64,000 nucleotides of DNA. Origin: Lachnospiraceae bacterium (GTDB lineage Bacteria > Bacillota > Clostridia > Lachnospirales > Lachnospiraceae). Position 1 is the stretch's first letter, and each line of letters begins with the position of its first letter. The position numbers were made by a program, and so were the translations under genes. Shown here piece by piece: positions 1 to 64,000 of this stretch. The stretch is taken from NCBI GenBank assembly GCA_017517305.1, contig JAFWZV010000001.1, positions 155,608 through 219,607 of the forward strand, given 5' to 3'. Under the pieces are notes generated by a model. That model did no database searches and had not been told where the DNA came from. It saw nothing but the letters and a program-made list of their open reading frames with translations.

Positions 1-1
1 A

Positions 2-2143
2 TATAATGTCACCTTAAAGATGATAGATAGTTGTAGCAGTGGATATGATGTCACTACAAAGCTTGCAGAAGGTGGTGTAGATGGAGTAACTATTCATAAG
101 TCATACAAAGTCATAGTCTATGGTGTAAAGCAGCAACTTTCTATAGGGGATGAGATACGCTTTGAAGGTGAGATAAATAACTTTGCCCCTAGTGGTAATC
201 CTGGAGAGTTTAATAGGGGGAATTATTATAAGGCTAGAGGAATAGTTGCTTTTGCTACAGGGTCTAATGCTCAAGTAGAGCTACTTGGTTCGGATAGGAT
301 GTGGTATAGCCTAAAAAGGACTTTGTATAACTTTAGAGAAAGCTTATCTAACTCCTTAAGTCTGATTTGTAACGATGATAAAAGCGTGGCACTATATCAG
401 GGGATACTTCTTGGGGATAAAAACCAAATCTCAGATACTGATATGCTTATGTTTAGACTATCTGGTATAGCACACATATTTGCAATATCGGGACTTCATA
501 TTGGAATTCTGGGAGGGCTTATGTACAAGCTACTGAGAAAGCTTGGAATTAAATTCCTGCCTGCGGCTATAGTTGCCATGATAATTACCTTTTTGTATGG
601 AATAATGACAGGTTTTAGCTTCTCAACCATAAGAGCAATAGTAATGCTTGGATTATCCTTGGGAGGAGAGGTTTTAGGACGCAGGTATGACATGCTTACA
701 GGAATGGGCCTAGCCTTAGGTGTTTTGTTGGTTATATCTCCATTTAGGTTGATGGATGGTGGCTTAATACTAAGCTTTGGTGCTGTGGCAGGGGTTGTGG
801 TGTCAAAATATATTGTGAAGCTACTTGAGAATTATGATAGCTTTAGAAAACTGCAGAAAAAGAAGACTAGGTGGATTTATAAAATAGTATCAGGGTTTAT
901 TTTTTCTGTGGGGATAAGTATTGTCACTGCTCCTTTGATTGCATTTATGTATTTTCAGATTCCTCTTTATTCCGTGATTATTAATATGCTGGTGGTACCA
1001 CTTATGTCTGTGACAGTATTTTGCGGTTTCTTCGGAGTTTTAGTGGGATTAATAAGCCCCATTTTCGGTCACATAATTATAGTTCCGGGAGTGTTATCAC
1101 TTAGATGCTACCATTTGATTTGTAGGTTTTTTCAAATGCTACCATTTGATCTTATCAATACTGGGAAGCCCAAGCTTATCCAGATAATAATTTACTACCT
1201 GGTGTTAGCTATAGTTTTGATTTGTGTTAATCCCAATCATGTTTCTTGGATTAGAAAAACCATACACAATAAAACAAAAAAATGGATACCATATATGCGA
1301 CTTAGATTAATGGGGATTTGGTTAGGTCTTGCCTGTGGGGTGGTTGGAGGTTTAGTAATATTAGGAATTTCGATATGTGATGCTAAGGAGAGGATAATTT
1401 TCTTGGATGTAGGTCAGGGAGATGGGATTTTGCTTCAGTCGGCATATGGTACAAATCTTGTGATAGATGTGGGTTCAACCTCCAATAATAGCTTAGGGGA
1501 ATATGTGGCATATCCGGCATTGTTGTCGGAGAGAATGGATTATGTGGATTATTGGTTTATAACACATTTTGATGGGGATCATACAAGTGGATTGGAATAT
1601 ATACTGACCTCCCAGCTAGATATAGGTATAACAATTGATAATATAGTGGTAAGTGAGAAGGCCTTGTTATCAGAAGAAGCAACACAGCTTTTGGAACAGG
1701 CGGAATATAAGGGGATAAATATAATTTACATGAAGCAGGGGGACTTCATCACAGATGGAAGCTTTGTGTTAAAAGCAATTCACCCTGATAGCAGTTTTGA
1801 GAGTGAAGATAGGAATGAACAATCACTAGTGCTTGAATATAAGTCGGAATCGTTTGATGTTCTATTTACAGGTGATATAGGAGAAGCGGCTATAAAAAGT
1901 TTGCTAGATAAAGGGTGTGTGGATAGGGATTATGACATCTTAAAGGTCCCACACCATGGTTCAAAATACTCCTATTCTATGATATTTCTTGAAAGAATAA
2001 ATCCAGAAGTATCTATTATTTCCTGCGCCAAGAGGAATTCCTATGGACACCCTCATAGAGAGATGGTTGAAGGGTTGGCTGGTGTTGGAAGTCAGCTTTA
2101 CAGGACAGATTATATGGGGGCGGTGGTAATAGAGGCAAAGTAG
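2..2143 (+). CDS. comEC: ComEC/Rec2-type DNA uptake channel protein, 5' partial
   Basis: The reading frame is open from the window edge, so the true start lies upstream; the ATG at 20 is internal to the N-terminal OB-like DUF4131 region (residues about 1-90). A long polytopic membrane Competence domain follows (about residues 120-440). The C-terminal half is a metallo-beta-lactamase-like domain with V-G-Q-G-D-G, T-H-F-D-G-D-H-T-S-G and V-P-H-H-G-S motifs. The family forms the inner-membrane channel for single-stranded DNA in natural transformation, and the lactamase-like domain is a candidate nuclease. The gene precedes holA, a common neighbour order in Firmicutes. Family assignment is secure; whether the organism is competent cannot be seen here. 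Confidence 0.93.
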   Translation, partial: YNVTLKMIDSCSSGYDVTTKLAEGGVDGVTIHKSYKVIVYGVKQQLSIGDEIRFEGEINNFAPSGNPGEFNRGNYYKARGIVAFATGSNAQVELLGSDRMWYSLKRTLYNFRESLSNSLSLICNDDKSVALYQGILLGDKNQISDTDMLMFRLSGIAHIFAISGLHIGILGGLMYKLLRKLGIKFLPAAIVAMIITFLYGIMTGFSFSTIRAIVMLGLSLGGEVLGRRYDMLTGMGLALGVLLVISPFRLMDGGLILSFGAVAGVVVSKYIVKLLENYDSFRKLQKKKTRWIYKIVSGFIFSVGISIVTAPLIAFMYFQIPLYSVIINMLVVPLMSVTVFCGFFGVLVGLISPIFGHIIIVPGVLSLRCYHLICRFFQMLPFDLINTGKPKLIQIIIYYLVLAIVLICVNPNHVSWIRKTIHNKTKKWIPYMRLRLMGIWLGLACGVVGGLVILGISICDAKERIIFLDVGQGDGILLQSAYGTNLVIDVGSTSNNSLGEYVAYPALLSERMDYVDYWFITHFDGDHTSGLEYILTSQLDIGITIDNIVVSEKALLSEEATQLLEQAEYKGINIIYMKQGDFITDGSFVLKAIHPDSSFESEDRNEQSLVLEYKSESFDVLFTGDIGEAAIKSLLDKGCVDRDYDILKVPHHGSKYSYSMIFLERINPEVSIISCAKRNSYGHPHREMVEGLAGVGSQLYRTDYMGAVVIEAK

Positions 2144-2188
2144 AGAAGAATGTTCCAAATTATCCTTTTTAGGTCCGATAATATGTGA

Positions 2189-2194
2189 TATAAT
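2189..2194 (+). promoter_or_regulatory. Extended -10 element upstream of holA
   Basis: TATAAT preceded by TG at the extended -10 position (TGTGATATAAT), about 53 nt before the chosen holA start. No convincing -35 box is visible. Sequence-only inference. Confidence 0.4.
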
Positions 2195-2247
2195 GACAAG
2201 GACAAAAATACTGCAATATAAGTATGTTGCTGCAATGGGAGAACACA

Positions 2248-3264
2248 ATGGCGGAAAGAAAAACCACTAAAAATAAAATAAATGGTATGGATGTTATTTC
2301 CGGACATATTAATTCAGGGGAGTTCTCTAGAGTGTACTTACTTCATGGGACTGAGACATATCTTATGCGTCAGTATAGAGATATGCTTCTTAATGCCTTG
2401 ATTGACAGAGAGGATTCTATGAATTTTGCTAGCTTTAAGGCGGAGAAGTCAGATCCTCAGGAGATAGCTGGGTTTATTCAGACTATGCCGTTTTTTGGTG
2501 ATAGAAGAGTAGCCTTAGTAGAATATAGTGGATTTTTTGTGAAAGAAGATAAGAAATTACTTGTTATGCTAGAGGACATTCCTGACACATCAGTGCTAAT
2601 ATTTGTTGAGACAGAAGTGAAAAAGGATGTATTATATAAGGCTTTGGAAAAAATTGGTACAGTTGCTGAATTTACTACACCTAATGACGGAATGCTAACA
2701 AATTGGATAGCCAAGAAAATTAGCCAAGAGGGACTTCAGGTGGAAGCGGCTGCCATAAGACTATTGTTAGATAGTGTTGTTAATGATATGAATAATATCA
2801 GCAATGAGGTGGATAAATTAATCTTTTACTGTAAGGATAAGGGTGTTGTAACCACCGCTGATGTGGAGAAAATGTGTGTTAGTCAGGTAGAGGGAAAAAT
2901 ATTTGAGATGTTGGACGCTCTATCTAGTAAGAATGGTAAGGCAGTCATATCCTTGTACGAGGATTTGGTTTACTTAAAGCATCCATATAGAGTTATGCTT
3001 GCCAATATAACAACTAACTTCAGAAGAACTATGAAGGTAAAGCTTTGTATGGAAGAGGGTAAAAGCTTTAGCGATATAGTAAGTATACTAGGGATTAAGG
3101 AATATCCTGCCAAAAAGAGTATGGCTTTGGCTAAAAAATATGAATATGAAAGACTTAAGGAATATGTTGAAAGATGCAATCTAGCTGACACTCAGATAAA
3201 AACCTATGTGATGAATGAGAAGATGGCGATGGATATGCTAATTGCAGATTTGCTTAAGCAATAA
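2248..3264 (+). CDS. holA: DNA polymerase III delta subunit
   Basis: 338-aa clamp-loader delta subunit, which opens the beta sliding clamp for replication. The N-terminal part has the typical Y-L-L-H-G-T-E-T-Y-L-M nucleotide-binding-fold start, followed by an AAA-like region and a helical C-terminal collar domain ending near A-D-T-Q-I-K-T. Length fits the family. An in-frame ATG at 2224 would add eight residues, but GGGAG sits six bases before the ATG at 2248, so I start there. It lies downstream of comEC and is convergent with rpsT across a shared terminator. Confidence 0.92.
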   Translation: MAERKTTKNKINGMDVISGHINSGEFSRVYLLHGTETYLMRQYRDMLLNALIDREDSMNFASFKAEKSDPQEIAGFIQTMPFFGDRRVALVEYSGFFVKEDKKLLVMLEDIPDTSVLIFVETEVKKDVLYKALEKIGTVAEFTTPNDGMLTNWIAKKISQEGLQVEAAAIRLLLDSVVNDMNNISNEVDKLIFYCKDKGVVTTADVEKMCVSQVEGKIFEMLDALSSKNGKAVISLYEDLVYLKHPYRVMLANITTNFRRTMKVKLCMEEGKSFSDIVSILGIKEYPAKKSMALAKKYEYERLKEYVERCNLADTQIKTYVMNEKMAMDMLIADLLKQ

Positions 3265-3280
3265 CAAATAAACAATAACA

Positions 3281-3311
3281 AAAAAGAGACGAATGATATC
3301 GTCTCTTTTTT
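3281..3311. terminator. Bidirectional terminator between holA and rpsT
   Basis: A-tract, stem AGAGACGA/TCGTCTCT, short loop and T-tract; symmetric, so it can serve both convergent genes. Confidence 0.85.
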
Positions 3312-3333
3312 AAGTATACTTATCTATATGCTC

Positions 3334-3597
3334 TTAAGCCATCTTGTTAACAGCAATTGTTAAACGAGAAATCTTTCTAGCAGCAGTATTCTTGTGGTAA
3401 ATACCCTTTGAAGTAGCCTTGCTAATCTCTGAGATAGCAACCTTTAAAGCAGCCTCTGCAGCAGCCTTATCGTTAGCAGCGATAGCAGCCTCTACCTTCT
3501 TAACTAAAGTCTTAACCTTAGACTTGATAGCCTTATTTCTCATTGTCTTAGTCTCGATTACAAGAATTCTCTTCTTAGCAGATTTAATATTTGCCAT
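3334..3597 (-). CDS. rpsT: Small ribosomal subunit protein S20 (bS20)
   Basis: 87-aa, Lys/Ala-rich helical protein beginning M-A-N-I-K-S-A-K-K-R, the diagnostic S20 start, and ending with the R-L-T-I-A-V-N-K-M-A helix. It binds 16S rRNA in the 30S subunit. GGAGG lies upstream of the ATG on the minus strand. A consensus promoter about 150 bp upstream implies a long untranslated leader, which could allow autoregulation. Confidence 0.97.
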   Translation of the reverse strand: MANIKSAKKRILVIETKTMRNKAIKSKVKTLVKKVEAAIAANDKAAAEAALKVAISEISKATSKGIYHKNTAARKISRLTIAVNKMA

Positions 3598-3742
3598 TTG
3601 AACAAAACCTCCATAATAAATTATAAAATTAGTTTCTTAGATATATAATTATCACTTTGGTCAAGACACGAACAATATACCCACACCACTAGATATACTG
3701 GACCAGTGAAAATCTCATCTCATGCGAATACACGCAACTCAT

Positions 3743-3771
3743 AGGATAGCAAAAAGGGAAAATGCTGTCAA
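3743..3771 (-). promoter_or_regulatory. Consensus promoter for rpsT
   Basis: On the minus strand, a perfect TTGACA -35 and TATCCT -10 are separated by exactly 17 bp. Transcription would start near 3736, giving a leader of about 140 nt before rpsT. Confidence 0.75.
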
Positions 3772-3817
3772 TACCTTTTTGGTAAAAAACCTATGATTTT
3801 CTTCAAATTTCTGCCAT

Positions 3818-6800
3818 TTATTCACCTGTTGAATAGTTTTTAATCAGCTTATCATAATCTGCAATAGGCATTGGTCTTGCAAAAAGGAAGCCCTGACCTA
3901 TCTCGCAATTAATGGATTTAAGCATCTCAAGCTGCTCCGGTGTTTCGATACCCTCGCTGACAACCCTAATGTCTAAGGTGTGTGCCATATCGATAATGCT
4001 CTTAAGTATGCAGGCAGCATTCTTGTCATTAGCGGTAGAGCGAGCCAAGAAATCCTGGTCAAGCTTAATAACATCGATTGGTAAATCCTTAAGTAATGTA
4101 AGGGATGAGTAGCCTGTGCCAAAATCATCCATATTAATCTTGAAATCCCAGCTCTTAAGCTGATTTAATACATCTATCATCTGAGCATAATTTTCGGAGA
4201 AGATGCTTTCTGTAATTTCGAATTCAATATAGTGATGAGGAATATAATACTTATCAACTATATTTTGAACATTAATTAAAAAGTCCGGATGAGTTAGTGT
4301 AATTCGTGATAGGTTAACTGAAAATGGCATTACATAAATGTCATTATCCAGATAACGTCTCAGAGATTTACAAGCCTCCTCCAACATAAAACAGTCTATC
4401 TGATATATGAAGCCGTTCTTCTCAAAGGAAGGAATAAAGCTGGCTGGTTCAAGGAAGCCCTTAGTTGGCGACATCCATCTAACCAAAAGCTCTCCTCCGA
4501 TAAGTCCGTTAGTCAAAATATCATACTTAGGCTGAACATAAGCGCAGAATTCCTTATTCTCAAGGGCGCCATGCATACTGTTTTCAATCTGGGCCTCGTT
4601 AAGCACTCTCTTGTGATATTCATCATCATAGAAGGCATAGGAAATACCCATAGAAAGGTCCACGGATTTCTCAGCCATCATAGCTCTGTCAACCAAGCGG
4701 TTAATAGAGTAGGAATGCATAGTCTCATCTATAATCAATATACCTGTAACGAAGTCAACCACGAAGCGATCCTGTATAAGCTTGCAGGCATCATGAATCT
4801 CATTCTTGATATTGTTAAATGTATCCATGAAGCTGTCTTGATTCTTGTAGTGTATAAGCATAATAAATGTATCGCTTATCACTCTGGCAAAGGCCTCTCC
4901 ATCGTGAAGATACTTGTGCAAAACATCAGATACAGCCTTTAGAGTCCTATCACCAACGGAGTGTCCATAGGTTTCGTTAATATACTTAAAATTCTTAATG
5001 TTAAAATAGAACATTACATAATCTGTATCAGGATTGCTGTTGAGAATTTCCTGAGCATCAAGCTTGAACTTCTCGTAGTTTCCATATCCAGTAACGATAT
5101 CCTTAAAGGATGCTTCTGCAATTCTTTTCTCAATTGTAATATTCTGTTCAAGCTCCTGCTTAAGTCGCTCGGACTTAGTCTGCTTATGAGCTGATGCAGA
5201 AACCAAAAATGTGTTGCTACCTGTACTCCATTTTATAGGAGTCATATAAATGTCTAGAAGCTCATTTAAGGTTTTATTCATCTTAGAACACTTAGCCGGC
5301 TTACCCTCAGTCATCTTGTGGAGAGCACAATCTCTACAAGGTGAACCCTCCTGATGAAGGCTTCGATAACATTTGCTATTAAGAGCAATGTCCGGATAAT
5401 ATTCATCAGATATATCGTTGTAATAAAGAATTTCATAGGTATCCCTGTCAATCACAATCATAGGATTTTGTACCATTGAAAATGCCTTAATAGTATCGTC
5501 TCTAAGCTGTGATATGTTCTTTAGGTTCTGCTTTGCAACTACAGCCTCAGAAATAATCTTAAATAACACCTTGTAGGCAGAAAGCTGACTTGCTGACCAG
5601 GTTGTATTAGGATTCATAGAGTAGAAGGAAATGTATCCTATAACCTTGCCATTTAAAACAATCTGCGATTGGATAAGCATTCTTATGCCCTCGGCCTGAG
5701 GATTCATGCTAGAAGCATTAAGCTTAATTAAGCTAGTGTCTGAGGAATATACAATTCCGTCAGTGCCCATAGAGTCAAGCTCCTCAAATATAGTGGCAGG
5801 AGTATGCTGACGTCTTGCTCTGTCGCTATTAATTCCTTCTTTGCACCATTGGTGGGTACAGTCCACAAAGCTTTTGTTAAAGCTGTACTCCCATATGCAG
5901 ATTTTGTCTATGTCATAGGTTGAGCCAATCATACCCAGAGCTTTTTCTATTGCAGTGTATGTATTGGTGCTGCCAAATAATACTGAAAGCAATTCGTTGA
6001 CCAGAAGATCCTGAGTGTTTTCAATAGGCTTCTTCTCACGCTTGTTCTCGTACTTTCCGCGATCCATATCATCCTCATAGCACACATAACAATTCTTACC
6101 CTTAAGCTTAGCCTGATAAAGGGCAGTATCTGCATTTTCCAGAAGAACGCTAAATGGAATTTGATCGTTAGTTGTGGAAATACCAATACTAAGAGTAACC
6201 TTGCAGGAGTCGCCACCTGGATACAGCTCTCTTAATTTGTTGGCTATAATAGTGGCTTTCTCTGTGACAAGCTGGTTATCCAGTACATTGGTGAAGAACA
6301 TACAGAACTCATCACCACCGAGACGGCCTGCTATGCCGTAATCACCACATTGCTCAAGCAACACCTTGGCGATGTCCACAATAACATCATCTCCCTTAAG
6401 ATGACCATAGGTGTCGTTAATGTTTTTGAAATCGTCTATATCTACAAGCATAAGAGTATTATAGCTATTGCCGTTAAGCTCTCTTAAGCTTGACTTAATC
6501 TTACTTTCAGTAGTTGCCTTGTTAAGAAGACCAGTCATAAGGTCTGTCTCAGCCTTGGTAAGAAGCTTTTGCTGCTCCACCTTCTGAGTGTGAATGTTAC
6601 GAAGAAGACCAACCACTCTAATTGGATTCATATCCTCGTCGTAAATTGTTGAAAATGTGGAGAAATACCACTGGTAACCGCCGTTTTTGGTGTTCAACTT
6701 AAACTCTGTAGAGTGGTACTCTGTGCCGGCCTTAGCCAGATAGAAGAGCTCATCAATGGCCTCCTTGGTATCGTTTGACACAAGGGCAGTATTAATCATT

Positions 6801-7717
6801 TCCTCAGCAGGATTTTTGATTATGGCTTCGCCCTCAAATATATGGTTAAATTTCTCTGCAAATGTAATAACATCCTCGGCGATATCATATTCATATGGAA
6901 GCTCCTCAGAAATATCTGCAATGATAAGATACTTCTGTTCTTCAAGCATAGCCTTCATCTCGGCAATCTTCAGGTTTGTAATATCTGACATAACCACATT
7001 GAGAATTGGGAAACCTTCGGATACTTCTCCGGATTTAGCAAATATTGCATTAACCCACTTTATGCTATCGTCGGCGCATTTTATTCTAAAATTAACAATC
7101 TTAGAGTCTTCCTCCTCAGTAATATCTGCTAATGCGTCTATTACTATAGCTAAATCTTCACCCAAAACTACAGAAAGAGTGTTTTTGCCATAAAGCTTCT
7201 TGTATTCCTCAGGTGTATAGCCAAACATATTATAGTAGTAATTATTGGCCCAGGTTAGAGTCAAATTATTGTCTAAAAGATGCTTGCTTACACCACTTGG
7301 TACAGTGTTTGCGAAGATTTCAAGGTCTGATTTTGCTTTTGCAGACTCGCTGGCTGCAGACTCAAGGTTGGTGATGTCTGTGAATACACATTGAAGAACA
7401 TCACGACCATCATTAAGGGAGAAAGCCTGACCGTTACATAATACTGTTAGGATTTTTCCACTTTTGGTGACAATACGAGCCTGTACACTTACCAGATTAG
7501 AGATGCTAAGCTGATAGTTGATGGAGGTAATGGCCTCTGTGAAATCTTCCACAAAAAGAAGATTATCAAGAGTGCATATCTTCTTGGATAATTCTCTAGG
7601 AGAATAGCCGGTCATATTGCAAAGCCCTTGATCAAAATCTAATATATTATATGGCACTTCAGTCTCTAGAATAAAGGTAGCCACATCATTGTTTTTTGTA
7701 GAATTATTAGCTGCCAT
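3818..7717 (-). CDS. PAS-rich GGDEF/EAL cyclic-di-GMP signalling protein
   Basis: 1299 residues without membrane segments or a signal peptide, so probably cytoplasmic. Approximate order: three PAS-like domains (10-385), a GGDEF domain with intact G-G-D-E-F (390-550), a GAF-like segment (565-720), a further PAS with a short Cys cluster (C-R-D-C) (740-850), a second GGDEF-like domain in which the signature reads I-S-D-T-F, and a C-terminal EAL domain (1045-1295). In the EAL domain the signature is E-L-L, but E-I-T-E, D-D-F-G-T-G-Y-S-S-L, K-L-D and S-E-G-I-E-T are kept, so phosphodiesterase activity is plausible. The first GGDEF has no RxxD inhibitory site at the usual spacing. GGGAGGTGAG precedes the start. 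It could make and degrade c-di-GMP; net direction is unknown. Confidence 0.9.
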   Translation of the reverse strand: MAANNSTKNNDVATFILETEVPYNILDFDQGLCNMTGYSPRELSKKICTLDNLLFVEDFTEAITSINYQLSISNLVSVQARIVTKSGKILTVLCNGQAFSLNDGRDVLQCVFTDITNLESAASESAKAKSDLEIFANTVPSGVSKHLLDNNLTLTWANNYYYNMFGYTPEEYKKLYGKNTLSVVLGEDLAIVIDALADITEEEDSKIVNFRIKCADDSIKWVNAIFAKSGEVSEGFPILNVVMSDITNLKIAEMKAMLEEQKYLIIADISEELPYEYDIAEDVITFAEKFNHIFEGEAIIKNPAEEMINTALVSNDTKEAIDELFYLAKAGTEYHSTEFKLNTKNGGYQWYFSTFSTIYDEDMNPIRVVGLLRNIHTQKVEQQKLLTKAETDLMTGLLNKATTESKIKSSLRELNGNSYNTLMLVDIDDFKNINDTYGHLKGDDVIVDIAKVLLEQCGDYGIAGRLGGDEFCMFFTNVLDNQLVTEKATIIANKLRELYPGGDSCKVTLSIGISTTNDQIPFSVLLENADTALYQAKLKGKNCYVCYEDDMDRGKYENKREKKPIENTQDLLVNELLSVLFGSTNTYTAIEKALGMIGSTYDIDKICIWEYSFNKSFVDCTHQWCKEGINSDRARRQHTPATIFEELDSMGTDGIVYSSDTSLIKLNASSMNPQAEGIRMLIQSQIVLNGKVIGYISFYSMNPNTTWSASQLSAYKVLFKIISEAVVAKQNLKNISQLRDDTIKAFSMVQNPMIVIDRDTYEILYYNDISDEYYPDIALNSKCYRSLHQEGSPCRDCALHKMTEGKPAKCSKMNKTLNELLDIYMTPIKWSTGSNTFLVSASAHKQTKSERLKQELEQNITIEKRIAEASFKDIVTGYGNYEKFKLDAQEILNSNPDTDYVMFYFNIKNFKYINETYGHSVGDRTLKAVSDVLHKYLHDGEAFARVISDTFIMLIHYKNQDSFMDTFNNIKNEIHDACKLIQDRFVVDFVTGILIIDETMHSYSINRLVDRAMMAEKSVDLSMGISYAFYDDEYHKRVLNEAQIENSMHGALENKEFCAYVQPKYDILTNGLIGGELLVRWMSPTKGFLEPASFIPSFEKNGFIYQIDCFMLEEACKSLRRYLDNDIYVMPFSVNLSRITLTHPDFLINVQNIVDKYYIPHHYIEFEITESIFSENYAQMIDVLNQLKSWDFKINMDDFGTGYSSLTLLKDLPIDVIKLDQDFLARSTANDKNAACILKSIIDMAHTLDIRVVSEGIETPEQLEMLKSINCEIGQGFLFARPMPIADYDKLIKNYSTGE

Positions 7718-7847
7718 TAGCTCTCACCTCCCTTTAGATAATTGTCTATTTATCTAAAATAGTCTATTTACTAATTATAATTCAAAGGGACGCTGTAAGC
7801 AAGAAAAAATGAGGCAAAAACACCATATTTTTTGCCCTGTTGTTTCC

Positions 7848-7876
7848 TTTACAGAACAGGTGATAAATGCTATAAT
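7848..7876 (+). promoter_or_regulatory. Promoter upstream of the 7903 membrane-protein gene
   Basis: TTTACA and TATAAT with a 17-bp spacer, the -10 lying about 27 bp before the coding start. Confidence 0.7.
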
Positions 7877-7902
7877 TATTACAACTGTTGTGAATTACGA
7901 GA

Positions 7903-8616
7903 ATGGTGAAAAATATGTTTAATAACAAAAGATATAAGGTTTTGGCAACCATATCCATAGGCATATTTATAGTGTGCTTTGCTGTGATTATGACTGCCTG
8001 GAATAGAATAACCTATGAAAAATGTATAGAACAGGCAAGTGATAGATTTTATGTGGAGTATGTTACTAGGGGCTACACCACAGGAACTATAGATACAAAA
8101 TACAACAAAGAGCTAATTGGCTTAGAGTTGATTCTAAACTATGAAAAGCTTGCTGATGACTTTTGCAGTTACTTTGCTGATGAGTTTGAAATACCCAATA
8201 ATGAACTGTTAGAGGATAATACAGAAGGTCTTAACGCTATAAAGGTATATTATCGGTGGAGCTTGTGGATTTGCATTTTTAGTATTATAGGTATTATTTA
8301 TAGTATGCTTCACCTGTACAAGGGAAGATATTATAGCCCAATTACATATGGTGGCTTGCTTGGTATGTTTCTCTTGGCTGTTCAGGGTATTGGTCTGATT
8401 ATTTCAGATAATGTGGTGGTAAGTGCCCTTAGAGACATGATATTTAAAGAGGACTATAGCTTCTTCAAGAGTGGAGATATTCTTCTGCATATGCTTCCAC
8501 CAGAGTATGCAAGATGGCTGGCTATAACATATTTTATATATGGCATTGGCATGGCGGTGGTGTTCTTCATAATAAGAGCCATAACTATTAAGAGAACAAA
8601 GCCACACAAATTTTAA
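7903..8616 (+). CDS. Integral membrane protein, DUF1461/TIGR01906-like
   Basis: 237 aa with an N-terminal membrane helix (about residues 16-34), an extracytoplasmic region of about 80 residues, and three more helices in the C-terminal half. The stretch F-K-S-G-D-I-L-L-H-M-L-P-P-E-Y before the last helix resembles the conserved end of TIGR01906 (DUF1461) membrane proteins; this is recognition from memory and moderate. No enzymatic motif is visible. It has its own promoter and faces away from the c-di-GMP gene. An alternative start at 7915 is possible; neither has a strong ribosome site. Confidence 0.65.
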   Translation: MVKNMFNNKRYKVLATISIGIFIVCFAVIMTAWNRITYEKCIEQASDRFYVEYVTRGYTTGTIDTKYNKELIGLELILNYEKLADDFCSYFADEFEIPNNELLEDNTEGLNAIKVYYRWSLWICIFSIIGIIYSMLHLYKGRYYSPITYGGLLGMFLLAVQGIGLIISDNVVVSALRDMIFKEDYSFFKSGDILLHMLPPEYARWLAITYFIYGIGMAVVFFIIRAITIKRTKPHKF

Positions 8617-8670
8617 ATGTAATGAGAGATAAAAGATATAGAAAATTATATACAAATTGGAGGATTATGT

Positions 8671-10926
8671 ATGAACAAGAGATTGGAAAATTGGGTAAAC
8701 TGGGTGCTATATGATGAGCTTGTTAAGGGACAGCTTAATGCACCAAAGCATCTGCTTGGAATTCATGACTATGGTGATGGTCAGGTTATTACTGCTTACC
8801 GTCCTCATGCTCAGCAGGTATGCGTAACATCAGTTACAGGTAAGAATCCTATTGCTATGGAGGAGCTTGCGCCTGATTTCTATGGCATTTATTTTGATAA
8901 GAAGAAATTCCAGGGAAGTAAATATAAGATTCAGACAAAGTATGAAGATGGAACTACTGTGCTTACAGCAGACTGTTATGCATTTTATGATGAGGTAATT
9001 ACCGATTATGATGTGTACCTTTTTGCAGAGGGCAAAAACTATGATATATACGAGAAGTTAGGAGCTCATCCTATGACTTTAGAAGGAGTTAAGGGTACAT
9101 ATTTTGCTGTGTGGGCACCTAACGCAAGAAGGGTTAGCGTTGTAGGTGATTTCAATATGTGGGATGGTGCACTTAATCCTATGCAGCTTCATCCAGCATC
9201 AGGAATCTATGAGATATTTATACCTGATGTTCTTCCTGGAGCAGTGTACAAGTTCCAGATTTTAACAAGAAATGGAGAGATTTTATATAAGGCTGATCCA
9301 TATGGTAACTATGCACAGATGCGTCCTGAGAATGCAAATATTGTTGCAGATTTAACTAAGTATAAGTGGACTGACACAAAGTGGATGGAGGAGAGAAATT
9401 CTCTGTCACGTGTAGATAGAATTAAGAAGCCTATGTCAATCTATGAGTGCCATCTGGGTTCATGGAAGAAGGCAGATGAGGATTCAGATTTTGGCTTCTA
9501 CAATTATAGAGAACTGGCTAAGATGCTGGGAGACTATGTTAAGGATATGGGATATACTCATGTTGAGGTTATGGGTATTGCTGAGTATCCATTTGATGGT
9601 TCCTGGGGATATCAGGTAACTAACTACTATGCGCCAACCAGCAGATATGGTACACCTGAGGACTTTATGTATTTTGTGGATTATCTTCACAAGCAGGGGA
9701 TTGGTGTAATCCTTGACTGGGTTCCTGCACATTTCCCAAGAGATGCACATGGTCTTGGACGTTTTGATGGTATGCCTCTCTATGAGCATCCAGATTCAAG
9801 AAGAGGAGAGCATCCTGACTGGGGTACTTATATATTTGATTACGGCAGAACAGAGGTGGCTAACTTCCTTACTGCAAATGCATTGTTCTGGGTGGAGAAA
9901 TTCCACGTAGATGCACTTCGTGTGGATGCGGTAGCTTCTATGCTTTATCTTGATTATGGTAAGCAGGATGGACAGTGGCTTCCTAACAAGGATGGTGGTA
10001 ATGAGAATTACGATGCCATTGCATTGCTTCAGAATATTAATACTGTTATGGAGGAGAGAAATCCTGGAGCTTACCTTATTGCTGAGGAGTCAACTGCTTG
10101 GGCAGGAGTTACAGCGCCTGCGTCACTTAAGGGACTTGGATTCTTGTTTAAGTGGAATATGGGTTGGATGAATGACTTCCTTGAATATATGAAGTTAGAT
10201 CCATACTTCAGAAGCTTTAATCATAATAGACTTACATTTAGCTTAACATACACATACGCAGAGAACTATGTACTTGTAATCTCACATGATGAGGTAGTAC
10301 ATCTTAAGTGTTCTATGCTTAATAAAATGCCAGGCTTTGAATTCGACAAGTTTGCAAATCTAAGAACTGCTTATGGATTTATGTTTGGACATCCAGGTAA
10401 GAAGCTTCTCTTTATGGGACAGGAGTTTGCTCAGCTTAGAGAGTGGAGTGAGGCTAGAAGCCTTGATTGGTTCTTGCTTGACCAGCCACTTCACAGCAAG
10501 ATGCAGAACTTTGTTAAGGCACTTAACCATATGTATACCAAGTATGATGCCCTCTATTATAATGATAATGAGGTTATGGGCTTTGAGTGGATTAAGTGTG
10601 ATGATGCAGAGGAAGGTATTGTAGCATTTATTAGAAGAGGAAAGACTGCTAAGGATCAGCTTATGTTTGTATGTAACTTTGTACCTGTAGAGAAGACTAC
10701 ACACCTTATTGGTGCACCATGTCTTACAAAGTATGAGGAAATTCTTAACTCTGATGCAGTAGAATTCGGTGGACTTGGCAGAGTAAATGGTGTGGTAGAG
10801 GCTATTGACCAGCCTTGTGACAGAATGAACTATGCAGTAAGTCTTACTATCCCACCGCTTTCAGTGATGGTATTTAAGTATGATTATGTAGAAAAGAAGA
10901 CTAAGTCTATAGAGAAGAAAAAGTAG
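8671..10926 (+). CDS. glgB: 1,4-alpha-glucan branching enzyme (GH13)
   Basis: 751 aa. It introduces alpha-1,6 branches into glycogen. N-terminal beta-sandwich regions (residues about 1-110 and a CBM48-type domain about 130-220) precede the GH13 barrel (about 250-620). Catalytic signatures are A-L-R-V-D-A-V-A-S-M (nucleophile Asp), L-I-A-E-E-S-T-A-W (acid/base Glu) and V-I-S-H-D-E-V-V-H (transition-state Asp). GGAGG is seven bases before the ATG. It is monocistronic, ending in a hairpin; no other glycogen genes are in the window. Confidence 0.95.
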   Translation: MNKRLENWVNWVLYDELVKGQLNAPKHLLGIHDYGDGQVITAYRPHAQQVCVTSVTGKNPIAMEELAPDFYGIYFDKKKFQGSKYKIQTKYEDGTTVLTADCYAFYDEVITDYDVYLFAEGKNYDIYEKLGAHPMTLEGVKGTYFAVWAPNARRVSVVGDFNMWDGALNPMQLHPASGIYEIFIPDVLPGAVYKFQILTRNGEILYKADPYGNYAQMRPENANIVADLTKYKWTDTKWMEERNSLSRVDRIKKPMSIYECHLGSWKKADEDSDFGFYNYRELAKMLGDYVKDMGYTHVEVMGIAEYPFDGSWGYQVTNYYAPTSRYGTPEDFMYFVDYLHKQGIGVILDWVPAHFPRDAHGLGRFDGMPLYEHPDSRRGEHPDWGTYIFDYGRTEVANFLTANALFWVEKFHVDALRVDAVASMLYLDYGKQDGQWLPNKDGGNENYDAIALLQNINTVMEERNPGAYLIAEESTAWAGVTAPASLKGLGFLFKWNMGWMNDFLEYMKLDPYFRSFNHNRLTFSLTYTYAENYVLVISHDEVVHLKCSMLNKMPGFEFDKFANLRTAYGFMFGHPGKKLLFMGQEFAQLREWSEARSLDWFLLDQPLHSKMQNFVKALNHMYTKYDALYYNDNEVMGFEWIKCDDAEEGIVAFIRRGKTAKDQLMFVCNFVPVEKTTHLIGAPCLTKYEEILNSDAVEFGGLGRVNGVVEAIDQPCDRMNYAVSLTIPPLSVMVFKYDYVEKKTKSIEKKK

Positions 10927-10962
10927 TCATCAACCTGATTGAATAGATAATGTACTTACATG

Positions 10963-11003
10963 AATGTCTGAGGAGGGTGCTCTTCAGACATTCTTTATGT
11001 TTA
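10963..11003 (+). terminator. Terminator after glgB
   Basis: Perfect 9-bp stem AATGTCTGA/TCAGACATT with a 12-nt loop, followed by a T-rich but interrupted tail. Confidence 0.7.
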
Positions 11004-11019
11004 AACTTTAATAATGTTT

Positions 11020-11039
11020 TTTTAATCTAATTTTAATCT
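11020..11039 (+). promoter_or_regulatory. Direct-repeat operator, OmpR-type
   Basis: TTTTAATCT occurs twice at an exact 11-bp period (11020 and 11031), with an inverted partial copy (AGATTAA) about 12 bp further on. An 11-bp direct repeat is the usual spacing for OmpR/PhoB-class response regulators. A TATTAT -10 candidate is at 11070 without a good -35, as expected for an activated promoter. Confidence 0.45.
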
Positions 11040-11135
11040 TTCTTGCATTTTAGATTAATTTTGGTTGTGTATTATAGCACCATAAGGTAAACACAAACCA
11101 AACAAAAATCAAAACAAGAAAAGGAGAAATGTGTT

Positions 11136-11705
11136 ATGAGTAATATGGATAATTTAGAAAAGGTTGAGAGAATCAGAGAGAAGACAGGCGTTAGCTATGA
11201 GGATGCTAAGATTGCACTTGAGGCAAGCAACAACGATATGCTTGATGCAATCGTTTATTTAGAGAAGCTTGGCAAGGTAAATGGACCTAAGCAGTCACAG
11301 TATGTAACTAGACCAGAGGAGTATCATTCATCAGAGTTTCAGCAGGCACAGGATAATTATGAGAAGTCATGTAAGAAGTCTACATTTGGAGAGAAGATGG
11401 ATAGCTTTGGCGAGTGGCTTAAGAAGGTAATTAAGAGAGGCTGCGAGATAAAGTTTAATGTGGATAGATTTGAAGAGAGAGTCATCAGCATTCCACTTAT
11501 TGCATTAGTATTTATTATGATTATAGCATTCTGGTTAGTAGGAATTCTTCTTATCGTAGGATTATTCTTTGATTATAAGTACTCATTTGAGGGAGTTAAT
11601 CCTACAACTGTAGATATTAATGAGTTTTGCAATAAGGCATCAGATACATGCACTGGTCTTAGAGAGGACATTAAGAACGAGAAGGAAGCTCGCGATAACA
11701 AGTAA
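11136..11705 (+). CDS. UBA/TS-N-domain membrane protein, DUF4342-like
   Basis: 189 aa. Residues about 5-50 form a UBA-like three-helix domain (V-E-R-I-R-E-K-T-G-V-S-Y-E-D-A-K-I-A-L-E). A linker with charged residues follows, then a DUF4342-like stretch (E-I-K-F-N-V-D-R-F) and one strong membrane helix (about 123-148), ending in a short soluble tail. The molecular role is unknown. An 11-bp-spaced direct repeat sits upstream and an OmpR-type regulator/kinase pair lies downstream, so it may be a target of that system; this is inference from position. Confidence 0.75.
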   Translation: MSNMDNLEKVERIREKTGVSYEDAKIALEASNNDMLDAIVYLEKLGKVNGPKQSQYVTRPEEYHSSEFQQAQDNYEKSCKKSTFGEKMDSFGEWLKKVIKRGCEIKFNVDRFEERVISIPLIALVFIMIIAFWLVGILLIVGLFFDYKYSFEGVNPTTVDINEFCNKASDTCTGLREDIKNEKEARDNK

Positions 11706-11718
11706 GCTACATATGAAT

Positions 11719-11770
11719 AAGTAAGAGAAGGCAACCACCGTCTTACCAGGTGGTTGTCTAGTTCTTACTT
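11719..11770 (+). terminator. Strong hairpin after the UBA-domain gene
   Basis: Stem built from AAGTAAGA/TTCTTACTT outside and GGCAACCACC/GGTGGTTGTC inside. There is no clear T-tract, so it could also be a processing or attenuation structure. Confidence 0.5.
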
Positions 11771-11824
11771 AAATGTATGCAGCTAAAAATATATAAAATG
11801 TAGTGGTATACAAGGAGAATGATT

Positions 11825-12504
11825 ATGAGCAAGATACTAATTATTGAAGATGAAGCCAATATAGCAAGATTTATAGAGCTTGAGCTTAAGCACGAGGGCA
11901 ATGAAGTAGACAAGGCTTTAGATGGTAGAGCAGGTCTTGAAATGGCGCTTTCAGGTGGCTATGATCTCATTCTATTAGATGTTATGCTTCCTGTGCTAAA
12001 TGGCCTTGAGGTATTAAGAAGAATAAGATTAGAGAGTGAAGTGCCGGTAATAATGCTTACTGCCAGAGATGCAGTTATGGATAAGGTGTCAGGTCTTGAT
12101 GCAGGAGCTGATGATTACATAACTAAGCCATTTGCTATAGAAGAGTTACTTGCTCGTATTAGAGTTGCCCTAAAGAAGCGAGGTGGTGGAGCTACTATTC
12201 AGTCCAACAAGCTTCAGATAGGCAAGGTTGTTCTTGATGAGGATAGACATGAGGTAACTGTTGATGGGAAAATGTTGAGCTTTCTAACAGAGAGTTTGAG
12301 TTGCTTCACACACTTATGAAGAATAAAAATATAGTTATGGATAGAGACAAACTGATGAATCTGGTTTGTGGTTATGACTATATGGGTGAGACAAATATTA
12401 TAGATGTGTACATAAGATATCTTAGAACTAAAATAGATGATAAATATGGAATAAAGCTTATAACCACAGTGAGAGGTGTGGGTTATATTATTAAGGAAGA
12501 TTAG
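11825..12504 (+). pseudogene. OmpR-family response regulator, frameshifted in this sequence
   Basis: The first part (11825 to about 12290) encodes a receiver domain with acidic pocket E8-D9, phosphoacceptor D52 (L-L-D-V-M-L-P) and T-K-P-F, then the start of a winged-helix domain. The frame is lost at 12289-12294, and the rest of the DNA-binding domain (L-L-H-T-L-M-K-N to V-R-G-V-G-Y-I-I) continues in another frame to 12504. Adding four bases (two AG units) to the GAGAG run would restore L-T-E-R-E-F-E-L-L, matching the family consensus, so the lesion looks like a dinucleotide-repeat contraction. It may be a real mutation, phase variation or a sequence error. AAGGAG supports the ATG at 11825 over that at 11819. 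It pairs with the kinase downstream. Confidence 0.85.
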
Positions 12505-12527
12505 CTGTAAGCTACAGGGGTGATACT

Positions 12528-13976
12528 ATGAATAGCAAGATAAAGATGTCTTCTATAGCCAGAAAAATTAATTTGGATTTTTGGCTGAAGAGATTTTGCG
12601 ATGTAATAGGAATAGACATACTTTTAGTTGCACTACTATGTGGTGGAGCCTTTTTGTGGTGGGAAGAAAGTGTTCCTAGTGAGGAAGTGGTTATATCTAG
12701 AGATTTTGTGGCCATAGATAATGATGAAGGTGAATTTGTGGTCACTATAGACGAGGATGGAGTTAATGTAACCAATGGGTCGGATAAAAATGAAACTGCT
12801 GACTCCACAGAAACAGGGGATAATTTACAAGAAGATGTTGATGATAAAGATAAGGATTCTGTAGTAGGAAATATAGATTATGTGGGACAAACTGTAACGG
12901 ATTTGTCTGTAAGAGATAAGCTTACATATGTTATTACTACAGATAAGGGACAGCATGTATTTTATCTTTATGACATATATTTAATTTCATATAGGCCATT
13001 TTTGGTTCTCTTTGTATTCCAAGGGGTACATCTTTTGTTTGCATTGTTTGGAGCTGGTAGCATTAGAAGAAGAATGCGACCACTTAACGATTTGGCTAGA
13101 AAGGCAGAGGAGATAAGTCGTATACCCCTTGATACCAATTCAAAGATTGAGAATTTGGAGCATGCCATATCAAGTGTCAGTCCTGATGGGGAAAATGTAC
13201 GTGTAAGGACAGGAGATAAAGAACTTGAGAGTATAGAGATAGCTCTTAACAATCTGTTATATAGAATGAAGGAAAGTCAGAAGCAACAGGCCAGATTTGT
13301 ATCTGATGCTTCACATGAGCTTAGAACTCCTATATCTGTAGTTCAAGGCTATGTTAATATGCTGGATAGATGGGGTAAGGAGGATCCAGAAATATTAGAG
13401 GAATCCATAGAAGCCCTAAAGCATGAGTCCGAGCATATGAAGGAGCTTATAGAACAGCTTCTCTTCCTGGCTAGAGGAGATAGTGGAAGAAATACCCTCA
13501 ATAAAATTAGTATAGACTTAAATGAAATTATGAAGGAGGTATGGGAGGAATCAGAGATGATAGATTCCAAGCATACTTATGAATTTGAGGAGTGCCCAGG
13601 GGCACTTATGACTGGTGATGTAGCTATGGTTAAGCAGTCTGTAAGAATATTTGTGCAGAATGCGTCAAAATACTCTAATGAAGGAGATAATATAAAGCTT
13701 GGAGTAAGAATATCCCAAGATAGTGTAAGCTATCTGGTTCAGGACGAGGGCATAGGCATGCAGGAGGAGGACGTAAGTCATATCTTCGAGAGATTTTATC
13801 GTTCTGATAAGGCAAGAAATGGGGAAACCGGTGGTTCAGGACTGGGACTTTCCATAGCAAAGTGGATTATAGATGCCCATGATGGAACCATAGAGGTATT
13901 ATCAAGGCCTGATATAGGAACCAGATTTACAGTTACATTTCCAAGAAAAATGAATATTGTAATGGAGGAAGAGTAG
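12528..13976 (+). CDS. Sensor histidine kinase, HAMP/HisKA/HATPase
   Basis: 482 aa. Membrane helix 1 (about 25-45), an acidic extracytoplasmic domain rich in Asp, Glu and Ser (about 48-150), membrane helix 2 (about 155-180) and a HAMP-like linker. The dimerisation box is S-D-A-S-H-E-L-R-T-P-I-S with the phosphorylated His, and the ATPase domain ends with G-G-S-G-L-G-L-S-I-A-K-W. It begins 23 nt after the response-regulator stop and must partner it. No ligand can be inferred. The kinase is intact although the regulator is frameshifted. Confidence 0.93.
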   Translation: MNSKIKMSSIARKINLDFWLKRFCDVIGIDILLVALLCGGAFLWWEESVPSEEVVISRDFVAIDNDEGEFVVTIDEDGVNVTNGSDKNETADSTETGDNLQEDVDDKDKDSVVGNIDYVGQTVTDLSVRDKLTYVITTDKGQHVFYLYDIYLISYRPFLVLFVFQGVHLLFALFGAGSIRRRMRPLNDLARKAEEISRIPLDTNSKIENLEHAISSVSPDGENVRVRTGDKELESIEIALNNLLYRMKESQKQQARFVSDASHELRTPISVVQGYVNMLDRWGKEDPEILEESIEALKHESEHMKELIEQLLFLARGDSGRNTLNKISIDLNEIMKEVWEESEMIDSKHTYEFEECPGALMTGDVAMVKQSVRIFVQNASKYSNEGDNIKLGVRISQDSVSYLVQDEGIGMQEEDVSHIFERFYRSDKARNGETGGSGLGLSIAKWIIDAHDGTIEVLSRPDIGTRFTVTFPRKMNIVMEEE

Positions 13977-14000
13977 TCCTTGGATTACTCTTCTTATTAT
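13968..14000 (+). terminator. Terminator overlapping the kinase stop codon
   Basis: Stem GAAGAGTA/TACTCTTC (with an inner G-T pair), then TTATTATTT. The kinase TAG stop is inside the left arm. Confidence 0.7.
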
Positions 14001-14138
14001 TTAGAAAAATGAATTTGATAAATTATAAATACTGTGAATAATGGTATTTGACATTGATAATCAGTTAAGTTATAATTGTACAAACTGTGCGTATTTTTAA
14101 GCGCCGTAGAGATTTAATATGATATTAAAGGAAGGTTG

Positions 14139-14630
14139 ATGAGCATGAGCATGGAAGAAAAGAAGTATAAACTGACCCGAGAAGGTGTGGATGCCTTAGA
14201 GCAGGAATTAGAACACTTAACAGTCGTTAAGCGTCAGGAGATTGCTGATAAACTCCAGGAAGCAAGAGCACAGGGAGACTTATCTGAGAACGCAGAGTAT
14301 GACGCAGCTAAGGATGAACAGAGAGATATAGAGGCTCGTATTGAGGAAATCGAGAAGATATTAAAGAACGTTGAGGTTATCGACGGTATTAAGCTTAGAA
14401 TCTTAGATGTAGAGCTTGGCGAGGAGCAGATAATAAACATCGTAGGTTCTGCGGAGGCTGATGTATTAAATGGCAAGATTTCTAACGAGTCACCACTTGG
14501 ACTTGCGCTTATAGGCAAGAAGAAGGGTGATGTGGTAGAGGTATCAGCACCTAATGGAGTATTTGAGTACAAGGTATTAGAGGTTGTTAAATCTAAGAAG
14601 ACTAGCAAGTCAAAGAAAAAAGAAGATTAG
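14139..14630 (+). CDS. greA: Transcript cleavage factor GreA
   Basis: About 163 aa. The N-terminal coiled coil contains the expected A-R-A-Q-G-D-L-S-E-N-A-E-Y-D-A-A-K tip, whose acidic residues stimulate cleavage of backtracked RNA by RNA polymerase. The C-terminal FKBP-like domain includes I-S-N-E-S-P-L-G-L-A-L-I-G. Three ATGs (14139, 14145, 14151) are possible; AAAGGAAGG ends at 14135, so 14139 or 14145 is most likely. It is followed 33 nt later by lysS, a common Firmicute pairing. Confidence 0.95.
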   Translation: MSMSMEEKKYKLTREGVDALEQELEHLTVVKRQEIADKLQEARAQGDLSENAEYDAAKDEQRDIEARIEEIEKILKNVEVIDGIKLRILDVELGEEQIINIVGSAEADVLNGKISNESPLGLALIGKKKGDVVEVSAPNGVFEYKVLEVVKSKKTSKSKKKED

Positions 14631-14663
14631 TTTAGAAGATTAATAGGAAAGAGGATTAATAAA

Positions 14664-16283
14664 GTGGCTGAGAAGAATAACCAGAACAACAATCAAAGTA
14701 AGCCTCAGGATTTAAATCAGCTCCTAAAGGTAAGACGTGAAAAGCTTGCAAACCTTCAGGAAGCAGGAAAGGATCCATTCCAGATTACTAAGTATGATCA
14801 GACTCATCACACTGACGAAGTAAGAAGCTTATATGAGGCTCATGAGGCTAAGCTTTTAGCAGACTGGAAATATCCTAATGTAGAAGGAATGTCAGAGGAA
14901 GAGGCAAAGGCTGCTAAGGACGCGGATTACAATGAAAGAAGAGCTATAATGGATGCATCTCCAATTAATGTTTCTATAGCTGGACGTATGATGTTTAAGC
15001 GTGTTATGGGAAAGGCATCATTTGCAAATATACAGGATATAAATGGTAAGATTCAGGTTTATGTGGCAAGAGATGCAATAGGCGAAGAACCATATGCTGA
15101 GTTTAAGAAGTCAGATATTGGTGACATCTACGGAATAAAGGGATATATCTTCAGAACAAAGACTGGAGAGATTTCTATACATGCCCAGGAGCTTACAATG
15201 CTTACTAAGAGCTTACAGATTCTTCCAGAGAAGTTCCATGGCTTAACAGATACAGATACACGTTATCGTCAGAGATATGTTGACCTTATTATGAATGAGG
15301 ACAGCAAGAAGACATTTATCAACCGTTCAAAGATTATAGCTGCTATTAGAAAGTACCTTGCAGGAGAGAATTTCCTTGAGGTAGAAACCCCTATGCTTGT
15401 GTCAAATGCAGGTGGTGCAGCAGCAAGACCATTTGAGACACATTTTAATGCATTAAGCGAGGATTTTAAGCTTCGTATATCACTTGAGCTCTACCTTAAG
15501 AGACTTATCGTAGGTGGACTTGAGAGAGTTTATGAGATTGGTAGAGTATTTAGAAATGAAGGTCTTGATACAAGACACAATCCAGAGTTTACACTTATGG
15601 AGCTTTACCAGGCATATACAGATTATAATGGAATGATGGATCTTACTGAGAACATGTTTAGATATGTGGCTCAGGAGGTTCTTGGAACTACAACTATTAC
15701 TTATAATGGCATAGAGATGGATCTTGGAAAGCCTTTCGCAAGAATCACAATGACTGAGGCTGTTAAGCAGTACGCAGGAGTTGATTTCGATGCTATCGAA
15801 ACTCTTGAGGAGGCTCGTGCTATCGCTAAGGAAAAGCATGTTGAGTTTGAGGATAGACATAAGAAGGGTGATATCTTAAATCTCTTCTTTGAGGAGTTTG
15901 TAGAGGAGCACCTAATCCAGCCTACATTCGTTATGGATCATCCTATCGAGATTTCACCTCTTACTAAGAAGAAGCCAGAGGACCCTAATAAGGTTGAGCG
16001 TTTTGAGCTTTTCATGAATGGCTGGGAGATGTGTAACGCATACTCAGAGCTTAATGACCCTATCGACCAGAGAGAACGTTTCAAGGCACAGGAGGAGCAG
16101 CTTGCTCAGGGTGATGAGGAGGCTAACACAACTGATGAGGACTTCCTTAACGCTCTTGAAATTGGTATGCCACCTACAGGCGGTATAGGATATGGTATCG
16201 ATAGATTATGTATGTTGCTTACTGATTCACCTGCTATAAGGGATGTATTACTCTTCCCGACAATGAAATCTTTAGACAAATAA
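14664..16283 (+). CDS. lysS: Lysine-tRNA ligase, class II
   Basis: 539 aa. An N-terminal OB-fold anticodon-binding domain (about 85-200) is followed by the class II catalytic core: motif 2 region R-V-F-R-N-E-G-L-D-T-R-H-N-P-E-F-T and motif 3 G-G-I-G-Y-G-I-D-R-L. The start is GTG with GAAAGAGG upstream. The last 29 coding bases plus 5 beyond the stop are duplicated exactly at 23798, marking an insertion site. The reading frame is intact, so the insertion preserves the protein. Confidence 0.97.
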   Translation: MAEKNNQNNNQSKPQDLNQLLKVRREKLANLQEAGKDPFQITKYDQTHHTDEVRSLYEAHEAKLLADWKYPNVEGMSEEEAKAAKDADYNERRAIMDASPINVSIAGRMMFKRVMGKASFANIQDINGKIQVYVARDAIGEEPYAEFKKSDIGDIYGIKGYIFRTKTGEISIHAQELTMLTKSLQILPEKFHGLTDTDTRYRQRYVDLIMNEDSKKTFINRSKIIAAIRKYLAGENFLEVETPMLVSNAGGAAARPFETHFNALSEDFKLRISLELYLKRLIVGGLERVYEIGRVFRNEGLDTRHNPEFTLMELYQAYTDYNGMMDLTENMFRYVAQEVLGTTTITYNGIEMDLGKPFARITMTEAVKQYAGVDFDAIETLEEARAIAKEKHVEFEDRHKKGDILNLFFEEFVEEHLIQPTFVMDHPIEISPLTKKKPEDPNKVERFELFMNGWEMCNAYSELNDPIDQRERFKAQEEQLAQGDEEANTTDEDFLNALEIGMPPTGGIGYGIDRLCMLLTDSPAIRDVLLFPTMKSLDK

Positions 16284-16288
16284 AGCTA
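16255..16288 (+). repeat. Left attachment-site-like direct repeat (attL)
   Basis: 34 bp containing the last 29 bases of lysS including its TAA, identical to 23798-23831. Confidence 0.85.
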
Positions 16289-16326
16289 GTAAAATCAAGG
16301 ATTTCAGAGATTTTTGATTGTAATTT

Positions 16327-16405
16327 ACTACAAATATACTACAAATTTACAACGTATAATACTGAATAATAAGTAATAATACGTTTTTGTAGCGATTACG
16401 TTTTT
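16327..16405 (+). repeat. Short direct repeats at the left end of the island
   Basis: ACTACAAAT at 16327 and 16338 (11-bp period), then TACGTTTTT at 16380 and 16397 (17-bp period). Together with the terminator and iterons they fill the 304-bp gap between lysS and the ATPase gene. They could be integrase arm sites; this is inference. Confidence 0.4.
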
Positions 16406-16425
16406 AATAATTTTGCATTATTTAA

Positions 16426-16467
16426 GGACAATTTTCTAAAAGAAATTTTAGAAAGTTGTCCTTTTTT
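16426..16467 (+). terminator. Terminator at the left end of the island
   Basis: 16-bp stem (GGACAATTTTCTAAAA with one G-T pair), GAAA tetraloop, then six T. It can terminate lysS in the present arrangement, replacing the displaced native terminator. Confidence 0.85.
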
Positions 16468-16552
16468 GTTCGTCGGAAAAAATGTTATTATAAGTCGAAA
16501 GTTCGTCAGAAAAAGTGTAAAAAGATATGGAAAGTTCGTCAGAAAAAGTGTA
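16468..16552 (+). repeat. Three iterons upstream of the AAA/DUF4143 gene
   Basis: GTTCGTCAGAAAAAGTGTA occurs at 16501 and 16534, and a diverged copy (GTTCGTCGGAAAAAATGTTA) at 16468. The spacing is exactly 33 bp each time, about three helical turns, so bound proteins would lie on one face. The last copy runs into a TATACT -10 candidate at 16551, suggesting an operator. Confidence 0.7.
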
Positions 16553-16587
16553 TACTAAAACTAGAACATTAGAAATGGGGTGGTTTT

Positions 16588-17877
16588 ATGAGACGATATG
16601 CATTGGAAAAACTAATTGAATGGAAAAATAAAAAAAATCGTAAGCCTCTTATATTGAAGGGGGCAAGGCAGGTTGGAAAAACCTGGCTTATGAAGGAATT
16701 TGGAAAGCAGTGTTTCAAATATACAGCTTATATAAATTTTGATAACAATAAAAGAATGGAAGATGTATTTTCCACAGACTACGATATAGAAAGAATATTG
16801 ATGTCTATAAATATTGAGACAGGTGTGAAGATAGTTCCGGGAGAAACCTTGATTATATTTGATGAGATTCAGGAAAATCCCAGAGCTATAGCAGCTTTAA
16901 AATATTTTTACGAAAATGCACCCCAGCATGCAATTATAGCAGCCGGTTCATTGCTTGGTGTTGCTATACACGAAGGAGTGTCGTTCCCTGTGGGCAAGGT
17001 AGATACATTGGAATTAAATCCTTTAAGCTTTAAAGAATTTTTGCTTGCTTTGGGAGAGGAAGGGCTGGTTTCCTTGATTGAGAAAAAAGAGCAAGGGTTA
17101 ATTGAAGCCTATCATGATAAGCTACAGGATTATCTCAGAAAGTATTATTATATCGGTGGCATGCCGGAAGTGGTATCGAATTTTGTGGAGAACAAAGATT
17201 TTACAGAAGTACGAGAATTGCAAAATAGAATCATAGAGCTGTATGAAAGTGATTTTAGCAAACACACTACGGTGGGAGAATTGCCGAGAATCCGAATGGT
17301 GTGGAATTCTATCCCTATGCAGCTTGCGAAGGAAAACAAGAAGTTTTTCTTTGGTAAGATTAAAGAGGGTGCCAGAGCAAAGGATTTTGAGATAGCAATA
17401 GAGTGGCTTATGGATTGTGGCCTGATTAAAAAAGTATATAAGGTAAATAAGCCAGCCATGCCACTAAAGGCATATACGGAATTTTCGGCATTTAAGCTCT
17501 TCCTTCTTGATGTAGGCTTGCTTGGCGCATTGAGTGATTTGGATGCAAAGTCAATATTAGAAGGAAATAAAGTGTTTGTAGAATTTAAGGGTGCTATGAC
17601 AGAACAGTATGTTTTACAGCAGATTGTGGCTGAAACACCATATACACCATATTATTTCACAGAAACTAAATCTGAGGGAGAAATAGATTTTCTTATCCAA
17701 AAGAATAGTCTGATTGTACCTATAGAGGTTAAAGCAGAGGAAAATCTTAGAGCAAAAAGCTTGAAAGTGTTCTGTGATAAATATAAACCAGAACTGGCAA
17801 TCAGGACGTCTATGTCTAAATATAGGGAGCAGGATTGGATGATAAATGTACCTTTATATTTAGTGAGTGAAATATAG
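16588..17877 (+). CDS. AAA_14/DUF4143-family ATPase
   Basis: 429 aa. Walker A L-K-G-A-R-Q-V-G-K-T-W near residue 21, Walker B L-I-I-F-D-E-I-Q-E-N, then a sensor-like A-A-G-S-L-L-G. The C-terminal DUF4143 part ends with G-E-I-D-F-L-I-Q and I-V-P-I-E-V-K-A, the pattern of a PD-(D/E)XK nuclease-like fold with its acidic residues and Lys kept. Cellular role of the family is unsettled. It lies inside the lysS island behind three iterons, so it may be self-regulating or act on the element. GGGGTGG precedes the ATG. A second, more eroded family member is at 43556. Confidence 0.88.
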   Translation: MRRYALEKLIEWKNKKNRKPLILKGARQVGKTWLMKEFGKQCFKYTAYINFDNNKRMEDVFSTDYDIERILMSINIETGVKIVPGETLIIFDEIQENPRAIAALKYFYENAPQHAIIAAGSLLGVAIHEGVSFPVGKVDTLELNPLSFKEFLLALGEEGLVSLIEKKEQGLIEAYHDKLQDYLRKYYYIGGMPEVVSNFVENKDFTEVRELQNRIIELYESDFSKHTTVGELPRIRMVWNSIPMQLAKENKKFFFGKIKEGARAKDFEIAIEWLMDCGLIKKVYKVNKPAMPLKAYTEFSAFKLFLLDVGLLGALSDLDAKSILEGNKVFVEFKGAMTEQYVLQQIVAETPYTPYYFTETKSEGEIDFLIQKNSLIVPIEVKAEENLRAKSLKVFCDKYKPELAIRTSMSKYREQDWMINVPLYLVSEI

Positions 17878-17993
17878 TCTTTTTTACGCAAAAATTGGAT
17901 ATTTCTGCGCAAAAAAATGTAATTTAGAAAATGTGTGCTATATTAACGTTAAAAATGAAAATGTAAACATTGTACAAATAGCATTATAATTTG

Positions 17994-18022
17994 TTTACAA
18001 AATGTAAAGTAGAAATTATAAT
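17994..18022 (+). promoter_or_regulatory. Promoter of the surface-protein gene
   Basis: TTTACA and TATAAT separated by 17 bp; the coding start is 80 bp downstream. Confidence 0.7.
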
Positions 18023-18102
18023 TCATGTATAATAAGTTAAAGAAATAAAATAGTGAATACATTTATGGAGTTATACAGGGATTTCGGAAGGAGAATTTGT
18101 AT

Positions 18103-21100
18103 ATGAAAAAAAGGAAGAGAATGAAGAAAAGATTTGCTGCACTTGCGATGGCGGTAATCTTAGCATGGACTACTGTAGATATGCCGATTGTTGCGGCAGG
18201 TAGTCAGGATGTTTCTTGCGAGCATCATGTGGAACATACTGCTGAATGCGGATATGCAGAAGGAGAAGATGGTTTAGAAATATCACCTTGCAATTTTGAA
18301 TGTGAGGAATGTACAAATGCATCAAATGATGGTTCAGATACAGTATCGGGAAATGAAATGTCTGATGAAACGACAGAATGCACCTGCGGAACCGATGACC
18401 CGGCATTCCATGCAACCAACTGTCCGGCATATATCGCACCGGAAAATCCGCAGTGCTTTTGTGCAGAAAAATGTACGGATGACACTTTAAATGTATGGTG
18501 TGATGTCTGCGGTGTACAGGGAGTAAGTGCGTGTCAGGGCGATTTCGACAGTGCCACAAGTTTTGCGTCAACCACCACCGTATTTAGTAATAAAGCCTGT
18601 GGTGCGAGCACCAACGAAGGCGGAGCAGAAAGCGTAACTTGCACTTTTGTCTGGGATTTTACGGATACTAATAATAAATTTGGTATACTTACCATTAGCG
18701 GTAGCGGTGCTATGGCAGATAGCACTCCTTATTGGGCTAGAAGCGGCTACGACTATAGAACCCCTGAGGGAAATGAAAGAGGTCGTACGATAAATAAGGT
18801 TATAGTAGAAGAAGGTATTACGTACATTGGAGATTTTGCATTTTACGGATGTACTTATCTGGACTCTGTATTATTGCCAAGCAGCTTAAAAAGTATAGGT
18901 GATTTGGCATTTGCAGATTGCCCCTTTGAAACTATAGATATACCGAGTGGCGTTACATCAATAGGTCAGAGTGCATTTAATGGTTGTAGCAACTTGACTT
19001 CTATAACGATTCCGGAAGGAGTAAAGTATATTGAACGTCAAGCGTTTCAGGCGTGTAGTAGCTTGACTTCTGTAACGATACCGGATGGTGTGATACAGAT
19101 AGGGATGTTTGCATTTGTTGATTGTACCGGATTACAAACCGTATCAATACCGTCAAGTATACAGAACATAGGGAATGATGCTTTTAAAGGTTGTACATCA
19201 CTCACAACCGTAAATGTTCCGTGTTCGTGGGAAAATAATCCGCTTTATACTTTTGAAGAAGGCGTTACCGTAAATATAGCAGACCACAATCGTAATGCGA
19301 ATGGTGCGTGTATCGTTTGTAAAGACGGCTATGCTACAGAACCGAATAAGGTAAGCAGTACACATTATCCTGAACTTAATGATACACATAGCGGATATTA
19401 TGCTATTGAAACTATGGAACAGCTTTGTTGGTTTTCTGACTATGTGAATAAAGGAAATACATCTGTTAATGCAGTATTGACAGATGATATCGTTGCGGGA
19501 GCTAATGATATATGGACTCCGATAGGCAACAACACAAATATTTATGCGGGTACTTTTGATGGAAATAATCATACAATCAGTGGATTATACACTAATAATG
19601 AACAGGCAAGCTATGTAGGATTATTTGGCACAATAAGTGGTACTGTAAAAAATGTCGGCGTAACTAATGTGTCTTTTTCGGGAACCTACAGCGTAGGAGG
19701 TGTGTGTGGAGAAAATAGAAGTGGCACTATCCAAAATTGTTACAGCACAGGTAGTATAAGTAACGATGACCAGAATGCAGGCGGTGTGTGTGGATTTAAT
19801 GGTGGAACAATCCAAAATTGTTATAGCGAATGCACTGTGGAAGGAGCTTCATTCGTAGGTGGAGTATGTGGATACAATAACGGAACAATCCAAAATTGTT
19901 ACAGCACAGGTAGTATAAGTAACGTTGACCAGAATGCAGGCGGTGTGTGTGGAATTAATAACAATTCAATCACAAACTGTTATTACCTTAATGGAACATA
20001 TTGGACTGGAATTGGTGGCGATGGTCAAGGCACAGCCGAATCTAAAACAGAAAATGAGTTTAACAGTGGTGCGGTTGCATATCTGTTAAACAATTCGACA
20101 AGCACAGGCAACCTTGTGTGGTATCAGAATTTGTCTGATAATACAGATTCTTATCCAGTCCTTAATCATACTCACGGTACAGTATATTCTGTATATAAGT
20201 GTGATGGAACAACCATTTATCGCAATGTAAATGAGAATATGTCGCATATACCGAACTACTCTGCAAGTGGCGACACAATAACTGCAAGTTGTTCACAATG
20301 TTCACAAGAAAATATAGGAACAATCGTAATTTCCGCAAGTAATAAGTATTATGACGGCACAGCGGTAACGGCAACAGTTGAAAATAATGTTGACGGAACA
20401 TATTACAGTTCATCAATCGTATATAAGGACAATACGGGAACGAAAGTTGATGGGGCTGTAAATGTAGGAATATATACTGCAAATCTTACTCTTACAAGTG
20501 CGAACGGCACAGAAGTAACTGCAAGTTGTCAGTTTAATATTACAAAGGCTGAAATAACAAGTATTACGGACTTTGGTGTAGTTGCTCCTGTTGCAGGTGA
20601 AACACCACAAAGCAGCGTTGCAGCGGGAACAGGATATACAGCAGAGATAAGCTGGCAGCCTGACGATACAAGCTATGCACCTAACACGGTATATATCGCT
20701 ACGGTTACTCTTACCGCTGACACTAATCATTCCTTTGCGGATAGTATAACAGTTAGCGGTTGGGATAAGTCCGTAGATGCTGATAAGTTAGTATTTACAA
20801 AGGAATTTGATGCTACTGGTAAGTTGGAGTGTGATGTAATTGTTCCGACAGCGAATATACTTACCTACAACGGTTCTGCACAAGAACTTGTAACAGCAGG
20901 AACAGTTCCCGACGGTTGCGAAATGCAGTATAAGCTGGGTGATGACGGAACATTCTCTGATGAAATTCCCACAGCAACCGACGCTAATACATACAAGGTG
21001 TACTGGAAAGTTGTAGGAAATGACACTTACAACGATATTGATAACGGAGATTATGTAGAGGTAACTATCAGCAAGGCAACTCCGACAAGCGATATGTTTA

Positions 21101-23619
21101 CAGCTACTCCTTCGTCAGAACTTGTATATGACGGAACTGAAAAGTCTATAATTGTTACAACCGATAAGGAGGGTATGGGAACATTTACCGTTAGTTATGT
21201 TAGTTTTACTGATAGTACACAACCTGTAGAGGCGGGTTATTATATTGTTCGCCTTCATATTGAGGAGGGTGATAACTATATCGCAGTTGATACTCTTTCT
21301 TTTGTCCCTTTCGAAATTAAAAAGGCAGACTCTGTAATTACAGCAGCTCCGACACCTATTGCAGAACTTGTATATGACGGAACTGCACATAACCTTATAA
21401 ATGAAGGTACAGCAACAGGCGGTACAATGCAGTATAGCCTTGATGGCACAAACTATTCATCTGCAATTCCAACAGGCACAGACGCAAAGACCTACACAGT
21501 ATGGTATAAGGTAGTCGGTGATGAAAATCATAACGATACTACTCCTGCAAGCATTGAGGTAACGATTGCTCCAAAAACTGTTGAAATCAGTTCTGTTACT
21601 GCAATTAATAGAGCGTTTGACGGAACAAATACAGTTGAGATTTCAGAGGTAATTATTGAGGGTATATTAGATGAAGATGAAGATAAGGTATCAGTAAGTG
21701 CTACTGCAGCAATTGATAGTATAAATGCTGGTGAATACATTATTGTTGACTTGTCAAACATCACATTGACAGGAAGTGCGAATTATTCCATTGCAGCAAG
21801 TACCGAAAATGTTCCATTAACAACCGCTGTTACTATCAGCAAAGCGGATGCCCCTACCTTGCCAAGTGGAAGCAAAGCATATGTGTACAGCATAGGCTAT
21901 GAAGGTGAGAGTGTAAGTATTACCGGACTTCCGACTAATTGTGGCGAAGTGGAATATTCTTTACTTAGTGTATCAAGCGATATGTTTGAGAATTTGTCAG
22001 TAGATTCAAGAAGCGGAAAGATTACCTATGATGTAAAAGCATTGGATAACTATACGGAAGATTTACAAGGAACTATTTCTGTTAACGTTATGATGGAAAA
22101 TTATAAAACAGCAATCTATACGCTTACTATTACAAGAACAGAAAAGATTCCGCAGAATATCAGTGCAGAGGATATTACTCTTACCTATGGTGATGCAGAT
22201 GCCACAATTTCCGTAACAGGAGCAAAAACAGAACTTTCTTATGAAGTGGTTGAGGATTCAAATGATAACGGTTATGTGGTAACGGTAGATGCAAATGGTA
22301 AGGTAAGTATAGAAAATGCAGGAACAGCGATAATCAAAATTACGGCAGTAGAGTCTGATGATTATGCAGAATCAGAGTGTGAAATAAGAGTGACTGTAAA
22401 TAAGCGTCCTGTGAATGTACCTGCAAAGGATAGTACCGTGTACACTTATACAGGTAAGGAACAGACCTACAGTATAGCAAGCAGTCCTTACTACACAATT
22501 GCGAACGCAACACATACAGATGCAGGAAAATATGAGGTTGTTGTGAATTTGAATGAAAACTGTGTATGGAATGGCAATTTACCAACATATGAGTTTGAGA
22601 TTAAGCCGGCAACTGTAAATATTAAAGCAGAAAGCTATACTGTGAAAAAGGGAGATACACTACCTACTTTTTACTATGATGTAACAGGTTTGGTAAATAA
22701 TGAGACACTTCCGATTACGGTAAGTATAGCTTGTACAGCATCGGATACAAATACAGTAGGAACCTATGACATCACTGTTTCTGGTGTTTCAAGTGAAGGA
22801 AACTACACATATGTTTATACAAATGGTGTGTTAGAGGTGCTTGCAGAAGATGAGGCTCCATTTATCATGGGCGATGATGGTAAAATGGGTTGGGATGCTA
22901 TCAGTGATGAAATCGAAGATGCTAATAAAGGAGACACTATTGTAGTAGATATGAATGGTGCAACCGTTGTGCCGGGAGATATCATCGAAGAGGCAAGAGA
23001 CAAGGGTATTACAATTTCATTTGTGCTGGATAATGGACTGACATGGACAATAGACGGAAGCACTGTAACAGATGGGGATATTAGCAATATTAATTTTGAC
23101 ACCACAGTAGAGGATGAAAACAATCCATTGAATAATATTCCGGTAGATGTTATTAACGGAGTAACCGGAGAAAAAGCAACTATTGAAGTGAACCTTACAT
23201 ATTCCGGAAACTTTGGTTTTACTGCTGTGCTTAAAGCGAACCTTGGAAGCGATAATGCTGGTTATTATGCAAATCTGTATTATTATAATCCTACAACTGG
23301 CAAGCTTGAATACATGTGTGCAGATGTGATAGCTTCAAATGGTGAAGCAGAACTGAGTTTTACCCATGCATCAGATTATTTGATTGTCATTGATGATGAA
23401 GACCTTGGTAAAGCACCAGATGATGATGCTGATGACGATGATGGCGATGATAATGATGATGATGATGACAATACTACAGAGGATAAAGACGACGGAAAAG
23501 ACGAAGTTCCGGATACCGGAGATGATGGAACACTCTATTTGTGGGTGCTTATGCTTTGTGCGTTGATTGGTATGGCTGGAGTGACCTACTACGAGAAATT
23601 ACTTGGGAAAAAGGAATGA
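18103..23619 (+). CDS. Giant sortase-anchored surface protein (BspA-LRR, GLUG, YDG/MBG repeats)
   Basis: 1838 aa. A Lys/Arg-rich signal peptide (1-33) leads into a Cys-rich module (about 38-150). BspA-type LRR_5 repeats (about 230-385; for example G-C-S-N-L-T-S-I-T-I-P) follow, then GLUG-type repeats (about 480-660; I-Q-N-C-Y-S-T-G-S-I-S) and multiple YDG/MBG-like beta domains (about 745-1550). The end has an Asp-rich stretch, V-P-D-T-G-D, a membrane helix and K-K-E, a variant LPXTG sorting signal. It is probably exported and wall-anchored, with an adhesive or matrix role inferred from domains. GGAAGGAG supports the ATG at 18103. It is the main cargo of the lysS island and has its own promoter. 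Codon use is more GC-tolerant than in neighbours. Confidence 0.9.
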   Translation: MKKRKRMKKRFAALAMAVILAWTTVDMPIVAAGSQDVSCEHHVEHTAECGYAEGEDGLEISPCNFECEECTNASNDGSDTVSGNEMSDETTECTCGTDDPAFHATNCPAYIAPENPQCFCAEKCTDDTLNVWCDVCGVQGVSACQGDFDSATSFASTTTVFSNKACGASTNEGGAESVTCTFVWDFTDTNNKFGILTISGSGAMADSTPYWARSGYDYRTPEGNERGRTINKVIVEEGITYIGDFAFYGCTYLDSVLLPSSLKSIGDLAFADCPFETIDIPSGVTSIGQSAFNGCSNLTSITIPEGVKYIERQAFQACSSLTSVTIPDGVIQIGMFAFVDCTGLQTVSIPSSIQNIGNDAFKGCTSLTTVNVPCSWENNPLYTFEEGVTVNIADHNRNANGACIVCKDGYATEPNKVSSTHYPELNDTHSGYYAIETMEQLCWFSDYVNKGNTSVNAVLTDDIVAGANDIWTPIGNNTNIYAGTFDGNNHTISGLYTNNEQASYVGLFGTISGTVKNVGVTNVSFSGTYSVGGVCGENRSGTIQNCYSTGSISNDDQNAGGVCGFNGGTIQNCYSECTVEGASFVGGVCGYNNGTIQNCYSTGSISNVDQNAGGVCGINNNSITNCYYLNGTYWTGIGGDGQGTAESKTENEFNSGAVAYLLNNSTSTGNLVWYQNLSDNTDSYPVLNHTHGTVYSVYKCDGTTIYRNVNENMSHIPNYSASGDTITASCSQCSQENIGTIVISASNKYYDGTAVTATVENNVDGTYYSSSIVYKDNTGTKVDGAVNVGIYTANLTLTSANGTEVTASCQFNITKAEITSITDFGVVAPVAGETPQSSVAAGTGYTAEISWQPDDTSYAPNTVYIATVTLTADTNHSFADSITVSGWDKSVDADKLVFTKEFDATGKLECDVIVPTANILTYNGSAQELVTAGTVPDGCEMQYKLGDDGTFSDEIPTATDANTYKVYWKVVGNDTYNDIDNGDYVEVTISKATPTSDMFTATPSSELVYDGTEKSIIVTTDKEGMGTFTVSYVSFTDSTQPVEAGYYIVRLHIEEGDNYIAVDTLSFVPFEIKKADSVITAAPTPIAELVYDGTAHNLINEGTATGGTMQYSLDGTNYSSAIPTGTDAKTYTVWYKVVGDENHNDTTPASIEVTIAPKTVEISSVTAINRAFDGTNTVEISEVIIEGILDEDEDKVSVSATAAIDSINAGEYIIVDLSNITLTGSANYSIAASTENVPLTTAVTISKADAPTLPSGSKAYVYSIGYEGESVSITGLPTNCGEVEYSLLSVSSDMFENLSVDSRSGKITYDVKALDNYTEDLQGTISVNVMMENYKTAIYTLTITRTEKIPQNISAEDITLTYGDADATISVTGAKTELSYEVVEDSNDNGYVVTVDANGKVSIENAGTAIIKITAVESDDYAESECEIRVTVNKRPVNVPAKDSTVYTYTGKEQTYSIASSPYYTIANATHTDAGKYEVVVNLNENCVWNGNLPTYEFEIKPATVNIKAESYTVKKGDTLPTFYYDVTGLVNNETLPITVSIACTASDTNTVGTYDITVSGVSSEGNYTYVYTNGVLEVLAEDEAPFIMGDDGKMGWDAISDEIEDANKGDTIVVDMNGATVVPGDIIEEARDKGITISFVLDNGLTWTIDGSTVTDGDISNINFDTTVEDENNPLNNIPVDVINGVTGEKATIEVNLTYSGNFGFTAVLKANLGSDNAGYYANLYYYNPTTGKLEYMCADVIASNGEAELSFTHASDYLIVIDDEDLGKAPDDDADDDDGDDNDDDDDNTTEDKDDGKDEVPDTGDDGTLYLWVLMLCALIGMAGVTYYEKLLGKKE
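19729..19953 (+). repeat. Intragenic repeat in the GLUG region
   Basis: A 66-bp block at 19729-19794 recurs at 19888-19953 with one mismatch (159-bp, 53-codon period). Near identity at DNA level indicates recent duplication and a site for repeat-number change. Confidence 0.85.
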
Positions 23620-23665
23620 AAAAAGGTAAAATAAGCAGTAAAAAACTGTTGCTAGTTTTACAACG

Positions 23666-23704
23666 AGTGGGTGGCAGTTGCCGCCCACTTATTTCTTCTT
23701 TTCC
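23666..23704 (+). terminator. Terminator after the surface-protein gene
   Basis: 10-bp GC-rich stem AGTGGGTGGC/GCCGCCCACT with an AGTT loop, followed by a T-rich tail. Confidence 0.8.
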
Positions 23705-23756
23705 AAATTTAATAAAAGAAAGTAAGTCATCCATAATGCTTGAAAACAAAACGCAG

Positions 23757-23786
23757 TTGATATAAGATAACAATTGATGATATATT
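23757..23786 (+). promoter_or_regulatory. Outward promoter candidate at the island right end
   Basis: TTGATA and TATATT separated by 18 bp, pointing toward the RelA/SpoT-domain gene. A transcript from it would pass through the right repeat and the terminator hairpin. Weak evidence. Confidence 0.3.
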
Positions 23787-23797
23787 GCTTAATCTAA

Positions 23798-23831
23798 TCC
23801 CGACAATGAAATCTTTAGACAAATAAAGCTA
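23798..23831 (+). repeat. Right attachment-site-like direct repeat (attR)
   Basis: Exact 34-bp copy of the lysS 3' end found at 16255-16288. Confidence 0.85.
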
Positions 23832-23846
23832 ACTAACGAGGATAAA

Positions 23847-23881
23847 GATAGGTGATATATTACATCACCTATCTTTTTTTA
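23847..23881 (+). terminator. Displaced native lysS terminator
   Basis: Perfect 10-bp stem GATAGGTGAT/ATCACCTATC, 7-nt loop, seven T. It lies 15 bp after the right repeat, so before insertion it would have stood about 20 bp behind the lysS stop. The next gene starts only 21 nt after it. Confidence 0.9.
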
Positions 23882-23901
23882 TACCATAAAGGAGTTTACC
23901 G

Positions 23902-25812
23902 ATGATACAAGAATATACCAGAGAAAACATAAAAGAAACTGTATATGTACCTGCATCTGTTGAAGCAGAGCTAAAAACTAATATAGAGAATCAGTTAAAC
24001 AAATGTGGCATATTTTACCGTGTGTTTTCCAGAAGAAAGTCTGCTACCTCCTTAGAACATAAGTTAGCAACTGGAAAATATGGTGGTGCCGACAACAAGA
24101 AAATTCAGGATTTGATTGGACTACGTGTGAATTTATATTTTCAGGACGACTTAGATATCTGTAAAGAGTTATTTCAAGATATGTTTGAGATGGCCGAGAA
24201 GGAGTGGTCCGAAAATGAAATGAGAAATGAAAACTTTGAGGCATCTAAGATTAATGGCGTGTTTAAGCTTCCAGGATATATGGTGAGCAAAATCAGTCCT
24301 GAAACATGGGAGCTTCCTATTGATCAAACCTTTGAGATTCAGCTTAAAACAGTGTTTTTTGAAGGTTGGCATGAGGTAGAACATGATTTTAGATACAAGA
24401 TGAAGGATAAAACTGGTGAGAAGGAGACAAGTATTTGGGATAATTATTCTGAATATTCCAGACAGTTTAATAGTGTTGTGGCTACATTAGAGCTATGCGA
24501 CAGATCTATGGTTGTAATGTTTGAGGATTTTGCTCACAAGCTATACAAGGAACACAATTGGGATATGATGCTTAGAATGCATTATAGGGTAAGGATATCT
24601 GATCAGCCATTATATGATGGTTTAGCAGAGATTTTGGATGATGAAGAATTAAAGCTAGGTAAAAAGCTTTTTAAAACCAATAGAAATATATTAATAGAAA
24701 AGCTAAAAAACTTTCACAGAGATATTCCTATTAGCGTGAATATGATAATTGCTTTGCTGAATGATAAAGAGCTTGGGAACAATGAGCAAATCAATAATAT
24801 TATGAGGGCTAATAATGTATATAAAGATGGAATCTCTATTACAGATAAAAGCTATAGTGTAAGAGAATTGGCACCCATGACACCATACTGTGTATTTAAG
24901 AACAAAGTATTGATTCGATATGGGAAGGAAGATATATATGGGGCAGCGGATGCTTTTAGAGAGCTTCCTGCATACATATACAAATGGATGAGAGCTAAAT
25001 TCAGACCAGTTTTTCAGGATATTCCGGAAGAGTTTTGCGATTATGAAAATATGTCACCAGGCTACCAGATAAGCTTTAAAGCATCGCCTAATGAATTTAC
25101 TCTTAATATGAGTATTATGCATCTGGCGCAGGATGTGGGGGCTAGAATGTGGGGAACAGAGGTAGAGATAAAGCCTCACCAAGATGACATTGGTGTCTGG
25201 ATGGAGATAAAGAACATTATGTATGACGGAAGAACGATTAGTGAAGCTGAGCAAATCTCTAGATTTAGTTATCCAACCCTTTATAGAACCATATTCAGTG
25301 ACTCGAGATTGTCTGTTGTTGATGCACAAAAGTATTGGGATAAGGTTTTTGTGGTATGTAATGAAGATAATGTAAAATCTTTAAGTGAATTGATACAGTC
25401 AGAAGAAAGGTTAACTCCTGTTGTAGTTTTGGCATCTAATATGAAGGAGGATGGCTCTGGATATTTAGATGAGGAATGGATAGGAAAGTATTGGTCTATA
25501 AACCTTCACAAGCAGGTGAGGTACTATGCCCATGTTTATCGTTGCTCAGTGGATGATTTGCCGTTGATTAAGGAGGATTCTAGTCGGCTTGAGGATAAAC
25601 AATTAGGAGTGTATGTATTTTGGCCAAAATGCTATAGTGAATTTAAACCTCCTTATGAATTCTACAGCCAGGAAGATATTGGTAACTGCGTATACAATCG
25701 TCTTAGAGGTGAAGGCGCTGGGGTACGTGAAGACCGTATAAAGGATGGTGCCACTGCATTTTCAGTTATGCTGGTGGATGAGATCAAGAAATGCATAATC
25801 AAAAGCCATTAA
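23902..25812 (+). CDS. Long RelA/SpoT-synthetase-domain protein of unknown function
   Basis: 636 aa, far longer than stand-alone small alarmone synthetases (about 200-260). Residues about 38-165 match the synthetase fold: R-V-F-S-R-R-K-S-A-T-S-L-E-H-K (ATP-binding side), D70-L-I-G-L-R (metal Asp) and F-E145-I-Q-L-K-T followed by H161. The usual guanine-contacting G-Y-x-S-L-H loop is not seen; N-G-V-F-K-L-P stands there, so the acceptor may not be GTP/GDP. The remaining 430 residues match nothing I recognise and have no membrane helix. No HD hydrolase domain is present. AAAGGAG precedes the ATG. It sits directly beyond the island border, in a spot where accessory and defence genes are often found. 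Confidence 0.75.
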   Translation: MIQEYTRENIKETVYVPASVEAELKTNIENQLNKCGIFYRVFSRRKSATSLEHKLATGKYGGADNKKIQDLIGLRVNLYFQDDLDICKELFQDMFEMAEKEWSENEMRNENFEASKINGVFKLPGYMVSKISPETWELPIDQTFEIQLKTVFFEGWHEVEHDFRYKMKDKTGEKETSIWDNYSEYSRQFNSVVATLELCDRSMVVMFEDFAHKLYKEHNWDMMLRMHYRVRISDQPLYDGLAEILDDEELKLGKKLFKTNRNILIEKLKNFHRDIPISVNMIIALLNDKELGNNEQINNIMRANNVYKDGISITDKSYSVRELAPMTPYCVFKNKVLIRYGKEDIYGAADAFRELPAYIYKWMRAKFRPVFQDIPEEFCDYENMSPGYQISFKASPNEFTLNMSIMHLAQDVGARMWGTEVEIKPHQDDIGVWMEIKNIMYDGRTISEAEQISRFSYPTLYRTIFSDSRLSVVDAQKYWDKVFVVCNEDNVKSLSELIQSEERLTPVVVLASNMKEDGSGYLDEEWIGKYWSINLHKQVRYYAHVYRCSVDDLPLIKEDSSRLEDKQLGVYVFWPKCYSEFKPPYEFYSQEDIGNCVYNRLRGEGAGVREDRIKDGATAFSVMLVDEIKKCIIKSH

Positions 25813-25845
25813 GTGTAAGTTGTTAATAAAAAGGAGATAGGCTAT

Positions 25846-26658
25846 ATGCAATATAATGTATTTGATATGTCTGTAGAGGGAAGCGTGGGAAATCCAACCC
25901 TTACAACCTATGTAATAGATTTCTCACCTGCTCTTAAGAATAATGATAGACCTATGATAATAATCTGCCCGGGTGGTGGATATAGTCATGTGTCTGATAG
26001 AGAGGGAGAGCTGCTTGCTATGCAGTTTCTTGCGGCAGGATTTCATACAGCTGTACTAAAGTATTCGGTGGAGCCAGCCAGATTTCCCACACAGCTTAAA
26101 GAGCTTGCTAAGGCAGTTGCATTGGTTAGAAGCCATGCTGAGGAATGGCACATAATTAAGGACAAAATCATAATTCAGGGTTCCTCTGCAGGTGGACATT
26201 TGGCAGCGTCCCTTGGCTGTTTCTGGAAGCAAAAAACTATTTTTGGTGAGTTGTCACATGAGGAAATAGATTTTATTAGACCTAATGGATTGATACTAAG
26301 CTATCCTGTAATAACCTCAGGAGAGCATGCACATGTTGGATCATTTCAAGCGCTTCTAGGGGACAAATACGAGGAGTATAAGGAGGTCGTATCTCTTGAA
26401 TTACAGGTGAACGAGAATACTCCTAAAACCTTCCTATGGCATACCTTTGAGGATGGTTCGGTGCCAGTAGAGAATACTTTGCTATTTATACAGGCTCTTA
26501 AGAAGCAAAATATTCCTTTTGAATGCCATATTTATCCAAAGGGAATTCATGGATTATCTCTTGGTAATGAGCTAACTCTTGGGGTTAATGAAAGTGAGCT
26601 TCAGCCAGAGGTTACCACCTGGGTGGAATTGGCGAAAACATTCGTTGCTAATTTCTAA
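25846..26658 (+). CDS. Alpha/beta hydrolase, acetyl-esterase-like
   Basis: 270 aa, no signal peptide. Oxyanion-hole motif C-P-G-G-G-Y, nucleophile elbow I-Q-G-S-S-A-G-G-H-L, acid region H-T-F-E-D-G-S-V-P and late catalytic His in Y-P-K-G-I-H-G-L-S. The pattern fits the Aes/BD-FAE group of carboxylesterases that remove acetyl or aryl esters from sugars. The substrate is unknown, though a carbohydrate ester is likely in this lineage. AAGGAGAT precedes the ATG; it follows the RelA/SpoT-domain gene by 33 nt and may be cotranscribed. Confidence 0.88.
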   Translation: MQYNVFDMSVEGSVGNPTLTTYVIDFSPALKNNDRPMIIICPGGGYSHVSDREGELLAMQFLAAGFHTAVLKYSVEPARFPTQLKELAKAVALVRSHAEEWHIIKDKIIIQGSSAGGHLAASLGCFWKQKTIFGELSHEEIDFIRPNGLILSYPVITSGEHAHVGSFQALLGDKYEEYKEVVSLELQVNENTPKTFLWHTFEDGSVPVENTLLFIQALKKQNIPFECHIYPKGIHGLSLGNELTLGVNESELQPEVTTWVELAKTFVANF

Positions 26659-26732
26659 AACACCGAAAGGAAAGTAAGTGGGATAAGACAGAAAAAACAT
26701 ATATAGAATAAAAATGTGAGGAGAAATGAAAA

Positions 26733-27470
26733 ATGGGATTAACATTAAAGAATGAAGAACAAGAAAAAGTAGTTGAGAAAAAGCTAGAGGATTTAAGTGA
26801 TGATTATATATCAGGTAAGGAATCTATAGATACTGCAAAAAAAGATTATCAGGGGGAATATATAAATAATCCGGTAGTAATATCAACTACAGTAGCCATG
26901 CCTGTTGCGCAAAAACAAAAAAATGAATTTGACGCCATGGCAATAGTTAAATGGATTGTTATTATTGCTATAGTGATAGTAGGTTTTAAGCTTATATCAG
27001 GAGTTATAAATCCCAAGGCTACAGATATTACAGGCTATGTAGATATGGAAGCATCTGAGTTAGAAGCAAAGCTAGACCTTGATTTTGAGACAAACTGTGA
27101 TATGAACACACGTATAACACACTATTCTAACGGAACAGTTACAGTGGACGGTGATGGAGAAATAGGCGTGGTTTATATTAATGGAAAACGAAAAGGTGTA
27201 CATATAGACCACAAAAAATACAATATGTATGGAATATCTATAGGTGATCCAGAGTATAAGGTGGAAGATAAGCTACGCTTTGAATATGATGATAGCTTCA
27301 ATGTATTAAATGATATGGCAGGAGGTCAATCCACTGCTAACTTCTATTTCAATACTATGAATAATGATTGCCTTGTTGTAATAGTGAATGATAAGAGCGC
27401 TAGAGTGGTGGCAATAACATATTTTAATGATTATAAGCTTATTAGTGAAAATCTAAGTGGCCTTGATTAA
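26733..27470 (+). CDS. Single-pass membrane protein of unknown function
   Basis: 245 aa. A charged cytoplasmic N-terminus (about 1-65), one membrane helix (W-I-V-I-I-A-I-V-I-V-G-F, about 70-90) and an extracytoplasmic beta-rich domain of about 150 residues. No family recognised. A ribosome site (GAGGAGAA) is well placed. A large hairpin follows the stop. It stands between the esterase and a zinc-ribbon membrane protein, with nothing that fixes its job. Confidence 0.7.
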   Translation: MGLTLKNEEQEKVVEKKLEDLSDDYISGKESIDTAKKDYQGEYINNPVVISTTVAMPVAQKQKNEFDAMAIVKWIVIIAIVIVGFKLISGVINPKATDITGYVDMEASELEAKLDLDFETNCDMNTRITHYSNGTVTVDGDGEIGVVYINGKRKGVHIDHKKYNMYGISIGDPEYKVEDKLRFEYDDSFNVLNDMAGGQSTANFYFNTMNNDCLVVIVNDKSARVVAITYFNDYKLISENLSGLD

Positions 27471-27481
27471 AAATGTAAAAT

Positions 27482-27531
27482 ATAGCATAATTTCCTTGAT
27501 TTTTCTTGAATCATATGGGAAATTATGCTAT
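27482..27531 (+). terminator. Long hairpin after the 26733 gene
   Basis: Perfect 14-bp stem ATAGCATAATTTCC/GGAAATTATGCTAT with a 22-nt loop and only a short T-rich tail. Confidence 0.6.
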
Positions 27532-27601
27532 TGTTTGTATGTATTATAGGTTAATTCTTTTATGTACAGAATTACAATAAGATAAAGGGAGGATATAAAT
27601 T

Positions 27602-28384
27602 ATGAATTGTTCAATATGTGGAGCTCAGATTCCTATGGGACAGCCAAATTGTCCTAATTGTGGAGCTATGGTACAGCAGGCACAGCCAGTGCAGCCGATG
27701 GGAGGATACCAGCAGCCAATGCAGCAGGCACAGCCTATGCAACCAATGGGCGGATACCAGCAGCCAATGCAGCAGGCACAGCCTATGCAGCCAATGGGCG
27801 GATACCAGCAGCCAATGCAACCAATGGGAGGATATCAGCAGCCAATGCAGCAGGCACAGCCAATGGGTGGCGGTGTTAATGTAAATGGTATGGTTGGAGC
27901 GTTAAAGGGTGACGTTATGAAGATTGTTAGCTTAGTTGGAGCGTTACTTATTGCAATCAATCCATTTATCACATGGTGCAAATATGAGATTGAATACTGG
28001 GGCTTCGAGCAGAAGGATTCAGCGAATATGTTTGGATTAGCAGGTGGAGATACAGGAGAGAAGATCTTTATTCTTTTGGGTATTCTTTTAGTGCTTTCTG
28101 GTTTAGCACTTATGATGTGGGATTTAGCTGATTATGTTCCACAGTTTGCAGCTATTAAGGCTAAGGTAGCAGGAATTCCATACTTTGAGCTTATTCTTGC
28201 AGGTGTTGCTTTACTTGCTATAATCATTGGATTATGTAATGGAACTGTTAATGACGTAATTGAACTTGCTGATGAGATGGGTAAGGGTTCACATGGAGCA
28301 GGTCCAGTTTTAGGAATTATTGGTGTTCTTGCAGTAGCTGCTCCAAGAGTACTTAATATGTTAGGCATTAAGATTGGAAAGTAA
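27602..28384 (+). CDS. Zinc-ribbon membrane protein with Gln/Pro/Met repeats
   Basis: 260 aa. N-terminal zinc ribbon (C-S-I-C-G ... C-P-N-C-G, residues 3-24), a low-complexity linker of about 65 residues made of repeated Q-P-M-G-G-Y-Q-Q-P-M units, then three or four membrane helices. Zinc-ribbon plus flexible linker plus membrane domain is a recurrent Firmicute architecture without known function. GGGAGGAT precedes the start and a strong terminator follows, so it is probably monocistronic. Confidence 0.8.
   Translation: MNCSICGAQIPMGQPNCPNCGAMVQQAQPVQPMGGYQQPMQQAQPMQPMGGYQQPMQQAQPMQPMGGYQQPMQPMGGYQQPMQQAQPMGGGVNVNGMVGALKGDVMKIVSLVGALLIAINPFITWCKYEIEYWGFEQKDSANMFGLAGGDTGEKIFILLGILLVLSGLALMMWDLADYVPQFAAIKAKVAGIPYFELILAGVALLAIIIGLCNGTVNDVIELADEMGKGSHGAGPVLGIIGVLAVAAPRVLNMLGIKIGK
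27673..27867 (+). repeat. Coding repeat array (Gln/Pro/Met linker)
   Basis: Imperfect tandem repeats built on CAGCCAATGCAGCAGGCA and CCAATGGGCGGATACCAG, in frame within the zinc-ribbon gene. Confidence 0.85.
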
Positions 28385-28404
28385 TCAAAATATATAGTGA
28401 TATA

Positions 28405-28437
28405 AAGGGCGAGGAAACGTAAGTTTCTTCGCCCTTT
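28405..28437 (+). terminator. Terminator after the zinc-ribbon gene
   Basis: 14-bp stem AAGGGCGAGGAAAC with GTTTCTTCGCCCTT (one G-T pair), GTAA loop, then T-rich tail. Confidence 0.85.
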
Positions 28438-28450
28438 TATGTTGTAGGAC

Positions 28451-28479
28451 TTGATTTTTGAACCAATATAGAATAAGAT
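28451..28479 (+). promoter_or_regulatory. Promoter candidate for the cdaA operon
   Basis: TTGATT and TAAGAT with a 17-bp spacer, 58 bp before the first gene of the operon. Confidence 0.45.
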
Positions 28480-28537
28480 AACATAGGATGATTATTATAA
28501 ATGGGGGACTATTCCCTTTTGTAAGGAGAAAAGAAAA

Positions 28538-29323
28538 ATGATTGACGAGAATAAGGTTCGACTAATGACGAAAATTGCCATATATGAGAAGCATGAAGGC
28601 AATAGAAATTTGGTTATAAGTAAATATTTTAGGAGTGATTATGTAAGGTATAATGTGCTTAAAACCTTAATAGCTGTAACAGTTGCCTTTTGGGCAATTA
28701 TAGGAGCCTATGCATTCATAAAATTTGATGATTTGCTAGCTAAGGTTAGTGACGTTGATTATTTTGATGTTATGTATAAGCTTCTTGGAGCATATGTATT
28801 TGTGTGCTTGGGCTTCTTCTTTTTTGCTCAGATAGTATATTCATATAGATATTCTATGGCGAAGCCAGGGCTTATTAGATACAATGTTAATCTTAAAAGG
28901 CTTATAGAATCCTATGGCGACAAAAAGAAAAAGAAGAAAAAGCCAAGCAAGGTTGTTGGAAAGGTTGTTGAGGATGAACTTGAGCTTGAGATAGATGAGA
29001 ATTTGCAACCTGAAAACAACAAGGTTAAGATTAAGAAGACAGATATGATAAGTAAGCGCAAGCAACAGGAAGAGGAGGAGCGTAACAAGCAAATTATTGA
29101 AAACGCTCAGCGAAGAAAAGAGTGGCTTGCCAGAAAGGCTGCTGAAAAAGCCGAAAATGACAGACGTAAGGAAGAGCAAAGAAGATTAAGAGAGCAGGCT
29201 TTGATGGAACAGCAGAAGGCTTATTATGCACAGCAAAAAACTGTAAGACCTGATTTTACATATCAGGAGAATCCAAATAATACTACTCAGGGTAGCGACG
29301 TAAATGGAAGGAGTGACAACTAA
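28538..29323 (+). CDS. Two-helix membrane protein with long charged tail, cdaA operon
   Basis: 261 aa. Two membrane helices (about 45-65 and 85-110) followed by a highly basic then mixed-charge tail (K-K-K-K-K-K-K-P and long E/K/R/Q coiled-coil-like stretches, about 130-230), probably cytoplasmic. Not a family I know. Its TAA overlaps the ATG of the next gene by one base, so the two are translationally linked, and cdaA follows. A partner role for the cyclic-di-AMP synthase is a reasonable guess from context only. Confidence 0.7.
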   Translation: MIDENKVRLMTKIAIYEKHEGNRNLVISKYFRSDYVRYNVLKTLIAVTVAFWAIIGAYAFIKFDDLLAKVSDVDYFDVMYKLLGAYVFVCLGFFFFAQIVYSYRYSMAKPGLIRYNVNLKRLIESYGDKKKKKKKPSKVVGKVVEDELELEIDENLQPENNKVKIKKTDMISKRKQQEEEERNKQIIENAQRRKEWLARKAAEKAENDRRKEEQRRLREQALMEQQKAYYAQQKTVRPDFTYQENPNNTTQGSDVNGRSDN

Positions 29324-30282
29324 TGTCAAGTTTATTGACTATAAGAGATACAATAAGAGATTTTTTGAGAAAGTTTGATGAGATTACCACACCTATTTTT
29401 AGATTTATTATGGCATATATTATGTTTTCATCTATCAATAGTGTATATGGATATTCAGATTTGTTTGAGAGAGGAATAGTTGTTTTCCTTTTATCAGTGA
29501 TTTCAGCCTTGGTATCAACTTCAATAGTTGTATTCTTAGGTGGAGTTGTAATTGTTATTAATTCATTTGCAGTTGCCACTCAGGTTGGTATATGTGCCCT
29601 ATTTATATTTTTGATTATGTATTGCACATACATGAGAGTATTTCCTAATACGGGCTGGATATTAGCTTTGGTTCCTATACTTTATATGTGGAATATGCCA
29701 TATGCTATACCAATTATTGTTGTAATATTCGCAGGTACTGCAGGAATTGTTCCAGCAGCCTTCGGTGTTGTGGTTTATCAGTTTGGAATCTATGTTGATG
29801 AGGTGAAGAATCTTTTGGTTACAGCTACAGAGGAGGATTCCTTCTTAGCATATACATATCTTATAGATACAGTACTTAAGAACAAAGAAATGCTATTAGA
29901 TATGATTGTTTATGCAGTTGTAATATTGGTTACCTTTGTTATATATAAGCTTCCTGTAGATTATATCTGGTATATAGCTATTGGAGTTGGTGGAATTCTC
30001 AATGTTATTGCCTTTATGTGCTGTGGAATGATGCTTGATGTGGAGATAGAAACAGGCAATGTAATCTTCGGAACAATAATAGGTGTTTTAGTAGCAGTAA
30101 TTGTACAGCTTTGTAAGAGTATGGTGGATTATTCCAGAAAGGAAACTGTTCAATTCGAGGATGATGAGTATTACTATTATGTAAAAGCAATACCTAAGTT
30201 TAATGTATCAGCTAAGAAGAAAAATGTTGTTAAGATGAATGAACAGGTAGAGGAAGCAGTACAACAGGCGGTACAACAGTAG
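29323..30282 (+). CDS. Polytopic membrane protein, cdaA operon
   Basis: 319 aa with about eight hydrophobic segments up to residue 265 and a cytoplasmic tail rich in Lys, Glu, Gln and Val. No transporter signature recognised. The start codon overlaps the preceding stop, and cdaA begins 25 nt after its own stop. Unknown function; its place suggests involvement with envelope or c-di-AMP signalling. Confidence 0.7.
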   Translation: MSSLLTIRDTIRDFLRKFDEITTPIFRFIMAYIMFSSINSVYGYSDLFERGIVVFLLSVISALVSTSIVVFLGGVVIVINSFAVATQVGICALFIFLIMYCTYMRVFPNTGWILALVPILYMWNMPYAIPIIVVIFAGTAGIVPAAFGVVVYQFGIYVDEVKNLLVTATEEDSFLAYTYLIDTVLKNKEMLLDMIVYAVVILVTFVIYKLPVDYIWYIAIGVGGILNVIAFMCCGMMLDVEIETGNVIFGTIIGVLVAVIVQLCKSMVDYSRKETVQFEDDEYYYYVKAIPKFNVSAKKKNVVKMNEQVEEAVQQAVQQ

Positions 30283-30307
30283 TAGACGTAGATAATGGGG
30301 TGTTAAT

Positions 30308-31183
30308 ATGAATACATTTTTGGATAAAATAAGTTCATATTTTGATTGGTTTTATTTTCCAAGCATAAAGGTTACAGATATAATAGAAATTATTATATTG
30401 GCTTTCTTGATATACAATGTAATCAATTGGTTTAAGAAAACTAGAGCTTGGACCTTGGTAAAGGGTTTAATGGTTTTAGTTTTGTTTGCATTGTTTGCAG
30501 CAATATTTAAGCTTAATACCATATTGTGGATTATGCGTAATACCATAAGCGTTGGTATTATTGCCGTGATTATCTTGTTTCAGCCAGAGCTTAGAAGAGC
30601 TCTTGAGGAATTGGGAAGAAAGAACATTGTTCCAGAGGTGTTTTACAATGACAAGGCTGTAAAAAGTGAGAAGCTAAATGATAATACCATAGCAGAGCTA
30701 GTAGCAGCCGCTATTGATATGAGTAAGAATAAGACAGGTGCTCTTATTGTTATTGAGAATTCAGTTGCCCTTGGTGAGTATGAAAGTACAGGTATCAAGA
30801 TAGATGCAACTGTATCAAGACAGTTGTTAGTTAATATATTTGAACATAACACACCACTTCACGATGGTGCAGTAATCATTAGGAATAATAGAATTGTGGC
30901 AGCTACATGTTATTTGCCACTTACTGATCGCAATGACTTGAATAAGGACTTGGGAACAAGACACAGAGCTGCTGTGGGTATAAGCGAGGTGTCTGATAGT
31001 ATGACTCTTATTGTGTCAGAGGAAAGTGGTGCTATATCTATAGCTCACTCTGGAACTTTATATAGAAACCTTGATTCAGAGGGATTAAAGAAGCATTTGT
31101 CCAGACTTCAGAATAAGACTTCAGAACCAAAGCGTTTTAGAAGAAAGGGAGGTAAGAAGAATGAAAAGCAAGATGCGAAGTAA
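30308..31183 (+). CDS. cdaA: Diadenylate cyclase CdaA
   Basis: 291 aa. Three N-terminal membrane helices (I-I-E-I-I-I-L-A-F-L-I-Y start) and a DAC domain (about 105-265) with the L-H-D-G-A-V-I-I and G-T-R-H-R-A-A-V-G active-site motifs. It condenses two ATP to c-di-AMP, which controls osmolyte and potassium homeostasis. It overlaps cdaR by 23 nt. In many Firmicutes glmM follows; here a sirtuin does. Confidence 0.96.
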   Translation: MNTFLDKISSYFDWFYFPSIKVTDIIEIIILAFLIYNVINWFKKTRAWTLVKGLMVLVLFALFAAIFKLNTILWIMRNTISVGIIAVIILFQPELRRALEELGRKNIVPEVFYNDKAVKSEKLNDNTIAELVAAAIDMSKNKTGALIVIENSVALGEYESTGIKIDATVSRQLLVNIFEHNTPLHDGAVIIRNNRIVAATCYLPLTDRNDLNKDLGTRHRAAVGISEVSDSMTLIVSEESGAISIAHSGTLYRNLDSEGLKKHLSRLQNKTSEPKRFRRKGGKKNEKQDAK

Positions 31184-32402
31184 GATTCTTAACGACTTCT
31201 GGCTAAAAGTTTTGTCAGTGGTATTGGCCTTCCTGTTATGGCTTGTGGTTATGAATGTGTCTGACAGTATGATAACCATAAAGATTAAAGGAATTCCAGT
31301 TCAGCAGCTTAATGGAAGTGCCTTGGAACAATTAGATAAGGTATATGATGTAGCTAAGGGAGATACAGTTGATGTAATTGTTAAGGGAAGAAGATCACTG
31401 GTTGAGGATTTGAATGCAGATGATTTTATTGCAACAGCTGATTTGTCCACAATGTCCATTACTAATACTGTTCAAATTACAGTAACGCCTAAAAGTGCTG
31501 CTATACGTGACGAGGTAACTGTTACCTGTGTGGATAATGTTATGAGACTAAATTTAGAGGAAAAGGTAAATCTTCAGTATTCCGTTAAAGTTAAAACCTT
31601 TGGAACTGTGAAGAATGGTTATGCAGTATGTGCATATCAGACGTCTCCTAATATTATTACGGTGGAAGGCCCAAAGAGTGCTGTTGGAAAGGTTACCGAG
31701 GTTGTTGTAAAGATAGATGTATCTCATCATGATTCTCCTATGGATTTAGATGGAGAAATCATACTATATGATGCCTATGGTGATGAAATCATCAATGACA
31801 AAATATCAGTAAGTCAGGATACTGTAAAAGTACATTTGGACATATATCCAACAAAAGAGGTACCTGTAAGAGTAGATATAAAGGGAGCACCTAAGGATGG
31901 ATACACTATGACAGATGTAATGTATCAGCCACAGACAGTGATTATTGCAGGAGCAACTGAGAATATAGAAACAGTAGAAGAGCTTGTTGTGGATGACATA
32001 TATATTAGTGGTATGGACTCTGATTTGGAAACAACAGTAAGCTTAAAGGATTATCTGCCAGATAATGTATTTCTTGCAAATGCCAATGAAGAAGTGGTTA
32101 TCACTGTTAATTTGGAAGAGTTGGTAAAAAAGGATATTGAGGTTACAATTGATGATATAAATCTACTTCAGAAAACAACTGATAGGGAATATCAGTTAGA
32201 ATTATCTGATGATTTCGCCATTGAGGTAACGGGTCTTGATTCTGCTGTGGAGCAGGTGACCATAGACAAGCTTAGTCCTAAGATATTCTGTAAAGATATG
32301 TCAGTTGGCTCACACAACAATGTGGATATTGATTTAACTGAAATTGAAGGAGTAGAGTATAATATTAAAGGAACTGCAAAATTAACTATTACATCCAAAT
32401 AA
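31161..32402 (+). CDS. cdaR: YbbR-domain regulator CdaR
   Basis: 413 aa. One N-terminal membrane helix (W-L-K-V-L-S-V-V-L-A-F-L-L-W-L) and four extracytoplasmic YbbR-type beta domains (repeated V-x-V-x-x-x-G-x-P/A units). The family binds and modulates CdaA. The start lies inside cdaA; internal ATG at 31173 is an alternative. Confidence 0.92.
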   Translation: MKSKMRSKILNDFWLKVLSVVLAFLLWLVVMNVSDSMITIKIKGIPVQQLNGSALEQLDKVYDVAKGDTVDVIVKGRRSLVEDLNADDFIATADLSTMSITNTVQITVTPKSAAIRDEVTVTCVDNVMRLNLEEKVNLQYSVKVKTFGTVKNGYAVCAYQTSPNIITVEGPKSAVGKVTEVVVKIDVSHHDSPMDLDGEIILYDAYGDEIINDKISVSQDTVKVHLDIYPTKEVPVRVDIKGAPKDGYTMTDVMYQPQTVIIAGATENIETVEELVVDDIYISGMDSDLETTVSLKDYLPDNVFLANANEEVVITVNLEELVKKDIEVTIDDINLLQKTTDREYQLELSDDFAIEVTGLDSAVEQVTIDKLSPKIFCKDMSVGSHNNVDIDLTEIEGVEYNIKGTAKLTITSK

Positions 32403-32415
32403 GGGAGTGGTATTG

Positions 32416-33126
32416 ATGGAACAAAGGTTTAAGGAAGCAGTTGAACAATGTAATTATATTGTTTTCTTTGGTGGAGCAGGAGTTTCCACAGAAAGTGGAA
32501 TTCCCGACTTTAGAAGTGTGGATGGTTTGTACAATCAAAAATACAAGTATCCACCAGAGGTTATGGTAAGTCATAGCTTTTATGTGAGTAAGACAGAGGA
32601 ATTCTTTGAGTTTTATAAGGACAAAATGATATTCCAGGATGCTAAACCTAATCAAGCTCATCTTAAGCTGGCTGAGCTTGAGAAACAAGGTAAGCTAAAG
32701 GCAGTGGTTACTCAAAATATAGATGGACTCCACCAGGCTGCAGGTAGTAAGGAGGTACTTGAGCTACATGGTTCAGTACATAGAAATTACTGTGAAAGCT
32801 GTGGCAAGAAATATGACCTTAAGTATGTGTTAGATAACCCAGGCGTACCTAAATGTCAGGATTGTGGTGGAACAGTAAGACCGGATGTTGTGTTATATGA
32901 GGAAGGTCTTGATAGCGAAACATTAAGTAGAACTGTGGACCATATTAGAAAGGCAGATATGCTTATAATAGGAGGAACCTCCTTGGCGGTATATCCTGCA
33001 GCAGGTCTTATAGATTATTTTAAGGGAGATTATCTGGTGGTTATCAATATGGCACCAACTCCTAGGGATAAGTTTGCTGATATAGTAATCAACAAAAAGA
33101 TTGGAGAAGTGTTCTCCAAATTATAA
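32416..33126 (+). CDS. cobB: Sir2-family NAD-dependent protein deacylase
   Basis: 236 aa. G-A-G-V-S-T-E-S-G-I-P-D-F-R-S, Q-N-I-D-G-L-H and catalytic-His region E-L-H-G-S, with a zinc site C-E-S-C-G ... C-Q-D-C-G. It removes acyl groups from lysines using NAD. A GTG at 32407 is in frame, but AAGGGAG is eight bases before the ATG at 32416. Last gene of the cdaA operon, ended by a bidirectional terminator. Confidence 0.93.
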   Translation: MEQRFKEAVEQCNYIVFFGGAGVSTESGIPDFRSVDGLYNQKYKYPPEVMVSHSFYVSKTEEFFEFYKDKMIFQDAKPNQAHLKLAELEKQGKLKAVVTQNIDGLHQAAGSKEVLELHGSVHRNYCESCGKKYDLKYVLDNPGVPKCQDCGGTVRPDVVLYEEGLDSETLSRTVDHIRKADMLIIGGTSLAVYPAAGLIDYFKGDYLVVINMAPTPRDKFADIVINKKIGEVFSKL

Positions 33127-33138
33127 TAATATTAAGTG

Positions 33139-33183
33139 AAAGACACAAAAAATCCCGCATAACGCGGGATTTTTTGTGTCTTT
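33139..33183. terminator. Bidirectional terminator between sirtuin and GGDEF genes
   Basis: 20-bp nearly uninterrupted stem (AAAGACACAAAAAATCCCGC arm) with A- and T-tracts on both sides; serves convergent genes. Confidence 0.9.
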
Positions 33184-35497
33184 ATTTCTTGATTACGCTG
33201 GCTCTTTTGTTACTCTTGTTTTCGTATAAAGCAGCATCTGCCTGGTGTAGAACCTCCTCGATGTTAAGAGTAGGAGCACAGGTGAAGGTGCTTATTCCTA
33301 AGCTAATATCGATATAATATGGTTCGCCACAGGTTTCATTTAGTTTATCTGATAATTCAGAGATGGTTTTCCTGATTACAGTAGGTCTGGTAGGATCATC
33401 TAAGAATGCAAAGGCTACAAATTCATCTCCTCCGATTCTTCCGATTATATCATCCTCTTGAAAGCTCTGTGTTAATATATCTGCGATGCTCTTAATGGCA
33501 AAATCACCACTCTTATGCCCAAATATATCATTAACCTGCTTTAAGTTATCCATATCGGCAAATACAAGCATAGCACGTTTGCCGTCATTGTACTGAGAGT
33601 TGACTACTGCCTTAACACTGTCTAAGAAACCACGACGGTTATTGATACCAGTTAAGGCATCTGTTATTGAAAGCTTATTCAAAAGCTTATTCTTCTCGTT
33701 AAGCTCAGAAGCAGAGATGGCAAGCTTCTTCTGTGTTGAAAGTTGCTGTCTCATAAGAGATATGAAGTTAAGGGATGTGGAAAGCTGTAATGTGGAAGGA
33801 TATATATTTCCAAAATGTGCCACATCGATTTCACCTACGAATAAACCGTACTGAATATTGTTAGTAAATAAAGGAGACAGTACTAAGGTTTTTCTTCGGT
33901 CCGCTTCTGAATACTTGTTGTCGAATACCTCATCAGAGGATATAAGTCGTTCATCGCCGGATAGATATGTAACCACACCGTTATTATCGCAAACCTGGAG
34001 AAGAAGAGTCTTTGGAATCTTCCATGAACCGTTAGGCAAAAGCATAACAGATTCGTTGTAAATGTATAGGTATGAACTTACAAAATGAGAATCCTCAAGA
34101 CGCTCCATAATTAGTCTAAAGCAAGATTCTTCATCATCACTTGTGGTGAGAGTATCTCTTGTAATGTACATAGAATCCCAAACGTTGGACTTGTGCTGAC
34201 GAATGGTGTTGTATAAAGTATTAGAGGTATCAAACACAAGTATAGATAGTATTCTGTTAAATAATCTGGCTATGGAATTAGAAAGCTCAGGGGTGTCAGC
34301 TAGGTAAATTAGAAGCTTATTTAATTCCCTTATAGCGTATGTGAATTTATCTCTGCTAAAGTAGTGTACAATAGGTGAACGGAGAAACTCAGTGATAATA
34401 TGTCGAATTGAGTCTATGTCAAAGTTAAGGTCACCTGTTACTACAATAGGGTGTAGAATTTGTTGGAATAAAGGAGTAACACAATTTACTAGCTCTAGAT
34501 AGTAGAAGGTGCTGCTGTAGTCCTTGAACAAATAGCCTAATATGTTGTTGATAAGCTCGTGAGTGTCATCAATCTTTGCTAAGCTAATACCAGCTTCACT
34601 AATACCCTTTAATCTATAATTTTCGCAACCACAGGAGGTACGAACCACCAGGCTGGAATTAAGTACGCTGAGATTTGTTTTACCAGTTTGAAGAAGGTTA
34701 ATAACCTCGTACACAGAATGGTATCCCATATCCATAATCTTGTTGTGTACAGTTGTAAGCATTGGGCTAAGAACTATAGAAGCAGGAGAATCATCATAGC
34801 CTGTAACTAAGATATCCTTGCCGATTTCCAGACCTCTCTTCTTGATGGCAGTATATCCTCCGATAGCCATCTGGTCATTGGCGAACACTATGGCTTCAAG
34901 GTCAGGATTTCTCTCCAACAAATCATCTACAAGCTCTTCTGTAAATTCTGAAAAATTACCATAGACAATTCTATCCTCGCTTACAGGGATATTGTTCTCG
35001 GTAAGCACCTGCTTGTAAGTGTTAAGTCTATCCTTTGCATCAGCATTTTCCTTACGACCACTGACGAAACCTATCTTAGTTTTGTTATGCTCTTTGATAA
35101 GATGCTCTATAGCAAGGCGCATACCAGTTTTTCCTTCTGTGTAGACACAAGGATATCCTGGAACCTCTATCTCAATTGTAATAATTGGGATGTCAAAATT
35201 TTTCAGGAAGGCAATCATGTCGCTTTCTGACAGGAAGCTTCCGATAGAACCGATAGAAACAATAAGTGCATCAAGTGTATTCTTGGATGCATAGTAAAAG
35301 ATAGAATTATACTGATAGTCAAAACGAGCATTCTTAGGGTCGTTATATGAAGCATTCATAAACATACCTGGAAATACTATTAAGTTAACGTCTAGCTCTT
35401 TTGCAGCATAGTCTACACCCTTGCATACCTCGTATGCATAATCATTGTCCAAATGACAGGTGAAGAAGCCTATGTTGAGTCTTTTTTTGTTACCCAT
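33182..35497 (-). CDS. LacI-type ligand-binding domain fused to GGDEF diguanylate cyclase
   Basis: 771 aa. The first 285 residues form a periplasmic-binding-protein-like domain of the LacI/GalR type (L-N-I-G-F-F-T start; V-T-G-Y-D-D-S-P-A-S) but without a DNA-binding helix-turn-helix or signal peptide, so it is probably a cytoplasmic sugar sensor. A GAF-like or helical middle follows, then GGDEF with intact G-R-I-G-G-D-E-F. An RxxD inhibitory site is not seen. On the minus strand GGGGG lies before the ATG at 35497, favoured over the TTG at 35512. Confidence 0.9.
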   Translation of the reverse strand: MGNKKRLNIGFFTCHLDNDYAYEVCKGVDYAAKELDVNLIVFPGMFMNASYNDPKNARFDYQYNSIFYYASKNTLDALIVSIGSIGSFLSESDMIAFLKNFDIPIITIEIEVPGYPCVYTEGKTGMRLAIEHLIKEHNKTKIGFVSGRKENADAKDRLNTYKQVLTENNIPVSEDRIVYGNFSEFTEELVDDLLERNPDLEAIVFANDQMAIGGYTAIKKRGLEIGKDILVTGYDDSPASIVLSPMLTTVHNKIMDMGYHSVYEVINLLQTGKTNLSVLNSSLVVRTSCGCENYRLKGISEAGISLAKIDDTHELINNILGYLFKDYSSTFYYLELVNCVTPLFQQILHPIVVTGDLNFDIDSIRHIITEFLRSPIVHYFSRDKFTYAIRELNKLLIYLADTPELSNSIARLFNRILSILVFDTSNTLYNTIRQHKSNVWDSMYITRDTLTTSDDEESCFRLIMERLEDSHFVSSYLYIYNESVMLLPNGSWKIPKTLLLQVCDNNGVVTYLSGDERLISSDEVFDNKYSEADRRKTLVLSPLFTNNIQYGLFVGEIDVAHFGNIYPSTLQLSTSLNFISLMRQQLSTQKKLAISASELNEKNKLLNKLSITDALTGINNRRGFLDSVKAVVNSQYNDGKRAMLVFADMDNLKQVNDIFGHKSGDFAIKSIADILTQSFQEDDIIGRIGGDEFVAFAFLDDPTRPTVIRKTISELSDKLNETCGEPYYIDISLGISTFTCAPTLNIEEVLHQADAALYENKSNKRASVIKK

Positions 35498-35630
35498 ATG
35501 CTTTACCCCCAAATAACTATACTAATAGTTTATATACCTAACTACCATAGTATCACTTTGGCTGAGAAAATTCAAGGAAATACAACGGAATATGTGGCGA
35601 AAGTAATAATATTTTTAGCTATTTTTCAGG

Positions 35631-35659
35631 TTTACAAACTGTTCTATATGAACTATAAT
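35631..35659 (+). promoter_or_regulatory. Promoter for purMN
   Basis: TTTACA and TATAAT with a 17-bp spacer, 45 bp before purM. No riboswitch-sized leader fits, so purine control must use another route. Confidence 0.75.
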
Positions 35660-35703
35660 AAATGAGATGTAAAAACATTCAAACATTCAGGAGGATTTAT
35701 AAT

Positions 35704-36729
35704 ATGGATTACAAGAATGCCGGAGTTGATATTGAAGCAGGCTACAAGTCAGTTGAGCTTATGAAGGAGCACATTAAGAAGACTATGAGACCAGAGGTTC
35801 TTACTAATATTGGTGGTTTTTCAGGTGCATTTTCCCTTAAGAAGATTAAGGATATGGAAGAGCCAGTTTTACTTTCAGGTACAGATGGTTGTGGAACAAA
35901 GGTTAAGCTTGCTATAATTATGGATAAGCATGATACAATCGGTATTGATGCAGTTGCAATGTGCGTTAATGATATTGCATGTGCCGGAGGTGAGCCATTA
36001 TTCTTCCTTGACTATATTGCATGTGGTAAGAATTACCCAGAGAAGATTGCTACAATTGTTAGTGGTGTTGCAGAGGGCTGTGTTCAGTCAGATGCTGCTC
36101 TTATTGGCGGAGAGACTGCAGAGCATCCAGGCCTTATGCCAGAGGATGATTATGATGTGGCAGGCTTTGCAGTTGGCGTTGTTGAGAGAAAGGATCTTAT
36201 TACAGGAGCTGATATTAAGCCGGGTGATGTAATTATAGGTATGACATCAAGTGGTGTACATAGCAATGGTTTCTCATTGGTTCGTAAGGTATTTGATATG
36301 ACCAAGGAGTCTCTTGATACATATTATGATGAGTTAGGAAAAACTCTTGGTGAGACTCTTCTTGCTCCAACTAAGATATATGTAAAGGCTCTTAGAAGTA
36401 TAAAGGAGTCTGGTGTTAGAATAAAGGGTTGTAGCCATATTACTGGAGGTGGCTTCTATGAGAATATTCCTCGTATGCTTCCAGAGGGTGTTACAGCAGT
36501 AGTTAAGAAGGATTCTTATGAGGTTCCAGCTATCTTTAAGCTTATGGCAAAGGTTGGAAATATTGAGGAGCAGATGATGTACAATACCTACAATATGGGT
36601 ATTGGAATGATGATAGTTGTTAATCCTGAAGATGTAGATAAGACTATGACAGCATTAAAGTCAGCTGGTGAAGAGGCTTATGTTATCGGAGAGATAAAGG
36701 CTGGCGAAAAGGGAGTAGAGTTATGCTAA
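35704..36729 (+). CDS. purM: Phosphoribosylformylglycinamidine cyclo-ligase
   Basis: 341 aa. Makes AIR from FGAM with ATP, fifth step of purine synthesis. Starts M-D-Y-K-N-A-G-V-D-I-E-A-G; contains G-T-D-G-C-G-T-K-V-K and V-N-D-I-A-C-A-G-G-E-P. AGGAGG is placed seven bases before the ATG at 35704; an upstream in-frame ATG lacks a site. Overlaps purN by seven bases. Confidence 0.96.
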   Translation: MDYKNAGVDIEAGYKSVELMKEHIKKTMRPEVLTNIGGFSGAFSLKKIKDMEEPVLLSGTDGCGTKVKLAIIMDKHDTIGIDAVAMCVNDIACAGGEPLFFLDYIACGKNYPEKIATIVSGVAEGCVQSDAALIGGETAEHPGLMPEDDYDVAGFAVGVVERKDLITGADIKPGDVIIGMTSSGVHSNGFSLVRKVFDMTKESLDTYYDELGKTLGETLLAPTKIYVKALRSIKESGVRIKGCSHITGGGFYENIPRMLPEGVTAVVKKDSYEVPAIFKLMAKVGNIEEQMMYNTYNMGIGMMIVVNPEDVDKTMTALKSAGEEAYVIGEIKAGEKGVELC

Positions 36730-37310
36730 GAGTTTTAGTAATGGTTTCCGGTGGTGGAACCAATCTACAGGCCATCATTGACAGCGTACAATCAGGTGAT
36801 ATTACTAATGTTGAGCTTGTGGGTGTTATAAGTAATAACTACGGAGTGAAATCCCTGGATAGAGCTAAGAATGCCGGCATTGATGCTTGTGTTGTATCTC
36901 CTAAGGATTATCCAGATAGAGCAACATTTAATGAAGGACTTTTAGACAAGGTAAATAGCTACAAGCCGGACTTAATTGTTCTTGCAGGCTTCCTGGTTGT
37001 TATACCAGAGAAGATGATAGAGACCTACGAGAATAGAATTATTAATATTCATCCGTCACTTATTCCTTCCTTCTGTGGAACAGGATACTATGGTCTCAAG
37101 GTTCATGAGGCAGCTTTGGCAAGAGGTGTTAAGCTTACAGGAGCTACTGTTCACTATGTGGATAAGGGAACTGATACAGGTCCTATCATTATGCAGAAGG
37201 CAGTTGAGGTACTAGAGGGAGATACACCAGAGGTGCTTCAGAGAAGAGTTATGGAGGAGGCTGAGTGGAAGATTCTTCCAGCGGCAATTAATCATATAGC
37301 TAATTCATAG
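36723..37310 (+). CDS. purN: Phosphoribosylglycinamide formyltransferase
   Basis: 195 aa. Uses 10-formyl-tetrahydrofolate to formylate GAR. Motifs V-S-G-G-G-T-N-L-Q-A-I, N-I-H-P-S-L-I-P-S-F and V-D-K-G-T-D-T-G-P-I-I. Start overlaps the purM stop, indicating translational coupling. Confidence 0.96.
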   Translation: MLRVLVMVSGGGTNLQAIIDSVQSGDITNVELVGVISNNYGVKSLDRAKNAGIDACVVSPKDYPDRATFNEGLLDKVNSYKPDLIVLAGFLVVIPEKMIETYENRIINIHPSLIPSFCGTGYYGLKVHEAALARGVKLTGATVHYVDKGTDTGPIIMQKAVEVLEGDTPEVLQRRVMEEAEWKILPAAINHIANS

Positions 37311-37332
37311 TAATTTTTAAAAAATATTAATG

Positions 37333-37379
37333 GGCTGTCCCGATATTCTCATATCAGTGAGGATATTAAGACAGCCTTT
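37333..37379 (+). terminator. Hairpin between purN and purD
   Basis: Outer stem GGCTGTC/GACAGCC and inner stem ATATTCTCA/TGAGGATAT, with only a short T-run after it. Possible partial terminator or attenuator before purD. Confidence 0.5.
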
Positions 37380-37412
37380 GTGACACTATATTATATTAAG
37401 GAGGATATATTG

Positions 37413-38684
37413 ATGAAGGTACTTATAGTTGGAGGCGGCGGAAGAGAGCACGCTATCGCTTGGAAATGTAAAGAAAGCAAGAGAGTAACTAAGCTTTATG
37501 CAGCACCTGGTAATGCAGGTATTGGTGAGCTTGCTGAGTGTGTAGATATATCAGTTATGGATGCGCCAAAGTTAGTTGCATTTGCTAAGGAAAATGACAT
37601 AGATTTAACAATCATTGCACCTGATGATCCACTTGTGGCAGGTGTGGCTGATGAATTTGCCAAGGCTGGACTTAGAGCCTTTGGCCCTGTTAAGAATGCA
37701 GCTATTATCGAAGGCTCAAAGGCATTTTCTAAAGATCTTATGAAGAAGTATAATATTCCATCAGCAGCATATGAGACATTTGATAATGCTGATGATGCAT
37801 TAGCTTATCTTGAGACTGCTAAGATGCCTATAGTTCTTAAGGCTGACGGTCTTGCATTAGGTAAGGGAGTTCTTATCTGCAATAATTTAGAGGAAGCTCG
37901 TGAGGGTGTAAAGACCCTTATGCTTGATAAGCAGTTTGGCACTGCAGGTGACAGAATTGTAATCGAAGAGTTTATGACAGGTAGAGAGGTATCAGTTCTT
38001 TGCTTCTGCGATGGTGAGACTATAAAGCCTATGGCTTCAGCACAGGACCACAAGAGAGCTAAGGATAATGACCAGGGACTTAATACAGGCGGTATGGGTA
38101 CATTTTCACCAAGCCCATTCTATACTGATGAGGTTGATGAATTCTGTAAGAAGTATGTATATCAGGCAACAATTGATGCCATGAAGGCTGAAGGAAGACC
38201 ATTTAAGGGAATACTTTTCTGTGGACTTATGCTTACAGAGGATGGCCCAAAGGTGCTTGAGTACAATGCTAGATTCGGTGACCCAGAGGCACAGGTTGTA
38301 CTTCCACGTATGAAGAACGATCTTATTGATGTTATAGATGCTTGTATCGATGGAACACTTGCAGATGTGGAGCTTGAGTTTGAGGATAAGGCAGCAGTGT
38401 GTGTAATTCTTGCATCTAATGGTTATCCAGAGGCTTACGAGAAGGGATTCCCAATTGAAGGCTTAGATACATTTAAGGATAAGGACGGATATTACTGCTT
38501 CCACGCAGGAACTAAGATGAGCGATGGTAAGGTTGTAACAAACGGAGGAAGAGTTCTTGGAATTACAGCTAAGGGTGAAGACTTAGTTAAGGCTAGAGCT
38601 AACGCATATGAGGCTACAAAGTGGGTAAGCTTTGATAATAAGTATATGAGAAATGATATTGGTAAGGCTATAGACGAGTCTTAG
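37413..38684 (+). CDS. purD: Phosphoribosylamine-glycine ligase
   Basis: 423 aa, ATP-grasp enzyme forming GAR. Starts V-L-I-V-G-G-G-G-R-E-H-A-I-A-W; contains L-K-A-D-G-L-A-L-G-K-G-V and E-Y-N-A-R-F-G-D-P-E. AAGGAGG precedes the ATG at 37413. With purM and purN it forms a purine cluster; other pur genes are not in the window. Confidence 0.96.
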   Translation: MKVLIVGGGGREHAIAWKCKESKRVTKLYAAPGNAGIGELAECVDISVMDAPKLVAFAKENDIDLTIIAPDDPLVAGVADEFAKAGLRAFGPVKNAAIIEGSKAFSKDLMKKYNIPSAAYETFDNADDALAYLETAKMPIVLKADGLALGKGVLICNNLEEAREGVKTLMLDKQFGTAGDRIVIEEFMTGREVSVLCFCDGETIKPMASAQDHKRAKDNDQGLNTGGMGTFSPSPFYTDEVDEFCKKYVYQATIDAMKAEGRPFKGILFCGLMLTEDGPKVLEYNARFGDPEAQVVLPRMKNDLIDVIDACIDGTLADVELEFEDKAAVCVILASNGYPEAYEKGFPIEGLDTFKDKDGYYCFHAGTKMSDGKVVTNGGRVLGITAKGEDLVKARANAYEATKWVSFDNKYMRNDIGKAIDES

Positions 38685-38741
38685 AAGAATTAAAGGGTTA
38701 TTCTAGGCGAAAAGCCATATAATTTAGGAAGAAGGTTTGGC

Positions 38742-39137
38742 ATGATAATACACATTGATTTTAATAGCCAAGAAGCAATATATATGCAGCTAAGAAATCA
38801 AATAGTAATAGGAATTGCACAAGAAGAGATAAAGCATGGCGAATCTCTGCCATCAGTAAGACAGCTGGCAGAGGAGCTTGGGGTGAATATGCATACCGTC
38901 AATAAGGCATATGCTATACTGAAGAATGATGGATATCTGACCTTAGATAGAAGAAAGGGTGCTGTGGTAAGTGTATCTATGGAGACCAGACCACAGAGTA
39001 TGGAGACTATGAATGTGGGTATGCGTATGATGGTGGCAGAGGCCATCTGCAAGGATATAAGTCTTGCTGAGATGCATCAGATTATCACAGACATGTATAA
39101 AGAGTTCGGTGACAAAACAGGTGGAGGCAGTCAGTGA
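38742..39137 (+). CDS. GntR-family (YtrA-type) transcription regulator
   Basis: 131 aa, an N-terminal winged helix (L-P-S-V-R-Q-L-A-E-E-L-G-V-N-M-H-T-V-N-K-A-Y) with a short C-terminal helical part, as in the YtrA subfamily. It lies 35 nt before clpC and is probably cotranscribed, so it may control clpC in place of CtsR; that is inference. Confidence 0.88.
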   Translation: MIIHIDFNSQEAIYMQLRNQIVIGIAQEEIKHGESLPSVRQLAEELGVNMHTVNKAYAILKNDGYLTLDRRKGAVVSVSMETRPQSMETMNVGMRMMVAEAICKDISLAEMHQIITDMYKEFGDKTGGGSQ

Positions 39138-39172
39138 TTTTCACTGCTGACAGACCAATTAGGAGGTAATCT

Positions 39173-41617
39173 ATGAAATTTGAGTTTACAAGCCAGGCAA
39201 AACAGGTTATGGAAAGAGCTTGTGACATTGCATATTCCTTGAGAAGTAGCTTTGTGGGAACAGAGCATCTTTTGTGTGCCTTAATTGAGGTTGATGAGGG
39301 TGCTGCATGGGAGGTTCTTAATGCTAACGGTGCCAAGGCTAATGTAGTTAGAGAATATATAATTAATACAGCTCAGGCTAAGAAGAGGACTAAGAAGACA
39401 GAAAGTTCTTACACAGAAAAGCTTAATGCTGTACTTAAGATAAGTGAAGCAGAGGCCAAGAAGACTGGTCGAAATGAGATAGGAACAGCCCATCTTCTGC
39501 TGGGCATTATATGGAGCAGGGATACTATTGCTGTAAGTCTTCTTAACTCTATGAATATAAATATTCAGAAATTGTTTGCAGACACACTTTCAGCTACAGG
39601 TGTGAGAGCAGATGGAGTAAAGAAAGCAGTTGCATCCTTGAAGGGAACTGCCAAGAAGAATGAGAAGGCATCAACCCTAGACCAATACAGCCGTAATCTT
39701 ACTAGTCTTGCCCATGGTAAGACTATGGATCCTGTTATAGGAAGAAGCAAGGAGATTGAAAGAGTTATGCAGATTCTCTGCAGACGTATGAAGAATAATC
39801 CTTGTCTTGTAGGAGAACCAGGTGTAGGTAAGACAGCGGTGGTTGAGGGCTTAGCTCAGCTTATTGCAGCAGGAAATGTTCCAGAGCAGCTTAAGGATAA
39901 GCAGATAATTAATCTTGATTTATCAGCTATGGTGGCAGGCTCTAAGTATAGAGGAGAATTTGAGGAGAGAATTAAGAGAGTTATGGCTGAGGTTAAATCA
40001 GCTGGTAATATAATTCTCTTCGTAGATGAGCTTCACACTCTTATAGGCGCAGGTGGAGCAGAGGGAGCTATTGATGCATCTAATATTCTTAAACCAGCCT
40101 TATCTCGTGGTGAGGTTCAGATGATTGGAGCCACAACTGCCAATGAATATAGAAAATATATTCAAAAGGATGCAGCCTTAGAGAGAAGATTCCAGCCAGT
40201 AACTGTAGAGGAGCCATCTCGTGAGGAAACCATAGACATTCTGAAAGGCTTAAGAGAAAAGTATGAGCAGCATCATGCTGTTGTTATAGAGGATAAGGCT
40301 ATAGAGGCAGCAGTTGATTACGCTATAAGATATATAAATGACAGATTTCTTCCGGATAAGGCTATAGACCTTATTGATGAGGCTTCCTCTAGGAAGAAGC
40401 TAGGTTTATTTACTAAGGACAAAACCTTAGTTAAGTTAGAGGATGAGTATGATTTCTTAAGTCAAGAGCTAGAGGATGCCCTTAGTGAAGGTGATATACC
40501 TAAGGCTCAGGAGATTAAGAAGCAATATGACCAGGTGTCTAAGAAGCTGGATAAGGCAAGAAATAAGGTCAATGAAACCAACAACATTTTACTATCAATC
40601 AATGATGATGATGTAGCACAGGTAGTATCTGTGTGGACTAAGGTCCCTGTAAGTAAGCTTACACAGGCAGAATCCACCAGATTATTAAAATTAGAGGATA
40701 CTCTTCACAAGCGAGTGGTAGGACAGCACGAAGCAGTTGATGCGGTATCAAAGGCCATTAGAAGAGGAAGAGTTGGACTTAAGGACCCTAAGAGACCTAT
40801 TGGTTCATTCCTATTCCTTGGACCTACAGGTGTAGGTAAGACAGAGCTTTCAAAGGCATTGGCAGAGGCAGTTTTCGGTGATGAAAATGCTATGATAAGA
40901 GTAGATATGTCAGAGTATATGGAGAAGCACTCCGTGTCTAAGATGATAGGTTCACCTCCAGGCTATGTAGGCTTTGAGGAGGGTGGTCAACTTAGTGAGA
41001 GAGTTAGAAAAAATCCATATTCTGTTGTGCTTTTTGATGAGATAGAAAAGGCTCATCCAGATGTATTCAATATGTTGCTTCAGGTTCTTGATGATGGACA
41101 TATTACAGATTCACAGGGAAGAAAGGTAGACTTTAAGAATACTATTATCATTATGACTAGTAATGCAGGTGCCCAGAGAATTATGGACCCTAAGAAGCTA
41201 GGCTTTTCTGCGGCTGCCAATGAGGATGCAGATCACAACGATATGAAAACTGGTGTTATGGAAGAGGTTAAGAAGATGTTTAAGCCAGAGTTTATTAACC
41301 GAATCGATGACATTATAGTATTTAGAGCTCTCAATAAGGACAACGTTAAGGAAATTACAGGCATTATGCTTAGAGAACTTAAGAGCAGAGTTAAGAAGCA
41401 GATGAACATTACTATTAGCTATGGTGATACCTTGAAGAACTTTGTCTTCGATAAGGGCTATGATAAGAAGTACGGAGCAAGACCACTTAAGAGAACAATT
41501 CAAAGTGAGATTGAAGATAAATTAGCTGAGGAAATCTTATCAGGAAATGTATCCGTAGGAGATAAGGTTAGCATTAAGGTTGAGGACAAAAAGGTAGTAT
41601 TTAAGACACAAAAATAA
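39173..41617 (+). CDS. clpC: ClpC-type AAA+ unfoldase
   Basis: 814 aa. Double Clp-N domain (1-145), AAA module 1 with G-E-P-G-V-G-K-T-A, a middle coiled region (about 405-470), AAA module 2 with G-P-T-G-V-G-K-T-E, and a C-terminal D2-small domain. An L-G-F tripeptide near residue 677 fits the ClpP-docking loop. It feeds unfolded proteins to ClpP. No mcsA, mcsB or ctsR accompanies it. AGGAGG is well placed. Confidence 0.93.
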
Positions 41618-41644
41618 AACAAAAATCTTGTGGTAAAATATCCA

Positions 41645-41674
41645 TTGATATTGTATAATTATTTTATATATTAT
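41645..41674 (+). promoter_or_regulatory. Promoter candidate upstream of the 41720 gene
   Basis: TTGATA and TATTAT with an 18-bp spacer, about 45 bp before the coding start. Confidence 0.45.
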
Positions 41675-41719
41675 GGGCGTTTTAGCAAGTTATAACTAAA
41701 TACGATGGAGGACGAAATT

Positions 41720-42133
41720 ATGGCAGTAATTCAGGAATTGATTCGCGAAGAAGAGACAGGTGCATTAAGCTTTGGTAACTATGAGCTTAATACTAAGACT
41801 AAGAAGGATGGCTTTAATTATAATGGGGATGTTTATAAGATAAAGACCTTCAATGAGATTACCAAGCTTGAGCGTAATGGTATGTTCGTGTATGAGTCAG
41901 TTCCAGGTACAGTTGTACATAATTTTATGGCAACTGACAAGGAAGTAAGATTTCAGGTTGAGGGCTTAGGAGACTCACAGGTTACTCTTGAGCTAGAGGC
42001 AGAGAAGGAATACAAGATTCATACAGATGGAGTTTACGTTGGTAAGATGAAGACTAACCTTGGTGGAAAGCTTAACATTAGCGTTATGCTTGATGAGGGC
42101 AAGGCAGTAGATGTATCTATCGAGAAGATGTAG
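41720..42133 (+). CDS. Small conserved cytoplasmic protein of unknown function
   Basis: 137 aa, beta-rich, no signal or membrane helix. An upstream ATG at 41705 is in frame, but GGAGG falls between the two, so 41720 is the start. Proteins of this kind are sometimes labelled endosialidase in related genomes, but nothing in the sequence shows a sialidase motif. It precedes radA by 20 nt, so the two are probably cotranscribed. Confidence 0.75.
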   Translation: MAVIQELIREEETGALSFGNYELNTKTKKDGFNYNGDVYKIKTFNEITKLERNGMFVYESVPGTVVHNFMATDKEVRFQVEGLGDSQVTLELEAEKEYKIHTDGVYVGKMKTNLGGKLNISVMLDEGKAVDVSIEKM

Positions 42134-42153
42134 ACATATAAAGGAGATTAATA

Positions 42154-43506
42154 GTGGCAAAGGAAAAACAAGTATTTTTCTGTAAGGAATGCGGCTATGA
42201 ATCTGCTAAGTGGTTAGGACAGTGTCCGGGGTGTCATGCCTGGAACACATTTGTAGAAGAGAAGATTACAGTAGGCGCACGTAAAACCTCAGTTAAGAAG
42301 GAGGCAGTTGCGCCTACTAGTATTTTAAAGGCAACTACAGCAGATGAAAGTCGTATCAAAACAGACATTAAAGAATTAGATAGAGTTCTGGGCGGTGGAA
42401 TCGTTAAGGGTTCTCTGGTTTTGGTAGGTGGTGATCCTGGTATAGGAAAGTCCACTATACTGCTTCAGATGTGCCGAAATTTAGTTCACGCAGGAGTTGA
42501 AACCCTTTATGTGTCAGGAGAGGAATCCTCAGGACAGATTAAGATGAGAGCGGAGAGACTTGGCACCTTTAATAAGGATATGACCTTGCTTTGTGATAAT
42601 GATATGGATAATATTTCCGCTGTTATTCAGAAGAGCAATGCATCAGTAGTGGTTATTGATTCCATACAAACAGTGGCCTTAGATGAGATATCTTCAGCCC
42701 CTGGAACAGTGTCTCAGGTTAGAGAGGTTACTGCAAGACTTATGCAGCTAGCTAAGCAAAATAATGTTGCTATATTTATAGTGGGACATGTGACTAAGGA
42801 AGGAACTGTTGCAGGTCCTAGAACCCTAGAGCATATGGTGGATTCTGTGCTTTACTTCGAGGGTGATAAGAACAATGGCTTTAGAATTCTAAGAGGAGTT
42901 AAGAATAGATTTGGTTCTACCAATGAAATAGGTGTATTCAACATGACAGACAAGGGTCTAGAGGAGGTGGATAATCCATCTCAGATGATGCTTAATGGCA
43001 GACCTGAGGGTGTATCAGGTTCCGTTGTTGTATCCTCCTTAGAAGGTAGTCGTTCCATATTGGTAGAGCTTCAGGCCTTAGTGTGCCAGACAAACTTTAA
43101 TATGCCAAGACGTACTTCTGTAGGTGTGGATTTTAACAGAGTAAATCTAATTATGGCGGTAATGGAAAAACGAGCAGGTCTTAATCTGTGGGGCTTTGAT
43201 GCTTATGTAAGTATAGCTGGTGGTATGAAGATAAATGATCCAGCCATCGACCTTGGAATTGCCTGTGCCATTGCATCAAGTATGAGAAATAAGCCAGTGG
43301 ATGAGCATACCATGATTATCGGCGAGATAGGACTTGCTGGAGAGATACGAGGTGTGTCCAATATTATGCAGAGAGTTAAGGAGGCGGACAAGCTGGGCTT
43401 TAAGCAGTGTATAATTCCTGCGTCGAATTATGATGCTGCTATGGAAAAGCTTGATATTAAGATTGTCAAGGTGTCAAATATAGTGGAGGCTTTAGGGGCA
43501 ATATAA
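42154..43506 (+). CDS. radA: DNA repair protein RadA
   Basis: 450 aa. N-terminal zinc finger C-K-E-C-G ... C-P-G-C, RecA-like ATPase with G-G-D-P-G-I-G-K-S-T, the RadA K-N-R-F-G signature, and a C-terminal Lon-protease-like domain. It drives branch migration in recombination. Start is GTG, with AAAGGAG upstream. Confidence 0.96.
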   Translation: MAKEKQVFFCKECGYESAKWLGQCPGCHAWNTFVEEKITVGARKTSVKKEAVAPTSILKATTADESRIKTDIKELDRVLGGGIVKGSLVLVGGDPGIGKSTILLQMCRNLVHAGVETLYVSGEESSGQIKMRAERLGTFNKDMTLLCDNDMDNISAVIQKSNASVVVIDSIQTVALDEISSAPGTVSQVREVTARLMQLAKQNNVAIFIVGHVTKEGTVAGPRTLEHMVDSVLYFEGDKNNGFRILRGVKNRFGSTNEIGVFNMTDKGLEEVDNPSQMMLNGRPEGVSGSVVVSSLEGSRSILVELQALVCQTNFNMPRRTSVGVDFNRVNLIMAVMEKRAGLNLWGFDAYVSIAGGMKINDPAIDLGIACAIASSMRNKPVDEHTMIIGEIGLAGEIRGVSNIMQRVKEADKLGFKQCIIPASNYDAAMEKLDIKIVKVSNIVEALGAI

Positions 43507-43510
43507 ATAT

Positions 43511-43569
43511 TATGGAACATGTAAAAAGAGAAGAGCGCATAGCGCTCTTCTCTTTTTACATGTTCCATA
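43511..43569. terminator. 28-bp perfect palindrome terminator between radA and the ATPase gene
   Basis: Fully paired 28-bp arms with an ATA loop, containing GAGAAGAGCGC and flanking A/T runs. It shares bases with the last codons of the minus-strand gene, so it serves both convergent genes. Confidence 0.9.
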
Positions 43570-44953
43570 AACCATAGGCAGGTATATTTAAAACCTTTCC
43601 GTCCATAGATACCTGATCTAAGGATATTTTAAGCGTCAATTCTGTATCAGGTGTCTTAGATAAGAATGCCTTAATATTCTGTGCCTTCTTGTTAGTTATA
43701 AATCTTATATCCACAGGGATGGCTCCACTTTCGCCCTGATATACAAATGGTACTCTTGCAGTTGCTCCTGAAGTCCAGTAGTAAAGGTTTCCAACCTTGT
43801 AGCTAAGCTCCTGGAACAGAAACTGTTCTGCTATAGCTCCGTTTTCCTCAGCGAAGATTTCCTCGATGGTAAGCTCTTCGTTCATAGGAAGATTGTAGGC
43901 AGCTCTGAGCAAACCATGGTCGATATAGAACAACTCAAATGCTTTGTAATCCACATAGTCTTCCAGAGGCATAACGCCCTTCTCTAAGCGGGGGAGCTTT
44001 CTAGCTACACCTAAGTTACATAGAGCCTGAGTTGCCTCGGAGTATTCTCTGCTTCTGGCATTAGAGTCAACGAAACGGTACATAAACTTCTTATTATCCT
44101 TAGCAAGCTGCTTAGGAATACTCTTCCATATACGCTTGCAGCGCTGTCCTAATGCCTGAGTAAACTTGTCTTTGATTAAAACTCGGTAGTCCTCAAGGAT
44201 AGCAAGCTGTATAGGACGAACATCATTGAAGTCCTTATTCTTTAGATATGCTACTACAGCACCTGGCATACCACCGATAAGAAGATACTCCTTAAGCATA
44301 ACAGAGATTGCATTCACCTCTAATGTGGTAAGTGGCTTGTCCTTGTTGTTCTGAATTGCATTCATAAAAGGATGAGCCTTGTTAGCAATCATATATTCCT
44401 CAAATGTCATAGGACGCATTCTTATTATGTTGAACACATCCTGATGGTTATATTCATATTCGGTAATCTCCATAGTTGAGGCGATAAGACATATAGTATA
44501 GTCCTTATGGCTCTTAGAAAACTCGTAGAAAAAGCTTGCACAATCAGGAATATCCTGAACGTTGTCAAAGATGAGCAAACCATCATTAAGTTTTTCGTTC
44601 TCAAAGTGCTCCTCTAAGAGAAAATCCATATCAAGAATTCTTGCCTCTATGGACATATCATCTAAATCCTCTTTGGAAAGAATGATTGATTCCTCTAAGT
44701 CAGCGTCATCATCCCCTTCAGCTTGAGAAGCTGTGTCAGCAGCTTCCTCCTTCTCAGGCTTGATACCAGCAATAATATTGGCAAAAGCAGGATACTGGTC
44801 GCAGTCAATATATTTCTGGGATGAGAAAAATGCAGTGGCAAAATCCTTAACAGTCCAGGTCTTACCTACTCCGTGAGCGCCCTTGATGAATAGGATACGG
44901 CGACGCTGTTCCTCGTACCAGGAAACTAATTCATTAATTACATTTCTGTACAT
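43556..44953 (-). CDS. AAA_14/DUF4143-like ATPase with eroded nuclease motifs
   Basis: 465 aa. Walker A I-K-G-A-H-G-V-G-K-T-W near residue 23 and Walker B-like L-L-I-F-D-N-V-Q-D. An acidic insert (E-E-A-A-D-T-A-S-Q-A-E-G-D-D-D-A-D-L-E) lies near residues 75-95. In the C-terminal DUF4143 part the island homologue's G-E-I-D-F-L and I-E-V-K-A are replaced by A-R-V-P-F-V and V-D-I-R-F, so the nuclease-like site seems lost. The Walker B acidic residue is followed by Asn rather than Glu. Its ends are a perfect palindrome shared with radA. Role unknown. Confidence 0.82.
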   Translation of the reverse strand: MYRNVINELVSWYEEQRRRILFIKGAHGVGKTWTVKDFATAFFSSQKYIDCDQYPAFANIIAGIKPEKEEAADTASQAEGDDDADLEESIILSKEDLDDMSIEARILDMDFLLEEHFENEKLNDGLLIFDNVQDIPDCASFFYEFSKSHKDYTICLIASTMEITEYEYNHQDVFNIIRMRPMTFEEYMIANKAHPFMNAIQNNKDKPLTTLEVNAISVMLKEYLLIGGMPGAVVAYLKNKDFNDVRPIQLAILEDYRVLIKDKFTQALGQRCKRIWKSIPKQLAKDNKKFMYRFVDSNARSREYSEATQALCNLGVARKLPRLEKGVMPLEDYVDYKAFELFYIDHGLLRAAYNLPMNEELTIEEIFAEENGAIAEQFLFQELSYKVGNLYYWTSGATARVPFVYQGESGAIPVDIRFITNKKAQNIKAFLSKTPDTELTLKISLDQVSMDGKVLNIPAYGLWNM

Positions 44954-45066
44954 ATAATTTCTCCTTAAATATAGATAAATACATTTTATTAGATTATTAA
45001 GAAAGTGTCAACAAACTAAGATAAAGTAAAGATTTAAAAATATCAAAAAATAGCAATCAATATGCC

Positions 45067-45095
45067 TTGTTGGATTATGTCTGAAATGATATAAT
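45067..45095 (+). promoter_or_regulatory. Promoter for the AI-2E-family gene
   Basis: TTGTTG and TATAAT with a 17-bp spacer; leader about 80 nt. Confidence 0.6.
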
Positions 45096-45180
45096 TAATG
45101 TTGGTAAAAAAATATTAAAATTAGAAATGTACTTAAAATACATTAGACAATATTCATTATAAAGTATAAAGGAGAGTACT

Positions 45181-46575
45181 ATGGGAGGAAAGTGGAATAA
45201 AAATTATTTTAGACTAGGGGTTGTTCTTACAGTGTCCCTTTGTATATGCACTGTGTTTGGGCAATTGATTCAAGAATGGAGAGGAATATTTAAGGCTATA
45301 GATACACTGATGTCGGCTATGACACCTTTTGTAATTGGAATTGTAATAGCATTTCTTATTAATCCTATTATGGTAGCATATAGAAGAGGTTTTGCTTACT
45401 TGTTTGGTAAAAAACTTAAGGTATGGGATTATGATGATGCATTCAGAAAATCGAAGACACCATGCCTTATACTGACCTTTCTTACGTTTATAGGAGTATT
45501 GGTAGGCTTCTTATGGATAGTAATTCCTAGGGTGTATGAGAGCTTACAGGATTTGGTGGACAATGCCCCATCATACATAGAAAGTATGAGAAACTGGGTT
45601 GAGAAAATGTTTGCAAAGAATGAATTTCTTGAGGGTCAGCTAAATAGTGTGCTGGTTTATCTTGAAGAAACAGTAATGGGCTTCATTAACACTAAGATAG
45701 TTCCTAATATAGGAGATATTGTGGCGAAGGTTTCTACCGGACTTGTATCAGGTGTTACAGCAGTATTTAACTTCCTGGTTGGTCTTATAGTAGCTATTTA
45801 TCTTTTAGGTAGTAAAGATATTTTCCTTGCCCAGAGCAAGAAGATTATATATTGCATATTTTCTAAGGAGAAAGGTAATAGAATATTAGAGGGAGCAAGC
45901 TACGCAAACTCTGTATTTGGCGGATTTATCAATGGTAAGATAATTGATTCCGTAATTATAGGATTTATGTGCTATGCATTTACAGGGCCTATAGGAATGA
46001 AGTATGCTGTGCTTATAAGTGTTATAGTAGGTGTTACTAATGTAATTCCATTTTTTGGACCGTTTATCGGAGCGGTTCCGGGAGCACTGCTTGCTCTTAT
46101 GGATTCACCTATGTATTTTATAATATTTATTGTTTTTGTATTGCTACTTCAGCAGTTTGATGGCAATATATTAGGACCACTTATACTGGGAGATTCAACA
46201 GGTCTTTCAGGACTTTGGGTGTTGGTTGCAATTCTTGTAGGTGGAGATTTGTTTGGAGTGACTGGAATGATACTTGGTGTTCCTGTATTTGCATGTATCT
46301 ATGCCTTCTTTGCTGTACAGCTTAGAGACAAGCTTAGAGCCAAGGGATTATCCTCTAAGACTGAGGATTATTTCAGACTTAAGGGCTTTGATGAGGAGAC
46401 AGGAGAGCCTATATATAGAAAGAAGCATGATTATGCAAAGCCAAGTATAAAGAGGCGAAAGGGCTTCTTCAGTAAGAAGGCAAGAGAGGCAATTATTGTT
46501 GAGCAGATGGAGGATATTATAGAAGCAGAGGACAGTGTTTCTCCAAGTAAGACAGAGGCTTCTGAAAATAAATAA
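45181..46575 (+). CDS. AI-2E-family (UPF0118) membrane transporter
   Basis: 464 aa with about eight membrane helices and a central cytoplasmic/extracytoplasmic segment; P-F-F-G-P-F-I-G-A-V-P-G and L-Q-Q-F-D-G-N-I-L-G-P are the conserved loops of PF01594. The last 75 residues are a charged cytoplasmic tail. Members export small molecules or exchange ions; AI-2 export has been shown for few, so the name does not imply quorum sensing here. Confidence 0.9.
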   Translation: MGGKWNKNYFRLGVVLTVSLCICTVFGQLIQEWRGIFKAIDTLMSAMTPFVIGIVIAFLINPIMVAYRRGFAYLFGKKLKVWDYDDAFRKSKTPCLILTFLTFIGVLVGFLWIVIPRVYESLQDLVDNAPSYIESMRNWVEKMFAKNEFLEGQLNSVLVYLEETVMGFINTKIVPNIGDIVAKVSTGLVSGVTAVFNFLVGLIVAIYLLGSKDIFLAQSKKIIYCIFSKEKGNRILEGASYANSVFGGFINGKIIDSVIIGFMCYAFTGPIGMKYAVLISVIVGVTNVIPFFGPFIGAVPGALLALMDSPMYFIIFIVFVLLLQQFDGNILGPLILGDSTGLSGLWVLVAILVGGDLFGVTGMILGVPVFACIYAFFAVQLRDKLRAKGLSSKTEDYFRLKGFDEETGEPIYRKKHDYAKPSIKRRKGFFSKKAREAIIVEQMEDIIEAEDSVSPSKTEASENK

Positions 46576-46584
46576 CAAATTATG

Positions 46585-46616
46585 ACAAAGGGACTATAAA
46601 AATATAGTCCCTTTGT
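46585..46616 (+). terminator. Terminator-like hairpin after the AI-2E-family gene
   Basis: 14-bp perfect stem ACAAAGGGACTATA/TATAGTCCCTTTGT, AAAA loop, poor T-tract. A TATAAT at 46619 follows immediately and may be the next gene's -10. Confidence 0.55.
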
Positions 46617-46664
46617 GATATAATACATAGGTACATTAGATATTTTTGGCGGGAGGTAATACTT

Positions 46665-47567
46665 ATGGCTAAAGGGTGTTATTCAACAGAAAAGATTCTT
46701 GGATGGATGGGATATTTTTCCAGAGAGATGGAGGTAAGCCCAGAGAAGATTAAGATACTTGATATCTGTGGTAAGAAGAAGAATGTTATTCCGTTCGTGG
46801 ATACTCGTAAGAGAGTTCTTATATTTGCAGATGAGCTTCATGAGGATTTATTCTATGAGTTATGGGAGGCTGGCTTCGGTGAGTATGATATGTGGTACGG
46901 AGCAGGTCTTGATAATGATGGACAGATTAAGAAGGTAAAAATCAAAGAGGTTATCAACAAGAAGATTGAGGGACCTACAGTAATGTTTATCTTAAATGAG
47001 AACACAAGAGAGTCCTATCGTATAGGAATGAAGAATGAGATGTTCTCAAAGGGACCTATAAAGTATGTAGGTCATGAGATTCGTGCAGTGATTATGAGTA
47101 TGCTCAATGTTGATTCATCAGATTGCATATGTCTGGTTGATGCAGAGAGTATTGCTATAGAGGCAGCATTTGTGGCTGGGGATGGTACAATAATCTGCGT
47201 GGAGAACGATAACGGTGCCAAGGAAACTATGGAGGACAATGTTAAGCAGTTTGGTGTTCATAATGTTATGATAGTTCCAGATCTTGGACCTGAAAGCATG
47301 GAGAAGATGCCAGTACCTAGACTTTCATTCATAGTTGCTAATAAGCATCTTGAGGAGGATATTGAGAGACTTCTTAAGAAAAACCCTAAGATGCAGTTTG
47401 TAATATATACACTTGAGCTTGATATTTTATCAAATATTAAACCACTCTTTGACAAGTACAATATAGCTAATATGGAGGTTACTCAGATTACAGTATCTAA
47501 GACTGACAAGAACTCTGTATTCGTAACACAGCCTTCACCATGGCTTATAACAGGAGAGGTGCTGTAA
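46665..47567 (+). CDS. CbiE/CbiT-like protein with degenerate SAM-binding motif
   Basis: 300 aa. Residues about 1-95 resemble the second half of CbiE-type precorrin methylases (Y-S-T-E-K-I-L-G-W-M-G) and about 130-290 resemble CbiT (H-E-I-R-A-V-I-M-S-M-L; E-N-D-N-G-A-K-E-T-M-E-D-N-V-K-Q-F-G-V). The glycine-rich SAM loop of CbiT reads L-V-D-A-E-S-I-A, without the glycines, and the CbiE N-terminus is missing. No cobalamin gene is nearby. It is probably not a corrin methylase. The stop overlaps the next start. Confidence 0.6.
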   Translation: MAKGCYSTEKILGWMGYFSREMEVSPEKIKILDICGKKKNVIPFVDTRKRVLIFADELHEDLFYELWEAGFGEYDMWYGAGLDNDGQIKKVKIKEVINKKIEGPTVMFILNENTRESYRIGMKNEMFSKGPIKYVGHEIRAVIMSMLNVDSSDCICLVDAESIAIEAAFVAGDGTIICVENDNGAKETMEDNVKQFGVHNVMIVPDLGPESMEKMPVPRLSFIVANKHLEEDIERLLKKNPKMQFVIYTLELDILSNIKPLFDKYNIANMEVTQITVSKTDKNSVFVTQPSPWLITGEVL

Positions 47568-47752
47568 TGGCTATAGAGAATATGCCTAAGGATCCTATGA
47601 TGCTCCTTAGCTTTGTGAATACAAGTCTTAGAGATAAGGGAATAGACCTTGATGAGCTGTGCAAAAGCTTTAGCGTAGATAGAGCTGACATTGAAGAAAA
47701 GCTTGACAAGTTGGGTTATTCCTATAATAATGAATTGAATAGATTTGTTTGA
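47567..47752 (+). CDS. DUF4250 protein
   Basis: 61 aa: M-A-I-E-N-M-P-K-D-P-M-M-L-L-S-F-V-N-T start and a small helix-turn-helix-like body, the usual DUF4250 form. The ATG shares one base with the stop of the preceding gene, so the two are coupled. Function unknown. Confidence 0.85.
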   Translation: MAIENMPKDPMMLLSFVNTSLRDKGIDLDELCKSFSVDRADIEEKLDKLGYSYNNELNRFV

Positions 47753-47771
47753 TAAAGAACAAATAATAATT

Positions 47772-47811
47772 ACAACAACAGTATTCAATTTAGGTTGAAT
47801 ATTGTTGTTGT
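47772..47811 (+). terminator. Hairpin before leuS
   Basis: 17-bp stem starting ACAACAACAGTATTCAA with one G-T pair and a short loop; no T-tract. No T-box consensus is seen before leuS. Confidence 0.5.
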
Positions 47812-47859
47812 GCGTATAGAGATAATTATGCGACAAGCATTTATGGAGGTAATACAAAT

Positions 47860-50262
47860 ATGAAACACGAGTTTAAGAAGATTGAGCCTAAGTGGCAGGC
47901 TAAGTGGTATGAGGATAAAATATTCAATGCCCAGGATGGTTCAGACAAGCCAAAGTTTTATGGCTTAGTAGAGTTCCCATATCCATCAGGTGCAGGTATG
48001 CATGTTGGACATATTAAGGCATATTCAGGTCTTGAGGTAATATCTAGAAAGCGTCGTATGCAGGGATATAATGTACTTTTCCCTATTGGATTTGATGCAT
48101 ATGGACTTCCTACAGAGAATTATGCAATTAAGACTAATACACATCCTAGACAGATTACTGATGTAAATATTGCTAAGTTCTCAGAGCAGCTTAAGAAGGT
48201 TGGTTTCTCCTTTGACTGGGATAGAGTAGTTGATACTACAGAGGAAGGCTTCTACAAGTGGACCCAGTGGATATTCCTTCAGATGTTTGAAAAGGGTCTT
48301 GTATATAGAGACAGAGCATTTGTTAATTATTGTCCTTCCTGTAAAGTAGTTCTTTCTAATGAAGACAGCCAGGGTGGTAAGTGTGATATCTGTCACAGTG
48401 ATGTAGTTCAGAAGTCTAAGGATGTATGGTACTTAAGAATTACTCAGTATGCTGATAAGCTTTTAAAGGGACTTGATACAGTAGATTATCCTGAGAATAT
48501 TAAGCAACAGCAGGTTAACTGGATTGGTAAGTCAACAGGTGCATTCGTAGATTTTGAGGTAGAGGGCATAGAGGATAAGCTTCAGATATATACTACCAGA
48601 CCAGATACACTTTTTGGAGTTACATTTATGGTTATCGCTCCAGAGCATCCACTTATTGATAAGTATGCAGATAGAATAGCTAATATGGATGCAGTTTTAG
48701 CATATAGAGAAGAGTGTAACAAGAAGACTGAGTTCGAGAGAACACAGCTTGTAAAGGATAAGACAGGTGTGAAGCTTGATGGTATTGAGGCTATCAATCC
48801 ACTTAATGGCAAGAAAATTCCTGTATTTATTGCTGATTACGTAATGATGGGCTATGGTACAGGTGCTATTATGGCAGTTCCAGCTCACGACCAGAGAGAC
48901 TACGATTTTGCTAAGGCATTTGGCGTAGATATAATTGAGGTTATTAAGGGTGGAGATATCTCAGTAGAAGCATATACTGGTGACGGTGAGATGGTTAACT
49001 CAGACTTCCTTAATGGCTTTACTAATAAGAAGGATTCTATCGTAAGAGCAATCGAAGAGTTAGAGAAGCTTGGCATCGGTAAGGGCGGTGTTCAGTTCAA
49101 GATGAAGGATTGGGCATTTAACCGTCAGAGATACTGGGGAGAGCCAATTCCTATAGTTCATTGTGAATACTGTGGAGATGTGGCTGTGCCTTACGATGAG
49201 CTTCCACTTAAGCTTCCTAATATGGAAAACTTTGAGCCAGGTCAGGGTGGTGAGTCACCACTTGCTCGTATAGATGAGTATGTAAATTGTAAGTGTCCAA
49301 AATGTGGCAAGGATGCTAAGCGTGAGACAGATACCATGCCACAGTGGGCAGGTTCATCCTGGTACTACTTAAGATACATTGATCCTAAGAATGACAAGTG
49401 TCTTGCGGATATGGATAAGCTTAACTACTGGATGCCAGTTGACTGGTATAACGGTGGTATGGAGCACGTTACAAGACATATGATTTACTCAAGATTCTGG
49501 CATCAGTTCTTATATGACCTTGGTGCTGTCAATACACCAGAGCCATATGCTAAGCGTTCAGCACAGGGACTTATCTTAGGTCCAGATGGAGATAAGATGA
49601 GTAAGTCAAAGGGAAATGTTATCGACCCACTTGATATCGTAGACATCTATGGTGCAGATACTCTTAGAACCTATGTACTTTTCATGGGTGATTACGGTGC
49701 AGCAGCACCTTGGAATGATAGCTCAACAAAGGGCTGTAAGAGATTCCTTGAGAGAGTGGCAGCACTTACTGATATGATAACTGATGAGCCAATTAGTAAG
49801 GATTTAGAGACTAAGCTTCATCAGACTATTAAGAAGGTAACTAATGACATCGAGGAGATGAAGTTTAATACAGCTATCGCAAGTCTTATGGGACTTATTA
49901 ACGATATCTACGCTGTAGGAAAGCTTGACAAGGAAAGCGTATCTATTATTGTTAGACTTCTCTGTCCATTTGCACCACATATCTGTGAGGAAATGTGGGA
50001 GACTATTGGTGGTGAAGGCTATGCCTCACTTGCTACTTGGCCAGAGTATGACGAGGCTAAGACTGTAAATGATACCATCGAAATCGGTGTACAGGTTAAC
50101 GGAAAGCTTCGTTCAACAATCGTAATTCCAACAGGAGCTGACAAGGATACAGTTCTTGGCATCGCAAAGGATGATGAGAAGATTAAGTATGCAACAGAAG
50201 GCAAGACTATCGTTAAGGAAATCTACGTACCTAACAAGATAGTGAACCTAGTAGTAAAATAA
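47860..50262 (+). CDS. leuS: Leucine-tRNA ligase
   Basis: 800 aa class I synthetase. H-I-G-H equivalent H-V-G-H-I-K-A-Y-S, an editing domain with T-T-R-P-D-T-L-F-G-V, K-M-S-K-S-K-G-N-V, and the C-terminal anticodon and extension domains. Zinc-knuckle cysteines are at C-P-S-C and C-D-I-C, and again near C-E-Y-C and C-P-K-C. GGAGG precedes the ATG. Confidence 0.97.
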   Translation: MKHEFKKIEPKWQAKWYEDKIFNAQDGSDKPKFYGLVEFPYPSGAGMHVGHIKAYSGLEVISRKRRMQGYNVLFPIGFDAYGLPTENYAIKTNTHPRQITDVNIAKFSEQLKKVGFSFDWDRVVDTTEEGFYKWTQWIFLQMFEKGLVYRDRAFVNYCPSCKVVLSNEDSQGGKCDICHSDVVQKSKDVWYLRITQYADKLLKGLDTVDYPENIKQQQVNWIGKSTGAFVDFEVEGIEDKLQIYTTRPDTLFGVTFMVIAPEHPLIDKYADRIANMDAVLAYREECNKKTEFERTQLVKDKTGVKLDGIEAINPLNGKKIPVFIADYVMMGYGTGAIMAVPAHDQRDYDFAKAFGVDIIEVIKGGDISVEAYTGDGEMVNSDFLNGFTNKKDSIVRAIEELEKLGIGKGGVQFKMKDWAFNRQRYWGEPIPIVHCEYCGDVAVPYDELPLKLPNMENFEPGQGGESPLARIDEYVNCKCPKCGKDAKRETDTMPQWAGSSWYYLRYIDPKNDKCLADMDKLNYWMPVDWYNGGMEHVTRHMIYSRFWHQFLYDLGAVNTPEPYAKRSAQGLILGPDGDKMSKSKGNVIDPLDIVDIYGADTLRTYVLFMGDYGAAAPWNDSSTKGCKRFLERVAALTDMITDEPISKDLETKLHQTIKKVTNDIEEMKFNTAIASLMGLINDIYAVGKLDKESVSIIVRLLCPFAPHICEEMWETIGGEGYASLATWPEYDEAKTVNDTIEIGVQVNGKLRSTIVIPTGADKDTVLGIAKDDEKIKYATEGKTIVKEIYVPNKIVNLVVK

Positions 50263-50356
50263 AGTAAAAAAGACAAGGGAATCCAACCACTTTCCTTCCG
50301 GCCCTATGCAGGCCGGCCAAGAAAGTATATTGATTCCCTTGTCTTTTTTCTTACTT
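50262..50356. terminator. Large bidirectional terminator with GC-rich inner hairpin
   Basis: Outer stem of about 16 bp (AAAAGACAAGGGAATC and its complement) with A/T tracts; inside it CTTTC/GAAAG and a GC-rich CCGGCC...GGCCGG hairpin. Serves convergent leuS and the 50351 gene. Confidence 0.8.
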
Positions 50357-50662
50357 CAAAAATCCCTTTAACATATTGAACTTCATTTTATCTTTTGCAG
50401 GCAGAGACTCCTCTATGACATCCATAAGCAGTGAAGTCTCCTCCTTGGAGAAGGAAATATTTCTGGCCTGAAGCTCCTTGTTAATCTTCATAATCTGAGG
50501 AAGCATTTCGTCTATAGATTTACCCTTGCTTTTCTCTGCGATTTCTCTAATAATTTTTAGCTTTAAAGGATCAACCTTGCTTAGTCGTGGATCCTGACTT
50601 AAGTTAGATTGGTTATTTGAATTTGGTCTGGCTTGGTTGTTATTATTACTATTATTAAACAT
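50351..50662 (-). CDS. Small Asn-rich protein of unknown function
   Basis: 103 aa; residues 1-25 are Asn/Gln/Ser-rich low complexity, and the rest is a helical domain (about 30-103). No motif recognised. It lies 9 nt downstream of the 50672 gene on the same strand and ends inside the shared terminator. Confidence 0.7.
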   Translation of the reverse strand: MFNNSNNNNQARPNSNNQSNLSQDPRLSKVDPLKLKIIREIAEKSKGKSIDEMLPQIMKINKELQARNISFSKEETSLLMDVIEESLPAKDKMKFNMLKGFLK

Positions 50663-50671
50663 AGAATCTCC

Positions 50672-51214
50672 TTATTGTTCCTGGTCTAGAATTGATTTGA
50701 TACTTTCGAACAGATCGTCATTATTATTATTCTGATTATAATTGTCGCTTTGATTATGGTAGTCACTTTCCTGTTGGTTGGAAGATGCACTCGTATTAGG
50801 TATACCATTATCTGTCTGATTCATAAATGCACTCATATTAGGTACACCATTATCCATCTGATTCATAAATGAACTCATATTAGGTAAACCGCTGTCCATC
50901 TGATTCATAACCTTCATCATATCTAGCATTCCCTTCATCTGCTTAATATTGTCAGAGAAATCCTTAGGCATAAAGCCTGTTAAACCACTGATTACATCAT
51001 CCATGCTGTGAGCCTTGCAATTAAACCCACAGCTTTCCACGTAGCTTATGTCCTCTAAGCATTGGAGAATTGCGTTTAATTCCTTGTACTTTATGTATAT
51101 GATTAAAAGCTTCTTATATTTGTAGTCAACGAAAGGGACTAGGGCTTCAAGCCAGAAGGAAGATTTATCCTTTATTAAATTGTCCAAAGGATGAAAATTA
51201 AGATTAAAGTCCAT
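50672..51214 (-). CDS. Protein with Asn/Met repeats of unknown function
   Basis: 180 aa; a folded N-terminal part (about 1-90) followed by three 14-residue repeats of the form M-N-Q-M-D-N-G-V-P-N-M-S and an Asn/Gln/Asp-rich end. No signal peptide. Upstream is the Cys-rich gene, so the three minus-strand genes form a possible unit. Confidence 0.7.
   Translation of the reverse strand: MDFNLNFHPLDNLIKDKSSFWLEALVPFVDYKYKKLLIIYIKYKELNAILQCLEDISYVESCGFNCKAHSMDDVISGLTGFMPKDFSDNIKQMKGMLDMMKVMNQMDSGLPNMSSFMNQMDNGVPNMSAFMNQTDNGIPNTSASSNQQESDYHNQSDNYNQNNNNDDLFESIKSILDQEQ
50783..50908 (-). repeat. Three 42-bp coding repeats
   Basis: Tandem units at 50783, 50825 and 50867 inside the 50672 gene, about 85-90% alike. 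Confidence 0.85.
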
Positions 51215-51326
51215 ACCAAATCCCTTGCCTTATTATCATATTTATATGTTGGAAAAATCAGGATTATACCCTTACAAAAATCAAGGCAAGGGTTTAAGTG
51301 CCCTTGCCCATGGTTTTGGTTACATA

Positions 51327-51599
51327 TTAGCAGCCACAGCCACAACCACAGCCATTGTTAGCTGAGCTAGCACCATTGTTGCTAAATAAGAGAAGAAGGA
51401 TGATTATCCAGATACAGCTGCAACCATTGTTGTCGCCACATCCGTTACCGCCGAAGAATCCACCATCATTGCCACCACAGCAGCAAAGAAGAAGTAAGAT
51501 GATGATAATGCATGAGCATCCGCCACCATTTCCACCAAAGTTTGATTCAAAAAGTCCGTTGCAGCCACAGCCGCAAGAAGTTGCTGATAAATCGCTCAT
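51327..51599 (-). CDS. Gly/Cys-rich small protein with two hydrophobic repeats
   Basis: 90 aa. Begins M-S-D-L-S-A-T-S-C-G-C-G-C; two segments of the form G-C-S-C-I-I-I-I-L-L-L-L (about residues 28-42 and 58-72) are separated by Gly/Asn, and it ends C-G-C-G-C-G-C. Similar proteins are called chorion class high-cysteine proteins in related genomes; a structural or envelope role is a guess. A well-formed GGAGG precedes it. Confidence 0.8.
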   Translation of the reverse strand: MSDLSATSCGCGCNGLFESNFGGNGGGCSCIIIILLLLCCCGGNDGGFFGGNGCGDNNGCSCIWIIILLLLFSNNGASSANNGCGCGCGC

Positions 51600-51757
51600 A
51601 TTAATAAGCCTCCATAATTTTCGTATAGTTTATATTATTCAAGGGATTGGAAAATGTTAATAAAAACTAAAATATTGATAAGATATCTAATAAATGATAA
51701 TATAAAAAGGCGCTAAGGGAGAATTAGAGGGCTTTTCTTAGATTGAGGTGATAAGAT

Positions 51758-52681
51758 ATGATCAAAAAATTCCAGAGGTTATTGCTGAAGAATACATTTG
51801 CTGTGGTGGGTCCTGCCATAGCTGTATTTGTTGTGCTCTCTATATTATTGCTTAGATATCCTGTGTTCGAAAGCTTAGAGTGCCAAGATATTACAGGGGT
51901 GGCGGATTACAATGGTAGACTAAAATATATGTATGAGGAAGACACAAAGCTTGTAACCTATGATGCAAAGAATCTATACTATTCAGGCTATGACTACTAT
52001 ATTGATGGTAAGCTAAAGGGAGCATATTACTATTCCACTGAGAATGGCTATATGAGCTTCTTCGTAATAGAGACAACAAGTCCGGAAAGCTTTATAGAGC
52101 AGTACACCGTTAAGGGTGAAATAATTAATGACAATATCTCCGTTAATCATATAGTGGGTAAGCTGGCTTCCTCAGCGGGAATTAAGGAGGAGCTGGTGGA
52201 GAATTACTATTCATATTATGTGATAAGTGAACTAGATTACCCAGCTGCTTATATATCACTAGTATATGTGCTTTGTTTATCACCGGCTATAGTATGTGGA
52301 TTGCTAATCCTTTACACCTTGATGATAATTGTAAATCCGGCTATGCATTCCCAGTCAGAACAGCTTACCAACTATGGTGAGGTGCGTCAGGTAATTAGAG
52401 AAATCAATGATGAGCTTAAGAGAAAGCTTCTATATAAGAGGGAAAATGTATATGTAACCCATAACTATATGGTGGTAAGCCACATCCTTAAGACAGAGGT
52501 AATCAAGCTGGATATGGTAAGATACATGTCCAAGAATATAGCGGAGAAAAAGCTTGGCTTTGGGAAGACGACTGAGGTATATAGATTGACCATATCCAAT
52601 CCTGGAATATTATTCTACGAGGTGGATTTTGAGGATGAAGAATTTATAGATGAGGTAGTTAAGAATATTAGAGGCTTTTAG
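51758..52681 (+). CDS. Two-helix membrane protein of unknown function
   Basis: 307 aa. Helix 1 at about 12-32, an extracytoplasmic region of about 130 residues rich in Tyr, helix 2 at about 165-190 and a cytoplasmic C-terminal domain of about 110. I do not recognise the family with confidence. The stop codon lies in the left arm of a terminator. Confidence 0.75.
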   Translation: MIKKFQRLLLKNTFAVVGPAIAVFVVLSILLLRYPVFESLECQDITGVADYNGRLKYMYEEDTKLVTYDAKNLYYSGYDYYIDGKLKGAYYYSTENGYMSFFVIETTSPESFIEQYTVKGEIINDNISVNHIVGKLASSAGIKEELVENYYSYYVISELDYPAAYISLVYVLCLSPAIVCGLLILYTLMIIVNPAMHSQSEQLTNYGEVRQVIREINDELKRKLLYKRENVYVTHNYMVVSHILKTEVIKLDMVRYMSKNIAEKKLGFGKTTEVYRLTISNPGILFYEVDFEDEEFIDEVVKNIRGF

Positions 52682-52719
52682 TGGGGATAAGGAAAAATCC
52701 CTTGACTAAAGCCTCTTTC
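52670..52719 (+). terminator. Terminator after the 51758 gene
   Basis: AGAGGCTTTTAGT/ACTAAAGCCTCT outer stem with inner GGGAT/ATCCC, then a short T-run. Confidence 0.75.
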
Positions 52720-52769
52720 ATTGTTAAAATATGTATTTGTAAGTTTATATTTAAAGGCAATGATGGTGC

Positions 52770-53015
52770 AACAAGGATTAAAAACTCCTTACAGAGAGGT
52801 GGGGGCTTGGCTGGAAACCCTGCTAGGGATAAGTGTTAATCTCATTTTCACACCGGAGCTGTATGCTTGAACAAACCCTGGTGATGGCCATGGTAAGTAG
52901 GGTATATCGTTAGTGCACGTTACGCACAGATTAAGTGCGATTATTATAATCGAATCAGGGTGGTACCGCGGAAGTTATGTTTCGTCCCTTAGGAGGATGG
53001 AAGATAGCTTTTTTT
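52770..53015 (+). ncRNA. T-box leader, tRNA-Phe specific
   Basis: The conserved T-box core AGGGTGGTACCGCG is at 52957-52970. Stem I carries a UUC (Phe) specifier at about 52847-52849, followed by the expected AC. A terminator (CGTCC/GGATG arms, then seven T at about 53009) competes with the antiterminator. Uncharged tRNA-Phe should favour read-through into pheST. This accounts for the 380-nt gap. Confidence 0.95.
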
Positions 53016-53060
53016 ATTGTCTAAAATCACCCCAAAACTAAAATTCTAGGAGGAAGAAAA

Positions 53061-54080
53061 ATGAAAGAGAAACTTGATGGTATTCTACAAAGCACTCTTG
53101 CTAACATTGAGGCTGCAACAGATATAAATGCTCTTAACGACATTAAGGTTGCAATCCTTGGTAAGAAGGGTGAGCTTACACAAGTATTAAAGAGTATGAA
53201 GGACGTAGCACCAGAGGATAGACCAAAGGTTGGTCAGATGGTAAATGATGCTCGCCAGGAGATTGAGGCTAGCTTAGAGGCTAAGACTACTGCAATTACA
53301 AGAGCAGCAAGAGCTGAGAAGATGAAGAGAGAAACTATTGATGTAACCCTTCCAGGTGTTAAGAAGATGGACGGACATAGACATCCAAATCAGATAGCAC
53401 TTGAAGACTTAGAGAGAGTATTTATCGGTATGGGCTATGAGGTTGTTGAGGGACCAGAGGTTGAGTATGATAAGTACAACTTCGAGCTTCTTAATATCCC
53501 TGCAAATCACCCTGCAAAGGATGAGCAGGATACATTCTATATTAATAAGGAGATTCTTCTTAGAACTCAGACATCACCTGTACAGGCAAGAATTATGGAG
53601 CAGGGAAAGCTTCCTATAAGAATTCTTTCCCCAGGTAGAGTTTTCCGTTCAGATGAGGTAGATGCAACACATTCACCTTCATTCCATCAGGTAGAGGGAC
53701 TTGTAATAGATAAGAATATCACTATGGCAGACCTTAAGGGAACTCTTGATCAGTTTGCTAAGGAATTCTTCGGTGAGAAGACAAAGACTAAGTTTAGACC
53801 ACATCACTTCCCATTTACAGAGCCATCAGCAGAGGTTGACATAACTTGCTTTAAATGTGGCGGTAAGGGATGTAGAGTATGTAAGGGCAGCGGCTGGATT
53901 GAGATTCTTGGCTGTGGTATGGTTCACCCACATGTACTTGAGATGTGTGGAATCGACCCTAATGAGTATTCAGGCTTTGCATTCGGTATCGGACTTGAGA
54001 GAGTAACACTTCTTAAGTACGAGATAGATGATATGAGACTTTTGTACGAGAATGATACTAGATTCCTAAACCAGTTCTAA
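53061..54080 (+). CDS. pheS: Phenylalanine-tRNA ligase alpha subunit
   Basis: 339 aa. N-terminal coiled coil (1-90), then the class II core with R-T-Q-T-S-P-V-Q-A-R and G-F-A-F-G-I-G-L-E-R-V-T motif 3. Controlled by the T-box leader. Translation is separated from pheT by 18 nt. Confidence 0.97.
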   Translation: MKEKLDGILQSTLANIEAATDINALNDIKVAILGKKGELTQVLKSMKDVAPEDRPKVGQMVNDARQEIEASLEAKTTAITRAARAEKMKRETIDVTLPGVKKMDGHRHPNQIALEDLERVFIGMGYEVVEGPEVEYDKYNFELLNIPANHPAKDEQDTFYINKEILLRTQTSPVQARIMEQGKLPIRILSPGRVFRSDEVDATHSPSFHQVEGLVIDKNITMADLKGTLDQFAKEFFGEKTKTKFRPHHFPFTEPSAEVDITCFKCGGKGCRVCKGSGWIEILGCGMVHPHVLEMCGIDPNEYSGFAFGIGLERVTLLKYEIDDMRLLYENDTRFLNQF

Positions 54081-54098
54081 AAGGAGGTAAAGAAAGTT

Positions 54099-56525
54099 AT
54101 GAATACACCGATTTCATGGATTAAAGCATACGTTCCTGATTTGGACGTAGAGATAAATGAATTTGTAGACAAGATGACTCTTTCAGGCTCACACGTTGAG
54201 TGCTACGAGAAGAAGGATAAGAATCTTGAGAAGATAGTAGTAGGTAAGATTGAGACTATGGAGCAGCACCCAGATGCTGACAAGCTTGTAGTATGTCAGG
54301 TAAATATTGGTGCTGAGACTATTCAGATTGTAACAGGCGCTAAGAACGTTAAGGTGGGAGATGTAATCCCTGTGGTTCTTGATGGTGGTAAGGTTGCAGC
54401 TGCTCATGGGGATAACAACGAGTATCCAGATGGAATTAAGATTAAGAAGGGCAAGCTTCGTGGTATTGAGTCAAACGGTATGATGTGTGGCATCGAGGAG
54501 CTTGGTTCATCAAGAGATTTCTACCCAGAAGCACCAGAGGATGGAGTATACGTATTCCCAGAGGATTCAGGTGTTAAGCCTGGTGATGACGCTGTGGCAG
54601 CCCTTGGACTTAATGACGCAGTTGTAGAGTACGAGATTACTTCTAACAGAGTGGACTGCTTCTCTATGATTGGTATGGCTAGAGAGGTTGCAGCTACATT
54701 TGATAAGGAGTTCATCCCTCCTGTAGTAGAGGTAAAGGGCTCAGGTGGAAATGTTAATGATTACATCTCAGTTGAGGTTAAGGATACTGACCTTTGTCCA
54801 AGATATGTGGCAAGAGTAGTTACAGATATTAAGATTGGACCATCACCTAAGTGGATGAGAGAAAGACTTGCAGCTCAGGGAATCCGTTCAATCAACAATT
54901 TGGTTGACATAACTAACTATGTTATGGAGGAGTATGGTCAGCCAATGCACGCATTTGACCTTGATACTATAGCTGGTAACAAGATTATTGTTAGACGTGC
55001 AAATGATGGAGATAAGTTCGTTACTCTTGACGGTCAGGAGAGAACTCTTGACAGTGATGTGCTTATGATATGTGATGGTGAGAAGGAGGTTGCTATTGCA
55101 GGTATCATGGGTGGTGAAAACTCTATGGTAACTGACAACATTAAGACACTTCTCTTCGAGGCTGCCTGCTTCGACGGAACTAACATAAGACTTTCATCTA
55201 AGAGAATTGGTCTTAGCACAGATGCATCATCAAAGTTCGTTAAGGGACTTGATCCAAACCTTGCGTTAGAGGCTATTAACAGAGCATGTCAGCTTATTGA
55301 GGAGCTTGGCTGTGGTAAGGTTGTAGACGGTGTGGTTGACGCTTATGCAAATCCTGTAAGTGATAAGGAGCTCCCATTTGAGCCAGAGAAGATGAATGGC
55401 TTACTTGGAACTGATGTAGCACCTGAGCAGATGCTTAAGTACTTTGACAAGCTTGGTCTTAAGTATGATGCAAACACAAATATGCTTACTATACCTACAT
55501 TTAGACAGGACCTTAACTGTATGGCAGACTTAGCAGAGGAGGTTGCACGTTTCTACGGATATGATAATATCCCTGTAACACTTCCACATGGAGAGTCAAC
55601 TGCAGGTAAGAAGAGCTATGCAGAAAGAATCAATGATGTGGCTAGAAATATATGTGAGGCAAATGGCTTCTCAGGAGCTATGTGCTACTCATTTGAAAGT
55701 CCAAAGGTATTCGATAAGCTTCTTATACCAGAGGATTCAGCTTATAGACAGGCTATCGAGATTATGAACCCACTTGGAGAGGATTTCTCAATTATGAGAA
55801 CAATCTCTTTGAACGGACTTCTTACATCTCTTTCAACTAACTACAACAGAAAGAATAAGGATGCAAGACTTTACGAGCTTGCAAATATCTATATACCTAA
55901 GGCACTTCCACTTACTGAGCTTCCTGATGAGAAGATGAAGCTTACTATGGGAATGTACGGTGCAGGTGACTTCTTCACTATGAAGGGAGTTATTGAGGAG
56001 TTATGCGAGAAGCTTGGTTTCGGTAAGGACTGCGTATATGAGCCAACAACTGAGCATCCATTCCTTCACCCAGGTCGTCAGGCGAACATCAAGAAGGGTA
56101 ACCTTAACATCGGTTACTTAGGACAGCTTCACCCAGAGGTTGGTGACAACTATAAGATTAAGGCTGACGTATATGTGGCAGTTATTGATATGGCTACTGT
56201 AACTATGCTTTCTACATTTGACAGAAAGTACGAGGGTATCGCTAAGTTCCCTGGTATGACTAGAGACTTAAGTCTTGTAGTTGACAAGTCTATCTTTGTA
56301 GGTCAGATTGAGGCAGTTATTAAGAAATGTGGAGGTAAGCTATTAGAGTCCTACAAGCTCTTCGACGTATATGAGGGAGAGCAGGTGGCAGCAGGTAAGA
56401 AGTCAGTTGCTTACACTATGACATTTAGAGCAAAGGATAGAACTCTTGAGGATAGTGAGGTAAGTGCTATCATCGATAAGCTTCTTAAGGAGCTTGGCAA
56501 GATGGGCATCGAAATCAGAGCCTAA
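54099..56525 (+). CDS. pheT: Phenylalanine-tRNA ligase beta subunit
   Basis: 808 aa: tRNA-binding OB domain (about 40-150), B3/B4 editing domain, B5 domain, a class II-like core, and a C-terminal anticodon-binding ferredoxin-like domain (F-P-G-M-T-R-D-L-S-L-V-V). AAGGAGG is before the ATG. Confidence 0.97.
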   Translation: MNTPISWIKAYVPDLDVEINEFVDKMTLSGSHVECYEKKDKNLEKIVVGKIETMEQHPDADKLVVCQVNIGAETIQIVTGAKNVKVGDVIPVVLDGGKVAAAHGDNNEYPDGIKIKKGKLRGIESNGMMCGIEELGSSRDFYPEAPEDGVYVFPEDSGVKPGDDAVAALGLNDAVVEYEITSNRVDCFSMIGMAREVAATFDKEFIPPVVEVKGSGGNVNDYISVEVKDTDLCPRYVARVVTDIKIGPSPKWMRERLAAQGIRSINNLVDITNYVMEEYGQPMHAFDLDTIAGNKIIVRRANDGDKFVTLDGQERTLDSDVLMICDGEKEVAIAGIMGGENSMVTDNIKTLLFEAACFDGTNIRLSSKRIGLSTDASSKFVKGLDPNLALEAINRACQLIEELGCGKVVDGVVDAYANPVSDKELPFEPEKMNGLLGTDVAPEQMLKYFDKLGLKYDANTNMLTIPTFRQDLNCMADLAEEVARFYGYDNIPVTLPHGESTAGKKSYAERINDVARNICEANGFSGAMCYSFESPKVFDKLLIPEDSAYRQAIEIMNPLGEDFSIMRTISLNGLLTSLSTNYNRKNKDARLYELANIYIPKALPLTELPDEKMKLTMGMYGAGDFFTMKGVIEELCEKLGFGKDCVYEPTTEHPFLHPGRQANIKKGNLNIGYLGQLHPEVGDNYKIKADVYVAVIDMATVTMLSTFDRKYEGIAKFPGMTRDLSLVVDKSIFVGQIEAVIKKCGGKLLESYKLFDVYEGEQVAAGKKSVAYTMTFRAKDRTLEDSEVSAIIDKLLKELGKMGIEIRA

Positions 56526-56606
56526 TATTGAAATAATATAATGGATTTTTCATTGCTTAATTCTGCTTAAAATAGTAGAATAAATGCAGTGGTGACAGTC
56601 TAGATG

Positions 56607-56652
56607 ATTGCCTGACAGTGCCATAGGACATTGCCAGGCAATTGTATTTTTA
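56607..56652 (+). terminator. Terminator after pheT
   Basis: ATTGCCTG/CAGGCAAT stem with an inner paired region, followed by a T-rich tail. Confidence 0.7.
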
Positions 56653-56694
56653 TAATGATTGAAAGGATAGTGCGAAAGCATTAGGATGATAGTT

Positions 56695-57720
56695 ATGCAG
56701 TTAAGTGATTTTTACTATGATTTGCCAGAGGAATTAATAGCACAGGACCCACTTCTTAAGAGAAGTGATTCTAGACTTATGGTTCTTAATAGAGAGGATG
56801 ATTCTATAGAGCATAAGCATTTTGGAGATATAAAGGACTACATAAAACCAGGGGATTGCCTGGTAATAAATGACACTAAGGTTTTGCCTGCAAGACTTAT
56901 TGGCTCTAAGGAGGGAACAGGAGCATCCATAGAGGTGCTACTTCTTAAGCGCCATGATGATAAAACCTGGGAGACTTTGGTTAAGCCGGGTAAGAAGGCA
57001 AGACCTGGTGCCAGGATAAGCTTTGGAGATGGTAAGCTTATAGGTGAGGTTGTTGATGTGGTTGAGGAAGGTAATAGATTGGTTCGATTCGAATATGAGG
57101 GAATATTCGAGGAGGTATTAGATGAGCTTGGCCAGATGCCACTTCCACCATATATCACTCATCATTTAGAGGATAAGAATAGATATCAGACAGTATATGC
57201 TAAGCACACAGGCTCTGCGGCTGCTCCTACGGCAGGACTTCATTTTACAGATGAGCTTTTGGAGGAGCTTACCAGTATGGGTGTGAAAATTGCCAGAGTA
57301 ACCCTTCATGTGGGACTTGGAACATTTCGCCCTGTAAAGGTGGATAACATACTTGAGCATCATATGCATAGCGAGTTTTATATGATAGATGAGGAGGCTG
57401 CTAATATTATCAACGAAACTAAGGCAAATGGTGGCAAGATAATATCTGTAGGAACCACTAGTACAAGAACTCTGGAGACTGCGGCAGCAGCTGATGGAAC
57501 TATAAAGCCTTGCAGTGGTTGGACAGAGATATTCATCTACCCTGGGTACAAATTCAAATGCGTGGATAGACTTATAACAAACTTCCACCTTCCAGAATCA
57601 ACCCTTCTTATGCTGGTATCCGCACTTTATGATAGAGAGAAGGTGCTTGAGGCATATAAGGTGGCTGTGGATGAGAGATATAGGTTCTTTTCTTTTGGAG
57701 ATGCCATGCTAATATTGTAA
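56695..57720 (+). CDS. queA: tRNA preQ1(34) S-adenosylmethionine ribosyltransferase-isomerase
   Basis: 341 aa. Starts [17 protein letters not shown], the QueA signature, and contains P-T-A-G-L-H-F-T and [12 protein letters not shown]. It transfers the ribosyl of SAM to preQ1 in tRNA during queuosine synthesis. The ATG at 56695 matches the family start; an ATG at 56686 is in frame. No other queuosine genes are in the window. Confidence 0.95.
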
Positions 57721-57727
57721 TGTGATA

Positions 57728-57753
57728 ATCAGAGCAACCACATTGACTCTGAT
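57728..57753 (+). terminator. Hairpin after queA
   Basis: ATCAGAG/CTCTGAT stem with a 12-nt loop; no T-tract, so low confidence. Nothing else is visible in the 160-bp gap. Confidence 0.35.
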
Positions 57754-57881
57754 GGTTAATATGAAGAGTAAGTGGATGTTATTGATGTTAAAATAATACA
57801 ATCCATATATTCTATAAGAATATATTGGGAAGAAAATGCAAATTATATTATATCTAATAAATCAAAATAAAGGAGGAGAGT

Positions 57882-59723
57882 ATGAAAAATTTTAAAGACG
57901 GAATAGCCCTATTAAAGTTCAATCTCTCCTCTGTTATATTGTTCGAGATAATGCACAAGATTATCTCAGTGGCTATACTTGCACCAATAGTGTATGCCAT
58001 ACTTAATTTTTCTATAGACATAGCCGGACTTAATTATCTGTATTCAAGTACTATGATGCTTTACTTTACAAAGCCATCAACCCATGCTTGCTTATTCGTG
58101 ATAATTATGATACTTGCTATGTTCTTTTTGATTAATATCTGCGGAATAATCTGCGCTATGGATTACTCTAAGAGGGGAGAAAAGACAAACCCTATTGTCC
58201 TTTTGCTAAAGGGATTACTGCACGCGCTTAGAGTTATAAGCCCTAAGAATATGGGGATTATATTCTATGTATTGGCGGTGCTTCCGGTTACATTCTCAGT
58301 TATGATATCTGGTTCCTTATTCGGTATTCAGCTTCCAGAATTCTTTAGACAATTTATCAAGGTTAATGAGAGAGCGATAGGTATTGCTCTTGTAATATAT
58401 GTGATTATCTGTATTATAACAATCTTCCGTATATTTGCTCTAAACTATTTTACCCTTCATAGATTCAAATTCGGTGAGTCTGTACAGCTTAGCAAAAAGG
58501 TTATGAAGCATCATGCTCTAGGTATATTTCTAGGAGTGATATTTCTTAATGTGGCATTGGTTGGAATAATGTTTGTGCTTGAAACAGTATTCGCTCTGGT
58601 TGCAAAGGGAGTGCTATCTAACTTTATAAGCTCCAAGGCATTAAGCTTTGGTGTGGATATAGCTGCGGAGATAATATTCTTCGTGGTCTATATTACATTT
58701 TCTGTAATATCCACTCCACTTATATACTCATATATCTGCGCCTGCTTCTATAGGTTTGAGGAGGAGTGCGATAATGAGGAGGTGTTAGAGCGCAGAGCTA
58801 AACGCTTGGAGGAAATAGAGGAAAACAAAGCAGGCAGAGATGTAAGTAAGAGAAATAGCATTGCATACGGAGCCATAGTGGTATTCGGTATTCTATTAAA
58901 TGGCTTGTACATCTATCTTAGTATGACTAACCAGGTTGAGCTTGATATATATTATTCCACCAGAGCCTTGGTTACAGCTCATAGGGGAGACAGCAAGCAT
59001 GCTCCTGAGAATACTATGGCAGCTATACGTCTGGCTGTGGAAAACCAGGCAGACATTGTAGAGATAGATATAAGACAGACCAAGGATGGTGTGCTTGTAC
59101 TTATGCATGATGAATCTCTCCTTCGAACTACAGGTGTAGATAAGCTGGTGGGAGAGGTGGACTATGATTATGTGTCAAGCCTAGATCCAGGTAGTGATTT
59201 CTCAGAGGAATATGCCGGAGAGCCTGTGCCTACCCTTAGAGAGGTATTAGAATACGGCAAGGAGAATAACGTGTTCTATAATATAGAACTAAAGCCTGAG
59301 GATTACTATGAGGGCTACGTGGAGCAGGTAGTATCACTAATTAATGAATTTGAATACGAAAATGACTGTGTGGTAGCATCATCAGACGAGGATGTACTTA
59401 TGAAGGTCAAAATGCTTAATCCAGACATAAAGACTGTATGCATCTTATATGTTGTATACGGCAACTTCCAGGATATGGAATTCGTGGACGGCTACAGTGT
59501 ACGACATAACTTTGTTAATAAGGATTTGGTGAAGAAGATACATGGCTTTGACAAGGAAATCTATGTGTGGACTGTAAATAATGAGACTAAGATTAAGAAA
59601 CTGTTGCTACTTGATGTGGATAGTATAATCACCGACATACCTTACGAGGCTAAGGAGATAATCTATAGCGCTAATGAGTCCTTGTTTACTGATTGGCTGG
59701 GAAGGCTGATAGAGAGATATTAG
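57882..59723 (+). CDS. Membrane-anchored glycerophosphodiester phosphodiesterase
   Basis: 613 aa. An N-terminal polytopic domain of about seven helices (GPDPase_memb-like, 1-350) precedes a GDPD domain (about 365-605) with A-H-R-G-D-S-K-H-A-P-E-N-T, E-I-D-I and H-D-E-S-L-L-R-T-T active-site motifs. Releases glycerol-3-phosphate from deacylated phospholipid or teichoic-acid-linked glycerophosphodiesters. GGAGGAG precedes the ATG. Confidence 0.92.
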   Translation: MKNFKDGIALLKFNLSSVILFEIMHKIISVAILAPIVYAILNFSIDIAGLNYLYSSTMMLYFTKPSTHACLFVIIMILAMFFLINICGIICAMDYSKRGEKTNPIVLLLKGLLHALRVISPKNMGIIFYVLAVLPVTFSVMISGSLFGIQLPEFFRQFIKVNERAIGIALVIYVIICIITIFRIFALNYFTLHRFKFGESVQLSKKVMKHHALGIFLGVIFLNVALVGIMFVLETVFALVAKGVLSNFISSKALSFGVDIAAEIIFFVVYITFSVISTPLIYSYICACFYRFEEECDNEEVLERRAKRLEEIEENKAGRDVSKRNSIAYGAIVVFGILLNGLYIYLSMTNQVELDIYYSTRALVTAHRGDSKHAPENTMAAIRLAVENQADIVEIDIRQTKDGVLVLMHDESLLRTTGVDKLVGEVDYDYVSSLDPGSDFSEEYAGEPVPTLREVLEYGKENNVFYNIELKPEDYYEGYVEQVVSLINEFEYENDCVVASSDEDVLMKVKMLNPDIKTVCILYVVYGNFQDMEFVDGYSVRHNFVNKDLVKKIHGFDKEIYVWTVNNETKIKKLLLLDVDSIITDIPYEAKEIIYSANESLFTDWLGRLIERY

Positions 59724-59825
59724 CAATATGACGGAAATAGGTTTACTAAAACTAAAAAAAATACTTTTATAGGTTATGATATTTTTATCTATTATTTGGT
59801 AAAATCATAGTGGAGGATTAACTAT

Positions 59826-60569
59826 ATGATAAAAGTATGCGTGTGCGATGATGATGTTACAATTGTGAATAGAATTTCTTCTGTGATAGATATTATATCA
59901 AAAAAGAATAATATTACATCTAAGGTAGAAATATTTTATGACGGAGCTACACTTCTTAATAATTTAGAAAATAATAATTCGTATTATGATGTGATATTCT
60001 TAGATATTGAGATGAATAATATGGATGGTATAGAGACAGCGAAGAGGCTTAGACTAAGGGATGAGCTTGCTCATATTATCTATGTAACAAGTCATGAAAA
60101 TTATGCTAAGGATGTATTCTCTGTAAGGCCGTATCAATTTGTCTTAAAGCCATTCAAGGACGAGATAATAGAAAAGTATTTTTTGGATGTGTATGAAGAA
60201 ATAATAAATAATGATGAGGCTTTTGAATTTAAGCATAAGGGAACATATTATAAGGTGCTACTTAAGAACGTAAAATATTTTGAAAGTAAAAACAGAAGTA
60301 TTGAAGTTTATATGACAGATGGGACAATTTATGAATTTTACGATAGACTAGATAGTGTTGAAAAGTATCTATCTAATTCAAAGATGGATTTTTTGAGAAT
60401 ACATAAGTCCATATTAGTAAATTCAAGGTATATAGCAATAAAACGATATGATCACGTTGAACTTACGAATGGTGAAAAACTAAAAATAAGTCAAACAAAG
60501 CGAGGAGAGATTAATGAATACTATATGAGAAAAGTTGAGGAAGTGATGAGAAATGGAATTGATAATTAA
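59826..60569 (+). CDS. AgrA-like LytTR response regulator
   Basis: 247 aa. Receiver domain with D8-D9-D10 and phosphoacceptor D60 (V-I-F-L-D-I-E-M), K-P-F, then a LytTR DNA-binding domain (about 140-240; F-L-R-I-H-K-S-I-L-V-N). First gene of the agr-type locus. It overlaps the kinase start by 17 nt. Its natural targets are the two repeat-bearing promoters before agrD and agrB; that link is inferred. Confidence 0.92.
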   Translation: MIKVCVCDDDVTIVNRISSVIDIISKKNNITSKVEIFYDGATLLNNLENNNSYYDVIFLDIEMNNMDGIETAKRLRLRDELAHIIYVTSHENYAKDVFSVRPYQFVLKPFKDEIIEKYFLDVYEEIINNDEAFEFKHKGTYYKVLLKNVKYFESKNRSIEVYMTDGTIYEFYDRLDSVEKYLSNSKMDFLRIHKSILVNSRYIAIKRYDHVELTNGEKLKISQTKRGEINEYYMRKVEEVMRNGIDN

Positions 60570-61833
60570 TACTATTTTAGGATTATTATTAGCATATATT
60601 GTTTATGAATATTACAGGACATTTTTTGATACTCGCAGGGATTCATTGATGGCGAAATTGGTAATGGGAGCATTTGTTCTTTGGCAACTAATATCAATGC
60701 CAGTGTTTTTTGATATACATATTACGGTAAGAACTACAATAAGTATAATATTTACTTTTGTAGTTGGAATTTGTTTCAATGGCTCAATAATAGGAAAAAT
60801 TGTATTTGCTTTAATTTATAGTGGAATATGGTTTCTTACAGAGATGCTAGTTGGTTCTGTTTTTTTGATGTTAAAAGTTGATGTTGTAAAGTATAGCACA
60901 TTAGGTTCGGCTATTTGTCAATTATGTATGCTACTTTTAGTTAAACTACTTCAATTATTCTTTCGACATAGAAGCATGAGAAATTTTTCTTGGAAGTATA
61001 ACGGTATTTTGATGATAGTTCCAATTGCGGCTATATTCTTTTCATATCAAGTATTTACACTTACATCTAAAGCTGGTACAAAATCAGATATTATTATATC
61101 AAGTATAGCTTTTGCTCTATTGATGGTGTCACTATTTTTTGTTTTTTACATGTATTTAAAATTGGCAGATCGATATGAACTGAAAAGAAAAAATGATATT
61201 TTTGAGAAAGAGATAGCATTACATTCGGAATATATAAGAGAAAAAGAAGATGTTATGAATGAATTTCGAAAAACTAAGCATGACTTGAAGCATAAGTTAT
61301 TGAATGTAATGGATTTGTTAAAAAATAAGAAATATGATGAACTCGAAAAGTACATAGAGGATATTGCAGATCTAAAGATGATGGAAAACATAACTATATC
61401 AAATACAGATAATACTCTTGTGGATGCTCTGATAAATTATAAATATGAAACAGCAAAGAAGAGAGGAATTAAACTAACTGTTAACATGGAAATACCATAC
61501 AATCTGCCCTTTGATAATGCAGATTTGTGTGTCATATTAGGAAATGCATTGGATAATGCTATAGAGGCTAGTGAAAAGGTTCCTAAGGACAAAGCATTCA
61601 TAAATCTTATGATGAGATATGCGGAAGAAAATCTGGTTATAGTGATAGAGAACTATTATGAAGGAATGAGTAGGAGGAATAGAGAAGGAAAATTAATTAC
61701 AAGCAAAAAAGATCATTTTAATCATGGAGTTGGTTTAAGTTCTATCCAAAATTCTCTTGCAAAGTACAATGGTCAGATGAATATAGAAGAAAAAAATTCT
61801 GTATTTAAATTATATATAATTATGTTCAGTTAA
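60553..61833 (+). CDS. AgrC-like GHKL histidine kinase
   Basis: 426 aa. About six membrane helices (1-205) for peptide sensing, then a coil with the phosphorylation site in K-T-K-H-D-L-K-H-K-L, and a GHKL ATPase domain with N-box N-A-L-D-N-A-I-E-A-S and G-V-G-L-S-S-I-Q-N-S. This architecture is that of peptide-pheromone receptors of the Agr/HPK10 type. The transcript ends at the terminator at 61850. Confidence 0.92.
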   Translation: MELIINTILGLLLAYIVYEYYRTFFDTRRDSLMAKLVMGAFVLWQLISMPVFFDIHITVRTTISIIFTFVVGICFNGSIIGKIVFALIYSGIWFLTEMLVGSVFLMLKVDVVKYSTLGSAICQLCMLLLVKLLQLFFRHRSMRNFSWKYNGILMIVPIAAIFFSYQVFTLTSKAGTKSDIIISSIAFALLMVSLFFVFYMYLKLADRYELKRKNDIFEKEIALHSEYIREKEDVMNEFRKTKHDLKHKLLNVMDLLKNKKYDELEKYIEDIADLKMMENITISNTDNTLVDALINYKYETAKKRGIKLTVNMEIPYNLPFDNADLCVILGNALDNAIEASEKVPKDKAFINLMMRYAEENLVIVIENYYEGMSRRNREGKLITSKKDHFNHGVGLSSIQNSLAKYNGQMNIEEKNSVFKLYIIMFS

Positions 61834-61849
61834 GTGATTGTTACGTGAC

Positions 61850-61888
61850 AGACCTATTTGTCTATATGGGGCAAATAGGTCTTTTTTT
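61850..61888 (+). terminator. Terminator separating agrCA-like genes from agrD
   Basis: Perfect 11-bp stem AGACCTATTTG/CAAATAGGTCT, 11-nt loop, T-tract. It isolates the sensor pair from the peptide gene. Confidence 0.9.
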
Positions 61889-61901
61889 ATGTGCAAACCT
61901 A

Positions 61902-61968
61902 TTATTTTCAACATTACATAGTTTATTTTCAACAAGTGACGAAAAAAATCGATTTTTTCTGCTACAAT
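61902..61968 (+). promoter_or_regulatory. LytTR-type repeat promoter of agrD
   Basis: TTATTTTCAACA at 61902 and 61923 (21-bp period), 28 nt, then TGC-TACAAT, an extended -10 at 61963, with no good -35. TCGA lies 14 bp before the -10. Same layout as at 62230. Confidence 0.8.
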
Positions 61969-61997
61969 GCTAAAAAAATATAAAGGAGGACGTATTA

Positions 61998-62156
61998 ATG
62001 AACTTTTCAACCAAGAAATTGACATTTGAAAATTCACTTCCACATTTGATAGCTACTTTAGGAGCAATGTTTGCTCTCTTCGGAGCTAATGCGGGTTGTA
62101 TTGCTATCTTTCATCAGCCAGAAAAGCCAGATTTAAGTAAGCTGAGAAAATTTTAA
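61998..62156 (+). CDS. agrD: AgrD-like cyclic autoinducer peptide precursor
   Basis: 52 aa, too short for usual gene calls. Amphipathic/hydrophobic N-terminal part (1-33), then C34-I-A-I-F, then H-Q-P-E-K-P-D and a basic-acidic tail. The H-Q-P-E-x-P tail after a Cys-containing core is the AgrD pattern: AgrB would cut near F38/H39 and close a thiolactone between C34 and F38. The mature N-terminus cannot be read off. AAAGGAGG precedes the ATG. Its place between a GHKL kinase and AgrB supports the call. Confidence 0.93.
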   Translation: MNFSTKKLTFENSLPHLIATLGAMFALFGANAGCIAIFHQPEKPDLSKLRKF

Positions 62157-62229
62157 TGGGAAGAGGTTTCGAACAACTCTAGATTAACTGTAAACGAGGG
62201 CATAATTCATAATTTGGGTTATGTCCTTA

Positions 62230-62296
62230 TTATTTTCAACAAACCATGCATTATTTTCAACAAGTGGCAAATTTTGTCGAATTTTTGTGCTATAAT
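62230..62296 (+). promoter_or_regulatory. LytTR-type repeat promoter of agrB-xre
   Basis: TTATTTTCAACA at 62230 and 62251 (21-bp period), 28 nt, then TGC-TATAAT at 62291, with TCGA again 14 bp before the -10 and no good -35. Reproduces the agrD promoter. Confidence 0.8.
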
Positions 62297-62322
62297 CGGT
62301 CAAAAATTTTGGAGTGTAAATT

Positions 62323-62958
62323 ATGGAATATATCTCAAACAAGCTGACAGATTTTATAGTAAAAAAAGGTGTAATTCGAGAAGAAGACTATGCAATTTAT
62401 CATTATGGGCTACTGACTGGTATGGAAGTAATGTTATGTGTATTACTGAGCATTATAATATCTATTTTGTTAGATGTGTTGTTGCAGTCCTTTGTAGTGG
62501 CCATAGTTTTATTTTCACTTAGGTCATATATATGTGGAATTCACATGAAAAAGTATATTAGCTGTTTGATATGGTCAACATCTATTTTGACAGCGGGAGT
62601 TTATGCTGCAACCTATATACCGTTATCAAAAGACATATTATTTATCATATGTCTAATCATACTACCAACTATTCATAAACTGTCATATTACACTGTTGCA
62701 TATAATTCACAATCAGATGAAATCCCTTTTTTCACAAAACAAAGAAAACGGATTATAGCAGGTATTTTTGTGTTCGTTATAGTACTGGCTTTCTGTAATA
62801 ATTTAGAACTATTAAAACAGGTGTGCTATGCCCTTGTGGTGGCATTAGCATCTATAGTTCTGGAAAGAATACGAATAAGGTCGCGGAAGAAAAAAAACAA
62901 TATCAGTGAAATTAGTATAAGCAATGATATAGATTACATTTTAAACGAAGGAGAATAG
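62323..62958 (+). CDS. agrB: AgrB-like peptide-processing membrane protease
   Basis: 211 aa with about five membrane helices. The catalytic pair is at H74 and C81 (G-I-H-M-K-K-Y-I-S-C), the seven-residue spacing of AgrB. It should cleave the AgrD tail and form the ring. GGAG precedes the ATG. The stop is 3 nt before the Xre gene. Confidence 0.92.
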   Translation: MEYISNKLTDFIVKKGVIREEDYAIYHYGLLTGMEVMLCVLLSIIISILLDVLLQSFVVAIVLFSLRSYICGIHMKKYISCLIWSTSILTAGVYAATYIPLSKDILFIICLIILPTIHKLSYYTVAYNSQSDEIPFFTKQRKRIIAGIFVFVIVLAFCNNLELLKQVCYALVVALASIVLERIRIRSRKKKNNISEISISNDIDYILNEGE

Positions 62959-62961
62959 GTT

Positions 62962-63183
62962 ATGTTTGACAAGAAGGAATGTGGAGAAAGATTAAGGTGG
63001 CTTAGGAAAACAAAAGGAAAAACACAGGATGAGGTTTCTTCCGATGTGAACATATCTGTAGATACTATTCGTAAGCTAGAGCAGGGAAGAAGAGCACCAT
63101 CTGTAGAAATCGTAAGTATATTAGCAAAGTATTACGAAACAACCACAGACTATATCATATTTGGAATTACACAACCTGACTAA
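62962..63183 (+). CDS. Small Xre-family HTH regulator
   Basis: 73 aa, a single HTH_3 domain (L-R-W-L-R-K-T-K-G-K-T-Q-D-E-V ... S-V-D-T-I-R-K-L-E-Q-G-R-R-A-P-S). No effector domain. It is translationally close to agrB and must share its promoter, so it would be induced with the pheromone system. Confidence 0.88.
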   Translation: MFDKKECGERLRWLRKTKGKTQDEVSSDVNISVDTIRKLEQGRRAPSVEIVSILAKYYETTTDYIIFGITQPD

Positions 63184-63315
63184 GGACATAGTGAGAGGTT
63201 AAGTAGCTTTTAAAACAACAAAGAATAAAGCTTGAAAAGATAATTGATGAAATAGAAATGTAAAAATCTTAATTCCTGTGCAAAAAAATTATAAATATTA
63301 TGGAGAACAAAAGAT

Positions 63316-63891
63316 ATGAAAAGAATTAGAACATTAATAATACATACTACGCTAATAATTATGATAATAGCTAGCAACATCATTGTATGCCACGCCGCAG
63401 ACAAAGAATACGAATACGATGACAGTGGTCGAGTAACCAAGGTGACATATGAGGACGGAAGCTATGAGACCTATGAATATGATGATAACGGAAATATCAT
63501 TCAGATAACATATACGAATGCATCCATAGATAGTTCCCAGGAAAGTACAACTACAGCAGGGAATGGTGATACAACAAGTGACAATGTAGACGAAAATAAT
63601 AATTCACAGTCTGGGAACGGGAATAATAATACAGGGGATTCTAATAATGGTGACGGAGAAGATAGTTCTGGAAATAATACCCAGGGAAATAATTCTTCAG
63701 GAAGCAATTCGTTGAATAATGGCGAAAACAACGAAAGCAATGAAACGAACAGCGGAGAAAACAAGGAATCAAGCAATACAGGTAATAGCACAGGAGATAC
63801 AAGTCACTTAACATTAGCAATAGCAATTATGGGGCTTATGTTAGTGGGAATTTACACAGCATTAAAGGCAAGAGCAAGAATAGATAGATAA
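63316..63891 (+). CDS. Secreted YD-repeat protein with C-terminal membrane anchor
   Basis: 191 aa. Signal peptide (1-28, ending C-H-A-A-D), two YD-type repeats (Y-E-Y-D-D-S-G-R-V-T-K-V and Y-E-Y-D-D-N-G-N-I-I-Q-I), a long Ser/Asn/Gly/Asp/Glu linker, then T-G-D-T-S-H, a membrane helix and a basic end. The end resembles a sorting signal, but the Pro of LPXTG is absent (N-S-T-G-D). YD repeats are usually in Rhs shells; here there are only two. Possibly a target of the neighbouring agr system. Confidence 0.8.
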   Translation: MKRIRTLIIHTTLIIMIIASNIIVCHAADKEYEYDDSGRVTKVTYEDGSYETYEYDDNGNIIQITYTNASIDSSQESTTTAGNGDTTSDNVDENNNSQSGNGNNNTGDSNNGDGEDSSGNNTQGNNSSGSNSLNNGENNESNETNSGENKESSNTGNSTGDTSHLTLAIAIMGLMLVGIYTALKARARIDR

Positions 63892-63914
63892 ATAAAGGGT
63901 AAGAGGGTACGTGT

Positions 63915-64000
63915 ATGAAGATAAATTACAGGATAAAGAGGATAACTAATGGAATATTGGTAACATCAATAGTTATGGCTATGTTACTTGGTGAAACACA
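63915..64000 (+). CDS. Start of a secreted protein, 3' end outside the window
   Basis: 28 codons: a basic start (M-K-I-N-Y-R-I-K-R) and hydrophobic core (I-L-V-T-S-I-V-M-A-M-L-L-G), typical of a signal peptide. GAGGGT is 8 bases upstream. Nothing more can be said. Confidence 0.6.
   Translation, partial: MKINYRIKRITNGILVTSIVMAMLLGET

Follow-up and report, generated by a model that had tools for sequence, protein, structure and literature searches.

The window, the whole 64,000-nucleotide stretch of Lachnospiraceae DNA analysed here, appears to carry an ordinary agr quorum-sensing locus with its feedback split between separate promoters. AgrA would act at tandem boxes in these promoters, and the output in this lineage would consist of YD/Rhs proteins, probably serving antagonism. 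Reading the sequence in this way, we put the probability of the whole at about 0.75.

Organization of the agr locus

All genes of the locus lie on the forward strand. The first, agrA (59826–60569), encodes a 247-aa LytTR response regulator with Pfam Response_reg and LytTR domains (63.9 and 48.6 bits, both over cut-off). The protein scores 35.7 bits with the AgrA equivalog model, far below the cut-off of 400, and is 74% and 56% identical to the AgrA proteins of the sister loci in genomes G006 and SIG296, respectively. The agrC gene (60553–61833) encodes a 426-aa GHKL sensor kinase (HATPase_c_5, 88.2 bits, cut-off 22), residues 57–399 of which match the staphylococcal AgrC model at 43.8 bits, far below its cut-off of 500. 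The two proteins provide the GHKL-type receptor kinase and the LytTR response regulator of an agr system. They are followed by a terminator, by agrD (61998–62156), which encodes a 52-aa precursor, by agrB (62323–62958), which encodes a 211-aa membrane peptidase, and by xre (62962–63183), which encodes a 73-aa HTH regulator (HTH_3, 50.9 bits). Each of these elements had been named in the original prediction and was confirmed in place. The claim of an agr-type locus is also borne out, with the AgrD and AgrB model searches both over cut-off (TIGR04223, 26.6 bits, cut-off 19; PF04647, 86 bits, cut-off 23). Judged from its genes, the identity of the locus as agr is close to certain, and its A-C-D-B layout is the one usual in lachnospiraceal loci.

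The gene order had been thought specific to this lineage. For A-C-D-B this does not hold; the order is found in 12 of the 19 AgrB loci read (7 of the 21 places in one search, 10 of the 12 non-window places in another, and two paralogues) and in Clostridioides difficile agr2. Among the five best genus loci, an Xre-type gene comes directly after agrB in three (G000, G036 and G021) and not in the other two. The gene adjoining agrB in G021 is less similar (1e-11), and a closer relative (3e-26) lies ~1.5 kb further on. The window's Xre is shorter than the 111-aa Xre found after agrB in locus L118, with 44 of 71 residues identical.

The predicted signal and its peptidase

Residues C34–F38 of AgrD read CIAIF (62097–62111) and are followed by HQPE (62112–62123). 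All 14 aligned AgrDs show a conserved Cys with four further residues and then xQP, and AgrD of the window has the Cys, the four further ring residues and the conserved tail. The Cys, the ring length and xQP support the earlier proposal of a five-residue thiolactone ring, C34–F38, as the most likely signal of the locus. The AIPs of Staphylococcus aureus are likewise described with a Cys and four further residues (PMC3673130). CIAIF had been taken as specific to the lineage; it is unique among the 14 AgrDs, but nearly all of the 14 differ in the ring. The rings in three sister genomes are all different (CIAIF, CLVIF and CCLIL).

Across 19 aligned AgrBs, R67, G72, H74 and C81 are the only invariant columns, and the window's AgrB is a membrane peptidase of this family with the catalytic His and Cys. 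These residues correspond to R70, G75, H77 and C84, which S. aureus AgrB needs (PMC10196373).

The AgrD-like peptide could instead be a bacteriocin or another cyclic peptide with no role as a signal. We find this very improbable indeed, since the AgrD model is matched over its cut-off, AgrC- and AgrA-type genes adjoin, and the tail is of the agr type.

Promoters and tandem boxes

Both agrD and agrB are preceded by a terminator and then by a near-duplicate promoter with tandem TTATTTTCAAC boxes. The intrinsic terminator after agrC (61850–61882) combines a stem of 14 pairs with a T run behind it, and the region 61842–61895 folds with a z-score of -6.1. A terminator-like hairpin lies between agrD and agrB (62196–62228). 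The original prediction included neither this hairpin nor the paired promoters with their boxes, and it likewise lacked the YD gene, the ORF start and the Rhs connection downstream. The boxes before agrD occupy 61902–61933 (61902–61912 and 61923–61933, 21 bp start to start), with a -10-like TACAAT at 61963–61968. The second pair, before agrB, occupies 62230–62261 (62230–62240 and 62251–62261), with a -10-like TATAAT at 62291–62296. The two promoter repeats are 80 nt long and 74% alike. The box promoters have no good -35, and the distance from the second box core to the -10 is 36, 36, 37, 36, 36 and 36 nt in six promoters from three genomes.

The exact 21-bp box pair occurs three times in the window's genome (2.72 Mb): before agrD, before agrB and before a copy of a YD gene on contig C5. 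As background, nine exact pairs occur in 35 other genomes of the genus (G006 aside), so the three are modest evidence by count alone. Averaged over 16 upstream regions, the best tandem match of ten bases scores 8.1 at a spacing of 21 and 6.9 at 22, compared with 5.8–6.6 at other spacings from 14 to 31. For a subset of these, 13 agrD upstream regions with each genome represented once, spacing 21, which was picked after being seen in the window's genome, has an excess of 1.48, a value attained in 0 of 300 shuffles. It remains 1.28 once G000 and G006 are left out, a figure to which the shuffles do not apply. In 8 of these 13 upstreams a spacing of 21 or 22 gives the top match outright; in 2 it ties, and in 3 another spacing is better. 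At the sequence level, direct repeats of the AgrA type are found before the promoters and are enriched.

It is likely that AgrA binds the tandem boxes, as suggested by their arrangement. The genome holds two further AgrB matches with LytTR/GHKL genes close by, and the boxes might serve a different regulator, such as the Xre protein or a further LytTR regulator encoded there. We think this quite unlikely. S. aureus AgrA is reported to bind a pair of direct repeats immediately before the agr promoters (PMC4227749), the 21-bp spacing recurs ahead of agrD in several other genera, where the box letters vary, and SIG296 and G006 keep the tandem spacing though no Xre gene follows agrB. The box sequence differs in SIG296, and G006 has the same boxes as the window's genome. 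The alignment gave no clean correlation between LytTR residues of AgrA and box letters, and a PDB search with the LytTR part of AgrA returned no match.

Several other candidates were rejected as targets. A fourth exact pair, with 22-bp spacing, lies between mnmE and jag in G000 and G006; its -10 candidate is 39 nt from the second core, not 36–37, the surrounding DNA is about equally conserved, the pair is absent from G012, and the single Rfam match at the locus is far under the gathering score. Two one-mismatch matches in G000 (C20:19537 and C22:32761) are inside long ORFs. A run of tandem pairs in G016, in a 3-kb locus without an agr or Rhs gene, was taken as an unrelated tandem repeat.

YD and Rhs genes downstream of agrB

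A small YD-repeat protein gene follows on the forward strand (63316–63891; RHS_repeat 37.1 bits, cut-off 22). By eye the protein starts like a signal peptide; it has a single YD (RHS) repeat, a low-complexity linker and a C-terminal hydrophobic segment. We infer that the gene belongs to the agrB operon. Behind it, also on the forward strand, an ORF starts (63915–64000) and is cut by the end of contig C9, which is also the end of the window; 16 of its 28 residues are identical to the start of a 4961-aa Rhs protein in SIG296. In the window's genome the large ORF is represented by these 86 nt only; searching the assembly with RHS repeats and with residues 1–1816 of the SIG296 protein gave no further part, an empty result that alone shows little. 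A 97% copy of the YD gene lies behind the same boxes on contig C5, with both boxes, TATAAT and 37 nt from the second core to the -10 (36 nt in the window). Behind this copy an ORF for a secreted protein begins, and contig C5 ends there.

The SIG296 locus has agrD, agrB, a YD gene and the giant Rhs gene in one tight run. The giant protein combines 24 RHS repeats, an Rhs_assc_core (58.7 bits, cut-off 32.5) and a C-terminal part of about 320 residues beyond the core; neither Pfam (E 0.01) nor NCBIfam (E 0.1) names a toxin domain in the protein. The 132-codon ORF after it is a candidate immunity gene only. In G006, agrB is followed by EsaA-like and WXG100-like genes, with matches below the NCBIfam cut-offs, and by a gene for a 1742-aa Rhs protein. 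By their anatomy, the large Rhs/YD proteins are presumed to have toxin activity.

YD/Rhs genes thus follow agrB in three of the five best genus loci (G000, SIG296 and G006), and the stretches fetched for G021, G036 and ten agr loci of the family contain no Rhs or YD protein. The YD-plus-giant module also occurs in other genera without clear boxes. There, the regions before the YD gene at 13 loci give no clear excess at 21 bp (0.37, reached by 18 of 300 shuffles), so agr control of the YD module is not general; matches of 8 or 9 in 10 turn up at spacing 21 or 22 in 6 of the 13, and they turn up at other spacings too. In G107, whose agr locus carries a 21-bp box of its own, direct comparison found no such box before the YD gene. 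The module without boxes, the two genus loci without Rhs genes and the likeness of the C5 promoter to that of agrB would suit a different reading, in which agrD and agrB are the only meaningful direct targets, the YD/Rhs genes are neighbours by insertion accident and the C5 copy took an agrB-like promoter in a duplication. We hold this to be rather unlikely. Three of the five loci have YD/Rhs genes behind agrB, with an Rhs gene of different build in G006; the C5 copy retains its boxes and TATAAT at near-equal distance; and a promoter, even if copied, would put the gene under AgrA. Agr control of the YD/Rhs genes is the reading suggested by these promoters.

Proposed mechanism

By analogy with agr biochemistry, AgrB would cut AgrD after F38 and close the thiolactone C34–F38, and an N-terminal tail would be trimmed during export. 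AgrC would sense the peptide and phosphorylate AgrA, which would act at tandem boxes 21–22 bp apart, with the second core starting ~36 nt ahead of the -10 hexamer. With terminators behind both agrC and agrD, agrAC would lie outside the positive feedback, which would act on two separate units, agrD and agrB-xre-YD-(large ORF). The lineage's output would be a small YD-repeat surface protein and, judging from the sister genomes, large Rhs/YD proteins. Since the latter are built like polymorphic toxins, the signal probably turns on antagonism at high density.

A bolder version, to which we give slightly less than even odds, is that in this lineage giant Rhs (teneurin-like) weapons are under direct control of the agr pheromone. 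The boxes involved would be those at the signal genes and, in trans, those at a second weapon operon. The ring, the weapon (a secreted giant Rhs in SIG296, a type-VII-like Rhs in G006) and, in SIG296, the box all vary, which would make this a fast-changing killing module controlled by a kin signal. The DNA here gives candidate agr targets and a testable box, and indicates interbacterial weapons as output. Should the 21-bp box rule extend past the 13 genomes examined, genome sequence alone could suffice to read agr regulons. Among the literature matches listed, none linking agr with Rhs or YD-repeat toxins was recognised, and one may still exist in print.

Comparison with known systems

The S. 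aureus agr system resembles the window's locus in its ring of Cys and four residues and in direct repeats upstream of AgrA-activated promoters. The S. aureus repeats are also about 21 bp apart. Its gene order (agrBDCA) and box sequence differ, and its feedback on agrCA is apparently absent here. An Rfam search of 59600–64000 at E 0.5 matched no family, and therefore no RNAIII, unlike in S. aureus.

C. difficile agr2 (agrACDB) has the same four genes in the order A-C-D-B, with a LytTR regulator, and a single transcript is suggested for it (PMC3754575). Here, in contrast, terminators and box promoters appear to separate AC, D and B, and YD/Rhs-type genes lie downstream of agrB.

The RapP/ComA system of Bacillus subtilis uses a signal chemistry and a regulator other than agr. 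It is similar in tying quorum sensing to competition factors; quorum-sensing mutants show altered expression of the type VII substrate toxin operon ywq (PMC12935306), and the passages describing this mention no linkage of signal and toxin genes.

Rhs/YD polymorphic toxins (WapA and the bacterial teneurin-like proteins) are likened to the SIG296 protein by anatomy. It shares with them the YD repeats and the Rhs-associated core, as well as an individual C-terminus, a small ORF behind the gene and an orphan fragment of an Rhs core. Unlike them, it is accompanied by a small protein with a single YD repeat and, in this lineage, by an agr locus.

The agr locus and its conservation

The window sequence carries every gene that the original prediction assigned to the agr locus, each at its predicted position. 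These are the LytTR regulator gene (59826-60569; Pfam Response_reg and LytTR), the GHKL kinase gene (60553-61833; HATPase_c_5), agrD (61998-62156), agrB (62323-62958) and xre (62962-63183; HTH_3), with a strong terminator 3' of agrC. The proposed search with AgrD and AgrB family models placed both genes, agrD by TIGR04223 (AgrD family, NCBIfam; 26.6 bits, cut-off 19) and agrB by an AgrB family match. The identification is correct, and the agr system is ordinary in kind. Contig C9 stops where the window stops, in a genome of 2.72 Mb and 25 contigs. The Xre gene has 73 codons, versus 111 in the relative at L118, and by eye a trace of the lost tail seems to be present downstream in another frame (stretch 62962-63260). 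A T-box leader (52751-52992) lies elsewhere in the window, 5' of a gene pair that we take to be phenylalanyl-tRNA synthetase-like.

The AgrB alignment comprises 19 sequences: seven of 21 places in the genus, 10 of 12 non-window places in the family and two other AgrB hits of the same genome. Arg67, Gly72, His74 and Cys81 are its only invariant columns. With an offset of three they match Arg70, Gly75, His77 and Cys84 of Staphylococcus aureus AgrB, which an excerpt of PMC10196373 gives as the active-site cysteine and residues needed for proteolysis. In all 14 aligned AgrDs the cysteine, the ring length and the QP are unchanged, and the rings vary (CIAIF, CCLIL, CLVIF, CCLFL, CCLFF, CFYIF and others). 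Cysteine plus four residues is also the make-up of S. aureus AIPs in the cited part of PMC3673130. The gene order, predicted to be specific to this lineage, is not, because A-C-D-B is found at 12 of the 19 AgrB loci and, according to an extract of PMC3754575, in Clostridioides difficile. At the other seven loci AgrD is unrecognised or located elsewhere. The two additional AgrB hits of this genome (L036 on contig C16 and L035 on C24) have LytTR and GHKL genes close by and no recognised AgrD; the AgrB ORF at L036, at 121 codons, is short.

Tandem boxes upstream of agrD and agrB

An 80-nt stretch is directly repeated, with copies 74% alike, upstream of agrD and upstream of agrB. Each region holds two copies of TTATTTTCAAC 21 bp apart, with TACAAT or TATAAT 36 nt downstream of where the second core starts. 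Between agrD and agrB there is also a second terminator-like hairpin. With terminators and box promoters between the genes, agrAC, agrD and agrB therefore look, from the sequence, like three transcription units, the boxes standing on the agrD and agrB units. The sister genome G006 has the same promoter layout, with its boxes spaced 22 bp apart at agrD and 21 bp apart at agrB. In SIG296, a Lachnospiraceae MAG apparently the same as genus genome G009 (agrB contig number and coordinates identical), agrD and agrB stand in a single run preceded by one box pair, whose box is another sequence, TTTATTACAT, with copies 22 bp apart.

In the window's genome there are three exact copies of the 21-bp pair, one preceding agrD, one preceding agrB and one at C5:174853. 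By chance 0.008 (base composition) or 0.02 (word frequency) would be expected, and the empirical background lies above this estimate, with nine exact pairs, coding status disregarded, in 35 genus genomes besides this one and G006. One word is common to four of the nine and a second word to two, and a single tandem run accounts for two. The C5 pair, with TATAAT at 37 nt, precedes a copy of the window's YD gene, 97% identical over 473 bases until C5 ends. A further exact pair, of TTTTCAAC at 22-bp spacing, is present in identical form in this genome (C2:94500-94529) and in G006 (C89:70912-70941), in the convergent intergenic region between genes that we take to be mnmE and jag; it is a candidate for a possible further site or small-RNA promoter.

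Spacings of 14 to 31 were each scored by their best tandem match over ten bases. Averaged across 16 regions (upstream of agrD in 13 cases, of agrB in two and of a YD gene in one), the score is 8.1 at 21, 6.9 at 22 and 5.8-6.6 at the remaining spacings. The agrD regions alone, 13 from as many genomes, show an excess of 1.48 at 21 bp, a spacing chosen post hoc from the window's genome itself, and none of 300 shuffles was as high (approximately dinucleotide-preserving; up to 5% of length may drop out). Removal of this genome and G006 leaves 1.28; the shuffle result belongs to the full set. Eight of the 13 have 21 or 22 as their single best spacing (binomial test against 2/18 spacings, 1.8e-5); in G021 and G355 it ties with another, and in G036, G184 and G196 the best is neither. 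The YD-gene upstreams at 13 loci of other genera give an excess of 0.37, reached by 18 of 300 shuffles.

The YD gene and the large downstream ORF

The YD gene follows agrB-xre, and no further terminator was found. The gene (63316-63891) encodes a protein with a start that by eye resembles a signal peptide, a single YD repeat, a linker of low complexity and, at the C-terminus, a hydrophobic segment. A new ORF from 63915 runs off the contig end; 16 of its 28 residues are identical to those that open the large protein of SIG296, and no more of this gene was found in the assembly. Both YD operon copies (window 63915-64000 and contig C5) break off at contig ends, as would be expected if long near-identical repeats split the assembly.

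SIG296 has agrD, agrB, the YD gene and the large gene in a compact run. The large ORF has 4961 codons, with 24 RHS repeats and the Rhs-associated core within the last 1600 residues. Beyond the core the protein has a C-terminal part, and an ORF of 132 codons and an orphan fragment of an Rhs core come next. Such a layout is that of polymorphic toxins; neither the Pfam nor the NCBIfam library named a toxin domain in the protein. The stretch after the large ORF (L073 1-1250, minus strand) holds both the small ORF and the orphan fragment, whose end differs, and it resembles a spare toxin cassette. Downstream of agrB in G006 are EsaA-like (63.9 bits, cut-off 122) and WXG100-like (31.8 bits, cut-off 44.85) matches, both below cut-off, then a number of small ORFs and an Rhs protein of 1742 aa (core 55.8 bits). 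EssC is above cut-off elsewhere in all four genomes tested (the window's own, G006, G009 and G021).

Small YD genes recur across the family. At 10 of 13 lachnospiraceal loci outside the genus (L120-L134) a small single-YD gene lies immediately 5' of a large YD/FN3-like ORF. As a group, these 13 loci show no clear 21-bp boxes. Since YD modules thus occur elsewhere without clear boxes, the agr-YD/Rhs linkage either arose by capture in this lineage or is in part an accident. No Rhs or YD protein is seen in the stretches read around the agr loci of G021, G036 and ten other genomes of the family, although three of those ten (G107, G091 and G184) carry a small YD gene on a different contig. In G162 (L121 6038-8960) the YD-plus-giant pair has genes for a GHKL kinase and a LytTR-like regulator immediately on its 5' side, and neither AgrB nor AgrD was recognised in that stretch. 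G091 (L124 618-2918) has an AgrC/AgrA-like pair, then an AgrD-like 47-codon ORF with ring CWFFL and tail YQPKLP, which lies about 6 kb 5' of a YD-plus-giant pair, and no recognised AgrB at the locus.

Relation to known systems

Agr is among the regulators of T7SSb named for S. aureus in the cited portion of PMC10765036, and quorum sensing affects a competition toxin operon in Bacillus subtilis according to an excerpt of PMC12935306. PMC13018210 describes bacterial teneurin-like toxins; no word in its main text starts with Lachnospir. Among the matches listed, no literature tying agr to Rhs or YD-repeat toxins was recognised. What the genome comparison adds to the original prediction is the 21-bp box rule and a probable Rhs output of agr.
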